Shown in pieces: positions 1 to 64,000 of a stretch of 64,000 nt of DNA. The first letter of the stretch is position 1; every line of letters starts with the position of its first letter. The notes under the pieces are model-generated. The model saw only the letters and a list, made by a program, of their open reading frames with translations. It was not told where the DNA came from and ran no database searches. The DNA comes from Falsiroseomonas ponticola. Its GTDB lineage: Bacteria; Pseudomonadota; Alphaproteobacteria; Acetobacterales; Acetobacteraceae. The DNA is taken from contig NZ_JAERQN010000010.1 of NCBI RefSeq assembly GCF_016805305.1, positions 62,001 to 126,000 of the forward strand, given 5' to 3'. Position numbers and translations under genes: made by a program.

Positions 1-672
1 GAGGTCCGCCATGCTCTCGGCCAGCGGCGGGCGGGTGCGGCAGTGCCAGATGGGGCTGGTGTTGCCCGCGGCCTTGGCGGCTTCCGTCAGCTTGACGACC
101 AGCTCCTGGTCCTCGTTGTGCACGGCGACCATCAGGCCGGTCTTCGCCATCTCCGCGAAGGCGGCCAGCATCGTCGGGTGGTCGATGCGCGGGAAGCGGT
201 GCGCGTCGTATTCGTAGGTGGAGACCTTGAAGGCGCTGGCGCCGGCTTCGGCGATGGCGGCGATGTCGTCCAGCCCGCCATCCTTCCGGATGGTGCCGTA
301 CAGCGCCATGTCCACATGCGAAAGGCGCCGCACATGCTCCACCTTGTCGGCGAAGATCGCCGCCGTGGTCACGGGGTTCGGCACGTCATAGGGCATGTCG
401 CAGACGGTGGTGACGCCGCCGGCGGCGGCCGACATGGTCGCGCCCTCGATCCCCGGCCAGCCGGTGCTGCTGGAGGTGTGCATATGGCCATCGACCAGGC
501 CCGGCATCACCACCTTGCCGCGATGGTCCGCGACGGCCCTGGCGGGCGGGGCCTCGCCCTCGCCGATCGCGGCGATGCGCCCGGCGCGGATGCCGACATA
601 CCCGTCCGCCACCACGCGATCCGACAGCACAAGGTCGCCACGCAGCAGGAGGTCATAGGGGGCATCGGTCAT
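1..672 (-). CDS. Dihydropyrimidinase/allantoinase-type amidohydrolase (partial, 3' end outside window)
   Basis: This is the N-terminal 224 residues of a cyclic amidohydrolase of the dihydroorotase/allantoinase/hydantoinase superfamily. Such enzymes hydrolyse cyclic amides in the cytoplasm with a metal centre. The start ATG is at 672. The metal motif DGHMH (His63, His65) and a Lys at about 149 in an AFKVST context, expected to be the carboxylated metal-bridging lysine, are both present at the spacing usual for dihydropyrimidinases. The AAAGGVTTVCDMP stretch is typical of the allantoinase/hydantoinase branch. The gene continues beyond base 1, so the remaining metal ligands and the substrate-loop residues cannot be seen. 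It is followed on the same strand, upstream, by the sensor kinase stop at 755, but nothing links the two. The family is secure; the substrate is not. Confidence 0.85.
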   Translation of the reverse strand, partial: MTDAPYDLLLRGDLVLSDRVVADGYVGIRAGRIAAIGEGEAPPARAVADHRGKVVMPGLVDGHMHTSSSTGWPGIEGATMSAAAGGVTTVCDMPYDVPNPVTTAAIFADKVEHVRRLSHVDMALYGTIRKDGGLDDIAAIAEAGASAFKVSTYEYDAHRFPRIDHPTMLAAFAEMAKTGLMVAVHNEDQELVVKLTEAAKAAGNTSPIWHCRTRPPLAESMADL

Positions 673-754
673 CAGGGCATGGCCTCTCGGATCGGAAGGG
701 CCGCAGGCTAGGCCGGACGGCCGCCTTCGCCAATCCGGGGGGGCGCCAGGCCCG

Positions 755-3247
755 TCAGGCCGGGGCCTCCCCATCCGGGCGGAACAGGATCTCCGCGCGC
801 ACGCCATCGGCCGGGAAGGCCAGGCGGACGCTGGAGCCGGGGCCGAGATCGGCGGCGAGGCCACGTTCCAGCAGCCGGGTGCCGAAGCCGCGCCGGGCCG
901 GCGGGCCGGCCACCGGGGGGCCATCCTCCTCCCGCCACAGGAGGCGCAGCGCCCCCGCCCCCGGCGCGGCTTCCAGCCCGACCCGCCCGCCGGGGCGGGA
1001 CAGCGCGCCATGCTTGGCGGCGTTGGTGGCAAGCTCGTGCAGCGCCAGCACCATGGCCTGCGCCTGGCGGGGGCCGAGCGGGATGCCGGCCAGGCCGCGC
1101 ATCCGGACGCGGTCCGGGCTGTCCGGCGCGATCCAGGGGGCGAGCGCCGCGCGCGCCAGCGCATCCAGGTCCGCGGCCTGCCAGGCATTGTCGGTCAGCA
1201 GGTCATGCGCATGGGCCAGCACGCGCAGCCGGGCGGTGAAATCCGCCGCGAAGCGCCCGGGATCGCCGCCCGCGCCGCGCAGCGTCTGGCTGGCGATGGC
1301 CTGCACCGTGGCCAGCGCGTTCTTCACGCGGTGATTGAGTTCCGCCACCAGCAGCGCCTGCCGCCGTTCCGCCTGCCGCCTTTCCGTGATGTCCTGCACC
1401 ATCGCCACGGTGCGGGCGGGCGCGCCGGCCGTATCGCGCGCCGCGACGGCGGCGTTGATGCGCACCCAGATCACGCTGCCATCGGGGCGGAGGTAGCGCT
1501 TGTCACCCTCCTGCCGCCCATCCGCCGCCGCGGCCGCGCGGGCGGAGACGTTGATGCCGCGGTCATCGGGATGGGTCACGTCATCCGGGCCGAGCCCGGC
1601 GCCGAGGATCGCGGCCTCGCTCCGCCCCACCAGCTCGCAGAAGCGGCGGTTGACGCGGCGGTAGCGGTTGGTGGCGACGTCCACCTCCGTCACCCCCGCC
1701 GCGGCGGTGTCGAAGATGGCGCGGAACTCGGCCTCGCTGGCGGCGAGCGCGCGCTCGGCCTCGTCCCGCGCCGTTTCGTCCCGCAGCGTCAGCACGGCGC
1801 CGATGGCCCGCCCGCCGGCATCGCGCAGCGGCCTGGCGCTGCCGGCGGCCAGCACCACCACGCCATCCGGCCGGCGGATGCGCCAGCGCGCATCCGTCAC
1901 CACCGCGCCTTCCCGCACCGCGCGGAACAGCGGCAGGCGGTCCGGCGGGTGGGGCTGCCCGTCCTCGGTCAGCAGCTCATAGGCCTCCGCATAGCCTTCC
2001 GGCGGCACGCCGAGATGCTCGGCGCCGTGGATGCGGGCGGCGGCGTCATTCACGAAGGTGATGCGGCCATCCCGGTCCGCGACGATCACGCCCTCCGCCA
2101 GCTGGGAGAGGATGGCGGCGCGCTCGGTGGCGGCCTCCTCCGCCCGCTGCCGGGATTCGGCCAGCGCCATGGTGCGTTCCGCCACGCGGCGTTCCAGGGC
2201 GAGGTTGGCATCGGCCAGGGCCAGGGCTTCCGCATCCTCCGCCAGGCGGCGGCGGCGGATGGCGGCGGCCACCGTCAGCAGGGCGACCGCCGCGGCCAGC
2301 GCCGCCAGGCCCTGGGTCGTGGCGCCCTGCGCCCAGCGCCAGACGATGGCGCTGCGCGGGCGCGCCAGCGCGACATAGGCGGGGTAGCCGGTGACGGCGC
2401 GATAGACCGCCAGGCGCTCCACGCCATCCAGGCCGGAGGGGCGGCGAGCGGTGAAGGCGACGTCGCCGCGCGCCATGGCGGCCAGCATGGGCCCCTCGGC
2501 CGAGACGCGCAGCCGCGTCGGGTCCCCGGGCGCGGGGACGGATCGCGCCAGCACGCGGCCATCGCGGTGCACCAGGCTGATGATGTCGGTGGGCCGCACC
2601 GCCATGCGGCGCAGATCCTCCGCCGCGTGGTCCACATAGATGCTGTAGTTCAGCACGCCCTCATAGGTGCCGGGCGGCAGGGTGCCGGAGGGCGCGCGCC
2701 GGCGCGTGAGGGCGAAGAAGGCGCGCCGGTCGATGCGGCCCACCTGCACGCCGCTGAGATGCGGCTCCTCCACCGAGGGGTCCCGCAGCGCCTGGTTGAA
2801 TTCGCGGTCGGAGAGATCGAGGTCGCGCGGCACGGGCAGGACACTGGCGCTGACCAGCGGGCGGGCGGCGGCATCGAAGACGAAGATGGAGATGCCGGAA
2901 TCGGCATCCGCGCCCTGGCCGGCGATGCGCGCGAAGGCGGCGTGCAGCCGGGGTTCCTCCGCCCTGATGCGGTCGTCATCCAGCCCGGCCAGCAGGTCGT
3001 TCGCACGGTCGAGCCGGAGCGCGTGGCTGTCGAGCACGCGGCGGGCATATTCGGCGACCGTGTCGGCGCTGCGGCGCAGCTCCGCCCCCGCATCGTCCCA
3101 GGCGGCGTGCCAGGCATTGGCGGCGAAGATGGCGAAGAGCAGCGCGGGGGCCAGCACCGCCGCGGCCTGGGCCAGAAGGTCGAGCCCCGAACGGCGGTGC
3201 AGCGCGGCCGGGGATGGCGGGCCCCGCAGGGGCACGGCCTGGGTCAC
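755..3247 (-). CDS. HWE-family PAS sensor histidine kinase
   Basis: An 830-residue membrane sensor kinase. Two hydrophobic segments (about 24-45 and 305-328) bracket a periplasmic Cache-like sensor region. A short coiled coil follows, then two PAS domains (about 377-490 and 500-625) and an HWE/HisKA_2 kinase module. The phospho-acceptor His639 lies in LNHRVKNALATVQ. The ATP-binding part has the WREEDGPPV and GFGTRLLER motifs characteristic of HWE kinases instead of the classical N/G1/G2 boxes. No response regulator is adjacent, so it is an orphan; HWE kinases often feed the general stress or light-response pathways. It is divergent from the TRAP transporter at 3471, so transporter control is possible but unproven. 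The ligand is unknown. Confidence 0.9.
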   Translation of the reverse strand: MTQAVPLRGPPSPAALHRRSGLDLLAQAAAVLAPALLFAIFAANAWHAAWDDAGAELRRSADTVAEYARRVLDSHALRLDRANDLLAGLDDDRIRAEEPRLHAAFARIAGQGADADSGISIFVFDAAARPLVSASVLPVPRDLDLSDREFNQALRDPSVEEPHLSGVQVGRIDRRAFFALTRRRAPSGTLPPGTYEGVLNYSIYVDHAAEDLRRMAVRPTDIISLVHRDGRVLARSVPAPGDPTRLRVSAEGPMLAAMARGDVAFTARRPSGLDGVERLAVYRAVTGYPAYVALARPRSAIVWRWAQGATTQGLAALAAAVALLTVAAAIRRRRLAEDAEALALADANLALERRVAERTMALAESRQRAEEAATERAAILSQLAEGVIVADRDGRITFVNDAAARIHGAEHLGVPPEGYAEAYELLTEDGQPHPPDRLPLFRAVREGAVVTDARWRIRRPDGVVVLAAGSARPLRDAGGRAIGAVLTLRDETARDEAERALAASEAEFRAIFDTAAAGVTEVDVATNRYRRVNRRFCELVGRSEAAILGAGLGPDDVTHPDDRGINVSARAAAAADGRQEGDKRYLRPDGSVIWVRINAAVAARDTAGAPARTVAMVQDITERRQAERRQALLVAELNHRVKNALATVQAIASQTLRGAGGDPGRFAADFTARLRVLAHAHDLLTDNAWQAADLDALARAALAPWIAPDSPDRVRMRGLAGIPLGPRQAQAMVLALHELATNAAKHGALSRPGGRVGLEAAPGAGALRLLWREEDGPPVAGPPARRGFGTRLLERGLAADLGPGSSVRLAFPADGVRAEILFRPDGEAPA

Positions 3248-3470
3248 GTGATTCAGGGCTTCCTCCCGCCTGGGAGGGGACAGAACGCCCGGGCGGCGGA
3301 TGGCTCAACTCAAAGTGTCGTCAACACGCGCCTTGCCGCATCGGCAGGCAGAACGATTGCGGGCGCGTCATTTTTTCCGGCGCGATGCGATCGTTTGCAC
3401 GCCCAGGCGGCAGAAGGCTTGTGGCACGTCCCTTGCCGCCCCGGCGCGCCACCAGGACCGGGAGACAAGA
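3248..3470. promoter_or_regulatory. Divergent intergenic region, sensor kinase / TRAP transporter
   Basis: A 223-bp gap that must hold the promoters of both the kinase and dctP. Visible structure: a small hairpin CCTCCC-GCCT-GGGAGG just upstream of the kinase start, a TGCCG-CAT-CGGCA dyad near 3334-3346, and an A/T-rich patch with a run of T near 3371. No convincing sigma-70 -35/-10 pair was identified. Confidence 0.35.
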
Positions 3471-4556
3471 ATGCAGCGCCGCAACCTCATCACCAGCGCC
3501 GCCGCTGGCACCGCCGGCGCGCTGGCAGCGCCCGCGGTCGCGACGGCGCAGACGACCTTCAACTGGCGGATGACCAGCTTCTACGGCCCCCAGGCCGCCT
3601 TCTACTCGACGGGTCCGGGCAGCGCGCGGGACCTGATCGACCGCATCCAGCGCATGTCGAACAACCGCATCCGCATCCAGTTCTTCGGCGCGGGCGAGCT
3701 GATCCCGGCCGCCGAGGGCTTCGATGCCGTCAGCAGCGGCATCGTCGAGATGAACTACGCCAACGCCTATTTCTGGACCGGCAAGACCTTCGCCGCGCAG
3801 TACTTCACCGCCGTGCCCTTCGGGCTGAACTTCCAGGGCCTGAACGGCTGGATGTATGACGGCGGCGGGCTCGATTTGTGGCGGGAGGTCTATGACCGCT
3901 TCAACCTGGTCCCCTTCCTCTGCGGCAATACCGGCGTGCAGATGACGGGCTGGTTCCGCCGCCCGATCGAGAAGATCGAGGATCTGCGCGGCCTCAAGAT
4001 GCGCATCCCGGGGCTCGCGGGCCGCGTGTACCAGAAGTTCGGCGTCGATGTGCGCCTGCTGCCGGGTGGCGAGATCTTCCCGGCGCTGGAGCGCGGCGTG
4101 ATCGATGCGGCGGAATTCGTCGGGCCCTTCCTCGACCGCCAGCTCGGCCTGCAGCGCGTGGCGAAGTTCTACCACACGACCGGGTGGCATGAGACGGCGA
4201 CGGCCTCCGAGCTCATCATCAACAAGGCCGCCTGGAACCGGCTGCCCGCCGACCTCAAGGCGATCGTCGAGAATGCCGTGGCTGCCTGCAACGTCATCAG
4301 CGAGGCCTGGTGCCAGAAGAACAATGCGGAGGCCATGCAGGACCTGGTGCGCAACCAGGGCGTGACGGCGCTGCCGCTGCCGGACGCGGTGATCGAGGCG
4401 CTGCGGGCGGAAACCGCGGCCGTGCTGGCGGAAGCCGTGGCGCGCGACCCCGTCACGAAGCGCGTGCATGACAGCTACATGGCCTACAAGGCGCAGTTCG
4501 ACAGCTGGTCCGGCTACAGCGAGGCGATCTACCACAGCAAGATCCGCCAGGGCTGA
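3471..4556 (+). CDS. dctP: TRAP transporter periplasmic substrate-binding protein (DctP family)
   Basis: A 361-residue solute-binding protein of a TRAP transporter; it captures an organic acid in the periplasm and delivers it to the DctQM permease. The N-terminus MQRRNLITSAAAG followed by an Ala-rich stretch ending ATAQT looks like a Tat-type signal peptide, common in this subfamily. The body carries the family signatures: a central LRGLKMRIPG segment with the carboxylate-binding Arg, and the GGEIFPALERGVIDAAEFVGP helix. The start at ATG 3471 is preferred over in-frame codons from 3300 because it begins the signal peptide and follows a GGGAGACAAG ribosome site. Three bases separate it from dctQ. 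The sequence resembles the mannitol/chloroaromatic and alpha-keto acid (TakP) branch, but the substrate cannot be assigned. Confidence 0.93.
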   Translation: MQRRNLITSAAAGTAGALAAPAVATAQTTFNWRMTSFYGPQAAFYSTGPGSARDLIDRIQRMSNNRIRIQFFGAGELIPAAEGFDAVSSGIVEMNYANAYFWTGKTFAAQYFTAVPFGLNFQGLNGWMYDGGGLDLWREVYDRFNLVPFLCGNTGVQMTGWFRRPIEKIEDLRGLKMRIPGLAGRVYQKFGVDVRLLPGGEIFPALERGVIDAAEFVGPFLDRQLGLQRVAKFYHTTGWHETATASELIINKAAWNRLPADLKAIVENAVAACNVISEAWCQKNNAEAMQDLVRNQGVTALPLPDAVIEALRAETAAVLAEAVARDPVTKRVHDSYMAYKAQFDSWSGYSEAIYHSKIRQG

Positions 4557-4559
4557 GGC

Positions 4560-5060
4560 ATGACCTTGTCCGGTACGGCCGATGCGATCGACGACATCGT
4601 CGATCGCATCGGCCAGCTTTCCGCGCTTGCCGTCGCGGCCCTGGTGCTGGTGATGGCGAGCAACGTGCTGCTGCGCTACGGCTTCTCGCTCGGCTCCGTC
4701 TGGGCGCAGGAGCTGGAATGGCACCTGATGTCCCCCATCGCGCTGATCGGCGCGGCCTATGCGCTGCGGCATGGGGAGCATGTGCGCGTCGATGTGCTCT
4801 ATGCCGGCTTCTCGCCGCGCGCGAAGGCGGCGGTGGACCTGGTGGCGGGGATTTCGGGCGCGGTGATCTGCGTGCTCGTCATCCAGCTTTCCTGGCGCTA
4901 CGTGATGCAGAGCTGGGGGCAGGATGAGGGATCGGCCAACCCCGGCGGCATCCCCGCGCGCTACATCCTGAAGGCCTTCATCCCCGCGGGATTCGCGCTG
5001 CTGCTGCTGCAATTCGTGGCGGAGACGCTGCGCGCGCTCGGCCGGCTGCGGGAGCGATGA
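4560..5060 (+). CDS. dctQ: TRAP transporter small permease (DctQ)
   Basis: A 166-residue inner-membrane protein with four predicted transmembrane helices, the usual size and topology for the small TRAP subunit that couples the binding protein to the large transport subunit. It contains the signature VWAQELEWHLMSPIALIGAAYALRHGEHVRVD, here cited by its key residues: the Gln-Glu-Leu-Glu-Trp motif near 50 and the GEHVRVD motif near 77. Its start lies 3 bp after the dctP stop, and dctM begins 7 bp after its own stop, so the three genes form one operon in the canonical P-Q-M order. Confidence 0.93.
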   Translation: MTLSGTADAIDDIVDRIGQLSALAVAALVLVMASNVLLRYGFSLGSVWAQELEWHLMSPIALIGAAYALRHGEHVRVDVLYAGFSPRAKAAVDLVAGISGAVICVLVIQLSWRYVMQSWGQDEGSANPGGIPARYILKAFIPAGFALLLLQFVAETLRALGRLRER

Positions 5061-5067
5061 CCCCACC

Positions 5068-6393
5068 ATGCCGATGACGGAAATCTACGCCATCCTGATG
5101 CTGGTGGCGTTCTTCGGGCTGCTCATGGCGGGCATCCCGGTCGCGCTGACGCTGGCCATCTCCGGCTTCGTGTTCGGCTGGCTCGGCTTCGGGCCGATGC
5201 TGTTCAACCTGCTGCCGGCGCGCATCTATGGCGTCGTCACCAGCTACTCCCTGCTCGCCATCCCGCTCTTCGTCTTCATGGGCGTGGCGCTGGAGAAATC
5301 GAAGCTGGCTGAGGACCTCATGGAGGTGGTGGGCCGGCTGTCCGGCGCGCTGCGCGGTGGCCTCGGCCTCGGCATCGTCTTCGTCGGCGTGCTGATGGGC
5401 GCGACCACCGGCATCGTCGGCGCGACCGTCGTCACGCTCGGCCTGCTCACGCTGCCGGCGCTGCTGCGGCGGGGCTACGACCCCGGGCTTTCCTGCGGCG
5501 TGATCTGCGCCTCGGGCACGCTCGGGCAGATCATCCCGCCGAGCCTGATCCTGATCCTGCTGGCGGACATCATGAACCTGTCCGTCGGCACGCTCTTCGC
5601 CGCCGCGATGATCCCGGGGCTGATGCTGGCGGGCATCTACTGTGTCTACATCCTGGCACTCGGCATCCTGAAGCCGGAGATGGTGCCGGCGGTGCCGGCG
5701 GAGGAACGGGCGCTCATCTCCACGAAGCAGCTTCTGGTGAAGCTGGCGAAGGTGATCGCGCCGCCGCTCGGGCTGGTCTTCGCGGTGCTGGGGTCCATCA
5801 TCGCGGGCATCGCGGCGCCGACGGAAGCGGCGGCGATGGGGGCCATCGGGTCCATGCTGGTCTGCGCGCTGGGGCGGCGGCTGGACTGGACGCTGGTGAA
5901 GGAGACGCTGCGCAGCACGGCGCGGATCACGGCGATGATGATGTTCATCCTGATCTGCGCGCAGGTCTTCGCGCTGTCCTTCCGCGGGCTGCAGGGCGAA
6001 CAGCTGGTGCATGACCTGTTCGAGTTCCTGCCGGGCGGCACCGCGGCCGACATCTGGTTCATGCTGATCCTGATCTTCTTCCTGGGCTTCTTCCTGGAAT
6101 GGATCGAGATCAGCTACATCGCCGTGCCGCTCTTCCTGCCGATCTTCCTGCAGGCGGGGGTGGACCAGGTGTGGCTGGCGACGCTGATCTGCGTGATGCT
6201 GCAGACCAGCTTCCTGACGCCGCCCTTCGGCTGGGCGCTGTTCTTCCTGCGCAGCGTCGCGCCGCCGGAGATCACGACGCGGCACATCTATGTCGGCATC
6301 ATCCCCTTCGTCGGGATGCAGTTGCTGGCCGTGCTGCTGGTGTTCTACCTGCCGGGGCTCGCGACCTGGCTGCCGCGGGCCATCGGCTGGTGA
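5068..6393 (+). CDS. dctM: TRAP transporter large permease (DctM)
   Basis: A 441-residue, about 12-helix inner-membrane protein, full length for the DctM subunit that moves substrate with sodium or proton symport. Family features visible are the GIPVALTLAISG start, SYSLLAIPLFVFMG in the first third, the GATTGIVGATVVTLGLL helix, and the SGTLGQIIPPSLILI motif near residue 150. The C-terminal LQTSFLTPPFGWALFFLR segment is also typical. It is the last gene of the dctPQM operon. A perfect 10-bp stem hairpin follows 8 bp after the stop. The substrate is unknown. Confidence 0.94.
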   Translation: MPMTEIYAILMLVAFFGLLMAGIPVALTLAISGFVFGWLGFGPMLFNLLPARIYGVVTSYSLLAIPLFVFMGVALEKSKLAEDLMEVVGRLSGALRGGLGLGIVFVGVLMGATTGIVGATVVTLGLLTLPALLRRGYDPGLSCGVICASGTLGQIIPPSLILILLADIMNLSVGTLFAAAMIPGLMLAGIYCVYILALGILKPEMVPAVPAEERALISTKQLLVKLAKVIAPPLGLVFAVLGSIIAGIAAPTEAAAMGAIGSMLVCALGRRLDWTLVKETLRSTARITAMMMFILICAQVFALSFRGLQGEQLVHDLFEFLPGGTAADIWFMLILIFFLGFFLEWIEISYIAVPLFLPIFLQAGVDQVWLATLICVMLQTSFLTPPFGWALFFLRSVAPPEITTRHIYVGIIPFVGMQLLAVLLVFYLPGLATWLPRAIGW

Positions 6394-6400
6394 CGGGGAA

Positions 6401-6424
6401 GGGGGCGCGGCCTGCCGCGCCCCC
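6401..6424. terminator. Bidirectional hairpin terminator between dctM and the OYE reductase
   Basis: A perfect 10-bp GC stem (GGGGGCGCGG / CCGCGCCCCC) closes a CCTG tetraloop. It lies exactly in the 37-bp gap between two convergent stop codons. There is no T-tract, so this is called from position and stem strength. Confidence 0.7.
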
Positions 6425-6430
6425 GCCGGT

Positions 6431-7492
6431 TCACGCCGCCAGGGCGGGATAGTCCGTGTAGCCCTTGGCGCCGCCGCCGTAGAAGGTGGCGGTGTCCGGC
6501 GCGTTCAGCGCCGCACCCTTCAGCAGCCGCGCCGGCAGGTCCGGGTTGCTGATGAACTTGGACCCGAAGGCGATGAAGTCCGCACGGCCGCTGGCGATAT
6601 CGGCCTGGGCGCGATCCCGGTCATAGCCGCCATTCAGGATGACCGGCCCGCCGAAGTTGCGCCGCGCCATGGCCGCGATGTCGAAGGGCGGCTTCGCATC
6701 GAGAATGTGGAGATAGGCGAGGCCACGGCCACCCAGCGCCTTCGTGACGTGGTCGTAGGTCGCCTCGGCATCCGGGTCGGCGATGTCGTTGAAGGGGTTG
6801 CCGGGGCTGATCCGCACGCCGACGCGGCCCGCGCCGATGGCCTTCACCGAGGCCTCCACGATCGCGACCAGGAAGCGGGCGCGGTTCTCCACGCTGCCGC
6901 CCCACTGGTCCGTGCGCTGGTTGGCGTTCGGTGCCAGGAACTGGTTGGGCAGGTAGCCATTGGCGGCGTGCACCTCCACGCCGTCCAGCCCGGCCTTCAC
7001 GGCATTGGCGGCGGCCTGGCCATAGGCCTTGATGATCGCCTCGATCTCCGCCTGTTCCAGCGCGCGCGGCGTGGCCAGCGGCTTCATGCCCTCATAGGTG
7101 AAGATCTCGCCCTTGGCCGCGATGGCGGAAGGCGCGACGGGCTGCGCGCCTTCCTGGAAATCCGGGTGGGAGATGCGGCCGGTATGCATGATTTGCGCGA
7201 CGATGCGCCCGCCCTTGGCATGCACGGCATCCGCCACACCGCGCCAGCCTTCGACCTGCGCATCGCTGTAGAGGCCGGGGATGTCGATATAGCCGCGGCC
7301 ATTGGCGGCCGGCGTGGTGCCTTCCGTGATGATCAGGCCGGCGGAGGCGCGCTGCGCGTAGTATTCGGCCATCAGCGCATTGGGCAGGTTGCCGGGGGCG
7401 CGGTTGCGCGTCATCGGCGCCATGACGATGCGGTTGGCGACGGGGATGTCGCCGAGTTGCGCGGGGGCGAAGAGGTCGCGGGTTTCGGTCAT
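6431..7492 (-). CDS. Old Yellow Enzyme-family alkene reductase (NemA-like)
   Basis: A 353-residue FMN-dependent NAD(P)H oxidoreductase of the Old Yellow Enzyme family. These enzymes reduce activated C=C bonds (enones, maleimides) or nitro groups in the cytoplasm. The TIM-barrel landmarks are present: an N-terminal VMAPMTRNRA, the substrate-binding pair in EVHAANGYLPNQFL (His and Asn where NemA/OYE1 have His-His or His-Asn), TDQWGGSVENRARF, VGVRISPGNPF, and the C-terminal phosphate-binding DFIAFGSKFISNPDLP. The start at 7492 gives a normal family length; the frame stays open further upstream, but without family-like sequence. It is convergent with dctM. The physiological substrate is unknown. 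Confidence 0.93.
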   Translation of the reverse strand: MTETRDLFAPAQLGDIPVANRIVMAPMTRNRAPGNLPNALMAEYYAQRASAGLIITEGTTPAANGRGYIDIPGLYSDAQVEGWRGVADAVHAKGGRIVAQIMHTGRISHPDFQEGAQPVAPSAIAAKGEIFTYEGMKPLATPRALEQAEIEAIIKAYGQAAANAVKAGLDGVEVHAANGYLPNQFLAPNANQRTDQWGGSVENRARFLVAIVEASVKAIGAGRVGVRISPGNPFNDIADPDAEATYDHVTKALGGRGLAYLHILDAKPPFDIAAMARRNFGGPVILNGGYDRDRAQADIASGRADFIAFGSKFISNPDLPARLLKGAALNAPDTATFYGGGAKGYTDYPALAA

Positions 7493-7626
7493 CGGGGCAG
7501 TCCTGACAGGGGGCGGCGGCGGGGATGCGCCGCGGCGTTGGGGCCAGAGTTGGGCAGCCGGCACCCCCCGCGCCACCGCGCCGGCCGGATGGTCGTCATT
7601 CGCCCCGGTGATGAAGCCGGCGGCGG

Positions 7627-8064
7627 CTAGCCCCGGATGACGGTGCGGATGGCGAAGCTGGACTGGATGCGCGCGACACCCGGCATGCGCGACAGCGCTT
7701 CCTTGTGGATGCGCTCGTAATCCGCGGCGTCCCGCGCCTCCACCCGCAGCAGGTAGTCGGCGATGCCGGTCATCAGGTAGCACTCCCGCACTTCCGGGCA
7801 GCGGCGCACCGCCTCCTCGAAACGCTTGAGGTGGTCGTCGGTCTGCCGTTCCAGCGTGATCTGCACGATGACGACGACGGCGCCCTGCGGGGCCGCATCC
7901 TCCACCACCACCGTGTAGCCGCGGATCGTGCCGTCCCGCTCCAGCATCCGCAGCCGGCGGAGGCAGGCGGAGGGGCTGAGGCCCACGGCCTCCGCCAGCT
8001 TGGCATTGGGCAGGCGGCCATCGACGCGGAGGGTGCGGATGATGGCGCGGTCGATGTCATCCAT
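7627..8064 (-). CDS. Lrp/AsnC-family transcriptional regulator
   Basis: A 145-residue feast/famine regulator. An N-terminal winged helix-turn-helix (about residues 2-60, with ILRxLxxDGRLPNAKLAEAVGLSPSAC as its core, here abbreviated) is followed by a C-terminal RAM amino-acid-binding domain containing VRECYLMTGIADYLLRVEA. It is divergent from dadA across 136 bp that contain a perfect dyad, the classic arrangement in which an Lrp-type activator (DadR/BkdR-like) senses an amino acid and controls the D-amino acid dehydrogenase. Regulation of dadA and of itself is inferred from position and the operator. Confidence 0.92.
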   Translation of the reverse strand: MDDIDRAIIRTLRVDGRLPNAKLAEAVGLSPSACLRRLRMLERDGTIRGYTVVVEDAAPQGAVVVIVQITLERQTDDHLKRFEEAVRRCPEVRECYLMTGIADYLLRVEARDAADYERIHKEALSRMPGVARIQSSFAIRTVIRG

Positions 8065-8076
8065 GGCGCGTGGCTG

Positions 8077-8099
8077 ATCCTGCGGATTTGTCGCAGGAT
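8077..8099. promoter_or_regulatory. Probable Lrp/AsnC operator
   Basis: A perfect inverted repeat, ATCCTGCG, a 7-bp spacer (GATTTGT), then CGCAGGAT, begins 13 bp upstream of the Lrp start codon. A further half-site, CGCAGGAAATT, sits at 8142-8152, and it matches CGCAGGATATT of the dyad (8092-8102) in 10 of 11 positions. Two sites 50 bp apart suit an oligomeric Lrp protein wrapping the dadA/lrp control region. Confidence 0.6.
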
Positions 8100-8200
8100 A
8101 TTGCGCGGATTGCGCGCTGGCGAGGCATCATGCGGCAATCGCGCAGGAAATTCACCGCGTCCACCCCTATCCTTCACCCATTCGCAACGGAGTGGCGGCA

Positions 8201-9460
8201 ATGCGCGTCGTGGTGCTCGGCAGTGGCGTCGTGGGCGTGACCAGCGCCTGGTACCTGGCCCGGGCGGGCCACCAGGTGACGGTGCTGGACCGCCAGCCGG
8301 CGGCCGGCATGGAAACCAGCTTCGCCAATGCCGGCCAGGTCTCCCCCGGCTATTCCGCCCCCTGGGCCGGCCCCGGCATCCCCATCAAGGCGCTGAAGTG
8401 GCTGATGATGCGCCACCGCCCCCTGGTGCTGTGGCCGAGCATGGATGGCGGCCTCTATGGCTGGCTGGCGCAGATGCTGGCGAACTGCACGGAAGCCGCC
8501 TATGGCCGCAACAAGGCCCGCATGGTGCGCCTGGCCGAGTATTCGCGCGACTGCCTGAAGGACCTGCGCGACGACACCGGCATCCAGTACGACCAGCGCA
8601 CGCGCGGCACGCTGCAGCTGTTCCGCACGCAGAAGCAGCTGGATTCGATCAGCGCGGATATCGAGGTGCTGAAGGGCTTCGCCGTGCGCCATTCGGTGCT
8701 GGATGCGGCCGGCTGCATCGCGGCGGAGCCGGCGCTGGGCCTGGTGCCGGGCAAGTTCGTGGGCGGGCTGCAGCTGCCGGGCGACGAGACCGGCGATGCC
8801 CATGTCTTCACCCAGCGCCTCGCGGCCCTCGCCGCCGCGGCGGGGGTGGTCTTCCGGCATGGCGTGACGATCAAGGCGCTGGAGACGGAAGCCGGCCGCG
8901 TGACGGGCGTGGCGACGGATACCGGCCGCGTCACCGCGGACCACTATGTGGTGGCCATGGGCAGCTATTCGCCGGCCCTGCTGCGGCCGCTGGGCGTGCA
9001 TGTGCCGGTCTATCCGGTGAAGGGCTATTCGCTGACGCTGCCCATCACGGATGAGGCCGCGGCGCCCGTCTCCACCGTGATGGACGAGACCTACAAGGTC
9101 GCGATCACGCGGCTCGGCGACCGAATCCGCGTCGGCGGCACGGCGGAACTCGCCGGCTTCTCGCTGAAGCTGCGCCGCCCGCGGCGGGAGACGCTGGCCC
9201 ATAGCGTCGGCGACCTGTTCCCGAAGGGCGGCGACATCGAGCGTGCGAGCTTCTGGACCGGCCTGCGGCCGATGACGCCGGACGGCACGCCGGTGGTGGG
9301 CCCGACGCGCTTCGCGAACCTGTCGCTGAACACCGGCCACGGGACGCTCGGCTGGACCATGGCCTGCGGGTCGGGCCGCCTGCTGGCGGATCTCGTCACC
9401 GGCCGGAAACCCGATATCGCCGCCGACGACCTGGCCCTCGACCGCTACGCCATCGCCTGA
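8201..9460 (+). CDS. dadA: D-amino acid dehydrogenase (FAD-dependent)
   Basis: A 419-residue flavoprotein that oxidatively deaminates D-amino acids (D-alanine in particular) to 2-oxo acids, passing electrons to the respiratory chain at the membrane. The N-terminal Rossmann motif [16 protein letters not shown] binds FAD. It is followed by the DadA-specific [22 protein letters not shown] segment (around residues 38-59). The C-terminal [16 protein letters not shown] and [16 protein letters not shown] motifs complete the fold. ATG 8201 is chosen over GTG 8192 because it follows GGAG at 8189-8192 with good spacing. The divergent Lrp-type gene is the likely regulator. No alanine racemase (dadX) is adjacent. 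Confidence 0.94.
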
Positions 9461-9544
9461 GCCGCCTTCATTTCAGGGTGGCCGGCATCCGCCGGTTGCC
9501 CTATCGGCTCCGGTGCCGCCCCACGACCCGCCGGAGACGAGACA

Positions 9545-11353
9545 TTGGAACACCACACGCCACTCATCGCCATGATCGCGGCGGGCCTTGGCCTGGCCTT
9601 CATCTTCGGCATGGTGGCGCATCGCCTGAAACTCTCGCCGCTGGTGGGCTACCTGCTGGCGGGGGTGGCGGTGGGGCCCTTCACGCCCGGATTCGTGGCG
9701 GACCAGGAACTGGCGAACCAGCTCGCCGAGATCGGCGTGATCCTGCTGATGTTCGCCGTGGGTCTTCACTTCTCCTTGAAGGACCTGATGGCGGTGAAGT
9801 CCATCGCGCTGCCCGGCGCGGTGGGGCAGATCGCGGTGGCGACGGTGATGGGCATGGCGCTGGCCTGGACGATGGGCTGGGGCATCGGCGCGGGGCTGGT
9901 CTTCGGCCTCGCGCTGTCCGTCGCCTCCACCGTCGTGCTGGTGCGCGCGCTGCAGGAACGGCGGATCATCGATACCGAACGCGGCAAGATCGCGGTGGGC
10001 TGGCTGATCGTGGAGGACCTGGCCATGGTCCTCGCCCTGGTGCTGCTGCCCGCGATCGGGCCGGCGCTGCTGCCGGGTGGCACGGCGCTGTCCATGGCGG
10101 ACATCGCCTCCACCTTCGCCATCACCATCGCCAAGGTCGCGGCCTTCGTCGCCCTGATGCTGGTGGGCGGGCGGCGGCTGATCCCCTGGGTCATGCACTA
10201 CGCCGCCCATACCGGGTCGCGGGAGCTGTTCCGCCTGGCGGTCTATGCGGTGGCGCTCGGCGTCGCCTATGGCGCGGCGGGGCTGTTCGGCGTGTCCTTC
10301 GCGCTGGGCGCCTTCTTCGCCGGCATGGTGATGGGCGAAAGCCGCCTGTCCCAGCGCGCGGCGGAGGAAGCGCTGCCGCTGCGCGACGCCTTCGCGGTGC
10401 TGTTCTTCGTCTCGGTCGGCATGCTGTTCAACCCGGCCGTGCTGGTGGACAGCCCGATGGCGGTGCTGGCGACGGTCGCGATCATCGTCATCGGCAAGTC
10501 CGCCGCCGCCTACGCCATTGTCCGCGCCTTCGGCCACCCGGCCGCCACCGCGATGACCATCTCCGTCAGCCTGGCGCAGATCGGCGAATTCTCCTTCATC
10601 CTGATGGGGCTCGGCGTCACGCTGGGCCTGGTGGACGGGCATGCGCGGGACCTGGTGCTGGCCGGGGCCATCATCTCCATCCTGGTCAACCCCTTCCTGT
10701 TCGCGGCGGTTGAACGCGGGCGCACCAAGATCCTGACGCGCATCCAGTTCACCAAGGACGCCGCCGCGACCGCCGCCGCCAAGGCCACGCCGGAAGCGCC
10801 GGAACCCGCCGCCCAGGCCGCGGCCGCCGCCGTGCCGGAACCCGCGCCCGCCACGGTGGCGGAAGCGGTGGTCGAGGGGGCGAAGGACGCCGTCGCGGCC
10901 GGCACGGCGGAGCCCGAGCCCGAGACCGCCGGCCCCGCGGTGACCACGCTGACGGACCATGACGTGGTGGTGGGCTATGGCCGCGTCGGCAGCCTGGTCG
11001 GCGCCAGGCTGGTCGCGGCCGGGCGCCCCGTGGTGGTGATCGAGGAGGCGGACGAGGCCGTGGCCGCCGCCCGGGCCGATGGCGCGGAGATCGTCGTCGG
11101 CAATGCCGCGGACCCGGAGGTGCTGGCCGCCGCGAACCTGGCCCAGGCCCGGCGCCTGTTCGTGACGGTGCCGGAGACCTTCGAGGCCGGCCAGGTGGTC
11201 GAGCAATCCCGCGCCCTGAACGCGACGCTGGAGATCCTGGCCCGCGCCCATTCGGACGAGGCGGTGGACCACCTGAACGGCCTCGGCGCCAACCTCTCCA
11301 TCAGCGGGGAGCGCGAGATCGCGCTCCGCATGCTGGAACGCGCCGGCGGATAG
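9545..11353 (+). CDS. ybaL: YbaL-type monovalent cation:proton antiporter with TrkA-N domain (CPA2 family)
   Basis: A 602-residue CPA2 antiporter. The membrane domain (about 1-400, 12-13 helices) is strikingly YbaL-like: SPLVGYLLAGV, GPFTPGFVADQELANQLAEIGVILLMF, GLHFSLKDLMAVKSIALPGA and GWLIVEDLAMVLALVLLP are recognisable almost word for word (short forms given). A long Ala/Pro/Glu linker (about 405-470) is unusual and longer than in E. coli YbaL. It is followed by a TrkA-N nucleotide-binding domain starting VVGYGRVGSLVGARLV. The start is TTG at 9545, supported by GGAGACGA at 9533-9540; no better ATG keeps the conserved N-terminus. Its stop abuts the convergent gene at 11354 with no spacer. 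Cation specificity is unknown. Confidence 0.92.
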   Translation: MEHHTPLIAMIAAGLGLAFIFGMVAHRLKLSPLVGYLLAGVAVGPFTPGFVADQELANQLAEIGVILLMFAVGLHFSLKDLMAVKSIALPGAVGQIAVATVMGMALAWTMGWGIGAGLVFGLALSVASTVVLVRALQERRIIDTERGKIAVGWLIVEDLAMVLALVLLPAIGPALLPGGTALSMADIASTFAITIAKVAAFVALMLVGGRRLIPWVMHYAAHTGSRELFRLAVYAVALGVAYGAAGLFGVSFALGAFFAGMVMGESRLSQRAAEEALPLRDAFAVLFFVSVGMLFNPAVLVDSPMAVLATVAIIVIGKSAAAYAIVRAFGHPAATAMTISVSLAQIGEFSFILMGLGVTLGLVDGHARDLVLAGAIISILVNPFLFAAVERGRTKILTRIQFTKDAAATAAAKATPEAPEPAAQAAAAAVPEPAPATVAEAVVEGAKDAVAAGTAEPEPETAGPAVTTLTDHDVVVGYGRVGSLVGARLVAAGRPVVVIEEADEAVAAARADGAEIVVGNAADPEVLAAANLAQARRLFVTVPETFEAGQVVEQSRALNATLEILARAHSDEAVDHLNGLGANLSISGEREIALRMLERAGG

Positions 11354-11962
11354 CTACCGGCGCTCGAGGAAGCGGGCGACGAAATCGAGCCTGTCCTGGC
11401 CCCAGAAGATCTCGTCGCCGATCACGTAGCTCGGCGCGCCGAAGACGCCGCGGGCCAGCGCCTCGCGGCTCTCCTCGATGCGCATCGCCGCCCAGCGCCG
11501 ATCCTCCGCCCGCGCCAGCAGGGCAGGGGCGTCGATCCCGGCCTCCGCGATCAGGCGCGACAGCGTCTCGCGATCCGCCGGATTCGCCTCCTCCTCCCAC
11601 AGCGCGCGCAGGATGCGATGGGCCAGGGCGACGGCGGGCGCATCGCCCAGCCCCTCCCGCGCCGCGATCACGCAATGCGCGGCGAAGACCTCGTCGAAGG
11701 GTGAGTGCCGCGGCGCCAGGATGATCGGCACGCCGAGATGCGCGCGCCAGCGCCGCAATTCCTGCGCGCGATAGGCCTGGCGTTGCGGGCTGCGCTTCGG
11801 CAAGGGCAGGCCGCCCGAGGCGGGGAAGATCGTCTCCCGGTAGTCGCAGGGATGCACGCGCAGGGTCGCGCCATGCTTCGCGGCCAGCGCCTCGATCCGC
11901 GTGGCGCCGAGATGCGCCCAGGGGCTGTTGAGGCTGATGTAGTAGTCGATCACCAACGGCAT
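11354..11962 (-). CDS. 2-hydroxychromene-2-carboxylate isomerase-like DsbA-fold protein
   Basis: A 202-residue cytoplasmic protein of the DsbA/GST-kappa fold family that includes NahD, the isomerase of naphthalene degradation. Features are the N-terminal YYISLNSPWAHLG (with Ser where oxidoreductases have CxxC), a helical middle, and the C-terminal cis-Pro loop GVFGAPSYVIGDEIFWGQDRLDF. Absence of the CxxC pair argues for glutathione-dependent isomerase or transferase activity instead of disulfide exchange. No aromatic degradation genes are adjacent, so the actual substrate is unknown. Confidence 0.85.
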   Translation of the reverse strand: MPLVIDYYISLNSPWAHLGATRIEALAAKHGATLRVHPCDYRETIFPASGGLPLPKRSPQRQAYRAQELRRWRAHLGVPIILAPRHSPFDEVFAAHCVIAAREGLGDAPAVALAHRILRALWEEEANPADRETLSRLIAEAGIDAPALLARAEDRRWAAMRIEESREALARGVFGAPSYVIGDEIFWGQDRLDFVARFLERR

Positions 11963-12031
11963 CGTTGTCCCTCCCTCCGCGCGATCATCGCGGCGCGCGG
12001 GCGGTGCGGCAATCGGGTGCGCGGGTGGCGG

Positions 12032-12094
12032 CTGGAGAGGGGCTCCTCGCCCCTCTCCAGACCTCTCCCCCGCCAGGGTCCAACGGGACCCTGG
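12032..12094. terminator. Tandem hairpins after the ABC importer operon
   Basis: Two strong hairpins sit in the 192-bp gap: a perfect 12-bp stem CTGGAGAGGGGC/GCCCCTCTCCAG around TCCTC (12032-12060), and a perfect 9-bp stem CCAGGGTCC/GGACCCTGG around AACG (12073-12094). They lie downstream of the leftward ABC operon and probably end it; they may also be copies of a dispersed intergenic element. Confidence 0.6.
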
Positions 12095-12154
12095 ACCGCG
12101 AGGTTATTGGTCGGTGAAGGGGAGGAGCGTCTTCCCAGCGGAGACGGCGCGCCT

Positions 12155-13195
12155 TCAGGACCCCGCCCGCAGCGGGATCACGCGTTGCAGCGTGCAGGAC
12201 ACGGCATCGCCGGTGGCGAAGGCGGGGGCGGCGGCGGGGGTGACGACGAAGAGTTCGCCGGCCGGCGTCTGCACCTCGTATTCCCGGGTCTGGCCGAGGA
12301 AGGCGGCGCGCTGGATGCGGCCGGGCAGGCCGGGGTTGCCCTCGGCCTGCGGCAGGATGGATTCGGGCCGCACGGCGATCTGCGCGGGGCCGGGCGGGTG
12401 CGCGCGCATTAGGGTATCGAGCGCGACGCCGCCGAGGGCGATGCGGTTCGGGCCCAGCACCTCCCCCTGGATGACGTTCGCCTCGCCCATGAAATCGGCG
12501 ATGAAGGCGTCGGCGGGGTCTTCGTAGAGTTCGGTCGGCGTGCCCATCTGCGCGATCTTCCCGGCGCGCATGACGCAGACGAGGTCGGAGACGGCCAGCG
12601 CTTCCTGCTGGTCATGCGTGACATAGACAACGGAGAGGTCGAGCTTCTTCTGCAGGTCGCGGATGTCCTCCCGCACGCGGCGGCGGAGCCGCGCATCGAG
12701 ATTGGAGAGCGGTTCGTCGAACAGCAGGACCTTGGGGCGCAGCACGAGGGCGCGGGCCACGGCGACGCGCTGCTGCTGGCCGCCCGAAAGCTCGGAGGGC
12801 AGGCGCTGGCCGAGGCCCTCGAGCCCGAGCGTCTTCAGCATGGCAAGCGCTTCGGCTTCGGCGGAGGCCTTGCGGGCGCCGTTGACGAGCAGGCCGTAGG
12901 AGACGTTTTCCAGCACGTTCATGTGTGGGAACAGCGCGTAGGATTGGAACACCATCGCGATGCGCCGCTCCGCGGCGGCCAGCGCGGTGACATCCTTGCC
13001 CTCGATCTCGATGCGCCCGCTGGTCGGCAGTTCGAGGCCCGCGACGAGACGCAGCGTCGTGGTCTTGCCGCAGCCGGAGGGGCCCAGCAGCGTGACGAGC
13101 GCGCCGCGCGGCAGGGCGAAGGAGACCTCGTCCACCGCGCGGAAACTGCCGAAGGCCTTGATGACGCGGTCGAAGGTGATGGAGACGTCGGACAT
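12155..13195 (-). CDS. ABC importer ATP-binding subunit (FbpC/AfuC/PotA type)
   Basis: A 346-residue ATPase that energises the importer encoded just upstream. Walker A GPSGCGKTTT, the Q-loop MVFQSYALFPHM, signature LSGGQQQRVAVARAL, Walker B VLLFDEPLSNLD and the switch VTHDQQEAL are all intact in the first 220 residues. The remaining 120 residues form a TOBE/OB regulatory domain typical of the FbpC/PotA/AfuC group. Its start is 5 bp after the permease stop. The likely substrate is discussed under the binding protein. Confidence 0.93.
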   Translation of the reverse strand: MSDVSITFDRVIKAFGSFRAVDEVSFALPRGALVTLLGPSGCGKTTTLRLVAGLELPTSGRIEIEGKDVTALAAAERRIAMVFQSYALFPHMNVLENVSYGLLVNGARKASAEAEALAMLKTLGLEGLGQRLPSELSGGQQQRVAVARALVLRPKVLLFDEPLSNLDARLRRRVREDIRDLQKKLDLSVVYVTHDQQEALAVSDLVCVMRAGKIAQMGTPTELYEDPADAFIADFMGEANVIQGEVLGPNRIALGGVALDTLMRAHPPGPAQIAVRPESILPQAEGNPGLPGRIQRAAFLGQTREYEVQTPAGELFVVTPAAAPAFATGDAVSCTLQRVIPLRAGS

Positions 13196-13200
13196 GTCGG

Positions 13201-15378
13201 TCAGGCCCCGGCGTGCATGGTGGTTGGCGTCGCCGCGCGCCGGCCGATCTGCGCGCGGCCGACCAGCTTCTCGATCCCGAGCACGACAGCCAGCATGATG
13301 ACGATGAGCACGGTGGAATAGGCGATGGCGAGCGCCATCTCCCCGGCCTCCACGCGCCCCACGATATAGACGGTGGCGAGGTTGTGCTGCGCGGAGACGA
13401 GGAAGATCACGGCCGAGACCGCCGTCATCGCATGCACGAAGCTGAAGGCGAGGGAGGCGACGATGGCCGGCCGCAGCAGCGGCAGCACGACGCGGCGTAG
13501 CGTGGATAGCGCGCCGCCGCCCATGGTGGCGGAGGCCTCGTCCAGCGACTTGTCGATCTGGGCGAGGGCCGCGAGGCCGCCGCGCACGCCGACGGGCAGG
13601 TTGCGGAAGACGAAGCAGATGATGAGGATCAGCGCCGTGCCCGTGAGTTCGACGGGCGGAACGTTGAAGGCCATGACGTAGGAAACGCCGACCACGGTGC
13701 CGGGGATGGCGAAGGACAGCATGGTCATGAATTCCAGCGTGCCCCGTCCCTTGAAGGACTGCCGCGCGATCAGCCAGGCGAGGAGGATGCCGAGGCCTGC
13801 CGTCAGCGGGGCCGCGATGGCCGCGACCTCGATCGTCGTGAACAGGCTATCCCAGGCGCTGCCGCGGAAGTCGAGGCCGTTATGCCATTCGACCTCGAAG
13901 CCCGTCAGGAAGTGGCGCCAGGTGAAGCTCATGTCGCCGCGGCCGATGTCGCGCACGAAGCCGCCGACCAGGATGATGCCATAGACCACGGCGGTGAAGA
14001 GCATCCAGGGCCAGACGACGACGGAGCAGGCGAGCTTCAGCCCCTTCGGCAGCGGCGCCGGCAGTCCGCTATCGCCCTTGCCCGTCACGGTGGTGTAGCG
14101 CCGCTTGCCGAGCCAGAGGGCCTGCAGCGCGAAGGCGCCGAAGGTCAGCGCCAGCAGCAGAAGCGCCAGCGCCGCGGCGCGGCCCGGATCATGCCGGGCG
14201 CCGGCGATGGCGAAGAAGATGCGGGTGGAGAGCACGTCGAAATCGCCGCCCAGCACCAGCGGGTTGCCGAAATCGGCCAGACTTTCCACGAAGCCGAGCA
14301 GGAAGGCCGCGGCCAGGGCCGGCTTCAGCAGCGGCCAGGTGACGCTGCGGAACACCTTGAAGCGCTTCGCGCCCATGGTGCTGGCCGCTTCCTCCAGGCT
14401 CGGCGAGATCGCGCGCAAGGCGCCGTCCAGCAGCATGAAGGCGACGGGCGCCTGCGCCAGCACCTGCGCCATCAGCACGCCGGGCAGGCCGTAGATCCAG
14501 CGGCTGCGGGGAATGTCGAAATTCTCCCACAGGAAGGCGGTGACGATGCCGGTGCGGCCGAACAGGACGATGAGCGCCAGGGAGACGACGAAGGGCGGCG
14601 TGATGAGGGGCAGGATCGTCATGGCGCGGAAGGCGACCGCGCCGCGGACATTGCCGCGCACCGAAAGCAGCGCGAAGCCGAGGCCGAGGAGCGTCGAGAT
14701 CACGCCCGTCAGCGTCGCCAGCAGCAGCGTGTTCCACACCACGCCGCAGCCGGCATGGGTGGTGACGCAGGCGAGCGACCAGGCCTCCGGCGCCGTCAGC
14801 CGCGCGGCCATCGCCTCCGGCGCGAAGCGCCCATCCTCGTAGATCGCGGCGGAGAGGATCGTGACCAGCGGCACGAAGACGAAGAGCAGCAGGAGAAAGG
14901 CGCTGCCGCAGACGAGGAAGCTGACGAAGGCATCCGCGCCGAAGCTGCCGCGGGCCGCGAGCCCCGCGGAGAAGAAGGCGACGCCGCCCGCCAGCACCAG
15001 CAGCGCGCCCCAGCCGAGGGAAGGCTGCGCCGGTGGCACGCCGAGCAGCGGCGCCAGGCCCTGCCAGGCCAGGCCGTTCAGCCCGATCGCGTGCCCCATC
15101 AGGAAGACCCAGGCGACGATGCCGGCGCCCGCCACCATCAGCAGCAGGCCCGGCGCGCGGCCCCGCAACAGGGCGGGCGCCACGGCCGCCAGCAGCAGCG
15201 CCACGGGCCACAGCCACCAGCGGCTGCCATCGAGCAGCAGGGCCACAAGCGGCGCGGCCTCGCCACGCGGCCAGGCGGCCATCGCCGCCAGGCCATTCTC
15301 AAGCCCATGCCAGGGCGCGAGGAGGAAGCCGATCGCGGCGCAGAGCAGCGCCGCGCGGCCGAGGGTCAACGCGCCCAT
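13201..15378 (-). CDS. ABC importer permease, two permease modules fused (FbpB/AfuB type)
   Basis: A 725-residue inner-membrane permease with two BPD-type transmembrane modules in one chain. The EAA loops that dock the ATPase are visible twice: EAASTMGAKRFKVFRSVTWPLLKPAL near residue 330 and DEASATMGGGALSTLRRVVLPLLRPA near 620 (cited by short form). The fused two-module layout is shared by Fe3+ (FbpB) and sugar-phosphate (AfuB) permeases. It lies 10 bp after the binding-protein stop and 5 bp before the ATPase, so the three are one operon. Confidence 0.92.
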   Translation of the reverse strand: MGALTLGRAALLCAAIGFLLAPWHGLENGLAAMAAWPRGEAAPLVALLLDGSRWWLWPVALLLAAVAPALLRGRAPGLLLMVAGAGIVAWVFLMGHAIGLNGLAWQGLAPLLGVPPAQPSLGWGALLVLAGGVAFFSAGLAARGSFGADAFVSFLVCGSAFLLLLFVFVPLVTILSAAIYEDGRFAPEAMAARLTAPEAWSLACVTTHAGCGVVWNTLLLATLTGVISTLLGLGFALLSVRGNVRGAVAFRAMTILPLITPPFVVSLALIVLFGRTGIVTAFLWENFDIPRSRWIYGLPGVLMAQVLAQAPVAFMLLDGALRAISPSLEEAASTMGAKRFKVFRSVTWPLLKPALAAAFLLGFVESLADFGNPLVLGGDFDVLSTRIFFAIAGARHDPGRAAALALLLLALTFGAFALQALWLGKRRYTTVTGKGDSGLPAPLPKGLKLACSVVVWPWMLFTAVVYGIILVGGFVRDIGRGDMSFTWRHFLTGFEVEWHNGLDFRGSAWDSLFTTIEVAAIAAPLTAGLGILLAWLIARQSFKGRGTLEFMTMLSFAIPGTVVGVSYVMAFNVPPVELTGTALILIICFVFRNLPVGVRGGLAALAQIDKSLDEASATMGGGALSTLRRVVLPLLRPAIVASLAFSFVHAMTAVSAVIFLVSAQHNLATVYIVGRVEAGEMALAIAYSTVLIVIMLAVVLGIEKLVGRAQIGRRAATPTTMHAGA

Positions 15379-15388
15379 GGCAAGCGGT

Positions 15389-16423
15389 TCAGCGGGAGCC
15401 GGCGCGGACTTCGCGTTCCCAGCGCGTGATCACGCGCGTGCGCTCCGCCGCCGAGCCCCAGCGCGCGAAGTCGTAGTCGATCATGCGGATGTTCTCGAAG
15501 CGCGGCGCCTGGGGCGGGATGGGTGCGTTGCGGTTGGAGGGCAGCTGGTAGGAATTGGCCTGGCCCGCGATGCCCTGCGCTTCCGGCGACAGCGCCCAGT
15601 CATAGAAGCGGCGAGCATTGTCGAGGTTGCGGGCGCCGCGGATGATGGACATGGAGCCGATCTCGTAGCCCGTGCCCTCGCAGGGGGCGACGATCTCCAC
15701 GGGGGCGCCGGCGATCTTCTGCGTCACCGCATCATGCAGGAAGGTGATGCCGACCAGCGTCTCGCCTGTGGCCGCGGCGCGGGCGGGCGCGGCGCCGGAC
15801 CGCGTGTACTGGTTCACGTTGCGATGAAGGGCGCGGAGGTAGGTGAAGGCCGGCTCCTCCCCCATCACCTGCAGCAGCGTGGCCAGCATGGTGTAGGCGG
15901 TGCCGCTGGTGTTGGGATCGGCCACCTGGATCTCGCCGCGGAATTCCGGCTTGGCGAGGTCCGCCCAGCAGCGCGGGGCGGCGATGCGGCGGCGGGCGAG
16001 TTCCGTCGCGTTGTAGGAATAGCCCAGCGCGCCGGCATAGATGCCGACGGTGCGGAACTGCGTCTGCTCCGCCTGGCGCACCGCCCAGTCATGCAGCTCC
16101 GACAGGCGGGGCGAGCGGTATTCGAGGGTGAGGTTCTCCTCCGCCGCCTGCATATGCGGGTCGCCGGTGCCGCCCCACCAGACATCGCCGCGGGGGTTCG
16201 TGGCCTCCGCGCGGATCTGCGTCATGGTCTCGCCGCTCGATCGGCGCGTCATGGCGACGCGGATATTGGTCGCACGCTCGAAGGCCTGGACCATCGGGCG
16301 GCACCATTCCTCCTGCACCGAGCAATAGACGACGAGGTTGCCCTGCGCGCTGGCGGCGGCCGGGAGCACGGCGGTGCCACCCAGCACGAGGCCGGTGACG
16401 AGCAGGCGGCGGGCGAGGGTCAT
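15389..16423 (-). CDS. ABC importer periplasmic binding protein (FbpA/AfuA superfamily)
   Basis: A 344-residue type-II periplasmic binding protein with an N-terminal signal peptide ending ASAQG. Signatures are LVVYCSVQEEWCRPMVQAF at the mature N-terminus, RGDVWWGGTGDPHMQAAEE, the DPNTSGTAYTMLATLLQ anion-binding loop and YDYDFARWG near the C-terminus. These occur in the group containing Fe3+ binders and AfuA, which binds hexose phosphates. The Tyr-Tyr iron-ligand pair of classical FbpA is not obvious. The gene sits 84 bp downstream of an inositol monophosphatase in the same orientation as iolG, which favours a phosphorylated sugar or cyclitol over iron; this is an inference. Confidence 0.85.
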   Translation of the reverse strand: MTLARRLLVTGLVLGGTAVLPAAASAQGNLVVYCSVQEEWCRPMVQAFERATNIRVAMTRRSSGETMTQIRAEATNPRGDVWWGGTGDPHMQAAEENLTLEYRSPRLSELHDWAVRQAEQTQFRTVGIYAGALGYSYNATELARRRIAAPRCWADLAKPEFRGEIQVADPNTSGTAYTMLATLLQVMGEEPAFTYLRALHRNVNQYTRSGAAPARAAATGETLVGITFLHDAVTQKIAGAPVEIVAPCEGTGYEIGSMSIIRGARNLDNARRFYDWALSPEAQGIAGQANSYQLPSNRNAPIPPQAPRFENIRMIDYDFARWGSAAERTRVITRWEREVRAGSR

Positions 16424-16445
16424 GGACGGAAGCCTCCTGGTGCGG

Positions 16446-16463
16446 CCGGCCTTATCGGGCCGG
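16446..16463. other. Intra-operon hairpin between the inositol monophosphatase and the binding protein
   Basis: A 6-bp perfect stem CCGGCC/GGCCGG with a TTATCG loop in the 84-bp gap. It could attenuate transcription or protect the 5' end of the binding-protein mRNA, a common way to express binding proteins above their neighbours. No T-tract is present. Confidence 0.4.
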
Positions 16464-16507
16464 TCCGGGACTGTGACGGTTCAGTTAAGGCCGGGCGGGC
16501 GGCGGGC

Positions 16508-17293
16508 TCAAGGCCCCAACAGGGGGGCGAGGACTGGCCCGAGCGCGGGCGCGCCGATGCCCACGGGGTTGCCGCTGGCCAGCCAGTCGCCGCTGTCGAA
16601 ATCATTCACCCAGGCACCCGCTTCCCGCGCGATGGCGACGGCGGCGCAGGCATCCCAGGAATTGATGTGCTGCTCGATATAACCCTCCAGCCGCCCATTC
16701 GCCGCTTCCACCAGGCCGAGCGTGCCGGAGCCGCCGACGCGGAGCCCCGCGCCCATGCCCATGATGGATTGCGACAGTTGGTGGAAGGCGGCCAGCGGCC
16801 GGCGCATGGACCAGCCGACCTCGATGGTGGCGCGGGCCATGCTGTCGATGGAGGACGCCTTGATGGGGATGCCGTTCAGCGTGGCGCCGCAGCCCTTGGC
16901 ACCCGCAAAGACCTCCGACGGCACGTAGCGGGCGACCGCGCCGACCACGGCCTTGCCATCCAGCGCCATGCCGATGGAGACGCACCAGCGATCCCCGTTG
17001 CGGGAGAAGTTGGAGGTGCCGTCGATGGGATCGATGATCCAGAGCGGGCCGTCCACGGCGCCAAGGCCGCCGCCCATTTCCTCGCCCAGCACGGCCTCGC
17101 CCGGGAAGATGGTGGCCAGGCGGTCGCGGATGAAGCGTTCGGTGGCGCCATCGGCCTCGGTCAGGAAATCCTGCGCGCCCTTGAAGCTGGCCGCGCCCAT
17201 GCCGCGGGCGCGCATGAGGAAGGCGCCCTGCGCCGCATCCCGCGCGATGGCGGCCGCCGCGTCGCGCCGCAGCGCGAATTCGCGAGTATTCAC
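16508..17293 (-). CDS. Inositol monophosphatase family phosphatase
   Basis: A 261-residue Mg2+-dependent phosphatase. The metal-site motifs are intact: DFLTEAD near residue 42, GEEMGG near 70, the diagnostic WIIDPIDGTSNF near 86-97, and SWDACAAVAIA in the C-terminal third. Family members remove phosphate from inositol-1-phosphate, histidinol phosphate or sugar phosphates. It starts at GTG 17293, which overlaps the stop of the upstream SDR (GTGA), so the two are translationally coupled. Being in an operon with iolG and a sugar-phosphate-type importer, it probably dephosphorylates an imported cyclitol or sugar phosphate; that role is inferred. Confidence 0.9.
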   Translation of the reverse strand: MNTREFALRRDAAAAIARDAAQGAFLMRARGMGAASFKGAQDFLTEADGATERFIRDRLATIFPGEAVLGEEMGGGLGAVDGPLWIIDPIDGTSNFSRNGDRWCVSIGMALDGKAVVGAVARYVPSEVFAGAKGCGATLNGIPIKASSIDSMARATIEVGWSMRRPLAAFHQLSQSIMGMGAGLRVGGSGTLGLVEAANGRLEGYIEQHINSWDACAAVAIAREAGAWVNDFDSGDWLASGNPVGIGAPALGPVLAPLLGP

Positions 17294-18081
17294 TCGTAGG
17301 CCCCCATGACGTTCTGGTCGAAATCGATCAGCGATCCCGTGACGATGCCGGAGGCATCGGAGAGCAGGTAGGTCGCGAGCCCCGCGACATCCGGCGCGCT
17401 GACCAGCCGCCCGAAGGGCTGCGCCGGCGCGGCGCGGTCCAGCCAGTCCGGCGGGTTGCCGTCCTTCTGCTGGATGACGTGCTCGCCCGGCGTGTCGGCC
17501 CAGCCGAGATTGATGCCGTTCACGCGGATGCGATGGGGGCGGAGGCCGAGCGCCGTGTTCTTCGTCAGCACCGCCAGCGCGCCCTTCGACGACGAATAGC
17601 CCGTGAGGAAAGGCTGCCCGCCATGGCTCGACATGGTGATGACGTTGACGATGGTGCCGGTCCGCTTCTCCGCCACCAGGCGACGACCCACGGCCTGAAT
17701 CAGTTGAAAGGGCGCGCGGGCGTTGATGGCGAAAAGCCTGTCCCACAGCGCGATATCGGTGCCGAGGATGGTGCCGCGATCCGTCAGCCCGGCGGCATTC
17801 ACCAGCCCATCCACCAGGCCGAGCGCCGCTTCCGCCTGCGCGACGATGCCGGCGGTGGCTTCGGCATCCGCGAGGTCGGCGGCGACGAAATGCGCCTCCG
17901 CCCCCAGCGCGCGCAGCGCCGCGACCACGGAAGCACCCCGTTCGGCATTGCGGCCGGTGATGCAGACGGCGCGGGCCCCGGCCTCGGCGGCGGCGATCGC
18001 GCAGGCCTCCCCGATTCCCTGCGTGCCGCCGGTGACGAGCACGCAGCGGCCTTCCAGCGAGACTGTCGGCAGGACGGTCAT
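17290..18081 (-). CDS. SDR family NAD(P)-dependent oxidoreductase
   Basis: A 263-residue classical short-chain dehydrogenase. The cofactor motif is TGGTQGIGEA near residue 17, with NAAG near 95. The catalytic triad elements are a Ser in ITMSSHGG and YSSSK. The C-terminus carries the usual GSLIDFDQN in place of GxxxxVDGG. Its 4-bp overlaps with both iolG (upstream) and the phosphatase (downstream) show a single transcription unit, suggesting it oxidises or reduces an alcohol on an inositol-derived ring or a related polyol. The precise substrate cannot be read from sequence. Confidence 0.9.
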   Translation of the reverse strand: MTVLPTVSLEGRCVLVTGGTQGIGEACAIAAAEAGARAVCITGRNAERGASVVAALRALGAEAHFVAADLADAEATAGIVAQAEAALGLVDGLVNAAGLTDRGTILGTDIALWDRLFAINARAPFQLIQAVGRRLVAEKRTGTIVNVITMSSHGGQPFLTGYSSSKGALAVLTKNTALGLRPHRIRVNGINLGWADTPGEHVIQQKDGNPPDWLDRAAPAQPFGRLVSAPDVAGLATYLLSDASGIVTGSLIDFDQNVMGAYE

Positions 18082-19067
18082 GCCACCGTCACCGGGCGGC
18101 CTTCGGTGAGGGAGCGGTAGGCGGCATCGGCCAGCACCAGCGCCTGGCGGCCATCCGCCGCGCCGACCGGCATGGGCGTGCCCTTCTCGACGCTGTCCAG
18201 GAAGGCGGCGAGCTCGATGCGATAGGCATCGGCGTAGCGTTCCAGGAAGAAGTGCAGCGGCAGGTCGGTGGCGACCGTCTTGCCATCGGCCTGCTCGACC
18301 GTGGTGCCGACGCGGTTGCCGGCGATGAGCCGCCCGGCGCTGCCATGCACCTCGACGCGTTGATCATAGCCATAGGCGGCGCGGCGGCTGTTGTTGATGT
18401 GGGCCATGCGGCCGGAGGCGGTCTTGAGGATGATCATGGCGCTGTCGATGTCGCCGGCCTCGCCGATCGCCTGGTCCACGAGGACGCTGCCGGTGGCGAA
18501 GACCTCGGTGGGTTCCTCGCCCAGCATCCAGCGGGCCATGTCGAAATCATGGATCGTCATGTCCCGGAACAGCCCGCCGGAGACCTTGATGTAGGAGACG
18601 GGGGGCGGGCCGGGGTCGCGGCTGGTGATCACCACCTGTTCGACGGCACCGATGGCGCCGGCGCCGATGCGGCGGTGCACCTCGGCGAAATTGGGGTCGA
18701 AGCGGCGGTTGAAGCCGACCAGCATGGGCACGCCGGCCTTGGCGACGGCGGCCAGGCAGGCATCGACGCGGGGGAGCGACAGGTCGATCGGCTTCTCGCA
18801 GAAGATGGCCTTGCCGGCCTCGGCGGCGGCGATGACCAGGTCCGCATGGGTGTCGGTGGAACTGGCGATGATCACGGCGCCGACGGCGGGGTCCGCCAGG
18901 GCGGTCGCGGTGTCGCTGACCTGGGCGCCATGCTTGGCGGCGAGCGCCGCGGCGGAGGGGGCGTGGACGTCCACGATGTGCCGAAGCGCCGCCCTGCCGC
19001 TGGCGGCCAGGTTGGCGGCATGGATGGCGCCGATGCGCCCGGCCCCGAATTGTGCGAATTGCAGCAT
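18078..19067 (-). CDS. iolG: Inositol 2-dehydrogenase (Gfo/Idh/MocA family)
   Basis: A 329-residue NAD-dependent dehydrogenase that oxidises myo-inositol (or a related cyclitol) to the inosose, the first catabolic step. The N-terminal Rossmann motif is FGAGRIGAIHAANL. The CEKPIDLS motif carries the catalytic Lys, and the family-specific GFNRRFDPNF and GGLFRDMTIHDFDMARW (catalytic Asp-x-x-x-His context) follow. Divergent iolD and iolE supply the next steps, giving strong context support. It is the first gene of the leftward series iolG-sdr-IMPase-ABC importer. iolB, iolC, iolJ and iolA are not in the window. Confidence 0.92.
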   Translation of the reverse strand: MLQFAQFGAGRIGAIHAANLAASGRAALRHIVDVHAPSAAALAAKHGAQVSDTATALADPAVGAVIIASSTDTHADLVIAAAEAGKAIFCEKPIDLSLPRVDACLAAVAKAGVPMLVGFNRRFDPNFAEVHRRIGAGAIGAVEQVVITSRDPGPPPVSYIKVSGGLFRDMTIHDFDMARWMLGEEPTEVFATGSVLVDQAIGEAGDIDSAMIILKTASGRMAHINNSRRAAYGYDQRVEVHGSAGRLIAGNRVGTTVEQADGKTVATDLPLHFFLERYADAYRIELAAFLDSVEKGTPMPVGAADGRQALVLADAAYRSLTEGRPVTVA

Positions 19068-19189
19068 GGCGTCCCTTATGGCCCCCTGGGGACCGCGTTT
19101 GGCGGCCCCGGCTTGTGGGGCCTGTCATCAATCCGTAACACTGGCCCGGCCGTCAACTCGGCCCCGCCGAAACGTCCAGGACCAGTCCC
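19068..19189. promoter_or_regulatory. Divergent control region iolG / iolD
   Basis: The 122-bp gap must carry promoters for both arms of the cyclitol locus. It contains GGCCCC-rich short dyads and one A/T-leaning stretch (about 19127-19142) that is the likeliest core-promoter location. No regulator gene of the IolR or RpiR type lies nearby. Confidence 0.35.
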
Positions 19190-21022
19190 ATGGCCACCAT
19201 ACGCCTGACCGCCGCCGAGGCCACGGTGCGCTTCCTCGCCGCCCAGATGACCGAGGTCGAGGGCCGGCCCGTGCCCCTGTTCGGGGGCGTCTTCGCCATC
19301 TTCGGGCATGGGAATGTCGCGGGACTCGGCCCGGCGCTGGAGGCCAACCGGAAGGCGCTGCCGACCTTCAGGGCGCATAACGAACAGGCCATGGCCCATG
19401 CCGCCATCGCCTTCGCCAAGGCGCATGCCCGGCGGCGGATGATGGCCTGCACCACCTCCATCGGGCCGGGCGCCACCAACATGGTGACGGCGGCGGCGCT
19501 GGCGCATGTGAACCGCCTGCCCGTGCTGTTCCTGCCGGGGGATGTCTTCGCGAATCGCCGGCCTGATCCCGTCCTGCAGCAGGTCGAGAGCTTCTCGGAT
19601 GCGACGGTCTCCGCCAATGACTGCTTCCGGCCGGTATCCCGCTACTTCGACCGGATCATTCGGCCGGAGCAGCTGCTGGCGGCGCTGCCGGCGGCGATGC
19701 GGGTGCTGACCGACCCGGTGGAATGCGGCCCCGTCACCCTCGCCTTCCCGCAGGATGTGCAGACCGAGGCCTTCGACTGGCCCACCGAGTTCTTCCGCAA
19801 GCGCCTCCATCGCCCCCGCGCGCCGGAGCCGGATGCGCGGGAACTGGCGGCGGCGGCCGACGCCCTGAAGGCCGCGAAGCGTCCTCTGATCCTGGCCGGC
19901 GGCGGCGTGAAATACAGCGGCGCGGAGGCCGCGCTGGCCGATTTCGCGCATCGCCACGGCGTGCCGGTGGCGGAAACGCAGGCGGGCAAGGGGAGCCTGT
20001 CCTGGGACCACCCGCGCAATGCGGGGGCCATCGGCGTGACGGGCAGCGCGGCGGCCAATGCGCTGGCGGCCAAGGCCGATCTGGTGCTGGCCGTCGGCAC
20101 GCGGCTCCAGGATTTTACCAGCGGTTCGCGCGCGCTGTTCGGCGGCGCGACGCTGCTCGGGCTGAACGTCGCGGCCTTCGATGCGGTGAAGCATGAGGGG
20201 CAGCCGCTGGTCGCCGATGCCGCGCGCGGGCTGGTGGCGCTGAGCGGCGCGCTCGGGCGGTGGTCGGCACCGCGGGAGTGGCAGGAGAAGGCGGTGACCG
20301 CGACGGCGCGCTGGCACCGCACGGTGGAGAAGGTGACGGCCGCGCCGAAGCCGAAGGACACGGCGCTGCCGTCGGACGCGCAGGTGCTTGGCGCCGTCAA
20401 CCGCGCCATGCCGGCGGATGGCGTCGTCGTCTGCGCCGCCGGCGGGCTGCCGGGCGAACTCCACAAGCTGTGGCGTGCGACGGATGCCGCCAGCTACCAC
20501 CTGGAATACGGCTATTCCTGCATGGGGTATGAGATCGCCGGTGGCCTCGGCGTGAAGATGGCGGTGCCGAAGCGGGAAGTGGTCGTGCTGGTCGGCGATG
20601 GCAGCTACCTCATGATGAACAGCGAGATCGCGACCTCCGTCATGCTGGGCGCCAAGCTGACCATCGTCGTGCTGGACAACCGCGGCTTCGGCTGCATCAA
20701 CCGGCTGCAGCGCGGCACGGGCGGCGCGCCCTTCAACAATCTGCTGCCGGATGCTGCGCCGCGCGTCGATTTCGCGCTGCATGCGAAGTCCATGGGCGCC
20801 ATCGCCACCAAGGTGGACGGAATCGCGGGGCTGGAAGCCGCACTCCCCAAGGCGCTGGCGGCAAAGCGCACCAGCGTCATCGTCATCGACACCGACCCGC
20901 AGGTGAGCACCGCGGAAGGCGGCGCCTGGTGGGACGTGCCCGTGGCCGCCGCGCCGAAGGGCGAGGCCCAGATTGCAGCACGGCGCGCCTATGAGGCGGC
21001 GCTGAAGAAGCAGGAACACTGA
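19190..21022 (+). CDS. iolD: 3D-(3,5/4)-trihydroxycyclohexane-1,2-dione hydrolase
   Basis: A 610-residue thiamine-diphosphate enzyme that opens the cyclohexane ring in myo-inositol catabolism (diketo-inositol to 5-deoxy-glucuronate). It has the three-domain ThDP layout: PYR domain with the Glu of RAHNEQAMAH near residue 66, a central nucleotide-like domain, and the PP domain with GDGSYLMMNSEIATS as the ThDP/Mg2+ motif (about 469-483). The IolD-specific start GGVFAIFGHGNVAGLG is clear. iolE begins 1 bp after its stop, and both lie divergent from iolG. Confidence 0.95.
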   Translation: MATIRLTAAEATVRFLAAQMTEVEGRPVPLFGGVFAIFGHGNVAGLGPALEANRKALPTFRAHNEQAMAHAAIAFAKAHARRRMMACTTSIGPGATNMVTAAALAHVNRLPVLFLPGDVFANRRPDPVLQQVESFSDATVSANDCFRPVSRYFDRIIRPEQLLAALPAAMRVLTDPVECGPVTLAFPQDVQTEAFDWPTEFFRKRLHRPRAPEPDARELAAAADALKAAKRPLILAGGGVKYSGAEAALADFAHRHGVPVAETQAGKGSLSWDHPRNAGAIGVTGSAAANALAAKADLVLAVGTRLQDFTSGSRALFGGATLLGLNVAAFDAVKHEGQPLVADAARGLVALSGALGRWSAPREWQEKAVTATARWHRTVEKVTAAPKPKDTALPSDAQVLGAVNRAMPADGVVVCAAGGLPGELHKLWRATDAASYHLEYGYSCMGYEIAGGLGVKMAVPKREVVVLVGDGSYLMMNSEIATSVMLGAKLTIVVLDNRGFGCINRLQRGTGGAPFNNLLPDAAPRVDFALHAKSMGAIATKVDGIAGLEAALPKALAAKRTSVIVIDTDPQVSTAEGGAWWDVPVAAAPKGEAQIAARRAYEAALKKQEH

Positions 21023-21023
21023 G

Positions 21024-21908
21024 ATGCGCGTGAAGCTGGCGATCAACCCGCTGACCTGGACCAATGACGACATGCCGGAACTCGGCGCGGAAACGCCGCT
21101 CGAGACCTGCCTGGCGGAGGCGAAGCTGGCAGGCTTCGCGGGTGTCGAGCTCGGCAACAAGTTCCCGCGCACGCCTGCCGCGCTGAAGCCGATCCTGGAT
21201 GCGCATGGGCTGGCGCTGGCGTCGGGCTGGTACGGGTCGAACCTGCTGGAGCGCGACGTGGATGCGGAGATGGAAGCCGCGGAGCCGCATATCGCGCTGC
21301 TCTCGGCACTCGGCTGCACGGCGATGGTCCACTGCGAGGTGACCAGCGCCATCCATGGCAACAAGGGCAAGCCGGTGGCGGAGCGGCCGGTCCTGACCGA
21401 GGCGCAATGGGATGTGCTGCTGCCGCGGCTCGATGAGATGGCGAAGCGGCTCGGCGATCGCGGCCTGGCGATGGCCTATCACCACCACATGGGCACGCTG
21501 ATCGAAAGCGAGGCCGAGATCGACCGGATGATGGCCGGCACCAGGCATGTCGGCCTGCTGCTGGACACCGGGCATCTGACCTTCGCGGGCGGCGATCCCG
21601 TCCGCGCCGCGCGCAACCACGCGAAGCGCGTGACGCATTTCCATGCCAAGGACATCCGCGCCGATGTCATGGCGGATGTGAAGCGGCGCAACCTCTCCTT
21701 CCTCGACAGCGTGCTGGCCGGCGTCTTCACCGTGCCGGGTGATGGCTGCGTCGATTACGCTGCCGTGCTGCCGCACGTCGCGGCCGCCGGCTATTCCGGC
21801 TGGCTGGTGGTGGAGGCGGAGCAGGATCCTGCCATCGCGCATCCGCTCACCTATGCGCGGATGGGGCATGACAACCTCGCCCGCTTCGCGGCTGCCGCCT
21901 TCGGGTGA
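21024..21908 (+). CDS. iolE: Inosose dehydratase
   Basis: A 294-residue xylose-isomerase-like TIM-barrel enzyme that dehydrates 2-keto-myo-inositol to the trihydroxycyclohexanedione, the substrate of IolD. Family hallmarks are the start INPLTWTNDDMPELG, GVELGNKFPR, ASGWYG, AYHHHMGT with metal-binding His residues, LLDTGHLTFAGG, and HFHAKDIR. The order iolD-iolE with 1-bp spacing and a 4-bp GTGA overlap with the next gene indicates one operon. Confidence 0.95.
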   Translation: MRVKLAINPLTWTNDDMPELGAETPLETCLAEAKLAGFAGVELGNKFPRTPAALKPILDAHGLALASGWYGSNLLERDVDAEMEAAEPHIALLSALGCTAMVHCEVTSAIHGNKGKPVAERPVLTEAQWDVLLPRLDEMAKRLGDRGLAMAYHHHMGTLIESEAEIDRMMAGTRHVGLLLDTGHLTFAGGDPVRAARNHAKRVTHFHAKDIRADVMADVKRRNLSFLDSVLAGVFTVPGDGCVDYAAVLPHVAAAGYSGWLVVEAEQDPAIAHPLTYARMGHDNLARFAAAAFG

Positions 21909-22759
21909 CGAAGACCGTCATCCTGCATGCCGATGATGTCGGCATGTGCCATGGGGCGAATCTCGCCTACCTCGCGCTGTTCCGCGCGGGGCGGATCGAC
22001 AGCGGCAGCGTCATGGTGCCGTGCCCCTGGTTCCCCGAGATCGCGGCCGAGGCGCGGGGCGATACGACCCTCGACCTTGGCGTGCACCTGACGCTGACCA
22101 GCGAATGGCCCGCCTATCGCTGGGGGCCGATCTCGACGCGCTCGGCGGCCTCGGGGCTGATGGATGGCGATGGCTTCTTCTCGCCCAACGTCGCGACCCT
22201 GCGCGCGACGGTGAAGCCGGAAGCGGCGCTGGCGGAAATGCGGGCGCAGATCGACCGCGCCCTCGCCCTGGGCATCGATGCCACGCATCTCGACACGCAT
22301 ATGGGCGCGGCGCTGGTGCCGGAGATCCTGCCCCACACGCTGGCCCTCGCCCGCGAATACCGGCTGCCGCTGCTGCTGCCGCGCGACATCGGCAGCTACC
22401 TCGGCGTGCTGAAGCTGGGGGAGGTGGATCGCGCGCTCTACGCCGAGGCCTTCGCGATGATGAGCGAGGCCGGCATGCCGGTGATCGAGCGCTTCGCCAT
22501 GACGCCGAACCGCGAGGTGTCGGCCGAAAGCTACCGCGACATCGTCGTGCCGGCGGGGGAGGGGATCACCTTCGTCTCGCTGCACCCGAATGCGCCGGGC
22601 GATATCGAGGCGATCACGGCAGCGCATCCGCGGCAGAAGCCGGAATGGCGCATCGGGGAGTATCAGCGCTTCGGCGATGGCACCATGCAGGCGGTGATGG
22701 ACGCGCACGGCGTGGCGCGAAGCGGGTTCCGGGCGCTCAGGGATCGCTGGCGGGGGTGA
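21905..22759 (+). CDS. ChbG/YdjC-type carbohydrate deacetylase
   Basis: A 284-residue YdjC/ChbG-fold protein. Members are metal-dependent deacetylases of N-acetylated sugars such as chitobiose. The metal motif HADDVGMCHGAN begins at residue 8. The GVHLTLTSEWP and HLDTHMG motifs supply further His ligands, and the C-terminal FVSLHPNAPGD is typical. The start is GTG 21905, overlapping the iolE stop, so translation is coupled to inosose dehydratase. Its C-terminus overlaps the convergent LysR gene by 23 bp. A YdjC protein in an inositol operon suggests that the imported substrate carries an acyl or amino-sugar group, or that the family has a different activity here. Confidence 0.88.
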   Translation: MTKTVILHADDVGMCHGANLAYLALFRAGRIDSGSVMVPCPWFPEIAAEARGDTTLDLGVHLTLTSEWPAYRWGPISTRSAASGLMDGDGFFSPNVATLRATVKPEAALAEMRAQIDRALALGIDATHLDTHMGAALVPEILPHTLALAREYRLPLLLPRDIGSYLGVLKLGEVDRALYAEAFAMMSEAGMPVIERFAMTPNREVSAESYRDIVVPAGEGITFVSLHPNAPGDIEAITAAHPRQKPEWRIGEYQRFGDGTMQAVMDAHGVARSGFRALRDRWRG

Positions 22760-23591
22760 TGGCGGCTTCCGCCAGCAGCCAGTCGCGCAGCGCCGCGGCG
22801 CGGGGCGTGGGCGAGCCGGGGGGCAGCAGCAGCCAGTAATGGTCGCCCGTCGGGGCCTCGGCCTTCGACAGGCGCACCAGCCGCCGGCGCCGCACCTCCT
22901 CCGCCACGAAGGCGGGGGAGCAGATGACGGCGCCGAGTCCCTCCGCCGCCGCCTGGATCGCCAGCGTCGTGCTTTCGAACAGCAGGGGCGGGGCGGGGGG
23001 CGGCAGGCCGGCGGCCTCGTGCCAAACCGCCCAGTCCCGAGGCCGCACGCGGCTGCCGAGCAGGCTCATGCCCTCCAGCTTCCCCCGTTTCGCGGCGAAG
23101 GGCGCGACCATCACGGGTTGCAGGCGCACCGCGTCGCGGGCCGGGGGCTTGGCGGCCGGGGCGGTGCGGATGGCGGCGTCCAGCCCCTCCCGCGCGAAAT
23201 CCACGGCGGGGTCGGTGCCGGTCATCACCTCCACCTCCTGCCCCGGATGCAGGGCGCGGAAGCGGGGCAGGCGGGGGATCAGCCAGCGCAGCGCCCAGGT
23301 CGTATAGGCGCGGATGCGTAGCGGCGTGGCACCGCGCAGCGCCGCGGTGGCGGCGGCGATGTCGCCGAAGGCCTGGTTCAGCGCGGCGGCGTAGCGCGCC
23401 CCTTCCTCCGTCAGCCGCAGCGCATTGGCGCCGCGATGCACCAGCGCGACGCCCAGCGCGGCTTCCAGCTCCCGGATCCGGCGGCTGATGGCGGGCTGCG
23501 TCAGGTTCAGCCGGGCGCCGGCGCCGGTCAGGCTGCCGGTCTCGGCCACCAGGGCGAAGGCGCGCAGCGCGCCGAGGGGCGGAAGCTCCAT
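22737..23591 (-). CDS. LysR-family transcriptional regulator (GcvA-like)
   Basis: A 284-residue LysR regulator. The winged helix-turn-helix covers residues 1-60, with LNLTQPAISRRIRELEAALG as recognition region, followed by a periplasmic-binding-like effector domain. It uses ATG 23591, where homologous sequence MELPPLGALRAF begins, although the frame is open 36 bp further. It is divergent from the bug-enoyl-CoA hydratase-acyl-CoA ligase operon at 23716 and most likely regulates it in response to the acid taken up. The 23-bp tail overlap with the deacetylase gene is convergent. Confidence 0.9.
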   Translation of the reverse strand: MELPPLGALRAFALVAETGSLTGAGARLNLTQPAISRRIRELEAALGVALVHRGANALRLTEEGARYAAALNQAFGDIAAATAALRGATPLRIRAYTTWALRWLIPRLPRFRALHPGQEVEVMTGTDPAVDFAREGLDAAIRTAPAAKPPARDAVRLQPVMVAPFAAKRGKLEGMSLLGSRVRPRDWAVWHEAAGLPPPAPPLLFESTTLAIQAAAEGLGAVICSPAFVAEEVRRRRLVRLSKAEAPTGDHYWLLLPPGSPTPRAAALRDWLLAEAAITPASDP

Positions 23592-23715
23592 GGCCGCCCA
23601 GCATAACCAGGGCTTGGGGTAGGGCAAGGATTGCGCGCTGGCGCCGCCTGCCGCATGGCGTCAGACAGCGTTCACCAAGGCGGCCGCAGCGCCGCCCTTC
23701 CGGAGGAAACAACCC

Positions 23716-24687
23716 ATGCGTCGCCGCGATGCCCTGAAGCTGCTGCCCGCCGCCCTGCTGCCCCTTCCGGCCTATGCCCAGGCCTTCCCCAGCCGCCCCG
23801 TGCGCATGGTCATCCCCTTCACCGCCGGCGGCAGCAACGACGTGGTCGGGCGCATGCTGGCGGATGGCATGGCGGCCAGGCTCGGCCAGCCCGTGGTGGT
23901 GGAGAACCGGGGCGGGGCGGGCGGCGTGCTCGGCAATGACGCCGTGGCCAAGGCACCGGCGGATGGGCACACCATGCTGCTGGCGGGGTCGGGCAGCTTC
24001 GTCATCTCCTCCCTCGTGCAGCCGCGCCTGCCCTATGACCCCGTCCGGGATTTCGCGGCCATCGGCTATCTCGGCGCCTCGCCCAACGTCATCTGCGTGC
24101 ATCCCTCCATCCCCGCGCGCAACCTGGCGGAGCTGCAGGCCTTCGGGCGCCAGCGCCGCGAACCGCTGCGCTTCGGCACCCCGGGCGTGGGCACCAACGG
24201 CCATGCGCTCGGCGCCATGATCGGCGTGGTGCTGGGGATCGAGCTGGAGGCCATCCACTACCGCGGCACCGGCCCCGCGCTGAACGATATCCTGGGCGGG
24301 CGGCTCGATATCCTGACCAATGCCTCCGCGCCGCTGCAGCCGCATATCGCGGCGAATACGCTGCGCGCCTTGGCCATTGCGGGGCAGTCCCGCAGCGTGG
24401 CCCTGCCCGATCTCTCCACCAGCGTGGAACAGGGCTTTCCCGAACTGGACAGCGCCACCTGGTACGGGCTGCTGACCGCGGCGGGCACGCCGGCGGATCG
24501 CATCGCGGTGCTGCATGCCGCCGCGAAGGGAGCGATGGAGGACCCGGACATCCGCCGCCGCCTGATCGAGGCCGGCGTCGATGAGATCGCGCCGAGCCCC
24601 GAGCCCGGCCACTTCACCCGCCTGCTGGCCAGCGACCGCGAACGCTGGGCCGGCGTCGTGCGCCGCGCCAACCTCCGCGTCGATTAG
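23716..24687 (+). CDS. Bug-family (TctC) tripartite tricarboxylate transporter binding protein 1
   Basis: A 323-residue periplasmic binding protein of the Bug family, which captures carboxylates and related small molecules. The signal peptide MRRRDALKLLPAALLPLPAYAQ precedes the mature FPSRPVRMVIPFTAGGSNDVVGR motif (short form). The ENRGGAGG and ADGHTMLL ligand loops follow, and YRGTGPALNDILGG occurs mid-protein. No TctA or TctB membrane genes accompany it. It is followed 12 bp later by enoyl-CoA hydratase and then an acyl-CoA ligase, so its ligand is probably an organic acid activated to a CoA thioester. Confidence 0.92.
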   Translation: MRRRDALKLLPAALLPLPAYAQAFPSRPVRMVIPFTAGGSNDVVGRMLADGMAARLGQPVVVENRGGAGGVLGNDAVAKAPADGHTMLLAGSGSFVISSLVQPRLPYDPVRDFAAIGYLGASPNVICVHPSIPARNLAELQAFGRQRREPLRFGTPGVGTNGHALGAMIGVVLGIELEAIHYRGTGPALNDILGGRLDILTNASAPLQPHIAANTLRALAIAGQSRSVALPDLSTSVEQGFPELDSATWYGLLTAAGTPADRIAVLHAAAKGAMEDPDIRRRLIEAGVDEIAPSPEPGHFTRLLASDRERWAGVVRRANLRVD

Positions 24688-24699
24688 GAACGAGAGACC

Positions 24700-25485
24700 A
24701 TGTCAGACCCCGCCATCCTGCTGGCCGTCACGAACGGCATCGCGACGCTGACCTTGAACCGCCCCGCGGTGCGCAACGCGATCGACGATGCCATGCGCGG
24801 CGAGATGATCGAGGCGCTGGAGCAGGTCGCCGCCGACCCCGCCATCAAGGCGCTGGTGGTGACGGGCGCCGGCACCGCCTTCTGCGCCGGCGGCGATGTG
24901 CGGGGCATGAAGAACCGCCTGGCGGCGCCGGCCGAGGAGGTCGCGATCAATGGCTGGCGCCGCCAGGCGCGCACGCACAAGTCGATCACGCTGCTGCACT
25001 TGATGCCGAAGCCCACCATCGCGGCGGTGAATGGCGCGGCGGCGGGGCTCGGCGCCGATGTGGCGCTGGCCTGCGATTTCATCCTGGCTGGCGAGGCCGC
25101 GCATTTCACCATGAGCTTCATCAACCGCGGCCTGATCCCTGATGGCGGCGGCATGTATTTCCTGCCGCGGCGCATCGGGCTGGCGAAGGCGAAGGATCTG
25201 GTGTTCAGCGGCCGCCGCGTCGGTTCGGCGGAGGCGCTGGCGATGGGGCTCGCGGATCGCGTGGCGCCGGATGCCGATCTGCTGGCGCAGGCGCAAGCCT
25301 GGGCGGAGCAGGTGGGGGCGGGGTCCTCCGCCGCGCTGGCGCTGGCCAAGGCGACGCTGGACCGCAGCCTTGAATCCACCTTCGAGCAGGTGCTGGCCAT
25401 CGGCAGCCAGAGCCAGGCCATCTGCTACACCACCGCGGAACACCGCGCCTCCGTCACCGCCTTCCTCGAGAAGTCGAAGAAGTGA
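24700..25485 (+). CDS. Enoyl-CoA hydratase/isomerase family protein
   Basis: A 261-residue crotonase-fold enzyme. The oxyanion-hole segments AFCAGGDVRGMK (near 62) and NGAAAGLGADVALACD (near 110) are conserved, as is the GLIPDGGGMYFLPRRIG segment (about 145-161). One of the two catalytic Glu positions of true hydratases is Asp here (PDGGG), so isomerase, hydrolase or other crotonase chemistry is possible. It overlaps the following acyl-CoA ligase by 4 bp (GTGA). Together with the bug gene it forms a compact uptake-activation-oxidation operon. Confidence 0.88.
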   Translation: MSDPAILLAVTNGIATLTLNRPAVRNAIDDAMRGEMIEALEQVAADPAIKALVVTGAGTAFCAGGDVRGMKNRLAAPAEEVAINGWRRQARTHKSITLLHLMPKPTIAAVNGAAAGLGADVALACDFILAGEAAHFTMSFINRGLIPDGGGMYFLPRRIGLAKAKDLVFSGRRVGSAEALAMGLADRVAPDADLLAQAQAWAEQVGAGSSAALALAKATLDRSLESTFEQVLAIGSQSQAICYTTAEHRASVTAFLEKSKK

Positions 25486-27518
25486 GCGCGGGCCTCGATG
25501 CGCTGCTGCGCCCGCGGAGCGTCGCGGTGGTGGGCGCCTCCACCGACCTGACCAAGACGGGCGGCCGGCCGGTCGGCTACCTGGTGCGGCACGGCTTCGC
25601 GGGTGATGTCTGGCCGGTGAACCCGCGCGCGACGGACATCGCGGGCCTGCGCTGCTACCCCGATGTGGCGTCGCTGCCCGGCGCGCCGGATGTCGGCATC
25701 GTGCTGGTCGGGCCGGAACGCGCGGAGCAGGCGCTGCGGGACCTGTCGGCCCGCGGCTGCAAGGCCGCCATCGTGCTGGCCGGTGGCTATGGGGAGACGG
25801 GCGAGGATGGCATGGCGCGCCAGGCAAGGCTGCGCGCGGCCTGCGGGCCCATGCGCCTCCTCGGCCCCAACACCATCGGCCTGGTGAACCTGGCCGACCG
25901 CATCGTGCTGAGCGCGACGGGCGCGCTGGAGTTCGAGGATCTGCCCGCGGGCGGCCTTTCCGTCGTGTCGCAATCCGGCGGCATCCTCGGCGCGCTGCTG
26001 TCGCGGGGTGCCGCGGCCGGCATCGGCTTCGCGCGCCTCATCGCCACGGGCAATGAGGGCGATATCGAGGCGGCGGAGGTGCTGGACCACCTGGTCGATG
26101 ACCCCGCCACGCGCTGCATCGCGCTCTATCTGGAAGGCATCCGAAACCCCGCCGCCTTCCGCCGCGCCGCGCGCCGCGCCGCGGCCGCGGGGAAACCCGT
26201 CGTCGTCTTCAAGGTCGGACGCAGCGAGGCGGGGGCTCAGGCGGCCATCTCCCACACCGGCGCCATGGCCGGCGCCGACCGGATGTACGACGCCTTCTTC
26301 GCCAGCCTCGGCGTGATCCGCGTGGACCGCTTCGCCGACCTGCTGGAGGTCTCCGCCGCGCTGGCGGGCGACCGCCGCGCGGCGGGCTTCCGCGTGGCGG
26401 TGCTGACCTCCACCGGCGGCGCGGGCGCGCTGGTCGCGGATGCGACGGGACTCGCGGGCGGCACGCTGCCGCCGCTCGACCCGCCCACGGCCGCGCGGAT
26501 CGGCGCCCTGATCGGGGAGGCGGTGGCGGGCAACCCGGTGGACGTCACGCTGGCCGGCGTGCGGCCGGACCTGTTCCGGGGTGCCATCACCGCGCTGCTC
26601 GACAGCCCGTCCTATGACCAACTCGTCGTCATCGTCGGCAGCTCGGCCTTGGCGCAGCCGACGCTGGTGGCGGATGCGATCCTGGAGGCGCGGGCCGGCA
26701 GCGCGAAGCCCGTCATCGCCTATGTCAGCCCCCACGCGCCGCATATCTCGGCCGGGTTGAACGCGCGCGGCGTGCCGGCCTCCACCACGCCGGAGGGCAT
26801 CGCCGCGATCCTCGCCGCGCTCGCCCGCCCCGCCCCGGCCCTGGCGCCGGAGGCGCCGGCCGAGGCGCTGGATCTGCCCCCCGGCCCGATGGATGAGGCG
26901 GAGGCCAAGCGCCTCTTCGCGCGCTACGGCGTGACGCCGGTGCGGGAGGTGGCGGCGCGAACGCCGGAGGAGGCGGGCGCCGCCGCCGCCGGGCTCGGCG
27001 ACCGCCTGGTGGTGAAGATCCTGGCCCGCGACATCGCGCATAAATCGGATCTCGGCGGTGTCGCGCTGCGCGTGGCGCCGGGCGAGGTGGCGGCAACCGC
27101 CGCGCGCCTGCTCGCGAACATCCCGCGGGCCGAGGGCGTGCTGGTGCAGGAGATGGTGACGGGCGGGGTCGAGACGATCCTCGGCCTGATCCGGGACCCG
27201 CATCTCGGCACCGCCGTGCTGCTGGGCGCCGGCGGCACGGCGGCGGAGGTCTTCGGCGACACGGCGCTGCGCATGCTCCCGCTCTCCCGCGCCGATGCCG
27301 TGGCGATGGTGCGCGGCCTCAAGGCCCATCGCCTGCTGGCGGGCTATCGCGGCGCGCCGCCGGCGGATGAGGCCGCGCTGGTGGAGGCCGTGCTCGCCTT
27401 CGCCCGGATGGGGGAGGCGCTGGGCGAGCGGCTGGTGGAGGCGGAGATCAACCCGCTTTTCGTCCTGCCGGCGGGGCAGGGGGTGCGGGCGGCGGATGGG
27501 GTGGCGATCCTGACCTAG
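25482..27518 (+). CDS. ADP-forming acyl-CoA ligase (acetyl-CoA synthetase-like, fused alpha-beta)
   Basis: A 678-residue NDP-forming acyl-CoA synthetase with a CoA-binding Rossmann domain (about 8-125, starting RPRSVAVVGAST), two succinyl-CoA-synthetase-like ligase domains, and a C-terminal ATP-grasp domain (about 460-675). The phospho-accepting His258 lies in the diagnostic AISHTGAMAG motif. The C-terminal VVKILARDIAHKSDLGGV and INPLFVLP motifs are also typical. It starts at GTG 25482, overlapping the hydratase stop. It activates a carboxylic acid, pimeloyl-, acetyl- or aryl-type being unknown, for processing by the preceding crotonase. Confidence 0.92.
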   Translation: MSAGLDALLRPRSVAVVGASTDLTKTGGRPVGYLVRHGFAGDVWPVNPRATDIAGLRCYPDVASLPGAPDVGIVLVGPERAEQALRDLSARGCKAAIVLAGGYGETGEDGMARQARLRAACGPMRLLGPNTIGLVNLADRIVLSATGALEFEDLPAGGLSVVSQSGGILGALLSRGAAAGIGFARLIATGNEGDIEAAEVLDHLVDDPATRCIALYLEGIRNPAAFRRAARRAAAAGKPVVVFKVGRSEAGAQAAISHTGAMAGADRMYDAFFASLGVIRVDRFADLLEVSAALAGDRRAAGFRVAVLTSTGGAGALVADATGLAGGTLPPLDPPTAARIGALIGEAVAGNPVDVTLAGVRPDLFRGAITALLDSPSYDQLVVIVGSSALAQPTLVADAILEARAGSAKPVIAYVSPHAPHISAGLNARGVPASTTPEGIAAILAALARPAPALAPEAPAEALDLPPGPMDEAEAKRLFARYGVTPVREVAARTPEEAGAAAAGLGDRLVVKILARDIAHKSDLGGVALRVAPGEVAATAARLLANIPRAEGVLVQEMVTGGVETILGLIRDPHLGTAVLLGAGGTAAEVFGDTALRMLPLSRADAVAMVRGLKAHRLLAGYRGAPPADEAALVEAVLAFARMGEALGERLVEAEINPLFVLPAGQGVRAADGVAILT

Positions 27519-27592
27519 CTGTCAGGGCGAACACTTCGTCACGGCCGGTTTCCTCCCCTTGGGCGCCGGGATCGTCTATCCGGTCCCCGCCC

Positions 27593-28819
27593 GTGTCAGA
27601 GAATCGCCGCCCTTCCTCCCCCCTGCCCCGGTTCGGCGCGTCCCGCCCGGGCCCGGCGCGGCGCGATCCGCCGCCGATCGCGGCTGCCGCGACGGTGACG
27701 GATGCGCGCGCCGTGCCCTCCCGCTGGCGCCGGCGCGTGGCGGCCTGGCTGCTGGGGTCGGTGCTGGCGCATGCGCTGGTGATGGCGCTGCTGCTGTGGG
27801 AGGGGCGGCGGGACCGGCGCGACGGCACCGGCACCGCCCCCGCCATCGAGATCGTCTTCGAAGGCGGCAGCCCGGGACGGCCCGCCGCCGAGCCCCCGCC
27901 GGGCTTCGAGGTTCCGCCCGCGCCGGAGGCGCCGGCCGTGGCACAGGCCGTCCCGGCCCCGCCCCAGGCCAGCGCCCCGCCCGCCCCGGTGGAGGCGCCC
28001 CGGCCCCCGCCACCGGCGGCCCCCCCGCCGCCGGCGCCACCTTTCCCGGAGGCGCGGCTGGTGCCGCCACCGGCGCCGAGGCCGCCCGCCCCGCCGCCGC
28101 CACCCGCCCCCGCCGCGCCGCCCAGCATCGCCCCGCCACCCCCGCCGGCGCCGCCCGGCGTGGTCGCCATGCTGCCGCCACCCCCGCCGCCCGTCGCGCC
28201 GCCGGTGCCGGAAGCGCCGCCGCCCGAAGCCGCGCCCCCGCTGCCGACCGAGGCCGAGGTCCTGCCGCCCGCGCCCCCCCTGCGCCTGCGCCCCCGCTTC
28301 GACGCGCCCGCGCAGCCCGCGCCGCCGGCGGAGCAGCCGCGCCAGCAGGCCGCGCCGGCGCTGCCCCCCGGCAGCGTCTTCGTGCCCGGCGGCGTGCAGC
28401 TTGGCGCGCCATCCCGCAGCGCGCCGCAGGGGCGCCGCCAGGCGCAGGGGCTGGACCTGACCGTCGATCCCCGCCTGGCGGAGGGGACGGCCACCACCGA
28501 CCCCAGCGTGCGCGTCACCGGCGCGCAGGTCGGCGCGGATTGGCGCGCGGCTTTCCGGCGCTGGCTGGACCAGAACATGCGCTACCCGATGCGGGCGCTG
28601 GAACTCGGCGAATCCGGCACGGTGCGGGTGCAGGTGATCGTGGAGCCGAACGGCCAGGTGCGCAGCGTGCGCCTCACCGGGCCCTCCGCCTCGCCATCCC
28701 TCAACTTCGGGACGACCTTCCCCTTCAGCGGGGCGACGCTGCCGCCCTTTCCGCCGCCGGCGGACCCCAACGGCGTGACCATCGACCTGACGGTGAACTA
28801 TGTGCTCATCCGCCGCTGA
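27593..28819 (+). CDS. TonB-like energy transducer with very long Pro/Ala-rich spacer
   Basis: A 408-residue periplasm-spanning protein. After a cytoplasmic lead of about 43 residues comes one transmembrane helix (AAWLLGSVLAHALVMALLLWE, about 46-66, containing the His typical of TonB anchors). About 200 residues of proline/alanine-rich sequence follow (about 95-270). A C-terminal TonB domain with WLDQNMRYPMRALELGESG and VIVEPNGQVRSVRL ends the chain. The first codon is GTG 27593, with no strong ribosome site, so a downstream start cannot be excluded. No exbB, exbD or TonB-dependent receptor is nearby, so its partner complex is encoded elsewhere. Confidence 0.87.
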   Translation: MSENRRPSSPLPRFGASRPGPARRDPPPIAAAATVTDARAVPSRWRRRVAAWLLGSVLAHALVMALLLWEGRRDRRDGTGTAPAIEIVFEGGSPGRPAAEPPPGFEVPPAPEAPAVAQAVPAPPQASAPPAPVEAPRPPPPAAPPPPAPPFPEARLVPPPAPRPPAPPPPPAPAAPPSIAPPPPPAPPGVVAMLPPPPPPVAPPVPEAPPPEAAPPLPTEAEVLPPAPPLRLRPRFDAPAQPAPPAEQPRQQAAPALPPGSVFVPGGVQLGAPSRSAPQGRRQAQGLDLTVDPRLAEGTATTDPSVRVTGAQVGADWRAAFRRWLDQNMRYPMRALELGESGTVRVQVIVEPNGQVRSVRLTGPSASPSLNFGTTFPFSGATLPPFPPPADPNGVTIDLTVNYVLIRR

Positions 28820-28913
28820 TCGTCCCAAAAATTAGCAATACGCTCAAGTTTCTCGATCGTGTCGAGGGCATTGGTTAAGAAGGGCGTTAGAACAGGTCCG
28901 CAATACAGGTCGC
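28820..28913. promoter_or_regulatory. A/T-rich leader before the PAS kinase
   Basis: A 94-bp gap clearly lower in GC than its flanks, starting with CCCAAAAATTAGCAATACG and containing GGTTAAG and two GCAATAC repeats. It is the likely promoter region of the kinase at 28914; no confident -35/-10 pair is assigned. Confidence 0.35.
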
Positions 28914-31409
28914 GTGGCAATCTTCCCCCTTGACCGGCGCCCGCGCCGCCCCCTCTGGCCGCTCCTCGCCGTCGCCGCGGTGCTGGCCAGCGGCGCCGGC
29001 GCCCTGGCGGTGGGGGAGCGTTTCATCGCCCGGGAAGGGCAGGTGCATGCCGGAATCGCGCTGCAGCGCGCGGAAGCGGCGGCCGATGTGGCGGGCCAGT
29101 TCGTGCAGCGCAGCATCGATGACATCGCCAGCCTGCAGGTGCTGGCCCAGCGCTGGGTGCTGCTGGACGCCGCCGATGCGCGGATCCGGCAGGAGCTGGA
29201 AGGCGCGATGCGCCAGATGCTGCGGGACCGCGGCGACCGCCGCACGCCCTTCCTGAGCGTGGTGATCCTGGCGGCGGATGGCGCGCTGCGCTGGTCCACC
29301 AACGTCATGGCGCAATCCTTCAACGCCGGCGACCGCGACTATTTCGTCGCGCTGCGCGATGGCTTCCGCGGCACCTTCCTGACGGCGCCGCAGGTCGGCC
29401 GCGGCACGGGCCTGACCGTGATCCTCGCCGCCCAGGCGCTGCAGGACCGGGACGGCGCCTTTGCCGGCACCATGATGGTGGGGCTGGACCCGGGCGACCT
29501 CTCCCGCTCCCTCGCCTCGATCGCCGCCCAGGATGGCGACGTGGTCGCGCTGCTGCGCCGGCAGGGGGAGGTCCTGGCCCGCGTGCAGCGGGGCGCGCCG
29601 GCCGAGGCGCCGACCCTGGTCGGCCAGGTGCCGGCCAGCCATGGCGCCTGGTCGCAGACCCTGGCGGCGACGAACCAGGCAAGCTCCGCCGGCCGCAACG
29701 CCTTCACGGGGGTGGAGCAGTTCCGCGCCGTGCGCGCCCTGCCGGATACCAACCTGGCCGTCTTCGCCGCGGTGGAGACGGAGGCCGAGCTGAAGGCGCT
29801 GCCGGCGCTGCAGGCCTCGATCCGGCTGATGGTGGGCGGCTTCGTCGCCGCGGGCCTGGTGGCCGTGGGCGCCGGCGTCGCCGTGACCCGCGCCGCGCGG
29901 CTGCGGATGGAAGCGGCGGCGCTGCATGCGTGCCGGTCGCAGGTGGAGCGCCTGCACCGCGGCCTGCCGGTGGTGCTGTTCCTGCGGGACAGCATCGGGC
30001 CGCACGGACCCTCCCGCCTGCTGTACCGCGGCGGCGACGTGGAACGCGTGACGGGCTGGACGGATGGGCGGCTGAACGGCCTGGCGGATTGGACGCCCTA
30101 CCTGGCCCAGGGCACGCCCTGGATCGATGATTGCGTGGCCGATGCGCTGGGCCACGGCACCACGGAATATGACTGGCAGCTGCGCCAGCCCGATGGCCGC
30201 TATCGCTGGATGTCCACCGTGCTGGTGCGCGTCGCCGTCCGGCCGGATGGGGGCGGGGAGGTGGTGGGCTACACCCGCGACGTGACCGCGCAATACGAGG
30301 CCGCGCAGCGCGCGGAGGCCGCGCGGGTGGAGCTGGACCAGACGCTGGGCGCCGCGCCCGTCGTCGTCTTCCGCGGCCAGGTCGCGGGCGACGGGTCCTT
30401 CCGCAAGACCTTCATGAGCCGCGGGATCGAGCGGATGACGGGCTGGGCGGTGGATGACGTGGTCCGGCAGGGCGGGCTGCGCGGCATCGTCGAGGAGCCG
30501 GCCCGGCTGGTGGAGCAATGGGCCCTGGTGGCGGCCGAGGGCGCTTCGAGCAGCGACCACGCGATGCGCTGCGCCGATGGGCGCGTCATCACGGTGGTGG
30601 TGACGATGGAGGTGATGGACCGCCTGCCCGATGGGCGCATGGAGGTGGTGGGCTACATCGCCGACGTGACGGCGGAGCGGGAGGCCAAGGCGCGCGCGAT
30701 CACCAGCGCGCGCCTGGCATCGCTGGGGGAGATGTCGGCCGGGCTGGCGCATGAACTCAAGCAGCCGCTGCAGGCCATCACGCTGGCCGCGACCAATACG
30801 CAATCGGCGCTGGAACGCGGGGATGCCGCGGCGGCGGGCCAGCGCCTGCAGCGCATCATCGGCTATGCGCGGCGCGCGGCCGACGTGATCGAGCATCTGC
30901 GCCGCTTCGCGCGGGGGACGGAGGCCGATGGTCAGCCGCAGCCCGTGCCGGTGCAGGCCGCCATCGCCGGCGTGCAGTCGCTGGTCGGCGCCAGCCTGCG
31001 CGATTCCATGGTGGACCTAGTGGTGACGCTGGGCGATCCGCCCCCGGTGGTGCTGGGGCAGCTGGTGGCGCTGGAACAGGTGCTGTCCAACCTGATCATG
31101 AATGCGCGGGATGCGGTGACGCAGCACGGCGCGGAAGGCCCGCGCCGGATCGAGGTGGAGGCCGTGGCGGACCCGGCCGCGGGCCAGGTGCGCATCTCCG
31201 TCGCGGATACCGGCGGCGGCTTGCCGGCGGCGGTGCTCGCGCGGCTGTTCCAGCCCTTCGTCAGCACCAAGGGGCCGGATCGCGGCACCGGGCTCGGCCT
31301 GTCCATCTGCCACGGGCTGGTGACGGGCATGGGCGGCACCATCGCCGCCAGCAATGAGGGGCCGGGCGCGGTGTTCCGGATCACGCTGCCGGCGGCGCCG
31401 GCCGAATGA
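28914..31409 (+). CDS. PAS-domain sensor histidine kinase with extracytoplasmic Cache domain
   Basis: An 831-residue sensor kinase. The first helix (about 15-37) and second helix (about 305-328) bracket a double-Cache sensory domain. Two PAS domains lie at about 345-455 and 475-590, the second followed by the PAC-like VVGYIADVTAERE. HisKA contains His613 in GLAHELKQPLQAI. The HATPase domain has NLIMNARDAV (N box), VADTGGGLP (G1) and GTGLGLSICHGLV (G2). It starts at GTG. No response regulator is next to it. Its stop abuts the convergent quiC-like gene with no spacer. The HELKQPL signature is that of nitrogen/C4-dicarboxylate-type kinases, but the signal is unknown. Confidence 0.92.
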   Translation: MAIFPLDRRPRRPLWPLLAVAAVLASGAGALAVGERFIAREGQVHAGIALQRAEAAADVAGQFVQRSIDDIASLQVLAQRWVLLDAADARIRQELEGAMRQMLRDRGDRRTPFLSVVILAADGALRWSTNVMAQSFNAGDRDYFVALRDGFRGTFLTAPQVGRGTGLTVILAAQALQDRDGAFAGTMMVGLDPGDLSRSLASIAAQDGDVVALLRRQGEVLARVQRGAPAEAPTLVGQVPASHGAWSQTLAATNQASSAGRNAFTGVEQFRAVRALPDTNLAVFAAVETEAELKALPALQASIRLMVGGFVAAGLVAVGAGVAVTRAARLRMEAAALHACRSQVERLHRGLPVVLFLRDSIGPHGPSRLLYRGGDVERVTGWTDGRLNGLADWTPYLAQGTPWIDDCVADALGHGTTEYDWQLRQPDGRYRWMSTVLVRVAVRPDGGGEVVGYTRDVTAQYEAAQRAEAARVELDQTLGAAPVVVFRGQVAGDGSFRKTFMSRGIERMTGWAVDDVVRQGGLRGIVEEPARLVEQWALVAAEGASSSDHAMRCADGRVITVVVTMEVMDRLPDGRMEVVGYIADVTAEREAKARAITSARLASLGEMSAGLAHELKQPLQAITLAATNTQSALERGDAAAAGQRLQRIIGYARRAADVIEHLRRFARGTEADGQPQPVPVQAAIAGVQSLVGASLRDSMVDLVVTLGDPPPVVLGQLVALEQVLSNLIMNARDAVTQHGAEGPRRIEVEAVADPAAGQVRISVADTGGGLPAAVLARLFQPFVSTKGPDRGTGLGLSICHGLVTGMGGTIAASNEGPGAVFRITLPAAPAE

Positions 31410-33254
31410 CTATCCCCGGCCGCGCTGCTGCGCGGCCATGCGCACCGCGGCGTTGACGGCGCCGAAGCCGGCATAGCCGCCCTCCCGCTCCGCGATCTCC
31501 AGGAAGAAGCGGTCATGGAAGGGGGCGGTATAGGCGTGCAGGAAGACGCCGCCGGTGCCGTCCTGGTCGAACAGCAGGTGGCGTTCGCGCAGCCCCGCCA
31601 GGGCCGCATCCTCCAGCCCCACCCGGGCGCCGAGGTCCTCGTAGTAGTTGTCGGGAATGTCGAGCAGCGGCGCGGCGCGCGTCGAGGCCGCATCCACCAC
31701 CGCCGCCGCATCCTTTGTGGCAAAGGCGATGTGGTGCACCCCCGCGCCGGCGAGTGCCGAGACGAAGCGCCCCGTGCCCGTGCGCGTGCTTTCGGAGACG
31801 TTGAGCGGCAGGCGCACCGAGCCCCCTCCGCCCGTGAAGGCGCGGGACCGCACCAGGCCATAGGGGTCCGGCAATTCCCAGGGCGCATCGGCTTCCAGCC
31901 CGAAGACCGCGCGGTAGAACAGCACGAAGCTGTCGAGCATCCCGGGCGCCAGCGCCTGCGCGACATGGTCGATGCCCGTCAGGCCGCCTTTGTCTTCCCC
32001 CGCATCGGGCAACAGATGAAAGTCGTCCTCCCAGATGGGCGTGGGGCTGGGCGACTGCACCAGGTAGATCAGCGTGCCGTCCGGCGCGCGCACGGCGGGG
32101 ATGCGGCGCTCGCCCTCGCCGACCCTTTCGCGGAAGGTGGGGCAGCGCAGCGCCTCCGCCCGCGCCACGACGCGGGCGGGGTCATCGACGCGGAAGGCCA
32201 TGGCGCAGACGGTGGCGCCGAGCTGCGCGAAGCGTTCCGCGGCCGCGCTGTCGGGCTCCGCGTTCAGCACGATGTTGGCGCCCCCGTTGCGCCACAGCTC
32301 CACGGCCTTCGACTTGTGCGTGCCGGCGCGCCGGAAGCCCAGCGCGGCGATGAATGCGGCGAGTTCGGCGCGCGCCGTCTCATCCACCGCGAACTCCACG
32401 AACTCGATCCCCGCCAGCTTCGGCACCGGCGGCAGCGCCGCGACCTTCGCCTGTTCGCCGAGCCACACCAGGCTGCGCAGCCCGTCGCGGGCGATGCGGC
32501 GGGAGGGGGCGGCGCGGAATTCGTCGTTGAAGATCTCGAGCGAGAGGGGCCCCTTGTAGCCCGCATCCAGCGTGGCGCGCAGGAAGCCCGCCACATCCAG
32601 CTCCCCCTGGCCCGGGAAGGTGCGGTGGTGGCGGGACCAGGAGAGCGGGTCCATGCTCAGCCGCGGCGCGTCCGCGAGTTGCAGGAAGAACAGCTTCTCG
32701 GGTGGCACCGCCTGCGACAGGCCATCGAGGTTGTCGCCCAGGCAGAGCGTGTGGAAGCTGTCGAGGATCAGGCCGAGCGCGGGGTGGTCGGCCTGCTGCA
32801 CAATGCTCCAGGCCTGGCGCCATCGGTTGGTGTGACGGCCCCAGGCCAGCGCCTCGAACCCCACGCGGAGCCCGCGCTTCGCCGCGCGCTCCGCCATCTC
32901 CCGCAAATCGGCGCTAGCGCGGGCGGCGTCGTCGATCGCGGCGGCCTGGGTGTTGGAGCAGACCAGGACGAGGTCCGTCCCCAGCGCCTGCATCGCATCG
33001 AATTTCCGCTCCGCGCGGTCCATGTTCCGGGCGCGCGCGGGCTCGGGCATCGCCTCGAAGTCGCGGAAGGGCTGGAAGATGGTGATGGCGAGGCCGAGAT
33101 CGGCGGCCATGCGCCCGGCCTCGGCCGGGGATCCATCGAAGGCGAGGAGATCCTGCTCGAAGATCTCCACCCCCTCGAACCCCGCGGCGGCGGCCGATTC
33201 CAGCTTGTCCGGGAGCGTGCCCGAGAGACAGACCGTGGCGATCGACCGCTGCAT
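31410..33254 (-). CDS. quiC: QuiC-type 3-dehydroshikimate dehydratase with HPPD-like C-terminal half
   Basis: A 614-residue bifunctional-looking protein. The N-terminal half (about 1-270) is a xylose-isomerase-like TIM barrel with metal-site segments GFEALAWGRHTNRW, LILDSFHT, FLQLADAPR and SLEIFNDEFR. The C-terminal half (about 290-610) resembles 4-hydroxyphenylpyruvate dioxygenase, with GIDHVAQAL, HHIAFAT and a final FFLEIAEREGGYAGFGAVN. This fusion is the QuiC family, which converts 3-dehydroshikimate to protocatechuate in quinate/shikimate catabolism. It is the third gene after two bug genes and lies near a divergent shikimate dehydrogenase, which fits that pathway well. Protocatechuate ring-cleavage genes are not in the window. 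Confidence 0.9.
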   Translation of the reverse strand: MQRSIATVCLSGTLPDKLESAAAAGFEGVEIFEQDLLAFDGSPAEAGRMAADLGLAITIFQPFRDFEAMPEPARARNMDRAERKFDAMQALGTDLVLVCSNTQAAAIDDAARASADLREMAERAAKRGLRVGFEALAWGRHTNRWRQAWSIVQQADHPALGLILDSFHTLCLGDNLDGLSQAVPPEKLFFLQLADAPRLSMDPLSWSRHHRTFPGQGELDVAGFLRATLDAGYKGPLSLEIFNDEFRAAPSRRIARDGLRSLVWLGEQAKVAALPPVPKLAGIEFVEFAVDETARAELAAFIAALGFRRAGTHKSKAVELWRNGGANIVLNAEPDSAAAERFAQLGATVCAMAFRVDDPARVVARAEALRCPTFRERVGEGERRIPAVRAPDGTLIYLVQSPSPTPIWEDDFHLLPDAGEDKGGLTGIDHVAQALAPGMLDSFVLFYRAVFGLEADAPWELPDPYGLVRSRAFTGGGGSVRLPLNVSESTRTGTGRFVSALAGAGVHHIAFATKDAAAVVDAASTRAAPLLDIPDNYYEDLGARVGLEDAALAGLRERHLLFDQDGTGGVFLHAYTAPFHDRFFLEIAEREGGYAGFGAVNAAVRMAAQQRGRG

Positions 33255-33318
33255 GCTTTGCTCGTCCCTTCAGGCACCGGGACACGCATAGCGCATCCCG
33301 GCGCGGGGTGGGCTCCTC

Positions 33319-34287
33319 TTACTGGAGCGTGATGTTGCGGCTGCGGATGATGCCGCGCCACTTCTCGTTCTCGGCCGCGAAATAGGCGGGCCATTCGGCG
33401 GGGGTGCCGACCACGGGGACCACGGCCAGCGCGGCCAGGCGCTCCCGCGTCTCCGGCGCTTCCAGCGCGGCCTTGGCCAGCGCATTGGCGCGGTTGACGA
33501 TCGCCTCCGGCAGCCCGGCCGGGCCCTGCAGGGCGATGTGCTCATACACCTCGTACTCCGCGAAGCCCTGTTCGCGGAAGGTCGGGATGTTCGGCGCCAC
33601 CGGGCTACGCTCCCGCGTCGAGATCGCGAGCGCCTTCAGCTCCCCGGCCTGGATCAGCGGCAGCACGCCCGAGGCGGCCTGCACGATCATCGGCGTCTCG
33701 TTCGCCAGCACGCCCTGCACCGCCGGCGCGCCGCCGCGATAGCCGACATCGACCAGCTGCAGCCCCGCGCTCTGCAGGAACAGCTCCGTCGCGAGATGCG
33801 TGGAGGAGCCGACGCCGGAATTGGCGTAGGTGACGTTGGCGCCGGGCCGCTTCGCCGCGGCGACGAATTCCGCCAGGGTGTTCGCCGGGAAGTTCTTGTT
33901 CACGCAGAGGATCATCGGCATCGCCGCCATCAGGCCGATGCCCACGAAGTCACGCTCGTTGTTGTAGGGCAGCGTCATCATGTGCGGCGCCATGGCGTAG
34001 GTGCTGACGGTGGAGACCAGCAGCGTGTAGCCATCCGGCCGCGCGCGGGCGACAGAGTTGAAGCCGATGGTGCCGTTGGCGCCGGTGCGGTTGTCCACCA
34101 CGAAGCTGCGGCCCGAATCGCTGGACAGCCGGGCGGCCAGGATGCGCGCCACCGCATCGGTGGACCCGCCGGCGGCCCAGGGCACCACCAGCGTGACGGG
34201 CCGGCTCGGCCAGGCATCCTGGGCGCTGGCGCCACGGGCGATGAAGGGTGCGGCGGCAAGGCCGCCGAGCAGGCGACGCGTGATCAT
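33319..34287 (-). CDS. Bug-family binding protein 2 (quinate/shikimate cluster)
   Basis: A 322-residue periplasmic binding protein with a Tat-like signal peptide (MITRRLLGGLAAAPFIARGASAQ). Bug motifs visible are VTLVVPWAAGGSTDAVAR, DNRTGANG, ARPDGYTLLV, VTYANSGVGSSTHLATELF, and VGYRGGAPAVQGVLANE. It lies between another bug gene and quiC on the same strand, with 64 bp to quiC, so its ligand is plausibly quinate, shikimate or a related hydroaromatic acid. No TctAB permease genes are present. Confidence 0.92.
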   Translation of the reverse strand: MITRRLLGGLAAAPFIARGASAQDAWPSRPVTLVVPWAAGGSTDAVARILAARLSSDSGRSFVVDNRTGANGTIGFNSVARARPDGYTLLVSTVSTYAMAPHMMTLPYNNERDFVGIGLMAAMPMILCVNKNFPANTLAEFVAAAKRPGANVTYANSGVGSSTHLATELFLQSAGLQLVDVGYRGGAPAVQGVLANETPMIVQAASGVLPLIQAGELKALAISTRERSPVAPNIPTFREQGFAEYEVYEHIALQGPAGLPEAIVNRANALAKAALEAPETRERLAALAVVPVVGTPAEWPAYFAAENEKWRGIIRSRNITLQ

Positions 34288-34318
34288 GGCGGTTTCTCTT
34301 CCCCTTTGGTTCGCGTGG

Positions 34319-34343
34319 GGCCGGCCCCTTGGTGGGGCCGGCC
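34319..34343. terminator. Hairpin between the two bug genes
   Basis: A perfect 10-bp stem GGCCGGCCCC/GGGGCCGGCC with a TTGGT loop in the 85-bp gap. A 14-bp perfect palindrome GATCCCGCGGGATC (34361-34374) overlaps the last codon of the upstream bug gene. It may act as a partial terminator or mRNA stabiliser, raising expression of the promoter-proximal binding protein. Confidence 0.5.
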
Positions 34344-34372
34344 GGCAGGCACGTTCTAGCGATCCCGCGGGA

Positions 34373-35362
34373 TCATTCCAGGGTGATGCCGCGGCTGCGG
34401 ATCACCTCGCCCCACTTGGCGCTCTCGGAGGCCAGGTATTCCGGGAACTGGGCCGGGGTGCCGTCCATCGGCACGATCGCCACCTGGCGCATGCGCTCGA
34501 TCACCTCCGGCGTGCGCAGCACGGCGGATTTGGCGGCGGCCAGGCGGTCGATGATGGGCTGCGGCGTGCCGGCGGGGGCGAGGAGGGACCAGTTGGTCGT
34601 CGCCTCGAAGCCCGGGAAGCCGCTTTCCGCGATGGTCGGCACGGTGGGGGCGAGGGAGTTGCGCTCCAGGCTGCTGATGCCGATGGCGACGATCTGGCCC
34701 GCGGCGATCAGCGGCAGGGCCGTCACGCCATCGACGAAGGCGACCTGCACCTCGTTCGTCACCAGCGCCTGCACCGCCGGCGCGCCGCCGCGATAGGTGA
34801 CGTTCTGGATGTCGATGCCCGCGGCGCGCAGGAACAGCTCCGTCGCCAGATGGGCCGAGGAGCCGGCGCCGGAGGAGCCGTAGGAGAGCCTGCCCGGCTC
34901 CCGCTTCGCCCGGTCCACCAGCCCCGCGATGTCCCGCACGCCGAGCGCGGTGCTGACGCAGAGGAAGATGGGGGAGATGGCGACGCGGCCGATGCCGGCG
35001 AAGGCACGCTCATCATCATAGCCGCGCTGCGGGAACAGGTGGCGGGACATGGCGTAGGTGGAATTCACGCCGAGCAGCAGCGTGTAGCCATCCGGCCGCG
35101 CGCGGGCGACGGAGGCATGGCCGATGGTGCCGGAGGCACCCGGGCGGTTGTCCACCACCACATTGCCCGGCAGTTCGCGCGACAGATGCTGCGCCAGCAG
35201 CCGCGCCGTGAAGTCGGAGGAGCCGCCCGGCGCCCAGGACACCACGATGGTGACGGGGCGCGTGCCGGGCCAGGCATCCTGCGCCAGCGCGGGGCGCGCG
35301 GTGGCGCCCGCGAGCAGGCCAAGGGAAGCGGCACCGAGGCCGCGGCGGGTCAGCTGGGTCAT
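34373..35362 (-). CDS. Bug-family binding protein 3 (quinate/shikimate cluster)
   Basis: A 329-residue Bug protein, first gene of the leftward bug-bug-quiC series. The signal peptide MTQLTRRGLGAASLGLLAG has a twin-arginine-like start and ends near ARPALAQ. The mature part contains VTIVVSWAPGGSSDFTARLL, DNRPGASG, ARPDGYTLLLG, GSSGAGSSAHLATELFLRAAG and VTYRGGAPAVQALVTNE. It resembles its downstream neighbour closely, suggesting a tandem duplication with divergence. The start at 35362 follows GGAGACCAGGA on the minus strand. Confidence 0.92.
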   Translation of the reverse strand: MTQLTRRGLGAASLGLLAGATARPALAQDAWPGTRPVTIVVSWAPGGSSDFTARLLAQHLSRELPGNVVVDNRPGASGTIGHASVARARPDGYTLLLGVNSTYAMSRHLFPQRGYDDERAFAGIGRVAISPIFLCVSTALGVRDIAGLVDRAKREPGRLSYGSSGAGSSAHLATELFLRAAGIDIQNVTYRGGAPAVQALVTNEVQVAFVDGVTALPLIAAGQIVAIGISSLERNSLAPTVPTIAESGFPGFEATTNWSLLAPAGTPQPIIDRLAAAKSAVLRTPEVIERMRQVAIVPMDGTPAQFPEYLASESAKWGEVIRSRGITLE

Positions 35363-35421
35363 TCCTGGTCTCCGTTCCTCCGGTCCGGGGCTTCGCGCCA
35401 GGGGCGCGGCCGTCGATTCCG

Positions 35422-35451
35422 TTGACCTGTATGTACCGGTTAGTCCATAAC
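35422..35451 (+). promoter_or_regulatory. Probable sigma-70 promoter of shikimate dehydrogenase with embedded operator-like sequence
   Basis: TTGACC (35422-35427) and CATAAC (35446-35451) are 18 bp apart, 5/6 and 4/6 matches to consensus. The spacer holds TACCGGTTAGT (35434-35444), which shares the core ACnAACCG on the other strand with the dyad just upstream of the TetR gene at 37514. A repressor bound here would block RNA polymerase. Confidence 0.5.
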
Positions 35452-35490
35452 TCGCGCAAGCCCTTTCTGAAGGGGCCAAGACGAGACAGG

Positions 35491-36393
35491 ATGCGTCCCA
35501 TGCCCGACAGCCTTCCGCCCGCACCCGCCCTGGCCACGCTGAACGAGAAGGGGCTGGTGCTCGGCCTGATCGGCGCGGGCATCCAGGCGAGCCGGACGCC
35601 GGCGATGCACATGGCGGAGGCCGCGGCGCAGGGCTTTCCCTGCGTCTATCGCATCATCGACCTCGACCGCATCGCGGGCGGCGCGGCGCTGCTGCCGGAA
35701 CTGCTGGTGGCGGCGGAACGCATGGGCTTCGGCGGCCTCAACATCACCTTTCCCTGCAAGCAGCAGGTGATCCCGCTGCTGGATGAACTGTCGCCGGAAG
35801 CGGCGGCGCTGGGTGCGGTGAACACGGTGGTGCTGCGGGACGGGCGGCGGATCGGCCACAACACGGATTGCAGCGGCTTCGGGGAGAGTTTCCGCCGCGG
35901 CCTGCCCGGCGTGGCGCGGGACCGCGTGGTGCAGCTGGGCGCGGGCGGGGCGGGGTCCGCCGTGGCGCAGGCGCTGCTGGATGCGGGCGTCGGCCGGCTC
36001 GCGGTGCATGACGTGGATGCGGGCCGCGCGGTGGAACTCGCCGCCGCGCTCGCCGCCCGCTTCGGGGAAGGCCGCGCGGTGCCGGTGGCCGATCTGGCGG
36101 CGGAGGTCGCGGCCGCCGATGGCCTGGTGAACTGCACGCCGGTCGGCATGGCGAAGCTGCCCGGCACGCCCCTGCCGCCGGCGCTGCTGCATGCGCGGCT
36201 CTGGGTGGCGGAGATCGTCTATTTCCCGCTGGAGACGGCGCTGCTGGCCGAGGCCCGGAAGCTCGGCTGCCGCACGCTGGATGGCGGGGGCATGGCGGTG
36301 TTCCAGGCCGCGCACGCCTTCACGCATTTCACCGGCCTGGTGCCGGATGCGGAGCGGATGCTGGCGGGGTTCAAGGCGGCGCTGGGGCGGTAG
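35491..36393 (+). CDS. aroE: Shikimate/quinate 5-dehydrogenase family protein
   Basis: A 300-residue AroE-family oxidoreductase, interconverting shikimate (or quinate) and the 3-dehydro compound with NAD(P). Substrate-domain motifs are QASRTPAMHMAEA (in place of SxSxxPxxHN), FGGLNITFPCKQQVI with the catalytic Lys, GAVNTVV, and GHNTDCSGF with the catalytic Asp. The cofactor loop is QLGAGGAGSAVAQALL. The C-terminus has VNCTPVGM and GGGMAVFQAAHAFTHFTG. The altered first motif is typical of catabolic QuiA/YdiB-like branches. ATG 35491 is used; ATG 35500 is an alternative with better spacing to AGG at 35488-35490. It lies divergent from bug-bug-quiC, so it probably works in quinate/shikimate catabolism, not chorismate synthesis. 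Confidence 0.9.
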   Translation: MRPMPDSLPPAPALATLNEKGLVLGLIGAGIQASRTPAMHMAEAAAQGFPCVYRIIDLDRIAGGAALLPELLVAAERMGFGGLNITFPCKQQVIPLLDELSPEAAALGAVNTVVLRDGRRIGHNTDCSGFGESFRRGLPGVARDRVVQLGAGGAGSAVAQALLDAGVGRLAVHDVDAGRAVELAAALAARFGEGRAVPVADLAAEVAAADGLVNCTPVGMAKLPGTPLPPALLHARLWVAEIVYFPLETALLAEARKLGCRTLDGGGMAVFQAAHAFTHFTGLVPDAERMLAGFKAALGR

Positions 36394-36437
36394 GGGGCGC
36401 CAGCCCGCGGCCCATGCCGCGACGGCACGCGCGTGCC

Positions 36438-36479
36438 CATCACGCCGCGGGCATGCCTTCGACACGGCGTGTGAGGGCA
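36438..36479 (+). repeat. Dispersed intergenic palindromic repeat, copy A
   Basis: A 42-bp element, beginning CATCACGCCGC and ending GTGAGGGCA, matches copy B (61224-61265) at 38 of 42 positions. It contains internal dyads (GCCGTG-type arms) and sits between convergently unrelated genes, like a REP element. Confidence 0.7.
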
Positions 36480-36497
36480 CGAAAAACCGGAACGATG

Positions 36498-36523
36498 GGA
36501 ACCCGGCCCACCCCTGGGGTGTT
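36498..36523 (+). promoter_or_regulatory. EcfG-type general-stress promoter
   Basis: GGAAC at 36498-36502 and GTT at 36521-36523 are separated by 18 bp, matching the alphaproteobacterial EcfG pattern GGAAC-N16/17-(C)GTT, with T in place of the C before GTT. The start codon of the first tiny membrane gene is 34 bp downstream. DUF3309 genes like the one following are known members of the general stress response. Confidence 0.55.
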
Positions 36524-36556
36524 GGAGGGGCACATCCATCAACCGGAGTGCGTCAC

Positions 36557-36697
36557 ATGTCCCGCCAATCCGTCATCCTCGTCGTCGCGCTGCTGGCCGC
36601 CATCGCGGGCGGCGTCGGCGTCTGGGCCTACAACAAGAACAACACCGTGCTGGACGTGAATGTCGGCGGCCAGCGCCTCAGCGTGCAGGCGAATTGA
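36557..36697 (+). CDS. Tiny single-pass membrane protein (46 aa)
   Basis: A 46-residue protein, MSRQSVILVV..., with one hydrophobic helix (about 5-24) and a short polar C-terminal tail containing DVNVGGQRLSVQ. An Shine-Dalgarno GGAG sits at 36545-36548. I do not recognise a named family, but small proteins of this shape are frequent beside stress genes in Acetobacteraceae and Rhizobiales. It precedes the DUF3309 gene by 4 bp, so the two are probably co-transcribed from the EcfG-like promoter. Confidence 0.7.
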   Translation: MSRQSVILVVALLAAIAGGVGVWAYNKNNTVLDVNVGGQRLSVQAN

Positions 36698-36701
36698 GGC
36701 C

Positions 36702-36866
36702 ATGACGCTCGGCACCCTCCTCCTCATCGCGCTGGTCATCCTGCTGATCGGCGGCTTCAGCGGGCGCTTCGGCGGCTATGGCTACGGCTTCGGCCATGGC
36801 GGCGTCGGCGTGCTGGGCACGGTGCTGATCATCATCGTCGTGCTGATGGTGCTGGGCCGGATCTGA
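36702..36866 (+). CDS. DUF3309 family small membrane protein
   Basis: A 54-residue hydrophobic protein matching DUF3309: MTLGTLLLIALVILLIGG at the start, a Gly/Tyr-rich middle (GGYGYGFGHGGVG) and a second hydrophobic stretch ending VLGRI. Function is unknown; the family is widely found among alphaproteobacterial general-stress genes. The stop TGA directly abuts the convergent TetR stop (TGATCA). The candidate EcfG promoter lies upstream of its partner gene. Confidence 0.85.
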   Translation: MTLGTLLLIALVILLIGGFSGRFGGYGYGFGHGGVGVLGTVLIIIVVLMVLGRI

Positions 36867-37514
36867 TCAGGGCGAGACGTAGCGCAGCACCGCCGCCACG
36901 ATCATCTCCCGCTGCCGCGCCGCGGTGGCGGGCTCCATCGTGTCCCGCCCGAAGATGGCGCCCAGCGTGTGGCGGTTGGAGACGCGGTAGAAGCAGAAGC
37001 TGCTGACCAGCATGTGCAGATCCACCGCGTCGATGCCCCGGCGGAAATCGCCGCTCGCCTCGCCCCGCTTCAGCAGCGCGGACATGCGGCCGATCACGGT
37101 GGCGTTGCGGGCGCGGATGGCGGGCGATTGCTTCACGTTGCTGGCCTCGTGGATGTTCTCCACGCTGACCAGGCGGACGAATTCTGGATGGGCGGCGTGG
37201 TGGTCGAAGGTCACCTCCACCAGGCGGCGCATCGCCTCCGGCGGCGGCAGGCTGTCCAGCGCCAGCGCGGCTTCCGCATCGCGCATGCCGCCATACATCT
37301 CCTCCAGCACCGCGGCGTAGAGCTGCTCCTTCCCCCCGAAATAGTAGTAGATCATGCGCTTGGAGGTCGCGGTACGCGCCGCGATGTCGTCCACCCGGCC
37401 GCCGGCGTAGCCCTTGGCCGCGAATTCCGCCCGCGCCGCATCCAGGATGGCGCGCCGCGTCGCTTCCGGCGCGCGGGTGCGGCGGGGGGCGGGTGTGGCG
37501 CTTGGCGTTTCCAT
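36867..37514 (-). CDS. TetR-family transcriptional regulator
   Basis: A 215-residue TetR regulator. The N-terminal DNA-binding domain (about 15-65) has RRAILDAARAEFAAKGYAGGRVDDIA and the recognition helix TSKRMIYYYFGGKEQLY (short forms). The C-terminal ligand domain contains a conserved SFCFYRVSNRHTLGAIFGRD stretch. An inverted repeat TACG-GTT-CGTA (37526-37536) is 12 bp upstream of its start and probably serves autoregulation. A related sequence lies inside the shikimate dehydrogenase promoter at 35434. It is therefore a candidate regulator of the quinate/shikimate genes, although it is also divergent from the molybdenum hydroxylase at 37636. Confidence 0.9.
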   Translation of the reverse strand: METPSATPAPRRTRAPEATRRAILDAARAEFAAKGYAGGRVDDIAARTATSKRMIYYYFGGKEQLYAAVLEEMYGGMRDAEAALALDSLPPPEAMRRLVEVTFDHHAAHPEFVRLVSVENIHEASNVKQSPAIRARNATVIGRMSALLKRGEASGDFRRGIDAVDLHMLVSSFCFYRVSNRHTLGAIFGRDTMEPATAARQREMIVAAVLRYVSP

Positions 37515-37525
37515 GATCTGGACTC

Positions 37526-37536
37526 TACGGTTCGTA
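37526..37536. promoter_or_regulatory. Candidate TetR operator
   Basis: A perfect inverted repeat TACG-GTT-CGTA lies between the divergent TetR and molybdenum hydroxylase genes, 12 bp from the TetR start codon. On the TetR strand it falls between TTGCGC and TAGAGT, 16 bp apart, which resembles a weak sigma-70 promoter. This placement suggests autorepression. Confidence 0.5.
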
Positions 37537-37635
37537 CAGGCCGGCGCAAGCACTCCGCGCGGATGAAGCGCGGCCGCGCCAGATGGACGAAGCGCTCCGC
37601 CGGCGGTAGGCGAGGGGAAGGCCAGGGAACGTCCG

Positions 37636-39966
37636 ATGCAGCACACCGCCACCAATCCGAATGGAATCGGCCAGCCGCTGCGGCGGTTCGAGGATGCGCG
37701 GCTGCTGCGCGGCCAGGGCCGCTACACCGACGATCTGCGCGCGCCCGATGCCGCGGCGGCGGTGTTCCTGCGCTCCCCCCACGCCCATGCGCGCATCCTG
37801 TCGATCGACGTCACGCCCGCGCTCGCCCTGCCGGGCGTGATCGCCGTGCTGACCGGGGCGGATGCGGTGGCGGATGGCATCGGCACGCTGCCCTGCGCGG
37901 TGCCGCGCCAGCGCCCCGATGGCAGCCCCATGCCCCGCCCGCCCTACCGGCCCCTCGCCGTCGGTGCGGCCAGGCATGTCGGCGACCCCGTCGCGCTGGT
38001 CGTGGCGGAGACGAAGCAGCAGGCGCGGGATGCCGCGGAAGCGGTGCTGGTGGAGTGGGAGGTGCTGCCCGCCGTAACCAGCGCCACCGCCGCCCTGGCG
38101 GAAGGCGCGCCGCTCGTCTGGCCGGACCTCTGCCCGGACAATATCGGCTTCGGCTTCTCCCAGGGCGATGCGGCCGCGGTCGGCGCCGCCTTCGCGCGGG
38201 CGGCGCATCGCGTGGCACTCGATTTCCGCATCAGCCGTGTCTCCGCCAACCCCATGGAGCCCCGCGCCGCCATCGCCGAATGGGACGAGGCGGAGGGGCG
38301 CTGGACGCTGCGCAACGGCACGCAGGGCCCGCACAATCTGCGGGACACGCTGGCGCCGGTGCTGGGCGCGGGATCCTCCGCGCTGCGGGTCGTGGCGCCC
38401 GACATGGGCGGCGCCTTCGGGCTGCGCAGCCACCCGACTCAGGAACAGGCCGCGCTGCTCTGGGCCGCGAAGCGCCTCAACCGCCCGCTGCGCTGGGTGG
38501 CCGATCGCAGCGAGGCGCTGCAATCCGATGCCCATGCGCGGGACAATGACAGCACCGTCGAACTGGCGCTGGACGAGGAGGGCCATTTCCTCGCGCTCCG
38601 CATCCGCACCGTCGCCAATCTCGGCGCCTATCTGGCACTTCTGACGCCGCATTCCTCCACCAACAACCTGGGCGGCTTGGCCGGCGTCTATCGCACGCCG
38701 GCGATACATGCGGAGGTGCTGGGCGCCTTCACCAACACCCAGCCGACGGCGCCCTATCGCGGCGCCGGGCGGCCGGAGGCGACCTATGCGATCGAGCGGG
38801 TGATCGACATGGCGGCGCTGCATCTGGGCATGGACCGTGCCGCGCTGCGCTGGAAGAACCTGATCCAGCCGCAGGAGATGCCGTTCCGCACGGGCCTCGT
38901 CTTCACCTATGACAGCGGCGATTTCCCGCGCGGCATGACCATGGCGCTGGAAGCCGCCGATGTCGCGGGCTTCCCCGCCCGCCGCGCGGAGGCTGCGGCG
39001 CGGGGCCGCAAGCTCGGCCTCGGCATCGCCAATGCGATCGAGATCAGCGCGGGTCCCGCCAGGATGCCGGGCGAGGAAGGCGTGGAGATCCGCTTCGGCT
39101 CCGATGGCCATTGCACCCTGCTGATCGGCGGCCACAGCCATGGCCAGGGGCATGAGACGGCCTTCCGCCAGATGGCGGCGACCATGCTGGGGCTGGATCC
39201 GCTGAAGGTGCGCGTGGCCTATGGCGACACGGATGCGCTGCCGCATGGCCGCGGCACCTTCGGCAGCCGCTCCATCATCGCCGGCGGCACGGCGATGACG
39301 CGGGCGGCGGAACGCATCGTCGCGCGCGGCCGCCACATCGCGGGCCTGATGCTGGAAGCCGCCGGCGCCGACATCGATTTCGCCGATGGCCGCTTCACCG
39401 TCGCGGGCACCGACCGCTCCGTCACCATCGAACAGGTGGCGCGCGCCGCGCATGTGCCGGGCGGCCTCCCGCAGGGGGAGGAGAAGGGCCTGCACGCCAC
39501 CGCCATCGTGGCACCCCAGGACGCGACCTTCCCCAATGGCTGCCACCTCTGCGAGGCGGAGGTGGACCCCGAGACCGGCGCCGTCGCCATCACGCGCTAC
39601 ACCGTGGTGGATGATGTCGGCACCGTCGTGAACCCGCTGCTGCTGAAGGGCCAGATCCAGGGCGGCGTGGCGCAGGGGCTCGGCCAGGCCTTGATGGAGG
39701 AGGCGGTCTTCGATTCGGAGACGGGGCAGCTCCTCGCCGCCTCCTTCATGGACTATGCGATGCCGCGCGCGGTGGACATGCCCTTCGTCGCCGTGCGGTC
39801 GAACCCGCAGCCCACGGCCATGAACCCGCTCGGCGCCAAGGGGGCGGGGGAGGCGGGCACGGTCGGCGCGCTGCCCGCCGTCATCTCCGCCATCTGCGAT
39901 GCGATCGGCGTCGCGCATCTCGACATGCCCGCGACGCCGGAACGCGTCTGGCGCGCGATGCAGTAG
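37636..39966 (+). CDS. Xanthine dehydrogenase-family molybdopterin-binding subunit (orphan large subunit)
   Basis: A 776-residue molybdenum hydroxylase large subunit of the xanthine oxidase/CO dehydrogenase superfamily. Motifs are GQPLRRFEDARLLRGQGRYTDD at the N-terminus, DMGGAFGLRSHPTQEQA (molybdopterin loop, near 257), APYRGAGRPEATYAIER (near 370) and the catalytic Glu in KGAGEAGTVGALPAV near the C-terminus. It lacks the AYRCSFR loop of true CO dehydrogenase, so it should hydroxylate an aldehyde, purine or N-heterocycle. The FAD (CoxM) and 2Fe-2S (CoxS) subunits that normally accompany it are absent on both sides, so partners must come from elsewhere. TetR is divergent, 121 bp away. Confidence 0.92.
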   Translation: MQHTATNPNGIGQPLRRFEDARLLRGQGRYTDDLRAPDAAAAVFLRSPHAHARILSIDVTPALALPGVIAVLTGADAVADGIGTLPCAVPRQRPDGSPMPRPPYRPLAVGAARHVGDPVALVVAETKQQARDAAEAVLVEWEVLPAVTSATAALAEGAPLVWPDLCPDNIGFGFSQGDAAAVGAAFARAAHRVALDFRISRVSANPMEPRAAIAEWDEAEGRWTLRNGTQGPHNLRDTLAPVLGAGSSALRVVAPDMGGAFGLRSHPTQEQAALLWAAKRLNRPLRWVADRSEALQSDAHARDNDSTVELALDEEGHFLALRIRTVANLGAYLALLTPHSSTNNLGGLAGVYRTPAIHAEVLGAFTNTQPTAPYRGAGRPEATYAIERVIDMAALHLGMDRAALRWKNLIQPQEMPFRTGLVFTYDSGDFPRGMTMALEAADVAGFPARRAEAAARGRKLGLGIANAIEISAGPARMPGEEGVEIRFGSDGHCTLLIGGHSHGQGHETAFRQMAATMLGLDPLKVRVAYGDTDALPHGRGTFGSRSIIAGGTAMTRAAERIVARGRHIAGLMLEAAGADIDFADGRFTVAGTDRSVTIEQVARAAHVPGGLPQGEEKGLHATAIVAPQDATFPNGCHLCEAEVDPETGAVAITRYTVVDDVGTVVNPLLLKGQIQGGVAQGLGQALMEEAVFDSETGQLLAASFMDYAMPRAVDMPFVAVRSNPQPTAMNPLGAKGAGEAGTVGALPAVISAICDAIGVAHLDMPATPERVWRAMQ

Positions 39967-40110
39967 CGGCGCGGCTTCGCGGCGCGGGCGAAGGTTCCTT
40001 GGCGCCGCGAAAAAAGCCGCGCTGTTGCAGCGGCGACTTGATGCCGAGTTGAATTGCGGCTGCCGCGCCGCGCGCGTTTATCGTCATCATCCAGGCAGAT
40101 GGGGACGACG

Positions 40111-40362
40111 ATGGAAAGCGTGGTGCGGCAGATTCTTGACAGCCGCGGCGACCTGGCTGTGCCGGTGGCGCAGCTCGACCTGGCGGCGAACCTCTTCGAT
40201 GCGGGCCTCTCCTCCTTCGGCGCGGTCGAGGTGATGGTGGGGCTGGAGGAACATTTCGGTTCAAGTTTCCCTGATCGGTTGTTGCGCCGGGAAACCTTTT
40301 CCACCATCGCCGCGCTGATCGGTGCGGCGGAGGAACTGCACCGGCATTCCCTCGCCGCCTGA
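40111..40362 (+). CDS. Aminoacyl carrier protein (stand-alone ACP/PCP)
   Basis: An 83-residue carrier protein with the phosphopantetheine attachment site at Ser35 in DAGLSSFGAVEVM; the usual Asp before the serine is Ser34. The four-helix ACP pattern is clear, with GLEEHFGSSFPDRLL as helix III region. ATG 40111 is preferred over ATG 40099 because GGGGA lies 5 bp upstream. It ends 25 bp before the amino acid:carrier-protein ligase, so it is almost certainly the acceptor of that enzyme: glycine or alanine would be held as a thioester. It is not the fatty-acid ACP (sequence and context differ). Confidence 0.88.
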   Translation: MESVVRQILDSRGDLAVPVAQLDLAANLFDAGLSSFGAVEVMVGLEEHFGSSFPDRLLRRETFSTIAALIGAAEELHRHSLAA

Positions 40363-40387
40363 CTCCGGGCCGCCGAGAGGGAACAGC

Positions 40388-41329
40388 ATGCACAGCGCAA
40401 CCGTCGCCACCACGGCGACCCCGGCCGATCTGTTCCGGGAAGACCTGATCCGCCACGGCCACCTGCTGCCGACGGGTGTCGATGGCCTCTACGGGCGCGG
40501 CGAGGCCTTCGAGCGTGTCGTCGCCGCGGTCGATGCGATGGTCGGGCGGCTCGCCGGCGATGATCGCGTGGAGGTGCTGCGCTTCCCGCCCGCCATGTCC
40601 CGCGCGGGGTTCGAGGCCAGCGGCTATTTCCGCAACTTCCCGCAGCTGACCGCGGGCGTCTCCTGCTTCTGCGGGGATGATGCCGCGCATCGCCGCGCGC
40701 TGGCCTGCACGCCGGAGGAAGGCGGATGGGCCAGCCACATGCAGCCCGCCGACGTGATGCTGACGCCCGCTTCCTGCTACCCCGTCTATCCCATCGTGGC
40801 CGCGCGCGGGCGCCTGCCGGCGGAAGGCTGGCTGGTGGACAGCTCCTCCTACTGCTTCCGGCGCGAACCGTCGCTCGACCCCGTGCGGATGCAGATGTTC
40901 CGCCAGCGCGAACAGGTCTGCTTCGGCACGCCGGACCGCATCCGCGCCTTCCAGTCCCGCTGGATGGACCGCGCCATGGCGATGTTCGCGTCGCTGCACC
41001 TGCCGGCCGCGACCGACATCGCCAATGACCCCTTCTTCGGCCGCGCCGCGCCGCTGATGCGCGATGGCCAGCGCAGCCAGCGCCTGAAGTTCGAGATCCT
41101 GGTGCCGATCAGCGACCCCGATCGCCCGAACGCCTGCGGGTCCTTCAACTACCACGTCACCCATTTCGCGGAGGCCTACGGCATCCAGGGCGCGGATGGC
41201 GAACCCGCCCATACCGGCTGCGCCGGCTTCGGGTTGGAACGCATCGTGCTGGCACTGCTGCGCCACCACGGCATGGACCCCGCCGCCTGGCCCGAACCGG
41301 TGCGCGCGGCGCTCTGGCCCCGGCCGTGA
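40388..41329 (+). CDS. Amino acid--[acyl-carrier-protein] ligase (class II aaRS-like)
   Basis: A 313-residue homologue of the catalytic core of atypical seryl-tRNA synthetase, lacking any tRNA-binding domain. Enzymes of this kind (Bradyrhizobium Bll0957) activate glycine or alanine with ATP and load it on a carrier protein. Zinc ligands appear intact: Cys130 in ASCYPVYP, Glu175 in RQREQVCFG and Cys278 in HTGCAGFGLER, at spacing identical to the Cys131/Glu176/Cys279 set I recall for Bll0957. Class II motif 3 is GFGLERIVLALL; motif 2 surrounds RQREQVCFGTPDRIRAF. The next gene starts within its stop codon (GTGA). The family is firm; amino acid choice is not readable. Confidence 0.9.
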   Translation: MHSATVATTATPADLFREDLIRHGHLLPTGVDGLYGRGEAFERVVAAVDAMVGRLAGDDRVEVLRFPPAMSRAGFEASGYFRNFPQLTAGVSCFCGDDAAHRRALACTPEEGGWASHMQPADVMLTPASCYPVYPIVAARGRLPAEGWLVDSSSYCFRREPSLDPVRMQMFRQREQVCFGTPDRIRAFQSRWMDRAMAMFASLHLPAATDIANDPFFGRAAPLMRDGQRSQRLKFEILVPISDPDRPNACGSFNYHVTHFAEAYGIQGADGEPAHTGCAGFGLERIVLALLRHHGMDPAAWPEPVRAALWPRP

Positions 41330-43044
41330 AGGCGCCGGCACCCCCGCGCGCGGTGCCGGTCACGGTCGCCGGCTGCCACGCCTGGTTCCACCCCGCCGGC
41401 GGCACGCCGCTCGGCCAGGGCGTCATCCTGGTGGGGCCGGAGGGGCATGAGGCGCTGCTGGCGCATCGCGGCCTGCGGGACCTGGCGACGCGCTGCGCCG
41501 CGCTCGGCCTGCCGGCGCTGCGCATCGACCATCCCGGCACCGGCGACAGCCCGGGCGACCGCTTCCGGCTGGAAGCGGTGCGGGAGGCGATCCTCGGCGC
41601 CATCGACTGGATGCGGGCGGAGGCCGGCTGCGCGGCGGTGGCGCTGGCGGGGCTGCGGCTCGGCGCGCTGCTGGCCGCGCAGGCGGCCGCGCGCCGGCCC
41701 GGGGATGTCGCGGCCCTGCTGCTGCTGGCGCCCGTCGCGCAGGGCCGCACCCATCGGCGCCACATGCTGCTGGCCGCGCAGGTCGGCGGCGGGCGGGATG
41801 ACCGGGCGGATGGCATCGAGGTCGGCGGCCATCACTGGGCGGCGGAGGAACTGGAGGATCTGGCGGGCGCCGACCTTTCCGCCGCGCTCTGCCGCGCCGC
41901 CGCGCCGCGCGTGCTGGTGATGGACGGCGAAGCGGGCGCCGCCCGCCGCGTCGCCCCCGCCGTGGCCTTCGAGGCCTTCGAGGGCCTGGACCGGTTCCTG
42001 GCCCCGGCGCATGAGGCGCGCATCCCCGTCGAGGCCTTCGCCCGCGCCGCCGCCTGGCTGGCCGAGGATGCGCCCCCCGCCGGCACCCTTCCTGCCGTCC
42101 GGGAGGCCGAGCCCCGCCCCGTCGGCGGCGGGACGACGGAACGGGTGATCCGCTTCGGCCCAGGCGGCGCCCTGGCCGGCGTGCTGTGCAGCCCGGCCCC
42201 CGCGGCCGCGCGGCGCACGGCGGCGCTGCTGCTCAACACCGGCGCCAATGGCCATGTCGGCGTCGGCCGCTTCGGCGTGCGCCTGGCGCGCCGCCTGGCC
42301 GCTTCTGGCATCCCCTCCCTGCGCATGGACCTGCCCGGGCTTGGCGACAGCGAGGCGCCGGAGGGCGCGGACCCCGCCCTGGCCCCCGATCCCTTCGGGG
42401 AGGGGCTGCTGCCGGCGGCGCGGGCGGGGCGGGATGCGCTGGCGGCGACGGGGGCCTCCCGCTGCCTGGTCATCGGGCTCTGTTCCGGCGCGCATGTCGC
42501 GCTGCGGCTCGCGCTGCTCGATCCGCGGATCGATGGGCTGGCGCTGTTCAACCTGCCGGCCTTCGACCGCAGCCAGGGCGGCGCCCCCGCGCTGGATGGC
42601 GGCCCGCCGCCCGGGGAGGCGCCCTGGGCGCGCCGCCCGCGCATGCTGTGGCGCCGCCTGAAGGCGGAGGCCGATCGCGGCCTGGCCGCGCTGGGGATCG
42701 AGACCGGGCTCGACGCGCCCTCCGCCTGGATGCGGCGCCTGGCCGCGCGGCGGGTGCATGTGCTGCTGGGCTACAGCCGCGGCGACCGGGGCCTGCGGGA
42801 ATTGCGCGCGCATTTCGGCCGCCGCGGCCGGCGGCTCGCGGCCTTCCCGCTGGTGCGCTGCCGGGTGCTGGACGGCACGGAACACGCGCTGGCGCCGCTG
42901 GCGATGCAGGCGGAGGCGGCGGCGCTGATCGAGGATGCGGCGCTGCGGCTGGACAGCGCGGCGGCGCCGCTCGGCGCCAATACCCCCCGCCGGGACCAGC
43001 CCGCGCCGGGCGGCCTGGCGGACCTCGCGCTGCCCGCGCGCTGA
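41326..43044 (+). CDS. Tandem alpha/beta-hydrolase with inactive first half and Cys nucleophile in second half
   Basis: A 572-residue protein of two fused alpha/beta-hydrolase domains (about 1-255 and 270-545). In the first, the nucleophile elbow reads GLRLGA, with Arg111 where Ser should be, so it is probably a non-catalytic or regulatory domain. In the second, the elbow is GLCSGA with Cys386 as nucleophile, paired with an acid near GYSRGD and His520 in DGTEHA. A Cys nucleophile is well suited to thioester exchange or hydrolysis. It is coupled by GTGA overlap to the ligase and precedes the membrane acyltransferase by 19 bp. Roles as aminoacyl transferase, editing thioesterase or acceptor-processing hydrolase are all open. 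Confidence 0.8.
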   Translation: MKAPAPPRAVPVTVAGCHAWFHPAGGTPLGQGVILVGPEGHEALLAHRGLRDLATRCAALGLPALRIDHPGTGDSPGDRFRLEAVREAILGAIDWMRAEAGCAAVALAGLRLGALLAAQAAARRPGDVAALLLLAPVAQGRTHRRHMLLAAQVGGGRDDRADGIEVGGHHWAAEELEDLAGADLSAALCRAAAPRVLVMDGEAGAARRVAPAVAFEAFEGLDRFLAPAHEARIPVEAFARAAAWLAEDAPPAGTLPAVREAEPRPVGGGTTERVIRFGPGGALAGVLCSPAPAAARRTAALLLNTGANGHVGVGRFGVRLARRLAASGIPSLRMDLPGLGDSEAPEGADPALAPDPFGEGLLPAARAGRDALAATGASRCLVIGLCSGAHVALRLALLDPRIDGLALFNLPAFDRSQGGAPALDGGPPPGEAPWARRPRMLWRRLKAEADRGLAALGIETGLDAPSAWMRRLAARRVHVLLGYSRGDRGLRELRAHFGRRGRRLAAFPLVRCRVLDGTEHALAPLAMQAEAAALIEDAALRLDSAAAPLGANTPRRDQPAPGGLADLALPAR

Positions 43045-43063
43045 CGGCCGGAGGAGACAGTTC

Positions 43064-44215
43064 ATGAGTGCCGTGCTGACCGCGCAGCCCGCCTTCGCGC
43101 GCCCGGTGGATGCCTCCGCCGCGCTGACGCGCACCATCGAATTCGCCCGCGTCGCGCTGGTGATCGGCCTGGTGTTCCTGCACTACTTCAACCTGCCGGG
43201 CGACCACCGCCCGCCCTTCCAGGGCATCGACCCGGAGGGGCCGCGCCTGGCCACCTTCGTCAACGGCTTCCTGACCTTCTTCTTCTTCAGCGCCGTGCCG
43301 CTGCTGAGCGCGGTATCCGGCTGGCTGTTCTTCGGCGGCGGCGACCGCGCGGGGCAGGGGATCGGGCGCAAGCTGCGCGGGCGGCTGAAGTCGCTGCTGC
43401 TGCCGCTGGTGCTGTGGAACCTGGCGACGCTGGCGCTGGCCATCCTGGTGCAGCGCGTGGCGCCCACCATCGGCTTCGCGCAGCAGTTCAACATCCAGGT
43501 CGCGACCGCCGATGCCTGGGACTACGTCAATGCCGTGCTGGGCGTGACGGCGGTGCCGATCGCCTTCCAGTTCTGGTTCGTGCGCGACCTCTTCGTCACG
43601 GTGCTCTGCGCGCCGCTGATCTGGCTGGCGCTGCGGCATGCGCCCATCGCCGGCGCGGTGGTGCTGGCGGCGGTCTGGGCGGCGGGCTTCACGCTCGGCA
43701 TCTTCATCCGGACGGATGTGCTGTTCTTCTTCTACCTCGGCGCGCTGGCGCGGCGGCGGGGCTGGGACCTCGGCATCAGCGCCGGCGCCACGCTCTCCCT
43801 GCTCGTGGCCTATGCGGCGCTGACGGCGTTGCGCACCCTGGCGCCGCTGGTGGTGGACATGGCGGACCCCGCCACCATCGCCTGGCTGGACGTGGTGACG
43901 CGCCTGATCCGCCCGCTCGGCGTCGTCGCCTGCTGGGGGGTGTGCCTGCAGCTCGCCGCCACCGGCTGGGGCGGCCAGCTCGCGCGCTGGGGCGGCTTCG
44001 CCTTCTTCCTGCACGCCGCGCACTACCCCGTCATCGCCCTGGTGAAGGAGGTCCTGTCGAGGGTCATGCCCGCGACCGGGGAGGCCTGGCTGCTGGCGCA
44101 TTACGGCGCCTCCGTCCTGGTCACCCTTGGCATCGTGGCGGCGGCGGGGGTGCTGGTCTTCCGCCTCTCCCCCGCCTTCTACGGCGTGCTGGCCGGCGGG
44201 CGGCGCCTGGCATGA
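43064..44215 (+). CDS. Acyltransferase-3 (OafA/OpgC-like) integral membrane protein
   Basis: A 383-residue inner-membrane acyltransferase with about ten helices. It begins with the family pattern FARVALVIGLVFLHYF, in which His40 is the conserved catalytic-region histidine. VPLLSAVSGWLFFGG (about 85-99) is the usual second motif. The strong GAGGAGA ribosome site lies 7 bp before ATG 43064. Members acylate sugars or lipids in the membrane or periplasm, usually from acyl-CoA. Here, downstream of an aminoacyl-carrier-protein module, it may transfer an aminoacyl group to a surface glycan or lipid, as DltB does. That role is inferred. Its stop overlaps the GNAT gene (ATGA). Confidence 0.88.
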   Translation: MSAVLTAQPAFARPVDASAALTRTIEFARVALVIGLVFLHYFNLPGDHRPPFQGIDPEGPRLATFVNGFLTFFFFSAVPLLSAVSGWLFFGGGDRAGQGIGRKLRGRLKSLLLPLVLWNLATLALAILVQRVAPTIGFAQQFNIQVATADAWDYVNAVLGVTAVPIAFQFWFVRDLFVTVLCAPLIWLALRHAPIAGAVVLAAVWAAGFTLGIFIRTDVLFFFYLGALARRRGWDLGISAGATLSLLVAYAALTALRTLAPLVVDMADPATIAWLDVVTRLIRPLGVVACWGVCLQLAATGWGGQLARWGGFAFFLHAAHYPVIALVKEVLSRVMPATGEAWLLAHYGASVLVTLGIVAAAGVLVFRLSPAFYGVLAGGRRLA

Positions 44216-44886
44216 CCGGGGAGCCGGTGGAGGCGACGCCGCGCGCCCGGCCGGAGGCCGCGCCGCATCGCGGCCGCTGGGTGCTGCTGGAACCGCTCTC
44301 GGCCGGCCATGCCGCCGATCTCTGGCCGCACGCCGCCGCGGCGCCGGAGAGCTTCACCTTCCTGCCCTTCGGCCCCTTCGGCACCGAGGCCGCCTTCCGC
44401 GGCTATCTGCGCCTCGCGGCCGCGAGCCATGAGGAGATGCTCTGGGCCGTGCGGCCGCTCGGGCCCGATGGCGCGCCGGGGCCGGCGGCGGGGTGGATCG
44501 GGCTGCTCGACATCCGCCCCGCCCATGCGGCGGCGGAGCTCGGCAATCTCTGGTTCCCGCCCGGCCTGGCGCGGACGCGGGCGGCGACGGAGGCTTGCTT
44601 CCTGCTGCTGGACCACCTGCTGGGCAGGCTGCGCTACCTGCGGGTGGGCTGGAAGTGCAACGCGCTGCACCCGGCCTCCGGCCGCGCGGCGGAACGCCTG
44701 GGCTTCCGGCATGAGGGCAGGCTGCGCGCCCACATGATCGCGCGCGGGCGGCGGCGGGACACGGATTGGTACGGGCTGCTGGCGGAGGAATGGCCGCCGC
44801 GCCGCGCGGCCATCGCCGCCTGGCTCGATGCCGCCAATTTCGACGATGCGGGGCGGGAGAGGCGGAAGCTGGCGCGGGCGGGTTGA
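44212..44886 (+). CDS. GNAT-family acyltransferase
   Basis: A 224-residue RimJ/RimL-like GNAT protein. The fold is marked by WIGLLDIRPAHAAAELGNLWFPPGLARTRAATEA (acetyl-CoA pyrophosphate-binding region, short form) and NALHPASGRAAERLGFRHEGRLR near residue 150. It overlaps the membrane acyltransferase stop by 4 bp, so it belongs to the carrier-protein operon. It may acetylate a ribosomal or peptide amine, or, since GNAT-fold enzymes also transfer amino acids (Fem- and Aat-type), could use the aminoacyl carrier. The first option is the default; the second is speculative. Confidence 0.85.
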   Translation: MTGEPVEATPRARPEAAPHRGRWVLLEPLSAGHAADLWPHAAAAPESFTFLPFGPFGTEAAFRGYLRLAAASHEEMLWAVRPLGPDGAPGPAAGWIGLLDIRPAHAAAELGNLWFPPGLARTRAATEACFLLLDHLLGRLRYLRVGWKCNALHPASGRAAERLGFRHEGRLRAHMIARGRRRDTDWYGLLAEEWPPRRAAIAAWLDAANFDDAGRERRKLARAG

Positions 44887-44935
44887 GCCTGCCGCCGGTC
44901 GGGGCGACACTCCGCCAAAAGCCGGAGGAAACGCC

Positions 44936-45901
44936 ATGCCCAAGCTCACCCGCCGCGCGGCGCTGGCCGCGCCGCTGCTGATCGCGCTGCCCGCCCGCGC
45001 GCAGACCTGGCCCACGCGCCCGATCCGCCTGGTGGTCCCCTTCGCGCCCGGCGGCACCACGGATGTGATGGCGCGGCTGGTGGCGGAACGGCTCGGCGGG
45101 CTGCTCGGCCAGGCGGTGGTGGTGGAGAACCGCGCGGGCGCGGGCGCCACCATCGGCGCCGCCGCCGTCGCGCAGGCGGCGCCGGACGGGCAGGTGCTGG
45201 TGATGTCCAACAGCACCTCCCACGGTGTCTCCCCCGCGCTCTACGCCAACATCCCCTATGACGCGATGCGCGATTTCGTTCACGTGGCGCTGGTGGCGAC
45301 CAGCCCCTCGGTGCTCGTGGTGAACCCGGGCCATCGCGCGCGGGACCTGGCGCAGTTCATCGCCATGGCCCGGGAGGCGGGGGAGATCGACTTCGCGGTG
45401 GCGGGCATCGGCACGTCGAGCCACCTGGCCGGCATCCGGCTGGGTGCGGCGCTGGGGGTGAAGGTGAATGCCGTGCCCTACCGCGGCGCCGGCCCGGCGC
45501 TGACCGACACCATCGCGGGCGTGGTGCCCGCCATGCTGGACAGCCTGCCGAGCGCCGGGCCGCATATCCGCAGCGGATCGCTGCGCGGCATGGCCGTCAG
45601 CAGCGCCGCGCGGTCCGCCCGCTTCCCGGACCTGCCGACGCTGCGGGAGGGCGGCGTCGATGTGGTCAGCGCCGCCTGGTTCGGCCTGTCCGGCCCCGCC
45701 GGCCTGCCGCCCGCCATCGTGGCGCGGCTGGCGGAGGCGGTGCGCAGCGCGCTGTCCGACCCCGCCACCATCGCGCGGTTCGAGGAGCTGCTGGGCGCGC
45801 CGCCGCCGGAAAGCACGCCGGCCGATTTCACCCGCTTCGTGCAGGCGGAGCTGGCCGCCTTCGCGCCCATCGTGCGGGCGGCGGGCCTCACCCCGGGCTG
45901 A
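44936..45901 (+). CDS. Bug-family binding protein 4
   Basis: A 321-residue periplasmic Bug protein with a Tat-type signal peptide MPKLTRRAALAAPLLIALPARAQ. Ligand-site motifs are IRLVVPFAPGGTTDVMARL, ENRAGAGA and VPYRGAGPALTDTIAG. It follows the GNAT gene by 49 bp with its own GGAGGA ribosome site at 44924-44929, and no permease genes accompany it. Its last 14 bp overlap the convergent alpha/beta hydrolase gene. The ligand is unknown. Confidence 0.92.
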   Translation: MPKLTRRAALAAPLLIALPARAQTWPTRPIRLVVPFAPGGTTDVMARLVAERLGGLLGQAVVVENRAGAGATIGAAAVAQAAPDGQVLVMSNSTSHGVSPALYANIPYDAMRDFVHVALVATSPSVLVVNPGHRARDLAQFIAMAREAGEIDFAVAGIGTSSHLAGIRLGAALGVKVNAVPYRGAGPALTDTIAGVVPAMLDSLPSAGPHIRSGSLRGMAVSSAARSARFPDLPTLREGGVDVVSAAWFGLSGPAGLPPAIVARLAEAVRSALSDPATIARFEELLGAPPPESTPADFTRFVQAELAAFAPIVRAAGLTPG

Positions 45902-46826
45902 GGGCCAGCACCGCCTCCTCCACCACGGCGGGGGAGGCGTGGTGGATCATGTGCCCGGCGCCGGGCAGCACCACCAGGCGGCTGCCGGGCAGCAGGCCGT
46001 GCAGCCGCCGGGCCTGGCGTTCGGGGCTGACGATCCGGTCCTCCTCCCCCGCCAGGATGGCGAGGGGCAGGTGCAGCCGGCCGAGCCGGGCGGCGAGGCG
46101 CGCGGCGCCGGGGACCATGGCCGCGCTGTCCTCCGCCATGGCGCGGATCTGCCAGGGGCGGAGCGTGAGGGGCAGGGGGAAGTCGCGCTTGAAGCGGCGC
46201 GGCACGGGCAGCGGCGCGAACATGCGCCGGATCAGCGGCTTCGCCATGGCGCGGCCGAGCGGCGGGCCATAGGTGTAGCGGATGACCTCGCCGATCCCCG
46301 GGATGGCGGGGGGCGAGAAGAACAGCGCATCGGCGCGCAGGCCCGGGAAGTAGTAGCCCCCGGCCAGCACCAGCCCACCCACCTTGCTGGCATGGTCCAG
46401 CGCCAGCGCCACCGCGACCATGGCGCCGAAGCTGTGGCCCAGCACGATGGGGCGCACCAGGCCGAGGCGATCGATCGCCGCCGCCACCAGCGCGGCCTGG
46501 GCCTCCGGCGTCCAGTCCCGGTCGCGCGGGCGGTCGGTGCGGCCGAAGCCCGGGCGGTCGATCGCCACCACGCGGCGGTGGCGCGCCAGCAGGTCGATCA
46601 GACCGCTGCTGTCGAAATCCTCCACCATGCTGCCATTGCCGTGCAGCAGCACCACGGGCGGGCCATCCGGCGCGGGCGGGCCGCGATCCAGGATGTGCAG
46701 GCGGACGCCATCCACCGCGATGAAGCGGCCGGGGGAGGCGCGGGCACGCTCCGCCCCGCGCGCGGCCTGGTGGGTGGCAAGGGCGAAGCCGCCCGCGGCG
46801 GCGGCGAGCATCAGCAGGCGGGACAT
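45888..46826 (-). CDS. Alpha/beta-fold hydrolase, probably membrane-anchored or exported
   Basis: A 312-residue alpha/beta hydrolase with an N-terminal hydrophobic segment (MSRLLMLAAAAGGFALATHQAA) that could be a signal or membrane anchor. The oxyanion segment is VVLLHGNGSMVEDF. The nucleophile is the Ser of LGHSFGAMVA; the acid lies near AGEEDRIVSP and the His in GAGHMIHH. The fold resembles epoxide hydrolase/haloperoxidase-type esterases. ATG 46826 is the start: the open frame continues far upstream, but only as antisense of the chemoreceptor. It is divergent from the chemoreceptor at 46995. Confidence 0.88.
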   Translation of the reverse strand: MSRLLMLAAAAGGFALATHQAARGAERARASPGRFIAVDGVRLHILDRGPPAPDGPPVVLLHGNGSMVEDFDSSGLIDLLARHRRVVAIDRPGFGRTDRPRDRDWTPEAQAALVAAAIDRLGLVRPIVLGHSFGAMVAVALALDHASKVGGLVLAGGYYFPGLRADALFFSPPAIPGIGEVIRYTYGPPLGRAMAKPLIRRMFAPLPVPRRFKRDFPLPLTLRPWQIRAMAEDSAAMVPGAARLAARLGRLHLPLAILAGEEDRIVSPERQARRLHGLLPGSRLVVLPGAGHMIHHASPAVVEEAVLALSPG

Positions 46827-46994
46827 GGGGGGTGCTCCGGCAGGGTCGGCGGGTGAACCCCGCGAACCCCGCCGGGGTTCGACGGCACCGCCCCGGTTCG
46901 CCGCGGCGGCCCCGCCGCAATCGGTTGTAACCGTTCGGAGTCTATTCACTTGATTCGGCCAGGGTGCCGGCCGCCAGCCTGGAGGTGCCCCGCC
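46827..46994. promoter_or_regulatory. Divergent control region hydrolase / chemoreceptor
   Basis: The 168-bp gap holds an 8-bp perfect hairpin CGAACCCC-GCC-GGGGTTCG (46863-46881). It also holds a small dyad CGGTT-GT-AACCG (46922-46933), beside an A/T-leaning segment (GAGTCTATTCACTTGATTCGG) likely to contain promoter elements. The dyad may be an operator. Confidence 0.4.
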
Positions 46995-49277
46995 TTGCCC
47001 ATCCTGTCGAAGCTCACCGGCCTGCGTGGCCGGCTTACCGCCCTGGCCGTCGTGCCGGCGCTGGCCGCGGTGCTGCTGACCGCCGCCAGCGGCTATTCCG
47101 CGCTGCTGGCCGTGCAGCAGGACCGGCAGCGCGCCGAACTCGCCGCCGCCAGCGACCGGCTGTCCACCGCGCTGGCCGACATCGCGCGGCAGATGCACGG
47201 CTATGCCGCCAGCCTGGCGCCGCGGCCGAACGTGGTCCAGGCCCTGTCGCGGGGCGATGCGCCGGCGGCGCAGCGGCTGATGGCGGATACCTTCGCCGCG
47301 ATCCGCGCCGCGGACCCGACGCTGGAGGTGATCGAGGTGACGGATGCGCGCGGCCGGGTGCTGGCGCGCGGGCACCAGCCCACCCGCTTCGGCGACGACA
47401 AATCCATGGTGCCGGACGTGGCGGCGGCGCTGTCCGGGCGCCCGGGGCTCGGCAACGTCATGTCGCCGGCGACCAACGAACTCGCCATCGGGGCCACCCT
47501 GCCGGTGATGCAGGATGGGCGCGTGGTCGGGACGGTGAAGGCGGGCACGCGGCTCAGCGCCCATACCGCCACCATGCTGGGCGAGCTGGCGGGGGGCGAG
47601 GCGCTGCTCTTCGTCAATGGCGCGCTGCTGGGCTCCACCGTGCCGGGCATGACGGTGCAGTCCCTGCCGGCCGAGCTGCTGGCGGCGGCGCGGTCGGGCG
47701 GGTCCGCCGTGCCGCTGACGGTGCGGCTGGGCGACAAGGGCATCCACACCGCGGTGGTGGTGGGCGTGAAGGATTTCCAGGGCGAGGTGGTCGGCGCCGC
47801 GGTGCTGGCGGTTTCCGACCTGCCCTGGGCCATGGCGCGCACCGCCGCGCTGCTGCGCATGCTGGCGGTGGCGGCCGTGCTGGTTTCCGTGACGATGCTG
47901 GTGGGCCTTCTGGTGGCGGGGCGCATCGCCCGCCCCATGGTCGGCATGGCGGCGGCGATGGGCGACATCGCGGCGGAGCGTGACGAAGTCGCCATCCCCG
48001 GCGCGGGCCGGGCGGATGAGATCGGCCGCATGGCCAGCGCCCTGGCCACGCTGGCGGCGGCGGCGACCGAGAAGCGGCGCCTGGAGGCCAAGGCGGCGGA
48101 GGAGCGCGCCATCCAGCTGCGCCGCGCCGCGGCGGTGGAACGCCACACCGCCGATTTCGGCCGCAGCGTCGGCGGCGTGCTGGGATCGCTGGGGGAGGCC
48201 GCGACCGCGATGCGGGAGACGGCGGGCGGCATGGCCGCCAGCGCCCAGCAGACGGAGGCCGAGGCCGCGCGCACCGCCCAGGCGGCGGACAGCGCGGCCG
48301 GGGACCTCGGCACCGTCGCGGCGGCGGCGGAGGAACTCGCTTCCTCCGTCTCCGAGATCAGCCGCCAGGTGGCGACCGCGGCGATGGTGGCGCGGGAGAC
48401 GGTGGAGCAGGCGACCGCGACGGATGCGCGGATGCAGGCGCTGACCGTGACGGCGGACCGCATCGGCGGCATCGTGCGCCTGATCTCCGACGTCGCGGGG
48501 CGCACCAACCTGCTGGCGCTGAACGCGACGATCGAGGCCGCGCGCGCCGGGGAGGCGGGCAAGGGCTTCGCCGTGGTGGCGGGCGAGGTGAAGGCGCTGG
48601 CGACCCAGACCGCCAAGGCGACGGAGGAGATCGCCGCCCAGATCACCGCCATGGAAAGTGCCACGCGCGGGGCGGCGGATGCCATGCAGGGCGTCGTCGC
48701 CTCCATCCGGCGGATGGACGAGGTCGCCGCCACCATCGCCGCGGCGGTGGAGGAACAGGGGGTGGCGACGAAGGAGATCAACCAGCGCGTCCAGTCCGTC
48801 TCCGGCAGCACGCGGGTGGTGACCGGGGCGATGGAGGAGCTGTCCTCCATCGCGCGCAATTCCGGCGCCGACAGCCGCGCCGTGCTGGGCGCGGCGGAGG
48901 GGCTGGTGGCGCAGGCGGCGACGCTGCGGCAGGAGGTGGACGGCTTCCTGGCCGCGATCCGCGCCGATACGGGGGAGCGCCGCCGCTTCGAACGCCTGCC
49001 CGCCCGCGGCAGCCGCGTGGGCCTGGTGCTGCCCGGCCAGGCGGAGCGGGCGGTGGAGCTGGTGGACCTGTCGGCGGGCGGCGCGGCGATGCGCTGCGCC
49101 CTGGAGCTGGCGCCGGGCACCGAGGTTTCGCTGACGCTGCTGCCCGGGCAGAAGCCGGAACCCGCGCGGGTGGTGCGGGCGGAAGGCGGCGTGCTGGCGG
49201 TGGTGTTCCGCGCCGCGCCGAGCGCGGCGGCGGAGCCGCTGCTGGACCAGCTGCGGGGCGTGAAGCGGGCGGCCTAG
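46995..49277 (+). CDS. Methyl-accepting chemotaxis protein with C-terminal PilZ domain
   Basis: A 760-residue chemoreceptor. TM1 (about 13-35) and TM2 (about 285-308) bracket a Cache sensor domain (about 45-280) with a [25 protein letters not shown] core. HAMP follows, then the signalling hairpin whose tip reads [27 protein letters not shown]. The C-terminal 100 residues form a PilZ domain: RRRFERLP and [10 protein letters not shown] fit the RxxxR and (D/N)xSxxG c-di-GMP motifs. The start is TTG 46995 with GGAGGTG at 46981-46987; in-frame TTG 46950 lacks that support. Its stop overlaps the convergent stop by CTAG. The CheR-binding pentapeptide is absent. Confidence 0.92.
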
Positions 49278-50257
49278 CTGGACGCCGTCTCGGGGTGGAA
49301 CATCTCCTCCACCCCGAGGCGCCGGCGCGAGAGGTGCTGGGCGTGGGACCAGCGGGCGATCGCCTCCAGCTCCGCCCGGTTGGCGGCGATGCCATAGGTC
49401 CAGGGATCGGCGCCGAGGAGCGCCTTGGTCGCCGCCCATTCCTCCGCCAGGAAGGGCAGCATGAGGCTGAGCGAGGAATGGCGGAGATCGGCCTCCAGAT
49501 CCGAGAGGCCGAGGCGGCGGGCCTGCTCGAAGGCGGCGTAGAGCTGGCCGGCCAGGCCGGGATGCCTGGCTGCGATCTCCTTCCGCAGGCCGATGACGTG
49601 CATGATCGGGTGGAAGCCGGTGCGGCGGTGATAGGCCGCGGCCGCCGCGCGCGGATCGGGGAAGAGGCGCAGCACGCGCGGATCGCCTTCGGCGAAGGCG
49701 AGGGGTTCCGTGGGCGAAAGGATGGCGTCGATCTCGCCGGCCAGCAGCGCGGCGTTGAGCGTCGAGCCCTCCGGCAGCGGGCGCACATCCATCCCCGGCG
49801 GGAGTTCGAGGGGCAGGCGTTCGCGGCGTCCCGCCTGGTTGGTGCCGGCGGTGCGCCAGCGGATCCCGTTCACATCGACGCCCTGGTCATCGGCCAGGAT
49901 GCCGCGCAGCCAGAGGCCGAGGGTCATCTGGTACTCGGGGATTCCGACGCGCCGGCCCTCCAGCCCCTTGGCCTCCGTGATGCCGGCATCGGCGCGGAGA
50001 TAGATGCAGCCGTGGCGGAAGGCGCGGGAGACGAAGGCGGGGATGGCGTCATAGGCGGCCTCGCCCCGCGAGACCTGGATGAGCTGGGAGGAGAGCGAGA
50101 GCTCCGTCACGTCGAATTCGGCGCGGGAGAAGGCGCGGGGGAAGCTCTGCTCCGAGTGGATCGGCACCGGCACCAGGCGGATGCCGGGCAGTGTCACGCG
50201 CCCGTCGAAGAGGGCGCGGACGCGGTCATAGGGGGCGCAGGCAACGGTGAGAATCAA
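49274..50257 (-). CDS. Type-II periplasmic-binding-fold protein (4,5-dihydroxyphthalate decarboxylase-like)
   Basis: A 327-residue protein of the ABC-type NitT/TauT-like binding fold family often annotated 4,5-dihydroxyphthalate decarboxylase. It has no signal peptide, beginning [13 protein letters not shown], so it may be cytoplasmic. It contains [17 protein letters not shown] and [21 protein letters not shown]. The start is TTG 50257, supported by AGGAGA six bases upstream; an ATG in the leader is in another frame and hits a stop. The enzymatic function is unproven for this subgroup, and no phthalate pathway genes are nearby. Confidence 0.8.
49289..49318. terminator. Hairpin inside the C-terminal coding region of the 49274 gene, likely terminating the chemoreceptor
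   Basis: A perfect 11-bp stem CTCGGGGTGGA/TCCACCCCGAG encloses an 8-nt loop, 12 bp beyond the chemoreceptor stop. Because the two genes end in a shared CTAG, the terminator of the rightward gene has to be embedded in the leftward one. Confidence 0.6.
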
Positions 50258-50323
50258 GCCATGTCTCCTGGGGGCAGCCTGCGGCCGCCGAAGGCGGACG
50301 AGCGGCCGGATGGCTGCCGCCGC

Positions 50324-50363
50324 TCATGCGGCGAAGCCAGGCGAAGCGCCGGCGTCTGAGGGC
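50324..50363 (+). repeat. Dispersed intergenic repeat, partial copy C
   Basis: TCATGCGGCGAAGCCAGGCG and GGCGTCTGAGGGC resemble two halves of the element around copy B (61193-61265), with the middle part missing. It lies in the 137-bp gap between two leftward genes. Confidence 0.5.
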
Positions 50364-50394
50364 GGATCGGCGACGATCCGCGGAGCCAAGGGCA

Positions 50395-51351
50395 TCAGGT
50401 CGGGCGGGCGACGCGGCGGCCGATCTCCTGCGCGATGCGGGCCTGCTCCGCCACGAAGGGCGCGAAGCGGTCGGGCGGCATGGCGACGCCCTCCAGCCCG
50501 AGGTTGTCAAATTGCTGCATCACCTCGGGGTCCCGCACCGCGCTCGCGACGGCGCCGTGCAGGCGGTTGACCAGGGCGGGGGCGGCGCCGGCGGGCAGCC
50601 AGAGGCCGAACCAGTTCACCACCTCGAACCCCGCCAGGCCCTGTTCCTGCAGGGTCGGCACATCCGGCATGCCCTTCCAGCGCCGCGCGCCGGTCAGCGC
50701 GATGGCGCGCAGCCGCCCGGCCTGCACGTGCTGAAGCGCGATCTGCGTGCCGACGAAAAACATGTCGATGCGGCCGGCGAGCAGGTCCGTCGTCGCCTCC
50801 GCCACCCCGCGATAGGGGACGGAGAGGATATCCGTGCCCGTCATGGTCTTCATGAGCTCGGCCGGGATGTGGCTGGCGGTGCCGTTGCCGGCATTGGCGT
50901 AGGTCAGCGCGCCGGGCCGTGCCTTCGCCAGCGCCACCAGCTCCGCCAGGTTGGTGGCGGGGACGGAGGGGTGGACCACCAGCGCCTGGCCGAAATTCTG
51001 CGCGGCCAGCGTCACATGGGTGAAGTCCCGCACCGGGTCGTAGGTCACGTTGTCATTGAAGGGCGGGATGTTGGTGTGGCTGGCCGTGGTGAAGAGCCAG
51101 GTGAGGCCATCCGGCGGCGTGCGCGCGACATAGGCGGTGCCGACCAGCCCGCCGCCGCCGGCGCGGTTTTCCGTCACCAGCGTCTGGCCCAGCGTCGCCG
51201 ACATCTTGGGCAGGATGGCGCGCAGGATCAGGTCCGGCGGGCCGCCGGGGGGCGAGGGCACGACCACGCGGACGGGGCCGCGCGCTTCCTGGGCGCTCGC
51301 CGTGCCGGCCAGCAGCGTGGCGCCGGCGAGGAGGGATCGGCGTCGGATCAT
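50395..51351 (-). CDS. Bug-family binding protein 5
   Basis: A 318-residue periplasmic Bug protein with a short Tat-like signal peptide (MIRRRSLLAGATLLAGTASAQ). The canonical ligand loop reads VRVVVPSPPGGPPDLILRAI, with Pro-Pro where most relatives have Ser/Thr-Asn/Asp, so ligand contacts may differ. ENRAGGGG and VPYRGVAEATTDLLAGR are conserved. It follows 10 bp after another bug gene on the same strand, so the two form a pair. Confidence 0.92.
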   Translation of the reverse strand: MIRRRSLLAGATLLAGTASAQEARGPVRVVVPSPPGGPPDLILRAILPKMSATLGQTLVTENRAGGGGLVGTAYVARTPPDGLTWLFTTASHTNIPPFNDNVTYDPVRDFTHVTLAAQNFGQALVVHPSVPATNLAELVALAKARPGALTYANAGNGTASHIPAELMKTMTGTDILSVPYRGVAEATTDLLAGRIDMFFVGTQIALQHVQAGRLRAIALTGARRWKGMPDVPTLQEQGLAGFEVVNWFGLWLPAGAAPALVNRLHGAVASAVRDPEVMQQFDNLGLEGVAMPPDRFAPFVAEQARIAQEIGRRVARPT

Positions 51352-51361
51352 CGTCTCGTCC

Positions 51362-52339
51362 TCAATCCGCGCGGATGCCGGCGCGGGCGATCAGGCCGCG
51401 GAAACGCTCCAGCTCGCTGGCGATCAGCGCGCGGAAGGCGTCGGGCGTGCGGGGGGCGGCGTCCGCCCCTTCCATCACCAGGCGCTGCTGGAGGTCCGGG
51501 TCGTTGAGCTGGCCGTTCACCGCCTCATTGATCCTCGCGATGATCGCGGGGGGCGTGGCGGCGGGGGCGACCAGGCCGTGCCACTGCACCATCTCGTAGC
51601 CTGGCAGCGCCTCCGCCACCGGGTTGATGCCGGGGATGGAGGCGGAGGGGCGCGCGGCGCTCATGCCCAGCGCCACCAGCAGGCGGTCGCGCACGCCGGG
51701 CAGCACCACGGGCGCGCCGGCGAAGGCGACCTTCAAGCGGCCGGCGAGCAGGTCCGCCAGCATCGGGCCGTTGCCGCGATAGGGAACGTGGATGAGGTCG
51801 ATCCCCGCGGCGTCGCAGAAGCTGGCCATGGTGATGTGGGAGGCGCTGCCATTGCCGGCGCTGCCATATTCCAGCGTGCCGGGCCGCGCCTTGGCCAGCG
51901 CGATGAACTCCGCCGTGGTGCGGGCGGGGACGGAGGGGTGGATGGCGAGCACGCCGGGCAGGGTCGCCACCAGCGCCACGGGGGCGAAATCCCGCAGCAC
52001 GTCATAGGGAATGTTGGGGTAGATGAAGGGGTTGACGGCCAGCGTGCCGACATGGCCCCACATCAGCGTGTGGCCATCCGGCGCGCTGCGCGCCACCTGG
52101 GCCGCGCCCACCGTGCCGCCGGCGCCGCCGCGGTTCTCCACCACCACGGGATGGCCGCCGAGTGCCTGCTGGAGCTTCGCCGCCAGCGGCCGCGCCAGCA
52201 GGTCGTTCGACCCGCCGGGCGGGAAGGGGACGACGATGGAGATGGGCCGGGACGGCCAGGACTGCGCCAGCGCCCGGTCGCCGATCGGGATCGTCGCCAA
52301 GGCGGGGGCGGCGAAGAGCAGGGACCGGCGGGCAAGCAT
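51362..52339 (-). CDS. Bug-family binding protein 6
   Basis: A 325-residue Bug protein. The signal peptide MLARRSLLFAAPALATIP ends near RALAQ. Mature motifs are ISIVVPFPPGGSNDLLAR, ENRGGAGG, APDGHTLMWG and VPYRGNGPMLADLLAGR. The next gene is another bug 10 bp downstream. The start at 52339 follows AGGAGG on the minus strand. No permease subunits are present. It is divergent from the DapA-family gene at 52629, whose substrate may be what the pair captures; this is speculative. Confidence 0.92.
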   Translation of the reverse strand: MLARRSLLFAAPALATIPIGDRALAQSWPSRPISIVVPFPPGGSNDLLARPLAAKLQQALGGHPVVVENRGGAGGTVGAAQVARSAPDGHTLMWGHVGTLAVNPFIYPNIPYDVLRDFAPVALVATLPGVLAIHPSVPARTTAEFIALAKARPGTLEYGSAGNGSASHITMASFCDAAGIDLIHVPYRGNGPMLADLLAGRLKVAFAGAPVVLPGVRDRLLVALGMSAARPSASIPGINPVAEALPGYEMVQWHGLVAPAATPPAIIARINEAVNGQLNDPDLQQRLVMEGADAAPRTPDAFRALIASELERFRGLIARAGIRAD

Positions 52340-52628
52340 GCGAATTCCTCCTTCTATCCCGGAAGAATTGCGGAGGACCCCGGGCCAGGGGAAGCCCCGG
52401 GGCGGGGTGGAACGTGACGGGTGTGACATTTAAGTCGCTAACCCGTTTAAGCCGATTATGCCGATTAGCCGCCTTTAGCACCGTTTTCGGGGGGGGTGCC
52501 GGGCGCGATGGGGCTGGTGGCGGAAGGAACATAGCCGGAACAGGGCGCCCCTGGCCAGCCTTTTCCGCCGCCTACCCAGGCCGCCGCCGCGTTGCTAGCA
52601 TCGCCGCCCCAACCTCACAGGTGCGCCC
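52340..52628. promoter_or_regulatory. Long divergent control region with tandem 9-bp repeats
   Basis: A 289-bp gap with the longest A/T-rich segment in this part of the window. At 52429-52483 six short units, such as TTTAAGTCG, TTTAAGCCG, ATTATGCCG and ATTAGCCG, follow each other at about 9-bp steps. Nearby are a hairpin CCCCGGGCC...GCCCCGGGG (52379-52402 region) and a GC-rich run of G. The promoters of both flanking genes must be here. Confidence 0.5.
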
Positions 52629-53576
52629 ATGGCCAAGATGCGGATCGAGGGATCCTTCGTCGCCCTCATCACCCCCTTCAACGCCGATGGCAGCGTCGAT
52701 TTCGGCGGCTTCCGCACGCTGATCGACTGGCACGCGAAGTCCGGCACCTCCGCCGTGCTGATCATGGGCTCGACGGGCGAGGTCTCCATGCTGACGCCGG
52801 ATGAGCGGCGGGAGATCGTGGAGAAGACCGCCGCCATGAAGGTGCAGGGCATGAAGATGTTCTATGGCTGCACGGGCACCAGCACGGCGGCGACCATCGC
52901 CTACCTCAAGCACGCCAAGGCCGCCGGCGCCGATGGCGCGATCCTCGCGGCACCCGCCTATATCTGCGCACCGGAAGATGACATCGAGGCCTTCTTCGCG
53001 GAATGCGCGGATGCGGTGGAACTGCCCATCGGCATCTACAACAACCCGCCGCGGGTGAAGTCCGACCTGCATTGGGACCACCTGCTGCGGCTGATGAAGC
53101 ACCCGAACATCGTGGTGCTGAAGGAAAGCACGACGCGCGTCGGCCAGGTGGCGCAGGTCTGCGCCGCGAACCCCGATGCGACGATCATGTGCTGCGACAG
53201 CCCGAACCTGGGGCTGGTCGTGCCGACCATGTCGCTGGGTGGCCATGGCACGGCGAACATGACGGGCAATATCGACCCGGCGGGGATGGCGCGGCTCTCC
53301 ACGCCCTGGGCGACGCCGGAGCAATCCGTCGTGTTCCGGGAGACCTACCTGCGGCTGCTGCCGCTGCTGCACTTCACCTACAGCGCCATCAACCCCGTGG
53401 CCGTGAAGTCCCTGATGAAGGCGGTGGGCCTGCCGGCGGGCGACCTGCGGCGGCCGCTGACGGGCCTCAAGCCGGACCACCTGGCGCGGGGCGTGGCGAT
53501 CGTGAAGGCGCTGGGCCTCGATGCGCAGTATGGCTGGCGCTTGCCCGGCCAGGTGATGCCGCTGGCCGCGGAGTAG
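52629..53576 (+). CDS. Dihydrodipicolinate synthase/N-acetylneuraminate lyase family aldolase
   Basis: A 315-residue class-I TIM-barrel aldolase of the DapA/NanA/KDG-aldolase superfamily. The dicarboxylate-type loop is MGSTGEVSMLTPDER (GSTGE near 46). The catalytic Tyr lies in GIYNNPPRVKSDL (near 137) and the Schiff-base Lys in VVLKESTTR (near 163). The single gene is not linked to lysine synthesis genes, so a catabolic aldolase, lyase or dehydratase (for example for keto-deoxy sugars) is more likely than true DapA. It is divergent from two bug genes. Confidence 0.9.
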   Translation: MAKMRIEGSFVALITPFNADGSVDFGGFRTLIDWHAKSGTSAVLIMGSTGEVSMLTPDERREIVEKTAAMKVQGMKMFYGCTGTSTAATIAYLKHAKAAGADGAILAAPAYICAPEDDIEAFFAECADAVELPIGIYNNPPRVKSDLHWDHLLRLMKHPNIVVLKESTTRVGQVAQVCAANPDATIMCCDSPNLGLVVPTMSLGGHGTANMTGNIDPAGMARLSTPWATPEQSVVFRETYLRLLPLLHFTYSAINPVAVKSLMKAVGLPAGDLRRPLTGLKPDHLARGVAIVKALGLDAQYGWRLPGQVMPLAAE

Positions 53577-53585
53577 CCATCCGGC

Positions 53586-54620
53586 GTGCCTGACGGGGCT
53601 GCCCTTTCCCGCGCGCCGCTGCTGGCGGCGCTGGCGGCCCCGGACCTCGCCGCCCTGGCGGCGGTGGCGGAGGCGCGGCGCGTGCCCGAGGGCGCCGCCC
53701 TGTTCCGGCGGGGGGATGCGGGCGATGGCCTCTGGGTGCTGACGGCCGGCGAGGTGCGCATCCGCGTGGAAAGCGCGGAGGGGGCGGAGGTGGTGCTGAA
53801 CCACCTCGGCCCCGGGGAGGCGGTGGGGGAGGTGGCGCTGCTGGATGGCGGCGCGCGATCCGCCGATGCGGTGGCGGCCAGCGCCGTGGAGGCCGTGTTC
53901 CTGCCGCGCGAGGCCGCGATGGGCGTGCTGGCGCCGCGCCCGGATGCGCTGCTGCGGCTGCTGGGGGTGCTCTGCGGCAAGCTGCGCGCGGCGAGCCGCC
54001 AGGTGGAAAGCGCCGCCGATGGCGCGCTGCGCCAGGCCCGGCTGCATGACGCGGCGCTGGAGGAGGCGACCGACCGCAACCCGCTGACCCGCCTGCCGGG
54101 CAACCAGGCGGTGCGCCAGGCGGTGGAGCGGCTGGGCGCGGCGGCGCCGGTGCCGCGCGCGCTCTGCTACCTCGACCTGGATCACTTCAAGCCGTTCAAC
54201 GACGCCTTCGGATTCCGGACGGGGGACGAGGCGCTGTTCCTCTGCGCCACCGTCCTGCGGCGGCATTTCGCGGGGGTGCCGGGGTGCTTCATCGGGCACA
54301 TCGGCGGGGACGATTTCTTCGCGGGATTCGAGGAGGTGGAGGGGGCGGCGCTGGCGGCGCGGCTTTCGGCCTTCCGCGAGGCCTTCATGAGCGAGGCGGC
54401 GGGGGCGTTCTACAGCGCGGCAGACCGCGCCGCCGGGAGCATCGCGGGGAAGGACCGGGAGGGGCGGGCGCGGCGGTTTCCGCTGCTGGGGTGCTCGATT
54501 GCGGTGCTGGAACTGTGCGCGGGAGAGGGGGCGGGGGCGGAGGTGATCGGGGCGCGGATTGCGGGGTTGAAGACGGCGGCGAAGGGGGCGGTGGGGGGGA
54601 TTGCGAGAAGCGGGGTGTGA
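53586..54620 (+). CDS. Cyclic-nucleotide-binding GGDEF-domain protein
   Basis: A 344-residue soluble protein. The N-terminal cNMP-binding beta-barrel (about 10-130) includes GLWVLTAGEVRIRV and GPGEAVGEVALLDGGARSADAVAA, the phosphate-cassette region. A helical linker leads to a GGDEF-like domain (about 160-320) with DLDHFKPFNDAFGF and the active-site variant HIGGDDFFAGF. GGDDF keeps two acidic residues, so cyclase activity is possible. This would couple cAMP or cGMP level to c-di-GMP signalling. The start is GTG 53586, 9 bp after the aldolase stop; the two may be co-transcribed. A PilZ chemoreceptor and a CHASE2 cyclase occur in the same window. Confidence 0.85.
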   Translation: MPDGAALSRAPLLAALAAPDLAALAAVAEARRVPEGAALFRRGDAGDGLWVLTAGEVRIRVESAEGAEVVLNHLGPGEAVGEVALLDGGARSADAVAASAVEAVFLPREAAMGVLAPRPDALLRLLGVLCGKLRAASRQVESAADGALRQARLHDAALEEATDRNPLTRLPGNQAVRQAVERLGAAAPVPRALCYLDLDHFKPFNDAFGFRTGDEALFLCATVLRRHFAGVPGCFIGHIGGDDFFAGFEEVEGAALAARLSAFREAFMSEAAGAFYSAADRAAGSIAGKDREGRARRFPLLGCSIAVLELCAGEGAGAEVIGARIAGLKTAAKGAVGGIARSGV

Positions 54621-54647
54621 GGGGGTGACTGTGGGTGGTCAGGCAAT

Positions 54648-54676
54648 GTCTGGGTTGGGCGGGAAGCAGACGTTCC
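54648..54676 (+). repeat. 29-bp repeat, left copy flanking the low-GC island
   Basis: The element starts GTCTGGGTTGGG and ends GAAGCAGACGTTCC. It matches the right copy at 56331-56359 in 20 of 29 positions in the same orientation, and its ends form an imperfect GTCTG...CAGAC dyad. Confidence 0.5.
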
Positions 54677-54799
54677 GGTGTCATTCAGAGACGGGCTGTA
54701 AGCCGCCCCCCCCTCGCTCCTCGGCCTGACACCGCACTTATCGGTTGCCGACGAAACGACCTCGTGGTGCGATGTGCCTGGCGCGGGAGGACGTTTTCC

Positions 54800-55870
54800 A
54801 TGAGGTGGCTGGTCGCGTTGTTTCTTGTAGGCGCATCGCTTCAATGCGCGCCATCTTTCGCGCAGCAAGGCAACTCGTCCGGCATCGTTCGACTGCCACC
54901 AGTAGCGGGTAGTGGGAATGCAGTTTGTCCAGACGATGCAACACTTCGAGGAATGGACATTGTCCGGGGCACGGTCCAATGCTCAATCGACGGCAATGAC
55001 TGCTATATCAGCATTGATACTGGACAAGGCGCCGGCATTCGACGGACCACAGACGCTCATCTGTGCTCCGCGTGGCTCGCGGTACCGCAGAATAGGCCGG
55101 CAAGCCCATTAGATCGCCTCCTCCGGGAGCACGCCGGATATTTTACACAGAATGGATACGTGCCGCTTTCCACCTCTGCCGGCGAGATGGTCGGAAACAT
55201 ATACGACGGTCGGACAAGGCGTTTGTTGGCGTTTGGGACTGACTGCTTTCCCGGGCTCTCGCCTCGGGTCGATTACCACGAGATCCCCAACATGAGCGGC
55301 TTCACTACCAGAGCTCTCGCCGCCTCCCTCGGGGTCGGCGACCGCGCTCAGGTAGCCGGAAGTGGCTTGGAGGATCGAAGGTATGAGATATCGTTTTCGG
55401 AGGCGCGCAGGGTATCCGCATCGCCCGTTCAGCTTCGCCTCGCGCTGCGGGAGCGTGGCATTCGCGAATGCGACTTCGCACGCGCCTTCCTGAACGCATT
55501 TAATCCAAACTCCTCATCTGCCAGGACGATGAGCTTCTTGAACACACGCGACGCGCCCATAGTCATCGGCGCAGTCATTTACGCGCGCCGCACCGTAAAG
55601 GTGTTCGCGCGCAGCCGCGCGGACGCGGAAGTGCAACTGACCCTCTTCCAGCGGTTCTTGCAATTTGTGGGACTACGGGCGGCCGTTAATCTTGCGCAGG
55701 GAGATCAAGTCGAAATCGTTGCGGATGGAGTGGTGCCGGTGGCGTATCAGCCTCTCTTTGCGGCAACGATCGCCGACACGGGTTGGCCGATCCGCGTGCA
55801 GGTGAACTTCGAGCCGGGGTCGGACAGCTTCCGGCGGGCTTTCCTCGATCAGATCGGGGTCGAGGACTAG
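54800..55870 (+). CDS. Secreted orphan protein in low-GC island
   Basis: A 356-residue protein of unknown function. A signal peptide (MRWLVALFLVGASLQCAPSFAQ) is followed by a mature part with no family I recognise. Visible are several Cys (near residues 43, 63, 70 and 91 and within GTDCFPG), suited to disulfides, and a C-terminal half rich in beta-type sequence. Codon use (many ATA, AGT, TCT, GTA, GCA) and base composition are clearly less GC-rich than all neighbours, indicating horizontal origin. The start ATG 54800 follows GGGAGG at 54785-54790. It is alone between two related 29-bp repeats. Confidence 0.75.
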   Translation: MRWLVALFLVGASLQCAPSFAQQGNSSGIVRLPPVAGSGNAVCPDDATLRGMDIVRGTVQCSIDGNDCYISIDTGQGAGIRRTTDAHLCSAWLAVPQNRPASPLDRLLREHAGYFTQNGYVPLSTSAGEMVGNIYDGRTRRLLAFGTDCFPGLSPRVDYHEIPNMSGFTTRALAASLGVGDRAQVAGSGLEDRRYEISFSEARRVSASPVQLRLALRERGIRECDFARAFLNAFNPNSSSARTMSFLNTRDAPIVIGAVIYARRTVKVFARSRADAEVQLTLFQRFLQFVGLRAAVNLAQGDQVEIVADGVVPVAYQPLFAATIADTGWPIRVQVNFEPGSDSFRRAFLDQIGVED

Positions 55871-56423
55871 GGCGCATCTCCTCACCTGCGGGCAACAGCG
55901 AGGTGCGCCGCCACCATCCGAGCGAAGTTGCCGCGCGAGAAGTCAGCGAAGGTCGCCCGCCGATGCCGCTTGCATGGCGGGTGCAATGGCTTCGGCGGAG
56001 ACCGGGTTCGAGGCCTTGCAGACCTGCGAAGCTGGCCGGCGATCTCCTGACGGCTTGGGCCCGGGATCGCCGAGGGCCGCATGCAGGCAGTGCCGATTGC
56101 ATCGGCCTCGGCACGCGTGCACTGGCGACACTGCGCGAAGCGGTCGCTCACCTTCGACAGCGCGAGGGCCAGCGCGAAGCGCATCAGGATCACCATGCTG
56201 CCGCGATGCTCATCGCGCCGACGTTGCGGCGAACTACCAGAGGGGCGCGCGCAACATCAAGACGATGGCGAACCGGCCTGCCCGAGCCCAAGGGCGACGA
56301 AAGAACCCATCACCGTGAACTTGCGTCTAGGTCCGCTTCGGGTCGAAAGCTGACGCTCCTCGATTGTCGAAAGGCGGCCCCTGGGCCCATGCTGCCCCCC
56401 AAAGGAGACGGGGGAAGCGACAA
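55871..56423. other. Gene-poor 553-bp stretch of the low-GC island
   Basis: No convincing gene is seen in either strand. The open frames here lack ribosome sites and family sequence, and composition is intermediate. It contains the right copy of the 29-bp repeat (56331-56359) and the leader of the following bug gene, with GGGGGAAG before ATG 56424. It may include decayed coding sequence that I cannot identify. Confidence 0.5.
56331..56359 (+). repeat. 29-bp repeat, right copy flanking the low-GC island
   Basis: GTCCGCTTCGGGTCGAAAGC followed by TGACGCTCC forms an imperfect dyad (GTCcGCTT / AAGCtGAC) and is the partner of the copy at 54648. From memory, GTCCGCTT-GGGTCGAAAGC-type palindromes are common intergenic repeats in Rhizobiales and relatives. 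Confidence 0.5.
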
Positions 56424-57374
56424 ATGCGCAAGATGTTGACCGTCGCGTTGGCCGCCGCATGCTTAACGACCCCCACCGCCGCCCAGGACTGGCCCACCCG
56501 CCCCGTCCGCCTCCTCGTCGGCTTCCCCGCCGGCGGCCCCACGGACATCCCCGCCCGCATCATCGCCGACCAGCTTCGCGCCCGCCTCCCGCAGCCCGTG
56601 GTGATCGAGAACCGCACCGGCGCCGGCGGGCGCATCGCGCTGGACCATGTGATGTCCCAGCCGAGGGACGGGCACACGCTGCTGGTCTGCACCTATATCG
56701 ATGCGCTCAACACGCTCGGCACCGCGCGGCCCTATCCGCTGTCGGACCTCGCGCCGATCTCCCAGATCACGCGCGCCTATTACGCGCTGGTGGTGCCGAA
56801 CAGCCTGCCCGCGCGGGATGCGCGGGAATTCGCGGCGCTGGCGGCGGCGCGGCCGGAGGCGGTAGCCTTCGGGCATGTCGGCGGGGCCTCCATGCCGAAC
56901 CTGGTGGCGCGGATCTTCGAGGGGCTGGTAGGCGCGCGGATGGTGGAGGTGCCGTATCGCGGCACGCCGCCGGTGCTGCAGGATCTCATCGCGGGGCGGT
57001 TGCAGCTCTTCGTCGGGCCGCTGGTGAACACCATGCCGCTGGCGCAGGCGGGGCAGGTGAGGGCGATCGGGATGACCAGCCCCGAAAGGCTGGCGGTGGC
57101 GCCGGAGGTGCCGACACTCCGGGAACAGGGGATCGACTTGGTGGCGCAGGGCTGGCTCGGCATGTGCGGGGCCAGCGGCATCCCGGCGCCGGTCGTCGCC
57201 ACGGTGAACCGGCTGGTGGTGGAGGCGGTGGCGAGCCCGGAATACCGGGCGGCGGTGGAGGGGACCGGGGCGGGGGCGGTCTCCTCCTCGCCGGAGGCGC
57301 TGGGGCGGCTGATGGAGGAGACGGTGGCGCAGTACCGGGGGGTGATCCGGGGGTTCAACATCCCGCTGGACTGA
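56424..57374 (+). CDS. Bug-family binding protein 7
   Basis: A 316-residue Bug protein with a signal peptide MRKMLTVALAAACLTTPTAAQ. The ligand loop VRLLVGFPAGGPTDIPARII carries a Gly-Pro-Thr-Asp variant. ENRTGAGG and VPYRGTPPVLQDLIAGR are conserved. It stands alone directly after the low-GC island, with convergent cyclase two bases beyond its stop. The lower-quality leader and the tight junction suggest the island was inserted just upstream of this gene. Confidence 0.9.
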   Translation: MRKMLTVALAAACLTTPTAAQDWPTRPVRLLVGFPAGGPTDIPARIIADQLRARLPQPVVIENRTGAGGRIALDHVMSQPRDGHTLLVCTYIDALNTLGTARPYPLSDLAPISQITRAYYALVVPNSLPARDAREFAALAAARPEAVAFGHVGGASMPNLVARIFEGLVGARMVEVPYRGTPPVLQDLIAGRLQLFVGPLVNTMPLAQAGQVRAIGMTSPERLAVAPEVPTLREQGIDLVAQGWLGMCGASGIPAPVVATVNRLVVEAVASPEYRAAVEGTGAGAVSSSPEALGRLMEETVAQYRGVIRGFNIPLD

Positions 57375-57376
57375 CG

Positions 57377-59449
57377 TCAGCCGCCCCGCTGGTCCACCGA
57401 AACTGAAGAAAATCCGCGATCCAGGCGGTCCAGTTGGAAGCGGGTGGGGGCGTCCTCGGGCAGCAGCGCGGCGAGGCGGGTGAAGGCGGCGCGGGCGGCG
57501 GCGGCGTCCCCGGCCCGCAGCGCGGCCATGCCCTCCTCCCAGGCGGCGCGGGCCTCCGCCGGGGCGTCCCAGGGGGAATGGACATCGACGGCGGCGGCGC
57601 GGCCGCGGGCGGCCAGGCGGCCGAGGTGGCGGAAGCGCTCCGGCGGCTGCGCGGCGGCGGTTTCCGCATCCAGCAGCACCGTGGTGCCGAAGATCTTGTT
57701 GGCCTGTTCCAGGCGCGCGGCCAGGTTCACCGCATCGCCATGCGCGGTGTAGTCCAGCACGCGGCCGCCGCCGACATCGCCGACGATCGCGACGCCGGTC
57801 GCGATGCCGACGCGCGTGATGCCGAAGCCCTCGGCCTGGTGGCGGCGGGCGAAATCCTGGCCGTATGCGGCCAGCGCGATGCCGCAGGCGGTGGCCTGGC
57901 GCTCATGCCCCGGCTGGTCCAGCGGCGCGCCGAACATGATGTGCAGCGCATCCCCCACCACCTTGTCGAGCGTCCCGCCATGGCGGCCGATGATCTCCGC
58001 GGCACCGGCGATGTAGGCATCGAGAAGGGCGATGAGGGCGGCGGGGCCGCTGCGCTCCACCAGCGTGGTGAAGCCCGCGATGTCGGTGAAGACGAAGCTC
58101 ATCCGCCGCGCCTCGCCGCCGATGCGCACCAGGCCGGGTTCGCGGGCGATGCGGGCGACGAGGGCCGGGGGCAGGGATTGCGCGAAGCGGGCGACCAGGC
58201 GCGCGCGGCTGGCGCGCGTCGCGATGAAGGCGGCCAGCGCCGCGGCGCCGGCGGGGGCCAGCAGCGCGGCCAGCGGCAGCAGCGGGTCCGCCAGCAGCAT
58301 GGTGCCCGACAGCAGCGCCAGCACGGCGGCCGGCACGCCCAGCAGCGCCGCGAATGCCAGCCCCGCGAGCGCCAGCGGCGGCAGGGCGGCCCCGGCGGCG
58401 GCGGCGGCCAGGCCGAGCGCGGCGGCGGCGGCGATCTCCGCGCCGGGCAGCCAGGCGGGGCGAAGGGGCAGCCACAGCGTCAGGGCCTGGGCCAGCGCCT
58501 CCGCCTGGATGCGGATGCCGGGCACCAGGGGGGCGAAGCCGGTCTCCCGCAGCGCGCCGAGCTCGGGGGCGGTGCCGCCCAGCAGCACGATCCGGCCCTG
58601 GATGGCCTCGGGCGGGACGCCGCCCGCCAGCAGCGCGGCGGCGGAGACGCCGGGCAGCGGCGCGCCGGGATGCAGGCGGATGGAGAGCGTGCCGTCCAGC
58701 GGCAGCGCCACGCCGGGCAGGCGCAGCGCGGGATCCGCCGCCGCCAGCAGGGGCGTCGATCCGCCGAGCGCCAGGCGCAGCGCCTCCAGCACCAGGCCCG
58801 GGCGCCATTCGCCGCCCGCCTGCACCAGCAGCGGCACGCCGCGCACGCGCCCGCCTTCGAGGGAGGCGGCCCCATGGCCCGGCGCGGCGCCGACCAGCGC
58901 GGGCAGGGCGGTGGCGGCGCCGGGGGCGGAGAGGGGCGCGAGGGCGCCGGGATCGCCGAGCAGGGCGAGGCCGCCGGGCGCGGCGGGGGGCGGCGTCGGC
59001 TCCGGCGCCAGCAGGAAGCCGATGGCAATGGGGGCGCGGGCCAGGGCGGCGGCGAGCGTCGCGTCATGGTCGGGCAGCGCAGCGGCACGCTGGCGGAGTG
59101 ATTCGGACTCCTCCTCCGGCAGGCTCTCCGCCAGGCGGCGGGCGAGGGCGGCGGGGGCGGCGCGGTCCGGGCCCTCGAACAGGATGTCGGTGGCGATGGC
59201 GGCGGCGCCGTGGAGGCGATCGAGCAGCGCGGCGATGCGGTCCCGCGGCCAGGGCCAGGGGCCGAGGCTGGCCAGGCTCTCCCGGTCGATCGCCACCACC
59301 AGCACGGGGGGCGCGGGGCCGGGGCGGGGCCAGGCGGCGAGCAGCGCATCCAGCGCCAGGTCGCGGGCGGCGCCGAAGGGCGCGGGCAGCAGCAGGCGGA
59401 GCGCGAGGAGCAGCGCGGCGGTGGCGGCGCCCCAGCGGAAGGCCCTCAG
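57377..59449 (-). CDS. CHASE2-domain adenylate/guanylate cyclase
   Basis: A 690-residue class III nucleotidyl cyclase. One transmembrane helix (about 5-20) precedes a CHASE2 sensor (about 35-310, with VVAIDRESLASLGPWPWPRDRI at its start). Three helices (about 330-400) follow, then a cyclase domain (about 440-610). Metal-binding Asp residues are in FTDIAGFTTL and GDALHIMFGAP. The Lys of LDKVVGD suggests ATP specificity, and GDAVNLAARLEQANK supplies the transition-state residues. A short TPR-like tail ends the chain. The start appears to be CTG 59449, overlapping the FecR stop (CTGA); GTG 59305 would delete the first helix. It pairs with the upstream FecR gene. Confidence 0.85.
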   Translation of the reverse strand: MRAFRWGAATAALLLALRLLLPAPFGAARDLALDALLAAWPRPGPAPPVLVVAIDRESLASLGPWPWPRDRIAALLDRLHGAAAIATDILFEGPDRAAPAALARRLAESLPEEESESLRQRAAALPDHDATLAAALARAPIAIGFLLAPEPTPPPAAPGGLALLGDPGALAPLSAPGAATALPALVGAAPGHGAASLEGGRVRGVPLLVQAGGEWRPGLVLEALRLALGGSTPLLAAADPALRLPGVALPLDGTLSIRLHPGAPLPGVSAAALLAGGVPPEAIQGRIVLLGGTAPELGALRETGFAPLVPGIRIQAEALAQALTLWLPLRPAWLPGAEIAAAAALGLAAAAAGAALPPLALAGLAFAALLGVPAAVLALLSGTMLLADPLLPLAALLAPAGAAALAAFIATRASRARLVARFAQSLPPALVARIAREPGLVRIGGEARRMSFVFTDIAGFTTLVERSGPAALIALLDAYIAGAAEIIGRHGGTLDKVVGDALHIMFGAPLDQPGHERQATACGIALAAYGQDFARRHQAEGFGITRVGIATGVAIVGDVGGGRVLDYTAHGDAVNLAARLEQANKIFGTTVLLDAETAAAQPPERFRHLGRLAARGRAAAVDVHSPWDAPAEARAAWEEGMAALRAGDAAAARAAFTRLAALLPEDAPTRFQLDRLDRGFSSVSVDQRGG

Positions 59450-60057
59450 GGGGAGAGGCCCACCTGCGCCAGGGCGCGGGCGATGCGGGCGGGCGCCCAG
59501 GGCGCCGGCGCTTCGGGCACGCCGCCGGTGATGTCGGTGCCGAGACCCGCGGGCAGCGTCACCAGGCGCCCGCCGGCGGAGACCGCGGCCTCGCCCCGCG
59601 CGACGAAGACGGCGAAGGTTCCGTCCATCTCGCCCGCCCAGAAGGCGGTGCCGCGCACGCCGATCAGCGCGGCGGGGGAGATGATGGCGACGGGGGCGCG
59701 GGGGGCGGTTTCGGGCCGGCTGAACCAGAGCGAGCCGGCGGCGCGGCGCAGCACGGTGCCGGCGCCGTCGCGGGGCGCTTCCGGCACGCTGTCCAGCAGC
59801 AGGCGGGAGAGGGCGCCGAGGCGGAGTTCGATGTCGCCGGCCAGCCGCGCCAGCAGCCGCGACTCGGCGCCGGTGACGAGCGTATCGCCCTCCCCCAGCG
59901 GGGCGGCGGGGGCGAGGGGGCGGGTGGCGCCGGGGCGTTCGGCGCGGGCGGTGCCGGTGACTTCCACCGCTTCCCCGATCCGGCGGGGCGCGGGGCCGGC
60001 GGCGCCGAGCAGCAGGGCGGCGGCGGCCAGGCCTCGGCGACGGAGTGGGTGCAGCAT
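59446..60057 (-). CDS. FecR-domain protein, partner of the CHASE2 cyclase
   Basis: A 203-residue exported protein: signal peptide MLHPLRRRGLAAAALLLGAAG, then a FecR domain with LAPAAPLGEGDTLVTGAESRLLARL and the classic RRAAGSLWFS and TPAALIGVRGTAFWAG-type core (AVIGVRGT equivalent). FecR domains in the periplasm usually act as sensor partners, and a FecR-CHASE2-cyclase pair is a recurring bacterial arrangement. Its stop codon lies within the apparent CTG start of the cyclase, so the two are translationally coupled. Confidence 0.88.
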   Translation of the reverse strand: MLHPLRRRGLAAAALLLGAAGPAPRRIGEAVEVTGTARAERPGATRPLAPAAPLGEGDTLVTGAESRLLARLAGDIELRLGALSRLLLDSVPEAPRDGAGTVLRRAAGSLWFSRPETAPRAPVAIISPAALIGVRGTAFWAGEMDGTFAVFVARGEAAVSAGGRLVTLPAGLGTDITGGVPEAPAPWAPARIARALAQVGLSP

Positions 60058-60247
60058 GGATGCAGCCTTGCCGTTGCGGGGGCGGAGTATCGCGCGGAAG
60101 GCGCGGCGCGGCCAGGGCTGCCGCTTGCGGGAGGGCGGCTTGCCGCTGCCCGGTTTTGTCGATAAAAATTCGGGGCGGGGGCGCTTTGCCGCCCAATCCG
60201 GCACGCCCCCCTCCTTCACGCCGCACTCCGTCACGAGGAACCGTCGC

Positions 60248-61120
60248 ATGCGTCTGCTCAGCTTCATCGAGAACGGGCGCAGCGCGCCGGGCGTGCGGAT
60301 CGGGGATGAGGTGGTGCCGGTGGGCGACCTCGCCGGCTTCCCGACGGACATGCTGGAGATCCTGGGCCTGGGGACCGAGGGCCTGGCGAAGCTGGCGGCG
60401 GCGGCCGCGGCGGCGCCGGCCTCCGCGCGGCGGAAGCTGTCGGGCCTGACGCTCGGCATGCCGATCCCGCGGCCGGGCAAGGTGGCCTGCATCGGGCTGA
60501 ACTACGCGCTGCATGCGAAGGAGGGGGGCAACCCCATCCCGGACTACCCCGCGATGTTCCTGCGCGTGCAGACCAGCCTGGTGGGGCCGGACCAGCCCAT
60601 GCTGCGGCCCAAGGTCTCCGACAAGCTGGACTACGAGGCGGAGCTGGCGATCATCATCGGCAAGCGCGCGCGCTGCGTGAAGCAGGCGGATGCGCTGGAC
60701 TACGTCGCCGGCTATTCGCTGTTCAACGACGGCTCCGTGCGCGACTACCAGCGCAAGTCCACGCAGTGGACCATGGGCAAGAACTTCGACGCCACGGGCG
60801 CCTTCGGGCCGGAGATCGTGACGGCGGACGAGCTGCCGCCGGGCGCCAGCCCGCTGCGCATCTGCGCGCGCGTGGATGGCCAGACGGTGCAGGACAGCAC
60901 GACGGGCGACATGATCTTCAGCGTCGCGCGCGCCGTCGAGATCATCTCCGAGGTCATGACGCTGGAGCCGGGCGACGTGATCGCGACGGGCACGCCGTCG
61001 GGCGTCGGCTATGCGCGCAAGCCGCCGCTGTTCCTGGCGCCGGGCAAGGTGGTGGAGATCGAGGTCGAGGGCATCGGCGTGCTGCGCAACACCATCGCGG
61101 ACGATCCCGCCTTCGCCTGA
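60248..61120 (+). CDS. Fumarylacetoacetate hydrolase-family protein
   Basis: A 290-residue FAH-superfamily enzyme acting on 2-oxo-alkanedioates or related compounds (hydrolase, decarboxylase/isomerase or oxaloacetate decarboxylase type). The N-terminal lid region is MRLLSFIENGRSAPGVRIGDEVV. The metal site motifs are IGLNYALHAKEGG, DYEAELAIIIGKRAR (Glu ligands) and NDGSVRDYQRK (Asp ligand). WTMGKNFDATGAFGPEIV, TTGDMIFS and the C-terminal GDVIATGTPSGVGYAR are also conserved. It is a single gene divergent from the FecR-cyclase pair, so the substrate is unresolved. Confidence 0.92.
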   Translation: MRLLSFIENGRSAPGVRIGDEVVPVGDLAGFPTDMLEILGLGTEGLAKLAAAAAAAPASARRKLSGLTLGMPIPRPGKVACIGLNYALHAKEGGNPIPDYPAMFLRVQTSLVGPDQPMLRPKVSDKLDYEAELAIIIGKRARCVKQADALDYVAGYSLFNDGSVRDYQRKSTQWTMGKNFDATGAFGPEIVTADELPPGASPLRICARVDGQTVQDSTTGDMIFSVARAVEIISEVMTLEPGDVIATGTPSGVGYARKPPLFLAPGKVVEIEVEGIGVLRNTIADDPAFA

Positions 61121-61355
61121 GACCAGCGTCCGGGAAGACCGACCGGCGGCCGGCGTCAAGCCGGCCGAGGCCGCGACTGCGGCCCGCCGCCAGTGCGGCG
61201 AAGCCAAGCCGGCGGAGCCGGCGCATCACGCCGCAGGCGTGCCTTCGGCACGGCGTCTGAGGGCATGCCAAAGGCTTCGATCCCTTCCCCGCGCGCGCGG
61301 GGTGGGGATATGCTTCGCTCCCTCAACGAAGAACGATGATGGGGGGAGCGTGACC
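61121..61355. other. Intergenic region with repeat copy B
   Basis: The 235-bp gap is largely repeat: several GCC/GGC dyads (CCGGCGTCAAGCCGG, GGCGGAGCCGGCGC), a TGCGGCGAAGCC segment shared with copy C, and the 42-bp element copy B. The bug gene leader with GGGGGGAG at 61341-61348 ends it. Confidence 0.5.
61224..61265 (+). repeat. Dispersed intergenic palindromic repeat, copy B
   Basis: A 42-bp element matching copy A (36438-36479) at 38 of 42 positions, including the GTGCCTTCGGCACGG hairpin centre (GTGCC-TTC-GGCAC). It ends in CTGAGGGCA. Confidence 0.7.
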
Positions 61356-62354
61356 ATGGGGCGCATCATCATGGGCCGCCGCGCCGTGTTCGGGGCGGCG
61401 TCGGGCCTGCTGGCGGCGCCGGCGTCGGGATGGCTGGCGGCGCCGGCCCTGGCGCAGGCGCCCTGGCCGGACAAGCCGGTGCGCATCCTGGTGGCCTTCC
61501 CGCCCGGCGCCAGCACGGATGTGCTGGCCCGCGCGCTGGCGAATGCGCTGGCCCCGGTGCTCGGCCAGCCCGTGGTGGTGGAGAACCGGCCCGGCGCGGG
61601 CGGCAACATCGCCACCGTCGCCGTGAAGCGCAGCGCGCCGGATGGCGGCACCTTCCTGGCCCATTCCGTCGCCTACGCCGTCAACCCATCCCTGTTCCGC
61701 AACGCGGGCTACGACGCGGTGGCGGATCTGGAGCCGGTGGCGATGCTGGCCAGCACGCCCAACATCATCACCGTGAACCCCGACAGGCTGCAGGTCGCGA
61801 ATCTCGGCGAGCTGGTGGCGGCGGCGCGGACGCGGCCGCTGGACTACGGCTCCTCCGGCATCGGGACGACGACGCATCTCGGCATGGAATTGCTGTTCCG
61901 CAGCCTGGCGCGGGTGGAGGTGCAGCACGTCCCCTTCGGCCCCGCCCAGGCGGTGACGGCGGTGGTGGGCGGCCAGGTGCCGATCGGCAGCACCAGCCTG
62001 CCGCCGGCGCTGCCCATGGTGCGGGATGGCCGCCTGCGCGGCATCGCCGTGACCAGCCTGCGGCGCGACCCCGCGCTGCCGGAGGTGCCGACGGTGGCGG
62101 AGCAGGGCTATCCGGGGTTCGAGGCGCTGACCTGGTTCGGGCTGATGGCCCCGCCCGGCACGCCCGCCGCCATCACCGACCGCATGAATGCCGAGATCAA
62201 CAAGGCGCTGACCGCGGCGGAGACGCGCGGGCGGCTGGATGCCATGGGCTTCGTGCCGGATGCGCGCAGCCGCGCCGCCTTCGCGGCCTATCTGGGGGAG
62301 GAGGTGACGAAATGGGCGGGCGTGGTCCGCGCCTCCGGCGCCTCCGCGGAATGA
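61356..62354 (+). CDS. Bug-family binding protein 8
   Basis: A 332-residue Bug protein with a Tat-like signal peptide (MGRRAVFGAASGLLAAPASGWLAAPALAQ in short form). The ligand-site motifs are VRILVAFPPGASTDVLARAL (Ala-Ser for Gly-Ser), ENRPGAGG, and VPFGPAQAVTAVVGG in place of VPYRG, which is an unusual change at a usually conserved ligand loop. ATG 61356 follows GGGGGGAG at 61341-61348 with good spacing. No permease genes are adjacent. The next gene encodes an autotransporter. Confidence 0.92.
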   Translation: MGRIIMGRRAVFGAASGLLAAPASGWLAAPALAQAPWPDKPVRILVAFPPGASTDVLARALANALAPVLGQPVVVENRPGAGGNIATVAVKRSAPDGGTFLAHSVAYAVNPSLFRNAGYDAVADLEPVAMLASTPNIITVNPDRLQVANLGELVAAARTRPLDYGSSGIGTTTHLGMELLFRSLARVEVQHVPFGPAQAVTAVVGGQVPIGSTSLPPALPMVRDGRLRGIAVTSLRRDPALPEVPTVAEQGYPGFEALTWFGLMAPPGTPAAITDRMNAEINKALTAAETRGRLDAMGFVPDARSRAAFAAYLGEEVTKWAGVVRASGASAE

Positions 62355-62433
62355 GGGAAGGCGGCCGGGCTTAACCGGCGCTTCACCGCTGCATGGCTAA
62401 GCCGCCTGGCCCAAGCGCCAGAAAGGCCAATCC

Positions 62434-64000
62434 ATGTCCGAACGCCCCACCCGTGGCCCGCGCCGTGCCGGCCGTGCCGCGTGGCTGCTGCTGTCCGTCT
62501 CCGCCCTTGCCATCCTCGCCGCCGGGCCGCGCGATGCGGCGGCGTCGATCGCCACCTTCTTCGACAGCATCGCCGAAGGCCGCACGGATTTCGACAACCG
62601 GGTGACGGCGGCCGGCGGCACGGTGAACATCGACCTGCTGAGCGGGCTGACCACCAACCAGACGAGCTGGGCGCGCAGCGCCTTCACCATCACCTCCGGC
62701 GACGGCACCACGCGCAGCACGCGCACCTCGAGCTTCCAGAACATCCAGGGGCCGAGCGGCACCTTCAACAGCGGGGATGCCATCCGGATGGAGGCATCAT
62801 CCGCGAACCCGCCGGGCAGCGGCCTCGTCTTCACCTTCGCCACCCCGATCAACGCCTTCGCGGTGGAGCTGGAGGGCTGGGCGACCTGCTGCTACCCGAG
62901 CGCGCTCTACATCGCCTTCGATGGCGGCACGCCGATCCTGATCGGCAGCGCCAACCAGCGATCCGACAATCCGGGCGATGCGCGCTACGGCCAGGTGATG
63001 AACATCGTCGCCGCCATCAGCGACAGCGGCACCTTCACCACCGTCGCCTTCTATGGCGAGGCGAGCGGCGACACGATGTTCGGCGGCGGCACCGTGCGCT
63101 ACGCGGTGGTGCCGATCGGCGGCCTGTCCGGCGGTGGCGGCGGCGGCGGCGTGATCGATGGCAGCCGTGCCTCCTTCAACGAAGGCGACAGCGCCGCGCA
63201 GGCCGGCACCGTGACCTTCCGCGGCGGCACCTTCCGGCCGACCGCCCGCGTGGTGCTGGTGCAGCCCGTGGTGGTGGAGGCGACGAACGGCGTCATCGAC
63301 ACCTCCCAGGGCGCGGTGGTGCTGATGGGCAACATCACCGGCGACGGGCAGCTGCAGGTGACGGGCGGCGGGCTGCTGACGCTGCAGGGCGAGGTGCAGA
63401 ACAGCGGCGGCGCGCAGGTGCAGCAGGGCACGCTGTCCGTGCAGGGGCAGTTCGCGGGGCCGGTGGTGGTGATGGCGGGCGCCACGCTGATGGGCGGCGG
63501 CACCGTCGGCGGCCCCACCACCATCGAGGGCACGCTCTCCCCCGGCAGTTCGCCGGGGATCATGACCTTCACCGCGCCGGTGACGCTGGGCGCGGGGTCC
63601 ACCACGCGGATCGAGATCGACGGGCCGGGCACCGGCACCGGCAACGGATCGCATGACCAGATCCTGGTGACGGGCGCGGGCAACACGCTGACGGCGGGCG
63701 GCACCATCGCGCCCGTGCTGCGCGGCATCGGCGGCGCGGCCGACAACACCTTCAACCCCGTCATCGGCCAGCGCTTCCGCGTGATCCAGGCGGAGGGCGG
63801 GCTGCTGGGCAGCTTCGCGGGGCTGACGCAGCCCGCGGATGGCCTGCCGGCCGGGTCGCGCTTCGATGCGATCTACGGCGCCAATACGCTGGACCTGGTG
63901 CTGACGCCGGCGCGCTACGCGGATCTCTCCGCGCTCGGCGTCGGGCAGCGGGTGAACCAGCGCGCCACCGGCGCGGCGGTGGATGCCATCCGCCCGGCGG
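62434..64000 (+). CDS. Autotransporter-type surface protein (partial, C-terminus outside window)
   Basis: The first 522 residues of an exported protein that continues beyond base 64000. The signal peptide (about 1-37, WLLLSVSALAILAAG core) is followed by a passenger region with a PEP-CTERM-like N-domain (TFDS..DFDNRVTAAGG and a FTFATPINAFAVELEGW core). Then come autotransporter beta-strand repeats (GGGLLTLQGEVQNSGGAQVQQGTL) and the diagnostic LSPGSSPGIMTFTAPVTLGAGSTTRIEIDGPG and ADGLPAGSRFDAIYGANTLDLVLTP segments (short forms), which usually precede the translocator barrel. ATG 62434 follows GAAAGG. The barrel itself is not in the window. Confidence 0.85.
   Translation, partial: MSERPTRGPRRAGRAAWLLLSVSALAILAAGPRDAAASIATFFDSIAEGRTDFDNRVTAAGGTVNIDLLSGLTTNQTSWARSAFTITSGDGTTRSTRTSSFQNIQGPSGTFNSGDAIRMEASSANPPGSGLVFTFATPINAFAVELEGWATCCYPSALYIAFDGGTPILIGSANQRSDNPGDARYGQVMNIVAAISDSGTFTTVAFYGEASGDTMFGGGTVRYAVVPIGGLSGGGGGGGVIDGSRASFNEGDSAAQAGTVTFRGGTFRPTARVVLVQPVVVEATNGVIDTSQGAVVLMGNITGDGQLQVTGGGLLTLQGEVQNSGGAQVQQGTLSVQGQFAGPVVVMAGATLMGGGTVGGPTTIEGTLSPGSSPGIMTFTAPVTLGAGSTTRIEIDGPGTGTGNGSHDQILVTGAGNTLTAGGTIAPVLRGIGGAADNTFNPVIGQRFRVIQAEGGLLGSFAGLTQPADGLPAGSRFDAIYGANTLDLVLTPARYADLSALGVGQRVNQRATGAAVDAIRPA

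Follow-up and report, generated by a model that had tools for sequence, protein, structure and literature searches.

What becomes of an amino acid once an enzyme related to tRNA synthetases has activated it for a small carrier protein? The question is raised by five packed genes in the window (the whole stretch of 64,000 nucleotides analyzed here), which encode a carrier protein (CP), an amino acid:carrier-protein (aa:CP) ligase (LIG), a tandem alpha/beta-hydrolase (HYD), an acyltransferase-3 membrane protein (AT3) and a RimJ/RimL-like acyltransferase (GNAT). All five reading frames are open at 40111-44886 on the forward strand, and the intergenic distances of 25, -4, 19 and -4 bp agree with the packed arrangement given in the preliminary description. 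The reading to which we incline, without great confidence, is that the cassette carries out aminoacyl transfer by way of a carrier protein, having arisen within one lineage by remodelling of the aa:CP ligase operon along Dlt lines, and that the amino acid probably ends up on something at the cell surface.

CP (83 aa; 40111-40362, forward strand) matches PF00550 (E 1.2e-9) and scores 76.2 bits against NF005480 (cut-off 72), with a weak match to the DltC model NF003464 (23.6 bits, cut-off 68); its closest solved chains are 4h2w_C and 2jq4_A (Atu2571). The Ppant site is predicted at S35 in GLSSF (40213-40215, forward strand), and the motif GLSS[FY] recurs in 8/8 five-gene loci. LIG (313 aa; 40388-41329, forward strand) adjoins this carrier gene, which lies 25 bp upstream. 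It consists of the class II aaRS (SerRS-like) core alone, without the tRNA-binding domain, and SerRS models match it over model positions 309-503 of 518 only. With 439.4 bits against NF005479 (cut-off 357), LIG is, by curated-model score, a genuine aa:CP ligase of aaRS descent, as the preliminary description had it, and amino acid loading is predicted; PDB entries 4h2w and 3mey match at E 1.8e-84 and 1.3e-82. Residues C130, E175 and C278, which we take to be the counterparts of the Cys/Glu/Cys zinc ligands of Bll0957, are kept in all 88 distinct listed ligase loci (90 minus L013 and L014, which duplicate L024 and L023). This sampling is uneven, because it draws on the best 80 of at least 564 confirmed relatives, as ordered by their similarity to the window. 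The aa:CP ligases were reportedly described in 2010, and loading of amino acids on the Ppant of a carrier protein has been shown by others for homologs of LIG. Because of this family membership and the conserved residues, we infer that LIG would adenylate a small amino acid and attach it, in thioester linkage, to the Ppant arm of CP, the first step of the pathway. What aa:CP ligases do was still given as unknown in a 2022 review (PMC9437257), in line with the preliminary description, which had regarded their downstream acceptor as unresolved.

The ligase is patchy in the order, being found in 10 of 299 genomes. A widespread ligase operon has the order CP, acyl-CoA dehydrogenase, LIG, DUF1839 and GH2, which occurs in 64 of the 88 listed loci, with DUF1839 in 72. 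For this operon, cell-surface sugar aminoacylation was predicted by Iyer et al. (2010) (PMC2922099), and DUF1839 and the GH2-like protein have been linked to glycans by others (PMC10318531, PMC2922099). The surface aminoacylation proposed for the window in the preliminary description had thus already been predicted in 2010, for the usual operon of other composition, and nothing found here picks out any of the acceptors it offered (a surface glycan, a lipid or a periplasmic glucan). Operons of the Bradyrhizobium Bll0957/Agrobacterium Atu2571-Atu2574 type have in common with the window the ligase family NF005479, the carrier family (the nearest solved carrier to CP being Atu2571) and HYD, which is nearby in 36/72 DUF1839 loci. 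However, they contain acyl-CoA dehydrogenase, DUF1839 and GH2, found in 0/8 five-gene loci, whereas the window clade has AT3 and GNAT instead. The window cassette is a remodelled form of this widespread operon. A search for DUF1839 in the window's own genome gave no match, and the controls of the same search gave none either.

HYD (572 aa, GTG start; 41326-43044, forward strand; AF2 model with pLDDT 88.2 and pTM 0.89) had been described as a tandem hydrolase with a Cys nucleophile. This stands for the second half, where the set C386-D487-H520 is in the usual places, but not for the first, whose nucleophile elbow carries Arg (R111), with Ser or Cys there in 0/50 sequences. The N-half, judged by this residue, looks dead, and the reading of HYD as two working hydrolases was rejected. 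The codon of the proposed catalytic C386 (in G-L-C-S-G) lies at 42481-42483 on the forward strand, and Cys is present in 48/48 sequences covering the site, the other two of the 50 being truncated; C386 and H520 are invariant, and D487 is kept in at least 90%, among 36 sequences. We propose that HYD would dock on the aminoacyl-CP, where C386, acting as relay or transferase, would accept the aminoacyl group, and that the dead N-half would serve as a scaffold or docking part. The main rival for this step, to which we give appreciable but less than even credence, is that HYD acts in editing, as a type II thioesterase removing wrong loads from CP, with AT3 and GNAT doing the rest in the same pathway. 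This would fit the hydrolase fold and the conventional placing of C386-D487-H520, a Foldseek search in which esterases and lipases were the top matches and a curacin biosynthesis thioesterase domain stood at rank 31, and the single alpha/beta-hydrolase genes in Streptomyces and Priestia ligase clusters. However, a strict Cys for Ser together with a conserved dead N-half exceeds the needs of simple hydrolysis, an argument against editing that falls short of proof.

By family model, the HYD halves match exosortase A hydrolases 1 and 2, the N-half TIGR03101 (82 bits) and the C-half TIGR03100 (68.6 bits), but they form one chain, and the scores are far below the cut-offs of 202.75 and 168.45, so that HYD was rejected as an exosortase A hydrolase. 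A likeness to exosortase A systems, of which TIGR03098 names an AMP-forming ligase as part, is seen at L183 (G601) and L184 (G299), where the two halves of HYD relatives are encoded separately, next to CP and a divergent AMP-binding-like gene; this arrangement supports the preferred reading.

HYD tracks the ligase. Among 385 genomes of the class, strong, full-length matches (E <= 1e-60) occur in 7/10 with LIG over its cut-off and in 0/375 others (Fisher p 5e-13), and at E <= 1e-20, with 15 class genomes matching, the association keeps a Fisher p of 3e-9; both p values ignore kinship, and the E cut was set after the list was seen. Across the 299 genomes of the order, matches at E < 1e-40 occur in 7/10 ligase-bearing genomes vs. 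3/289 others (p 4e-10). The remaining three ligase-bearing class genomes (G655, G437 and G367) gave no HYD match. Weaker matches (1e-60 to 1e-20) in 8/375 class genomes without the ligase count against our preferred reading; two of these eight are G299 and G601, with the split genes, five match the C-half only, and in G444 a single tandem gene may have been divided between two contig ends (L185, L186). In Acetobacteraceae, HYD without LIG is found at L115 and L156 in Dlt-like operons, at L114 and L158, where the A-domain and SDR pair of those operons lies no more than ~5 kb away (stops interrupt the L158 copy), and at L113 and L157 (a second copy), which are without Dlt-like neighbors and also speak against the preferred reading. 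A plasmid record (L075) holds a HYD relative; a HYD query against the plasmid collection returned 0 matches and is uninformative.

AT3 (383 aa; 43064-44215, forward strand) scores 63 bits against PF01757 (cut-off 31). Its first helix carries R29-X10-H40, the R/K-X10-H motif described for helix 1 of acyltransferase-3 proteins (PMC9558356), and R-X10-H is present in 11/11 AT3 sequences (eight cassette copies and three paralogs). The family has ten transmembrane helices; in the AT3 hydropathy profile the segments run together, the AF2 model is weak (pLDDT 70.2 from 6 alignment rows), and when this model was used in a fold search nothing in the PDB matched at E <= 0.001, with human HGSNAT at rank 15 (prob 0.69, TM 0.44). 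The weakness of the AT3 model counts against the preferred reading. No SGNH domain was found in AT3. Across the five-gene loci, identity to the window copy is 43-89%. Paralogs at 53-54%, without LIG beside them, adjoin a multicopper oxidase and copper genes (in G245, and as two extra copies in G279); such copper-resistance surroundings count against the preferred reading. Like the surface acyltransferases OacA, OafB, OpgC and IcaC, the window protein is a stand-alone AT3 with R-X10-H, but it shares its cassette with CP and LIG. Among the donors named for AT3 enzymes in PMC9558356 and PMC12148441, we saw acetyl-CoA and acyl groups of the succinyl kind but no acyl-CP; that the AT3 domain of OatA takes acetyl-CoA counts against the preferred reading.

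Transfer by AT3, like the part played by HYD and the nature of the acceptor, we infer: AT3 would provide the membrane step, in the place held by DltB-like MBOATs in related operons, delivering the aminoacyl group, at the inner membrane or through it, to an acceptor on the surface or else acylating the product that already bears the amino acid. GNAT (224 aa; 44212-44886, forward strand; PF13302, 52.3 bits, cut-off 25.4; closest solved structure 3tcv) might finally N-acylate the product or use aminoacyl-CP as donor. It is also conceivable, although we regard it as doubtful, that GNAT is itself the aminoacyltransferase, passing the amino acid from CP to a cytoplasmic amine, while AT3, in an unrelated step, acetylates or succinylates the exported product. 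SbzC and SbzI of the SB-203208 pathway are GNATs for which carrier proteins serve as acyl donors (PMC6331615), 8zt4, whose chain is named 'Carrier protein,GNAT family transferase', is among the CP matches, and the AT3 domain of OatA uses acetyl-CoA (PMC12148441). SB-203208 biosynthesis resembles the window in combining an aaRS-like enzyme with GNATs in aminoacyl transfer; however, SbzA is IleRS-like and uses aminoacyl-tRNA, and the product is an antibiotic (PMC6331615). Against this role for GNAT, its profile matched cassette loci only among the 90 listed (10 loci, including two duplicates), and therefore other ligase operons do without it; moreover, the family is a common RimJ-like one, with relatives in 186/299 order genomes and a second copy at 53% in the window's own genome, a commonness that also counts against the preferred reading.

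On the preferred reading, the cassette is to be compared with Dlt (DltA, B, C, D, and X), in which, as here, a single operon covers activation and loading of the carrier and includes a membrane acyltransferase. The cassette differs in having an aaRS-like ligase for DltA and AT3 for DltB, with HYD and GNAT as extras and no counterpart of DltD or DltX among the five genes, and the preliminary description was right that these enzymes come from other families, LIG being no A-domain and the PF01757 protein no MBOAT. The cassette was rejected as a member of Dlt, its five genes having no A-domain, MBOAT or SGNH protein and giving no match to a DltD-like SGNH protein or an FXYXXF shuttle; the lack of an MBOAT, an SGNH protein and a glycosyltransferase in the cassette weighs against the preferred reading. 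Two MBOATs are encoded elsewhere in the window's own genome.

Sister operons bear more directly on the comparison. L115 and L156 (two genomes) have the order CP, DltB-like MBOAT, SGNH-like, HYD, A-domain and SDR, and thus share HYD and CP with the window. Distant aaRS-like ligases below the NF005479 cut-off were found at seven places, at three of which (L164, and L163 and L166 of one genome) the ligase lies directly beside CP and a DltB-like MBOAT; here aaRS-like ligase and CP are shared with the window. These CP assignments rest on a PF00550 match of 43.2 bits at L166, a profile match of 2.8e-4 and reading of the sequence at L164, and a weak phmmer match of 3.5e-5 at L163, where no Pfam or NCBIfam model matched. 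The MBOATs carry a C-terminal FXYXXF in 5/5 of these operons, the motif that serves DltX and PatA as acyl shuttle (PMC12148441), where the window carries AT3. An SGNH-like protein, so labeled by motif and eye since no family model matched any of the four, is present in L115 and L156 (GDS and D-x-x-H) and in L164 and L166 (GSS and H-x-N-A); it was not seen among the partly examined neighbors of L163, and the window is without it. Because the HYD family occurs in A-domain/CP/DltB-like MBOAT/SGNH-like operons, and because distant aaRS-like ligases adjoin CP and DltB-like MBOATs, the Dlt comparison first drawn in the preliminary description holds up: by analogy, the cassette would work like Dlt, but it is not Dlt.

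Taken further, and only tentatively, we hypothesize a modular Gram-negative class of Dlt-like envelope aminoacylation, in which the activator (A-domain or aaRS-like), the membrane acyltransferase (DltB-like MBOAT or AT3) and HYD as a dead/Cys tandem relay would be interchangeable around CP. We know of no AT3 shown to take acyl-CP, a point against the preferred reading, and if the modular class is true, the window AT3 would be the first acyltransferase-3, as far as we know, to use an aminoacyl-CP thioester instead of acyl-CoA. Such use would be a new kind of donor for the AT3 family and give tRNA-synthetase relatives a tRNA-free route into envelope chemistry. Given the sister operons that pair a ligase with an FXYXXF-tailed MBOAT, and the shared HYD, an envelope amino acid ester or amide becomes a concrete prediction for aa:CP ligases.

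Some ligase loci elsewhere resemble clusters for natural products, which counts against the preferred reading. LIG relatives occur in PKS/NRPS clusters on Streptomyces plasmids and with an alanine racemase in a Priestia cluster. A Tsukamurella plasmid, on which LIG, CP and a Ppant transferase are surrounded by glycosyltransferases, speaks for the preferred reading. Sub-cut-off ligases lie in an AurF/nitronate monooxygenase/methyltransferase cluster (L165, L181), beside PIG-L and hexapeptide genes (L167) and in a locus cut by a contig end (L182). The Streptomyces, AurF and Priestia clusters and the patchiness of the ligase would suit a cassette product that is secreted as a small N-acyl or peptide-like metabolite rather than one that modifies the surface, yet we consider this unlikely, since the five genes include no exporter, PKS or NRPS, and nearer ligase relatives keep DUF1839 (72/88) and the GH2-like protein, with their links to glycans.

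The same five genes are found together in 8 of the 88 listed loci, window included (gene calls by own profiles and open frames; BLAST comparison of 35 representatives), and because they recur in this way the cassette is not a chance assembly. The order is identical in seven loci, L025 having GNAT upstream. All eight are from Acetobacteraceae/Roseomonadaceae and form one ligase clade with 65-92% ligase identity (SH-aLRT 100, the only support in a 'quick' type tree of 66 of the 90 loci, near-duplicates dropped). Conservation of the five genes across ligase loci, as the preliminary description envisaged it, stands for HYD, near the ligase in 47/88, but not for AT3 and GNAT, which by their own profiles (E 1e-5) occur in the eight cassette loci only. 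Of seven flanking window genes tested, the sister species (L022) keeps six, and none was found within ~5-10 kb on each side in the other six cassette loci except at L016, where a 40% TctC match is the sole flank match outside the sister species; this supports a conserved cassette. That AT3 and GNAT are passengers fixed by chance next to the ligase-HYD pair, as the AT3 paralogs beside copper genes and the many GNAT relatives might suggest, is very improbable, since both are kept in 8/8 clade loci over that range of ligase identity, the window genes overlap by 4 bp whereas the remaining flanking genes persist in the sister species alone, and GNAT, though shifted upstream in L025, is retained.

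A check of the sequence bore out the layout previously read from it, with five genes at 40111-44886 of the window separated by gaps of 25, -4, 19 and -4. Matches to Pfam and NCBIfam models assign these genes to a carrier protein (CP), an amino acid:carrier-protein (aa:CP) ligase (LIG), a tandem protein of two alpha/beta-hydrolase halves (HYD), an acyltransferase-3 (AT3) and a RimJ/RimL-like acyltransferase (GNAT). LIG, the one ligase match in its own genome, scores 439.4 bits as an aa:CP ligase against the NCBIfam cut-off of 357, and a PDB search aligned the Bradyrhizobium Bll0957 structure to its residues 28-310. The nearest solved relative of CP is Atu2571.

The preliminary description had treated these genes as a single activation-transfer route, and HYD, AT3 and GNAT do recur with the ligase-CP pair elsewhere. 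We compared 88 ligase loci, namely the best 80 of at least 564 confirmed relatives, nine from an order-wide search and the window, minus two duplicates. All five genes occur together in 8 of these 88 loci: the window, L015 and L016 from the order of the window, L022 of Falsiroseomonas algicola, L023 of Paracraurococcus ruber, two from Belnapia (L024 and L026), and L025 of an Acetobacteraceae MAG, in which GNAT is placed upstream. The ligases of this cassette form a single clade in the ligase tree (SH-aLRT 100), and neither the AT3 nor the GNAT profile matched in any of the remaining 80 loci. The sister species at L022 keeps six of the seven flanking window genes tested, and in the stretches compared of the other six cassette loci the one match to any of the seven is to TctC, at 40% in L016. 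Among the 299 genomes of the order, 10 have a ligase above the cut-off, and AT3 at 53% or more is present in the five cassette-bearing genomes and in one further genome, G245, without the ligase. The cassette is real, conserved and interpretable.

The cassette is a remodelled form of the canonical aa:CP ligase operon. Disregarding HYD, 64 of the 88 loci (best 80 of at least 564 relatives included) share the order CP, acyl-CoA dehydrogenase, ligase, DUF1839 and GH2-like protein, the GH2 label resting on a Pfam score below the cut-off (18.6 vs. 27). DUF1839 is present in the stretch of 72 of these 88 loci, and in half of those (36/72) a relative of HYD lies no more than about 10 kb away, on one strand or the other. 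Three of the 88 loci lack DUF1839 but have CP, dehydrogenase, ligase and HYD, including L027, which is a short contig, and L021, whose stretch stops shortly past HYD. The canonical context was described in 2010 in a passage of Iyer et al. (PMC2922099), which also predicts that Atu2574, judged by gene order to be the DUF1839 protein, makes an amide joining an amino acid to a cell-surface sugar; DUF1839 was later assigned to the papain-like fold, its triad being C(T/S)H (PMC10318531). Therefore, part of the earlier proposal, that the locus aminoacylates a surface glycan, lipid or periplasmic glucan, was already in print for the common operon, and the variant in the window was not found in the open-access full texts searched.

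The two halves of HYD have different residues at the nucleophile site. In an alignment of 50 relatives, the elbow of the N-terminal half holds Arg or Gly in all 50, and the C-terminal half has Cys in all 48 that cover the site; a second alignment (n = 36) has C386 and H520 in every sequence and D487 in nearly every one. The AF2 model (pLDDT 88.2) places C386 immediately after a strand, D487 past the next-to-last strand and H520 past the last, a predicted placement that matches the usual alpha/beta-hydrolase positions, and the top Foldseek matches are esterases and lipases. HYD follows the ligase across class genomes. At E <= 1e-60, it matched in seven of 385 (in G611 over positions 2-383 only), all within the 10 with an above-cut-off ligase (p = 5e-13, for a cut picked post hoc and uncorrected for kinship). 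Eight further class genomes have matches between 1e-60 and 1e-20, none with the ligase, and over all 15 matching genomes p = 3e-9, again uncorrected for kinship. HYD and ligase lie on separate contigs in G482, and in one of the eight ligase-free genomes, G444, two HYD pieces at contig ends may represent a tandem gene without a ligase. In two others of the eight, at L183:9083-12918 and L184:8844-12773, a CP gene and one for a divergent AMP-binding-like protein adjoin two separate genes related to the HYD halves, an arrangement resembling the exosortase A set. The looser HYD counts leave the odds of the proposed explanation unchanged, since the neighbours of these split pairs likewise suggest a carrier-protein partner.

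In the proposed mechanism, LIG would load CP, a step that Mocibob reportedly demonstrated in 2010 for homologues. The Cys half of HYD would receive the aminoacyl group or clear errors, AT3 would provide the membrane step, and GNAT would N-acylate or transfer. The AT3 domain of OatA forms acyl-Tyr from acetyl-CoA (PMC12148441). MBOATs use donors of both kinds, acyl-CoA in PatA and acyl-CP in DltB; because of this, a change of donor in AT3 from acyl-CoA to acyl-CP would, by analogy, not be far-fetched. The search with the weak AF2 model of AT3 (pLDDT 70.2) returned no fold match at E <= 0.001. Against this mechanism, AT3 paralogues adjoin multicopper oxidase and copper genes, a possible link of AT3 to copper resistance: the one at L111:6184-10504 is downstream of a multicopper oxidase gene, and genes for a P-type ATPase, CopD and DUF305 lie in the vicinity (Pfam), and the paralogues at L110 and L112 have neighbours of like size. 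A further point against it is that GNAT has relatives in 186 of the 299 order genomes. Alternatively, GNAT could be the transferase, since some GNATs use carrier proteins as acyl donors (PMC6331615).

The Dlt-like logic of the preliminary description is backed by two sets of operons. Two Acetobacteraceae operons, L115:7269-14799 (minus strand) and L156:6768-14233, from two genomes of one genus, include the tandem hydrolase seen in the window, in the order CP, DltB-like MBOAT, SGNH-like protein, HYD, A-domain and SDR, and no ligase; the SGNH-like protein, called by eye, contains GDS and D-x-x-H motifs as well as a hydrophobic stretch, and matched no family model. A third genome of this genus (L159) has the ligase operon with HYD instead. 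Conversely, sub-cut-off ligase relatives adjoin a CP and a DltB-like MBOAT in three of seven places (two genomes), L163:7544-10615, L164:7445-11212 (minus strand) and L166:8702-13006, with CP calls at L163 and L164 that are weak matches. These three, two of which (L164 and L166) also hold an SGNH-like protein by eye, would be, from their gene content, a Dlt-like system with a distant aaRS-type ligase. All five MBOATs, whose sole NCBIfam match is DltB below the cut-off (159-185 vs. 375), end in FXYXXF (FLYFQF, FLYYQF or FIYFRF), described in PMC12148441 as the hexapeptide that serves DltX and PatA as an acyl shuttle. One of two other MBOATs in the genome of the window ends in FIYFQF with no CP match nearby, so FXYXXF alone is no marker of carrier-protein use. 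Ligases and membrane acyltransferases seem interchangeable around a CP and the shared tandem hydrolase, and this wider pattern is the main yield of the check.

Several ligase relatives lie in natural-product-like clusters, as would suit a small-metabolite product in place of envelope modification. On a Tsukamurella plasmid, ligase, CP and a Ppant transferase lie amid glycosyltransferases and a polyprenyl glycosylphosphotransferase. Taken together with the HYD/MBOAT operons, the ligase/MBOAT operons and the FXYXXF tails, this makes it, by analogy, more likely that a carrier protein supplies an acceptor in the envelope than that a metabolite is made. The operon would work like Dlt but falls outside Dlt membership.

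Other gene sets were noted alongside. In the genome of the window, a second MBOAT (L180:8360-14008, C24) has another carrier-protein-like ORF at a distance of about 4 kb. Two Streptomyces plasmids (L174 and L175) hold CP, acyl-CoA dehydrogenase, a ligase relative, 3-hydroxyacyl-CoA dehydrogenase and an acyltransferase within PKS/NRPS clusters, a set that looks like an aminomalonyl-ACP pathway loaded by an aaRS-like enzyme. A Priestia megaterium plasmid (L172) carries a Gram-positive relative, with ACP, acyl-CoA dehydrogenase and ligase in order plus ATP-grasp, alpha/beta-hydrolase, alanine permease and alanine racemase genes. Within the window, 46950-49277 encodes a methyl-accepting chemotaxis-like protein whose tail resembles, by eye, a PilZ domain, and an open frame of 1183 codons at 45888-49439 (minus strand) overlies an opposite-strand gene, such shadow frames being common in this GC-rich window.
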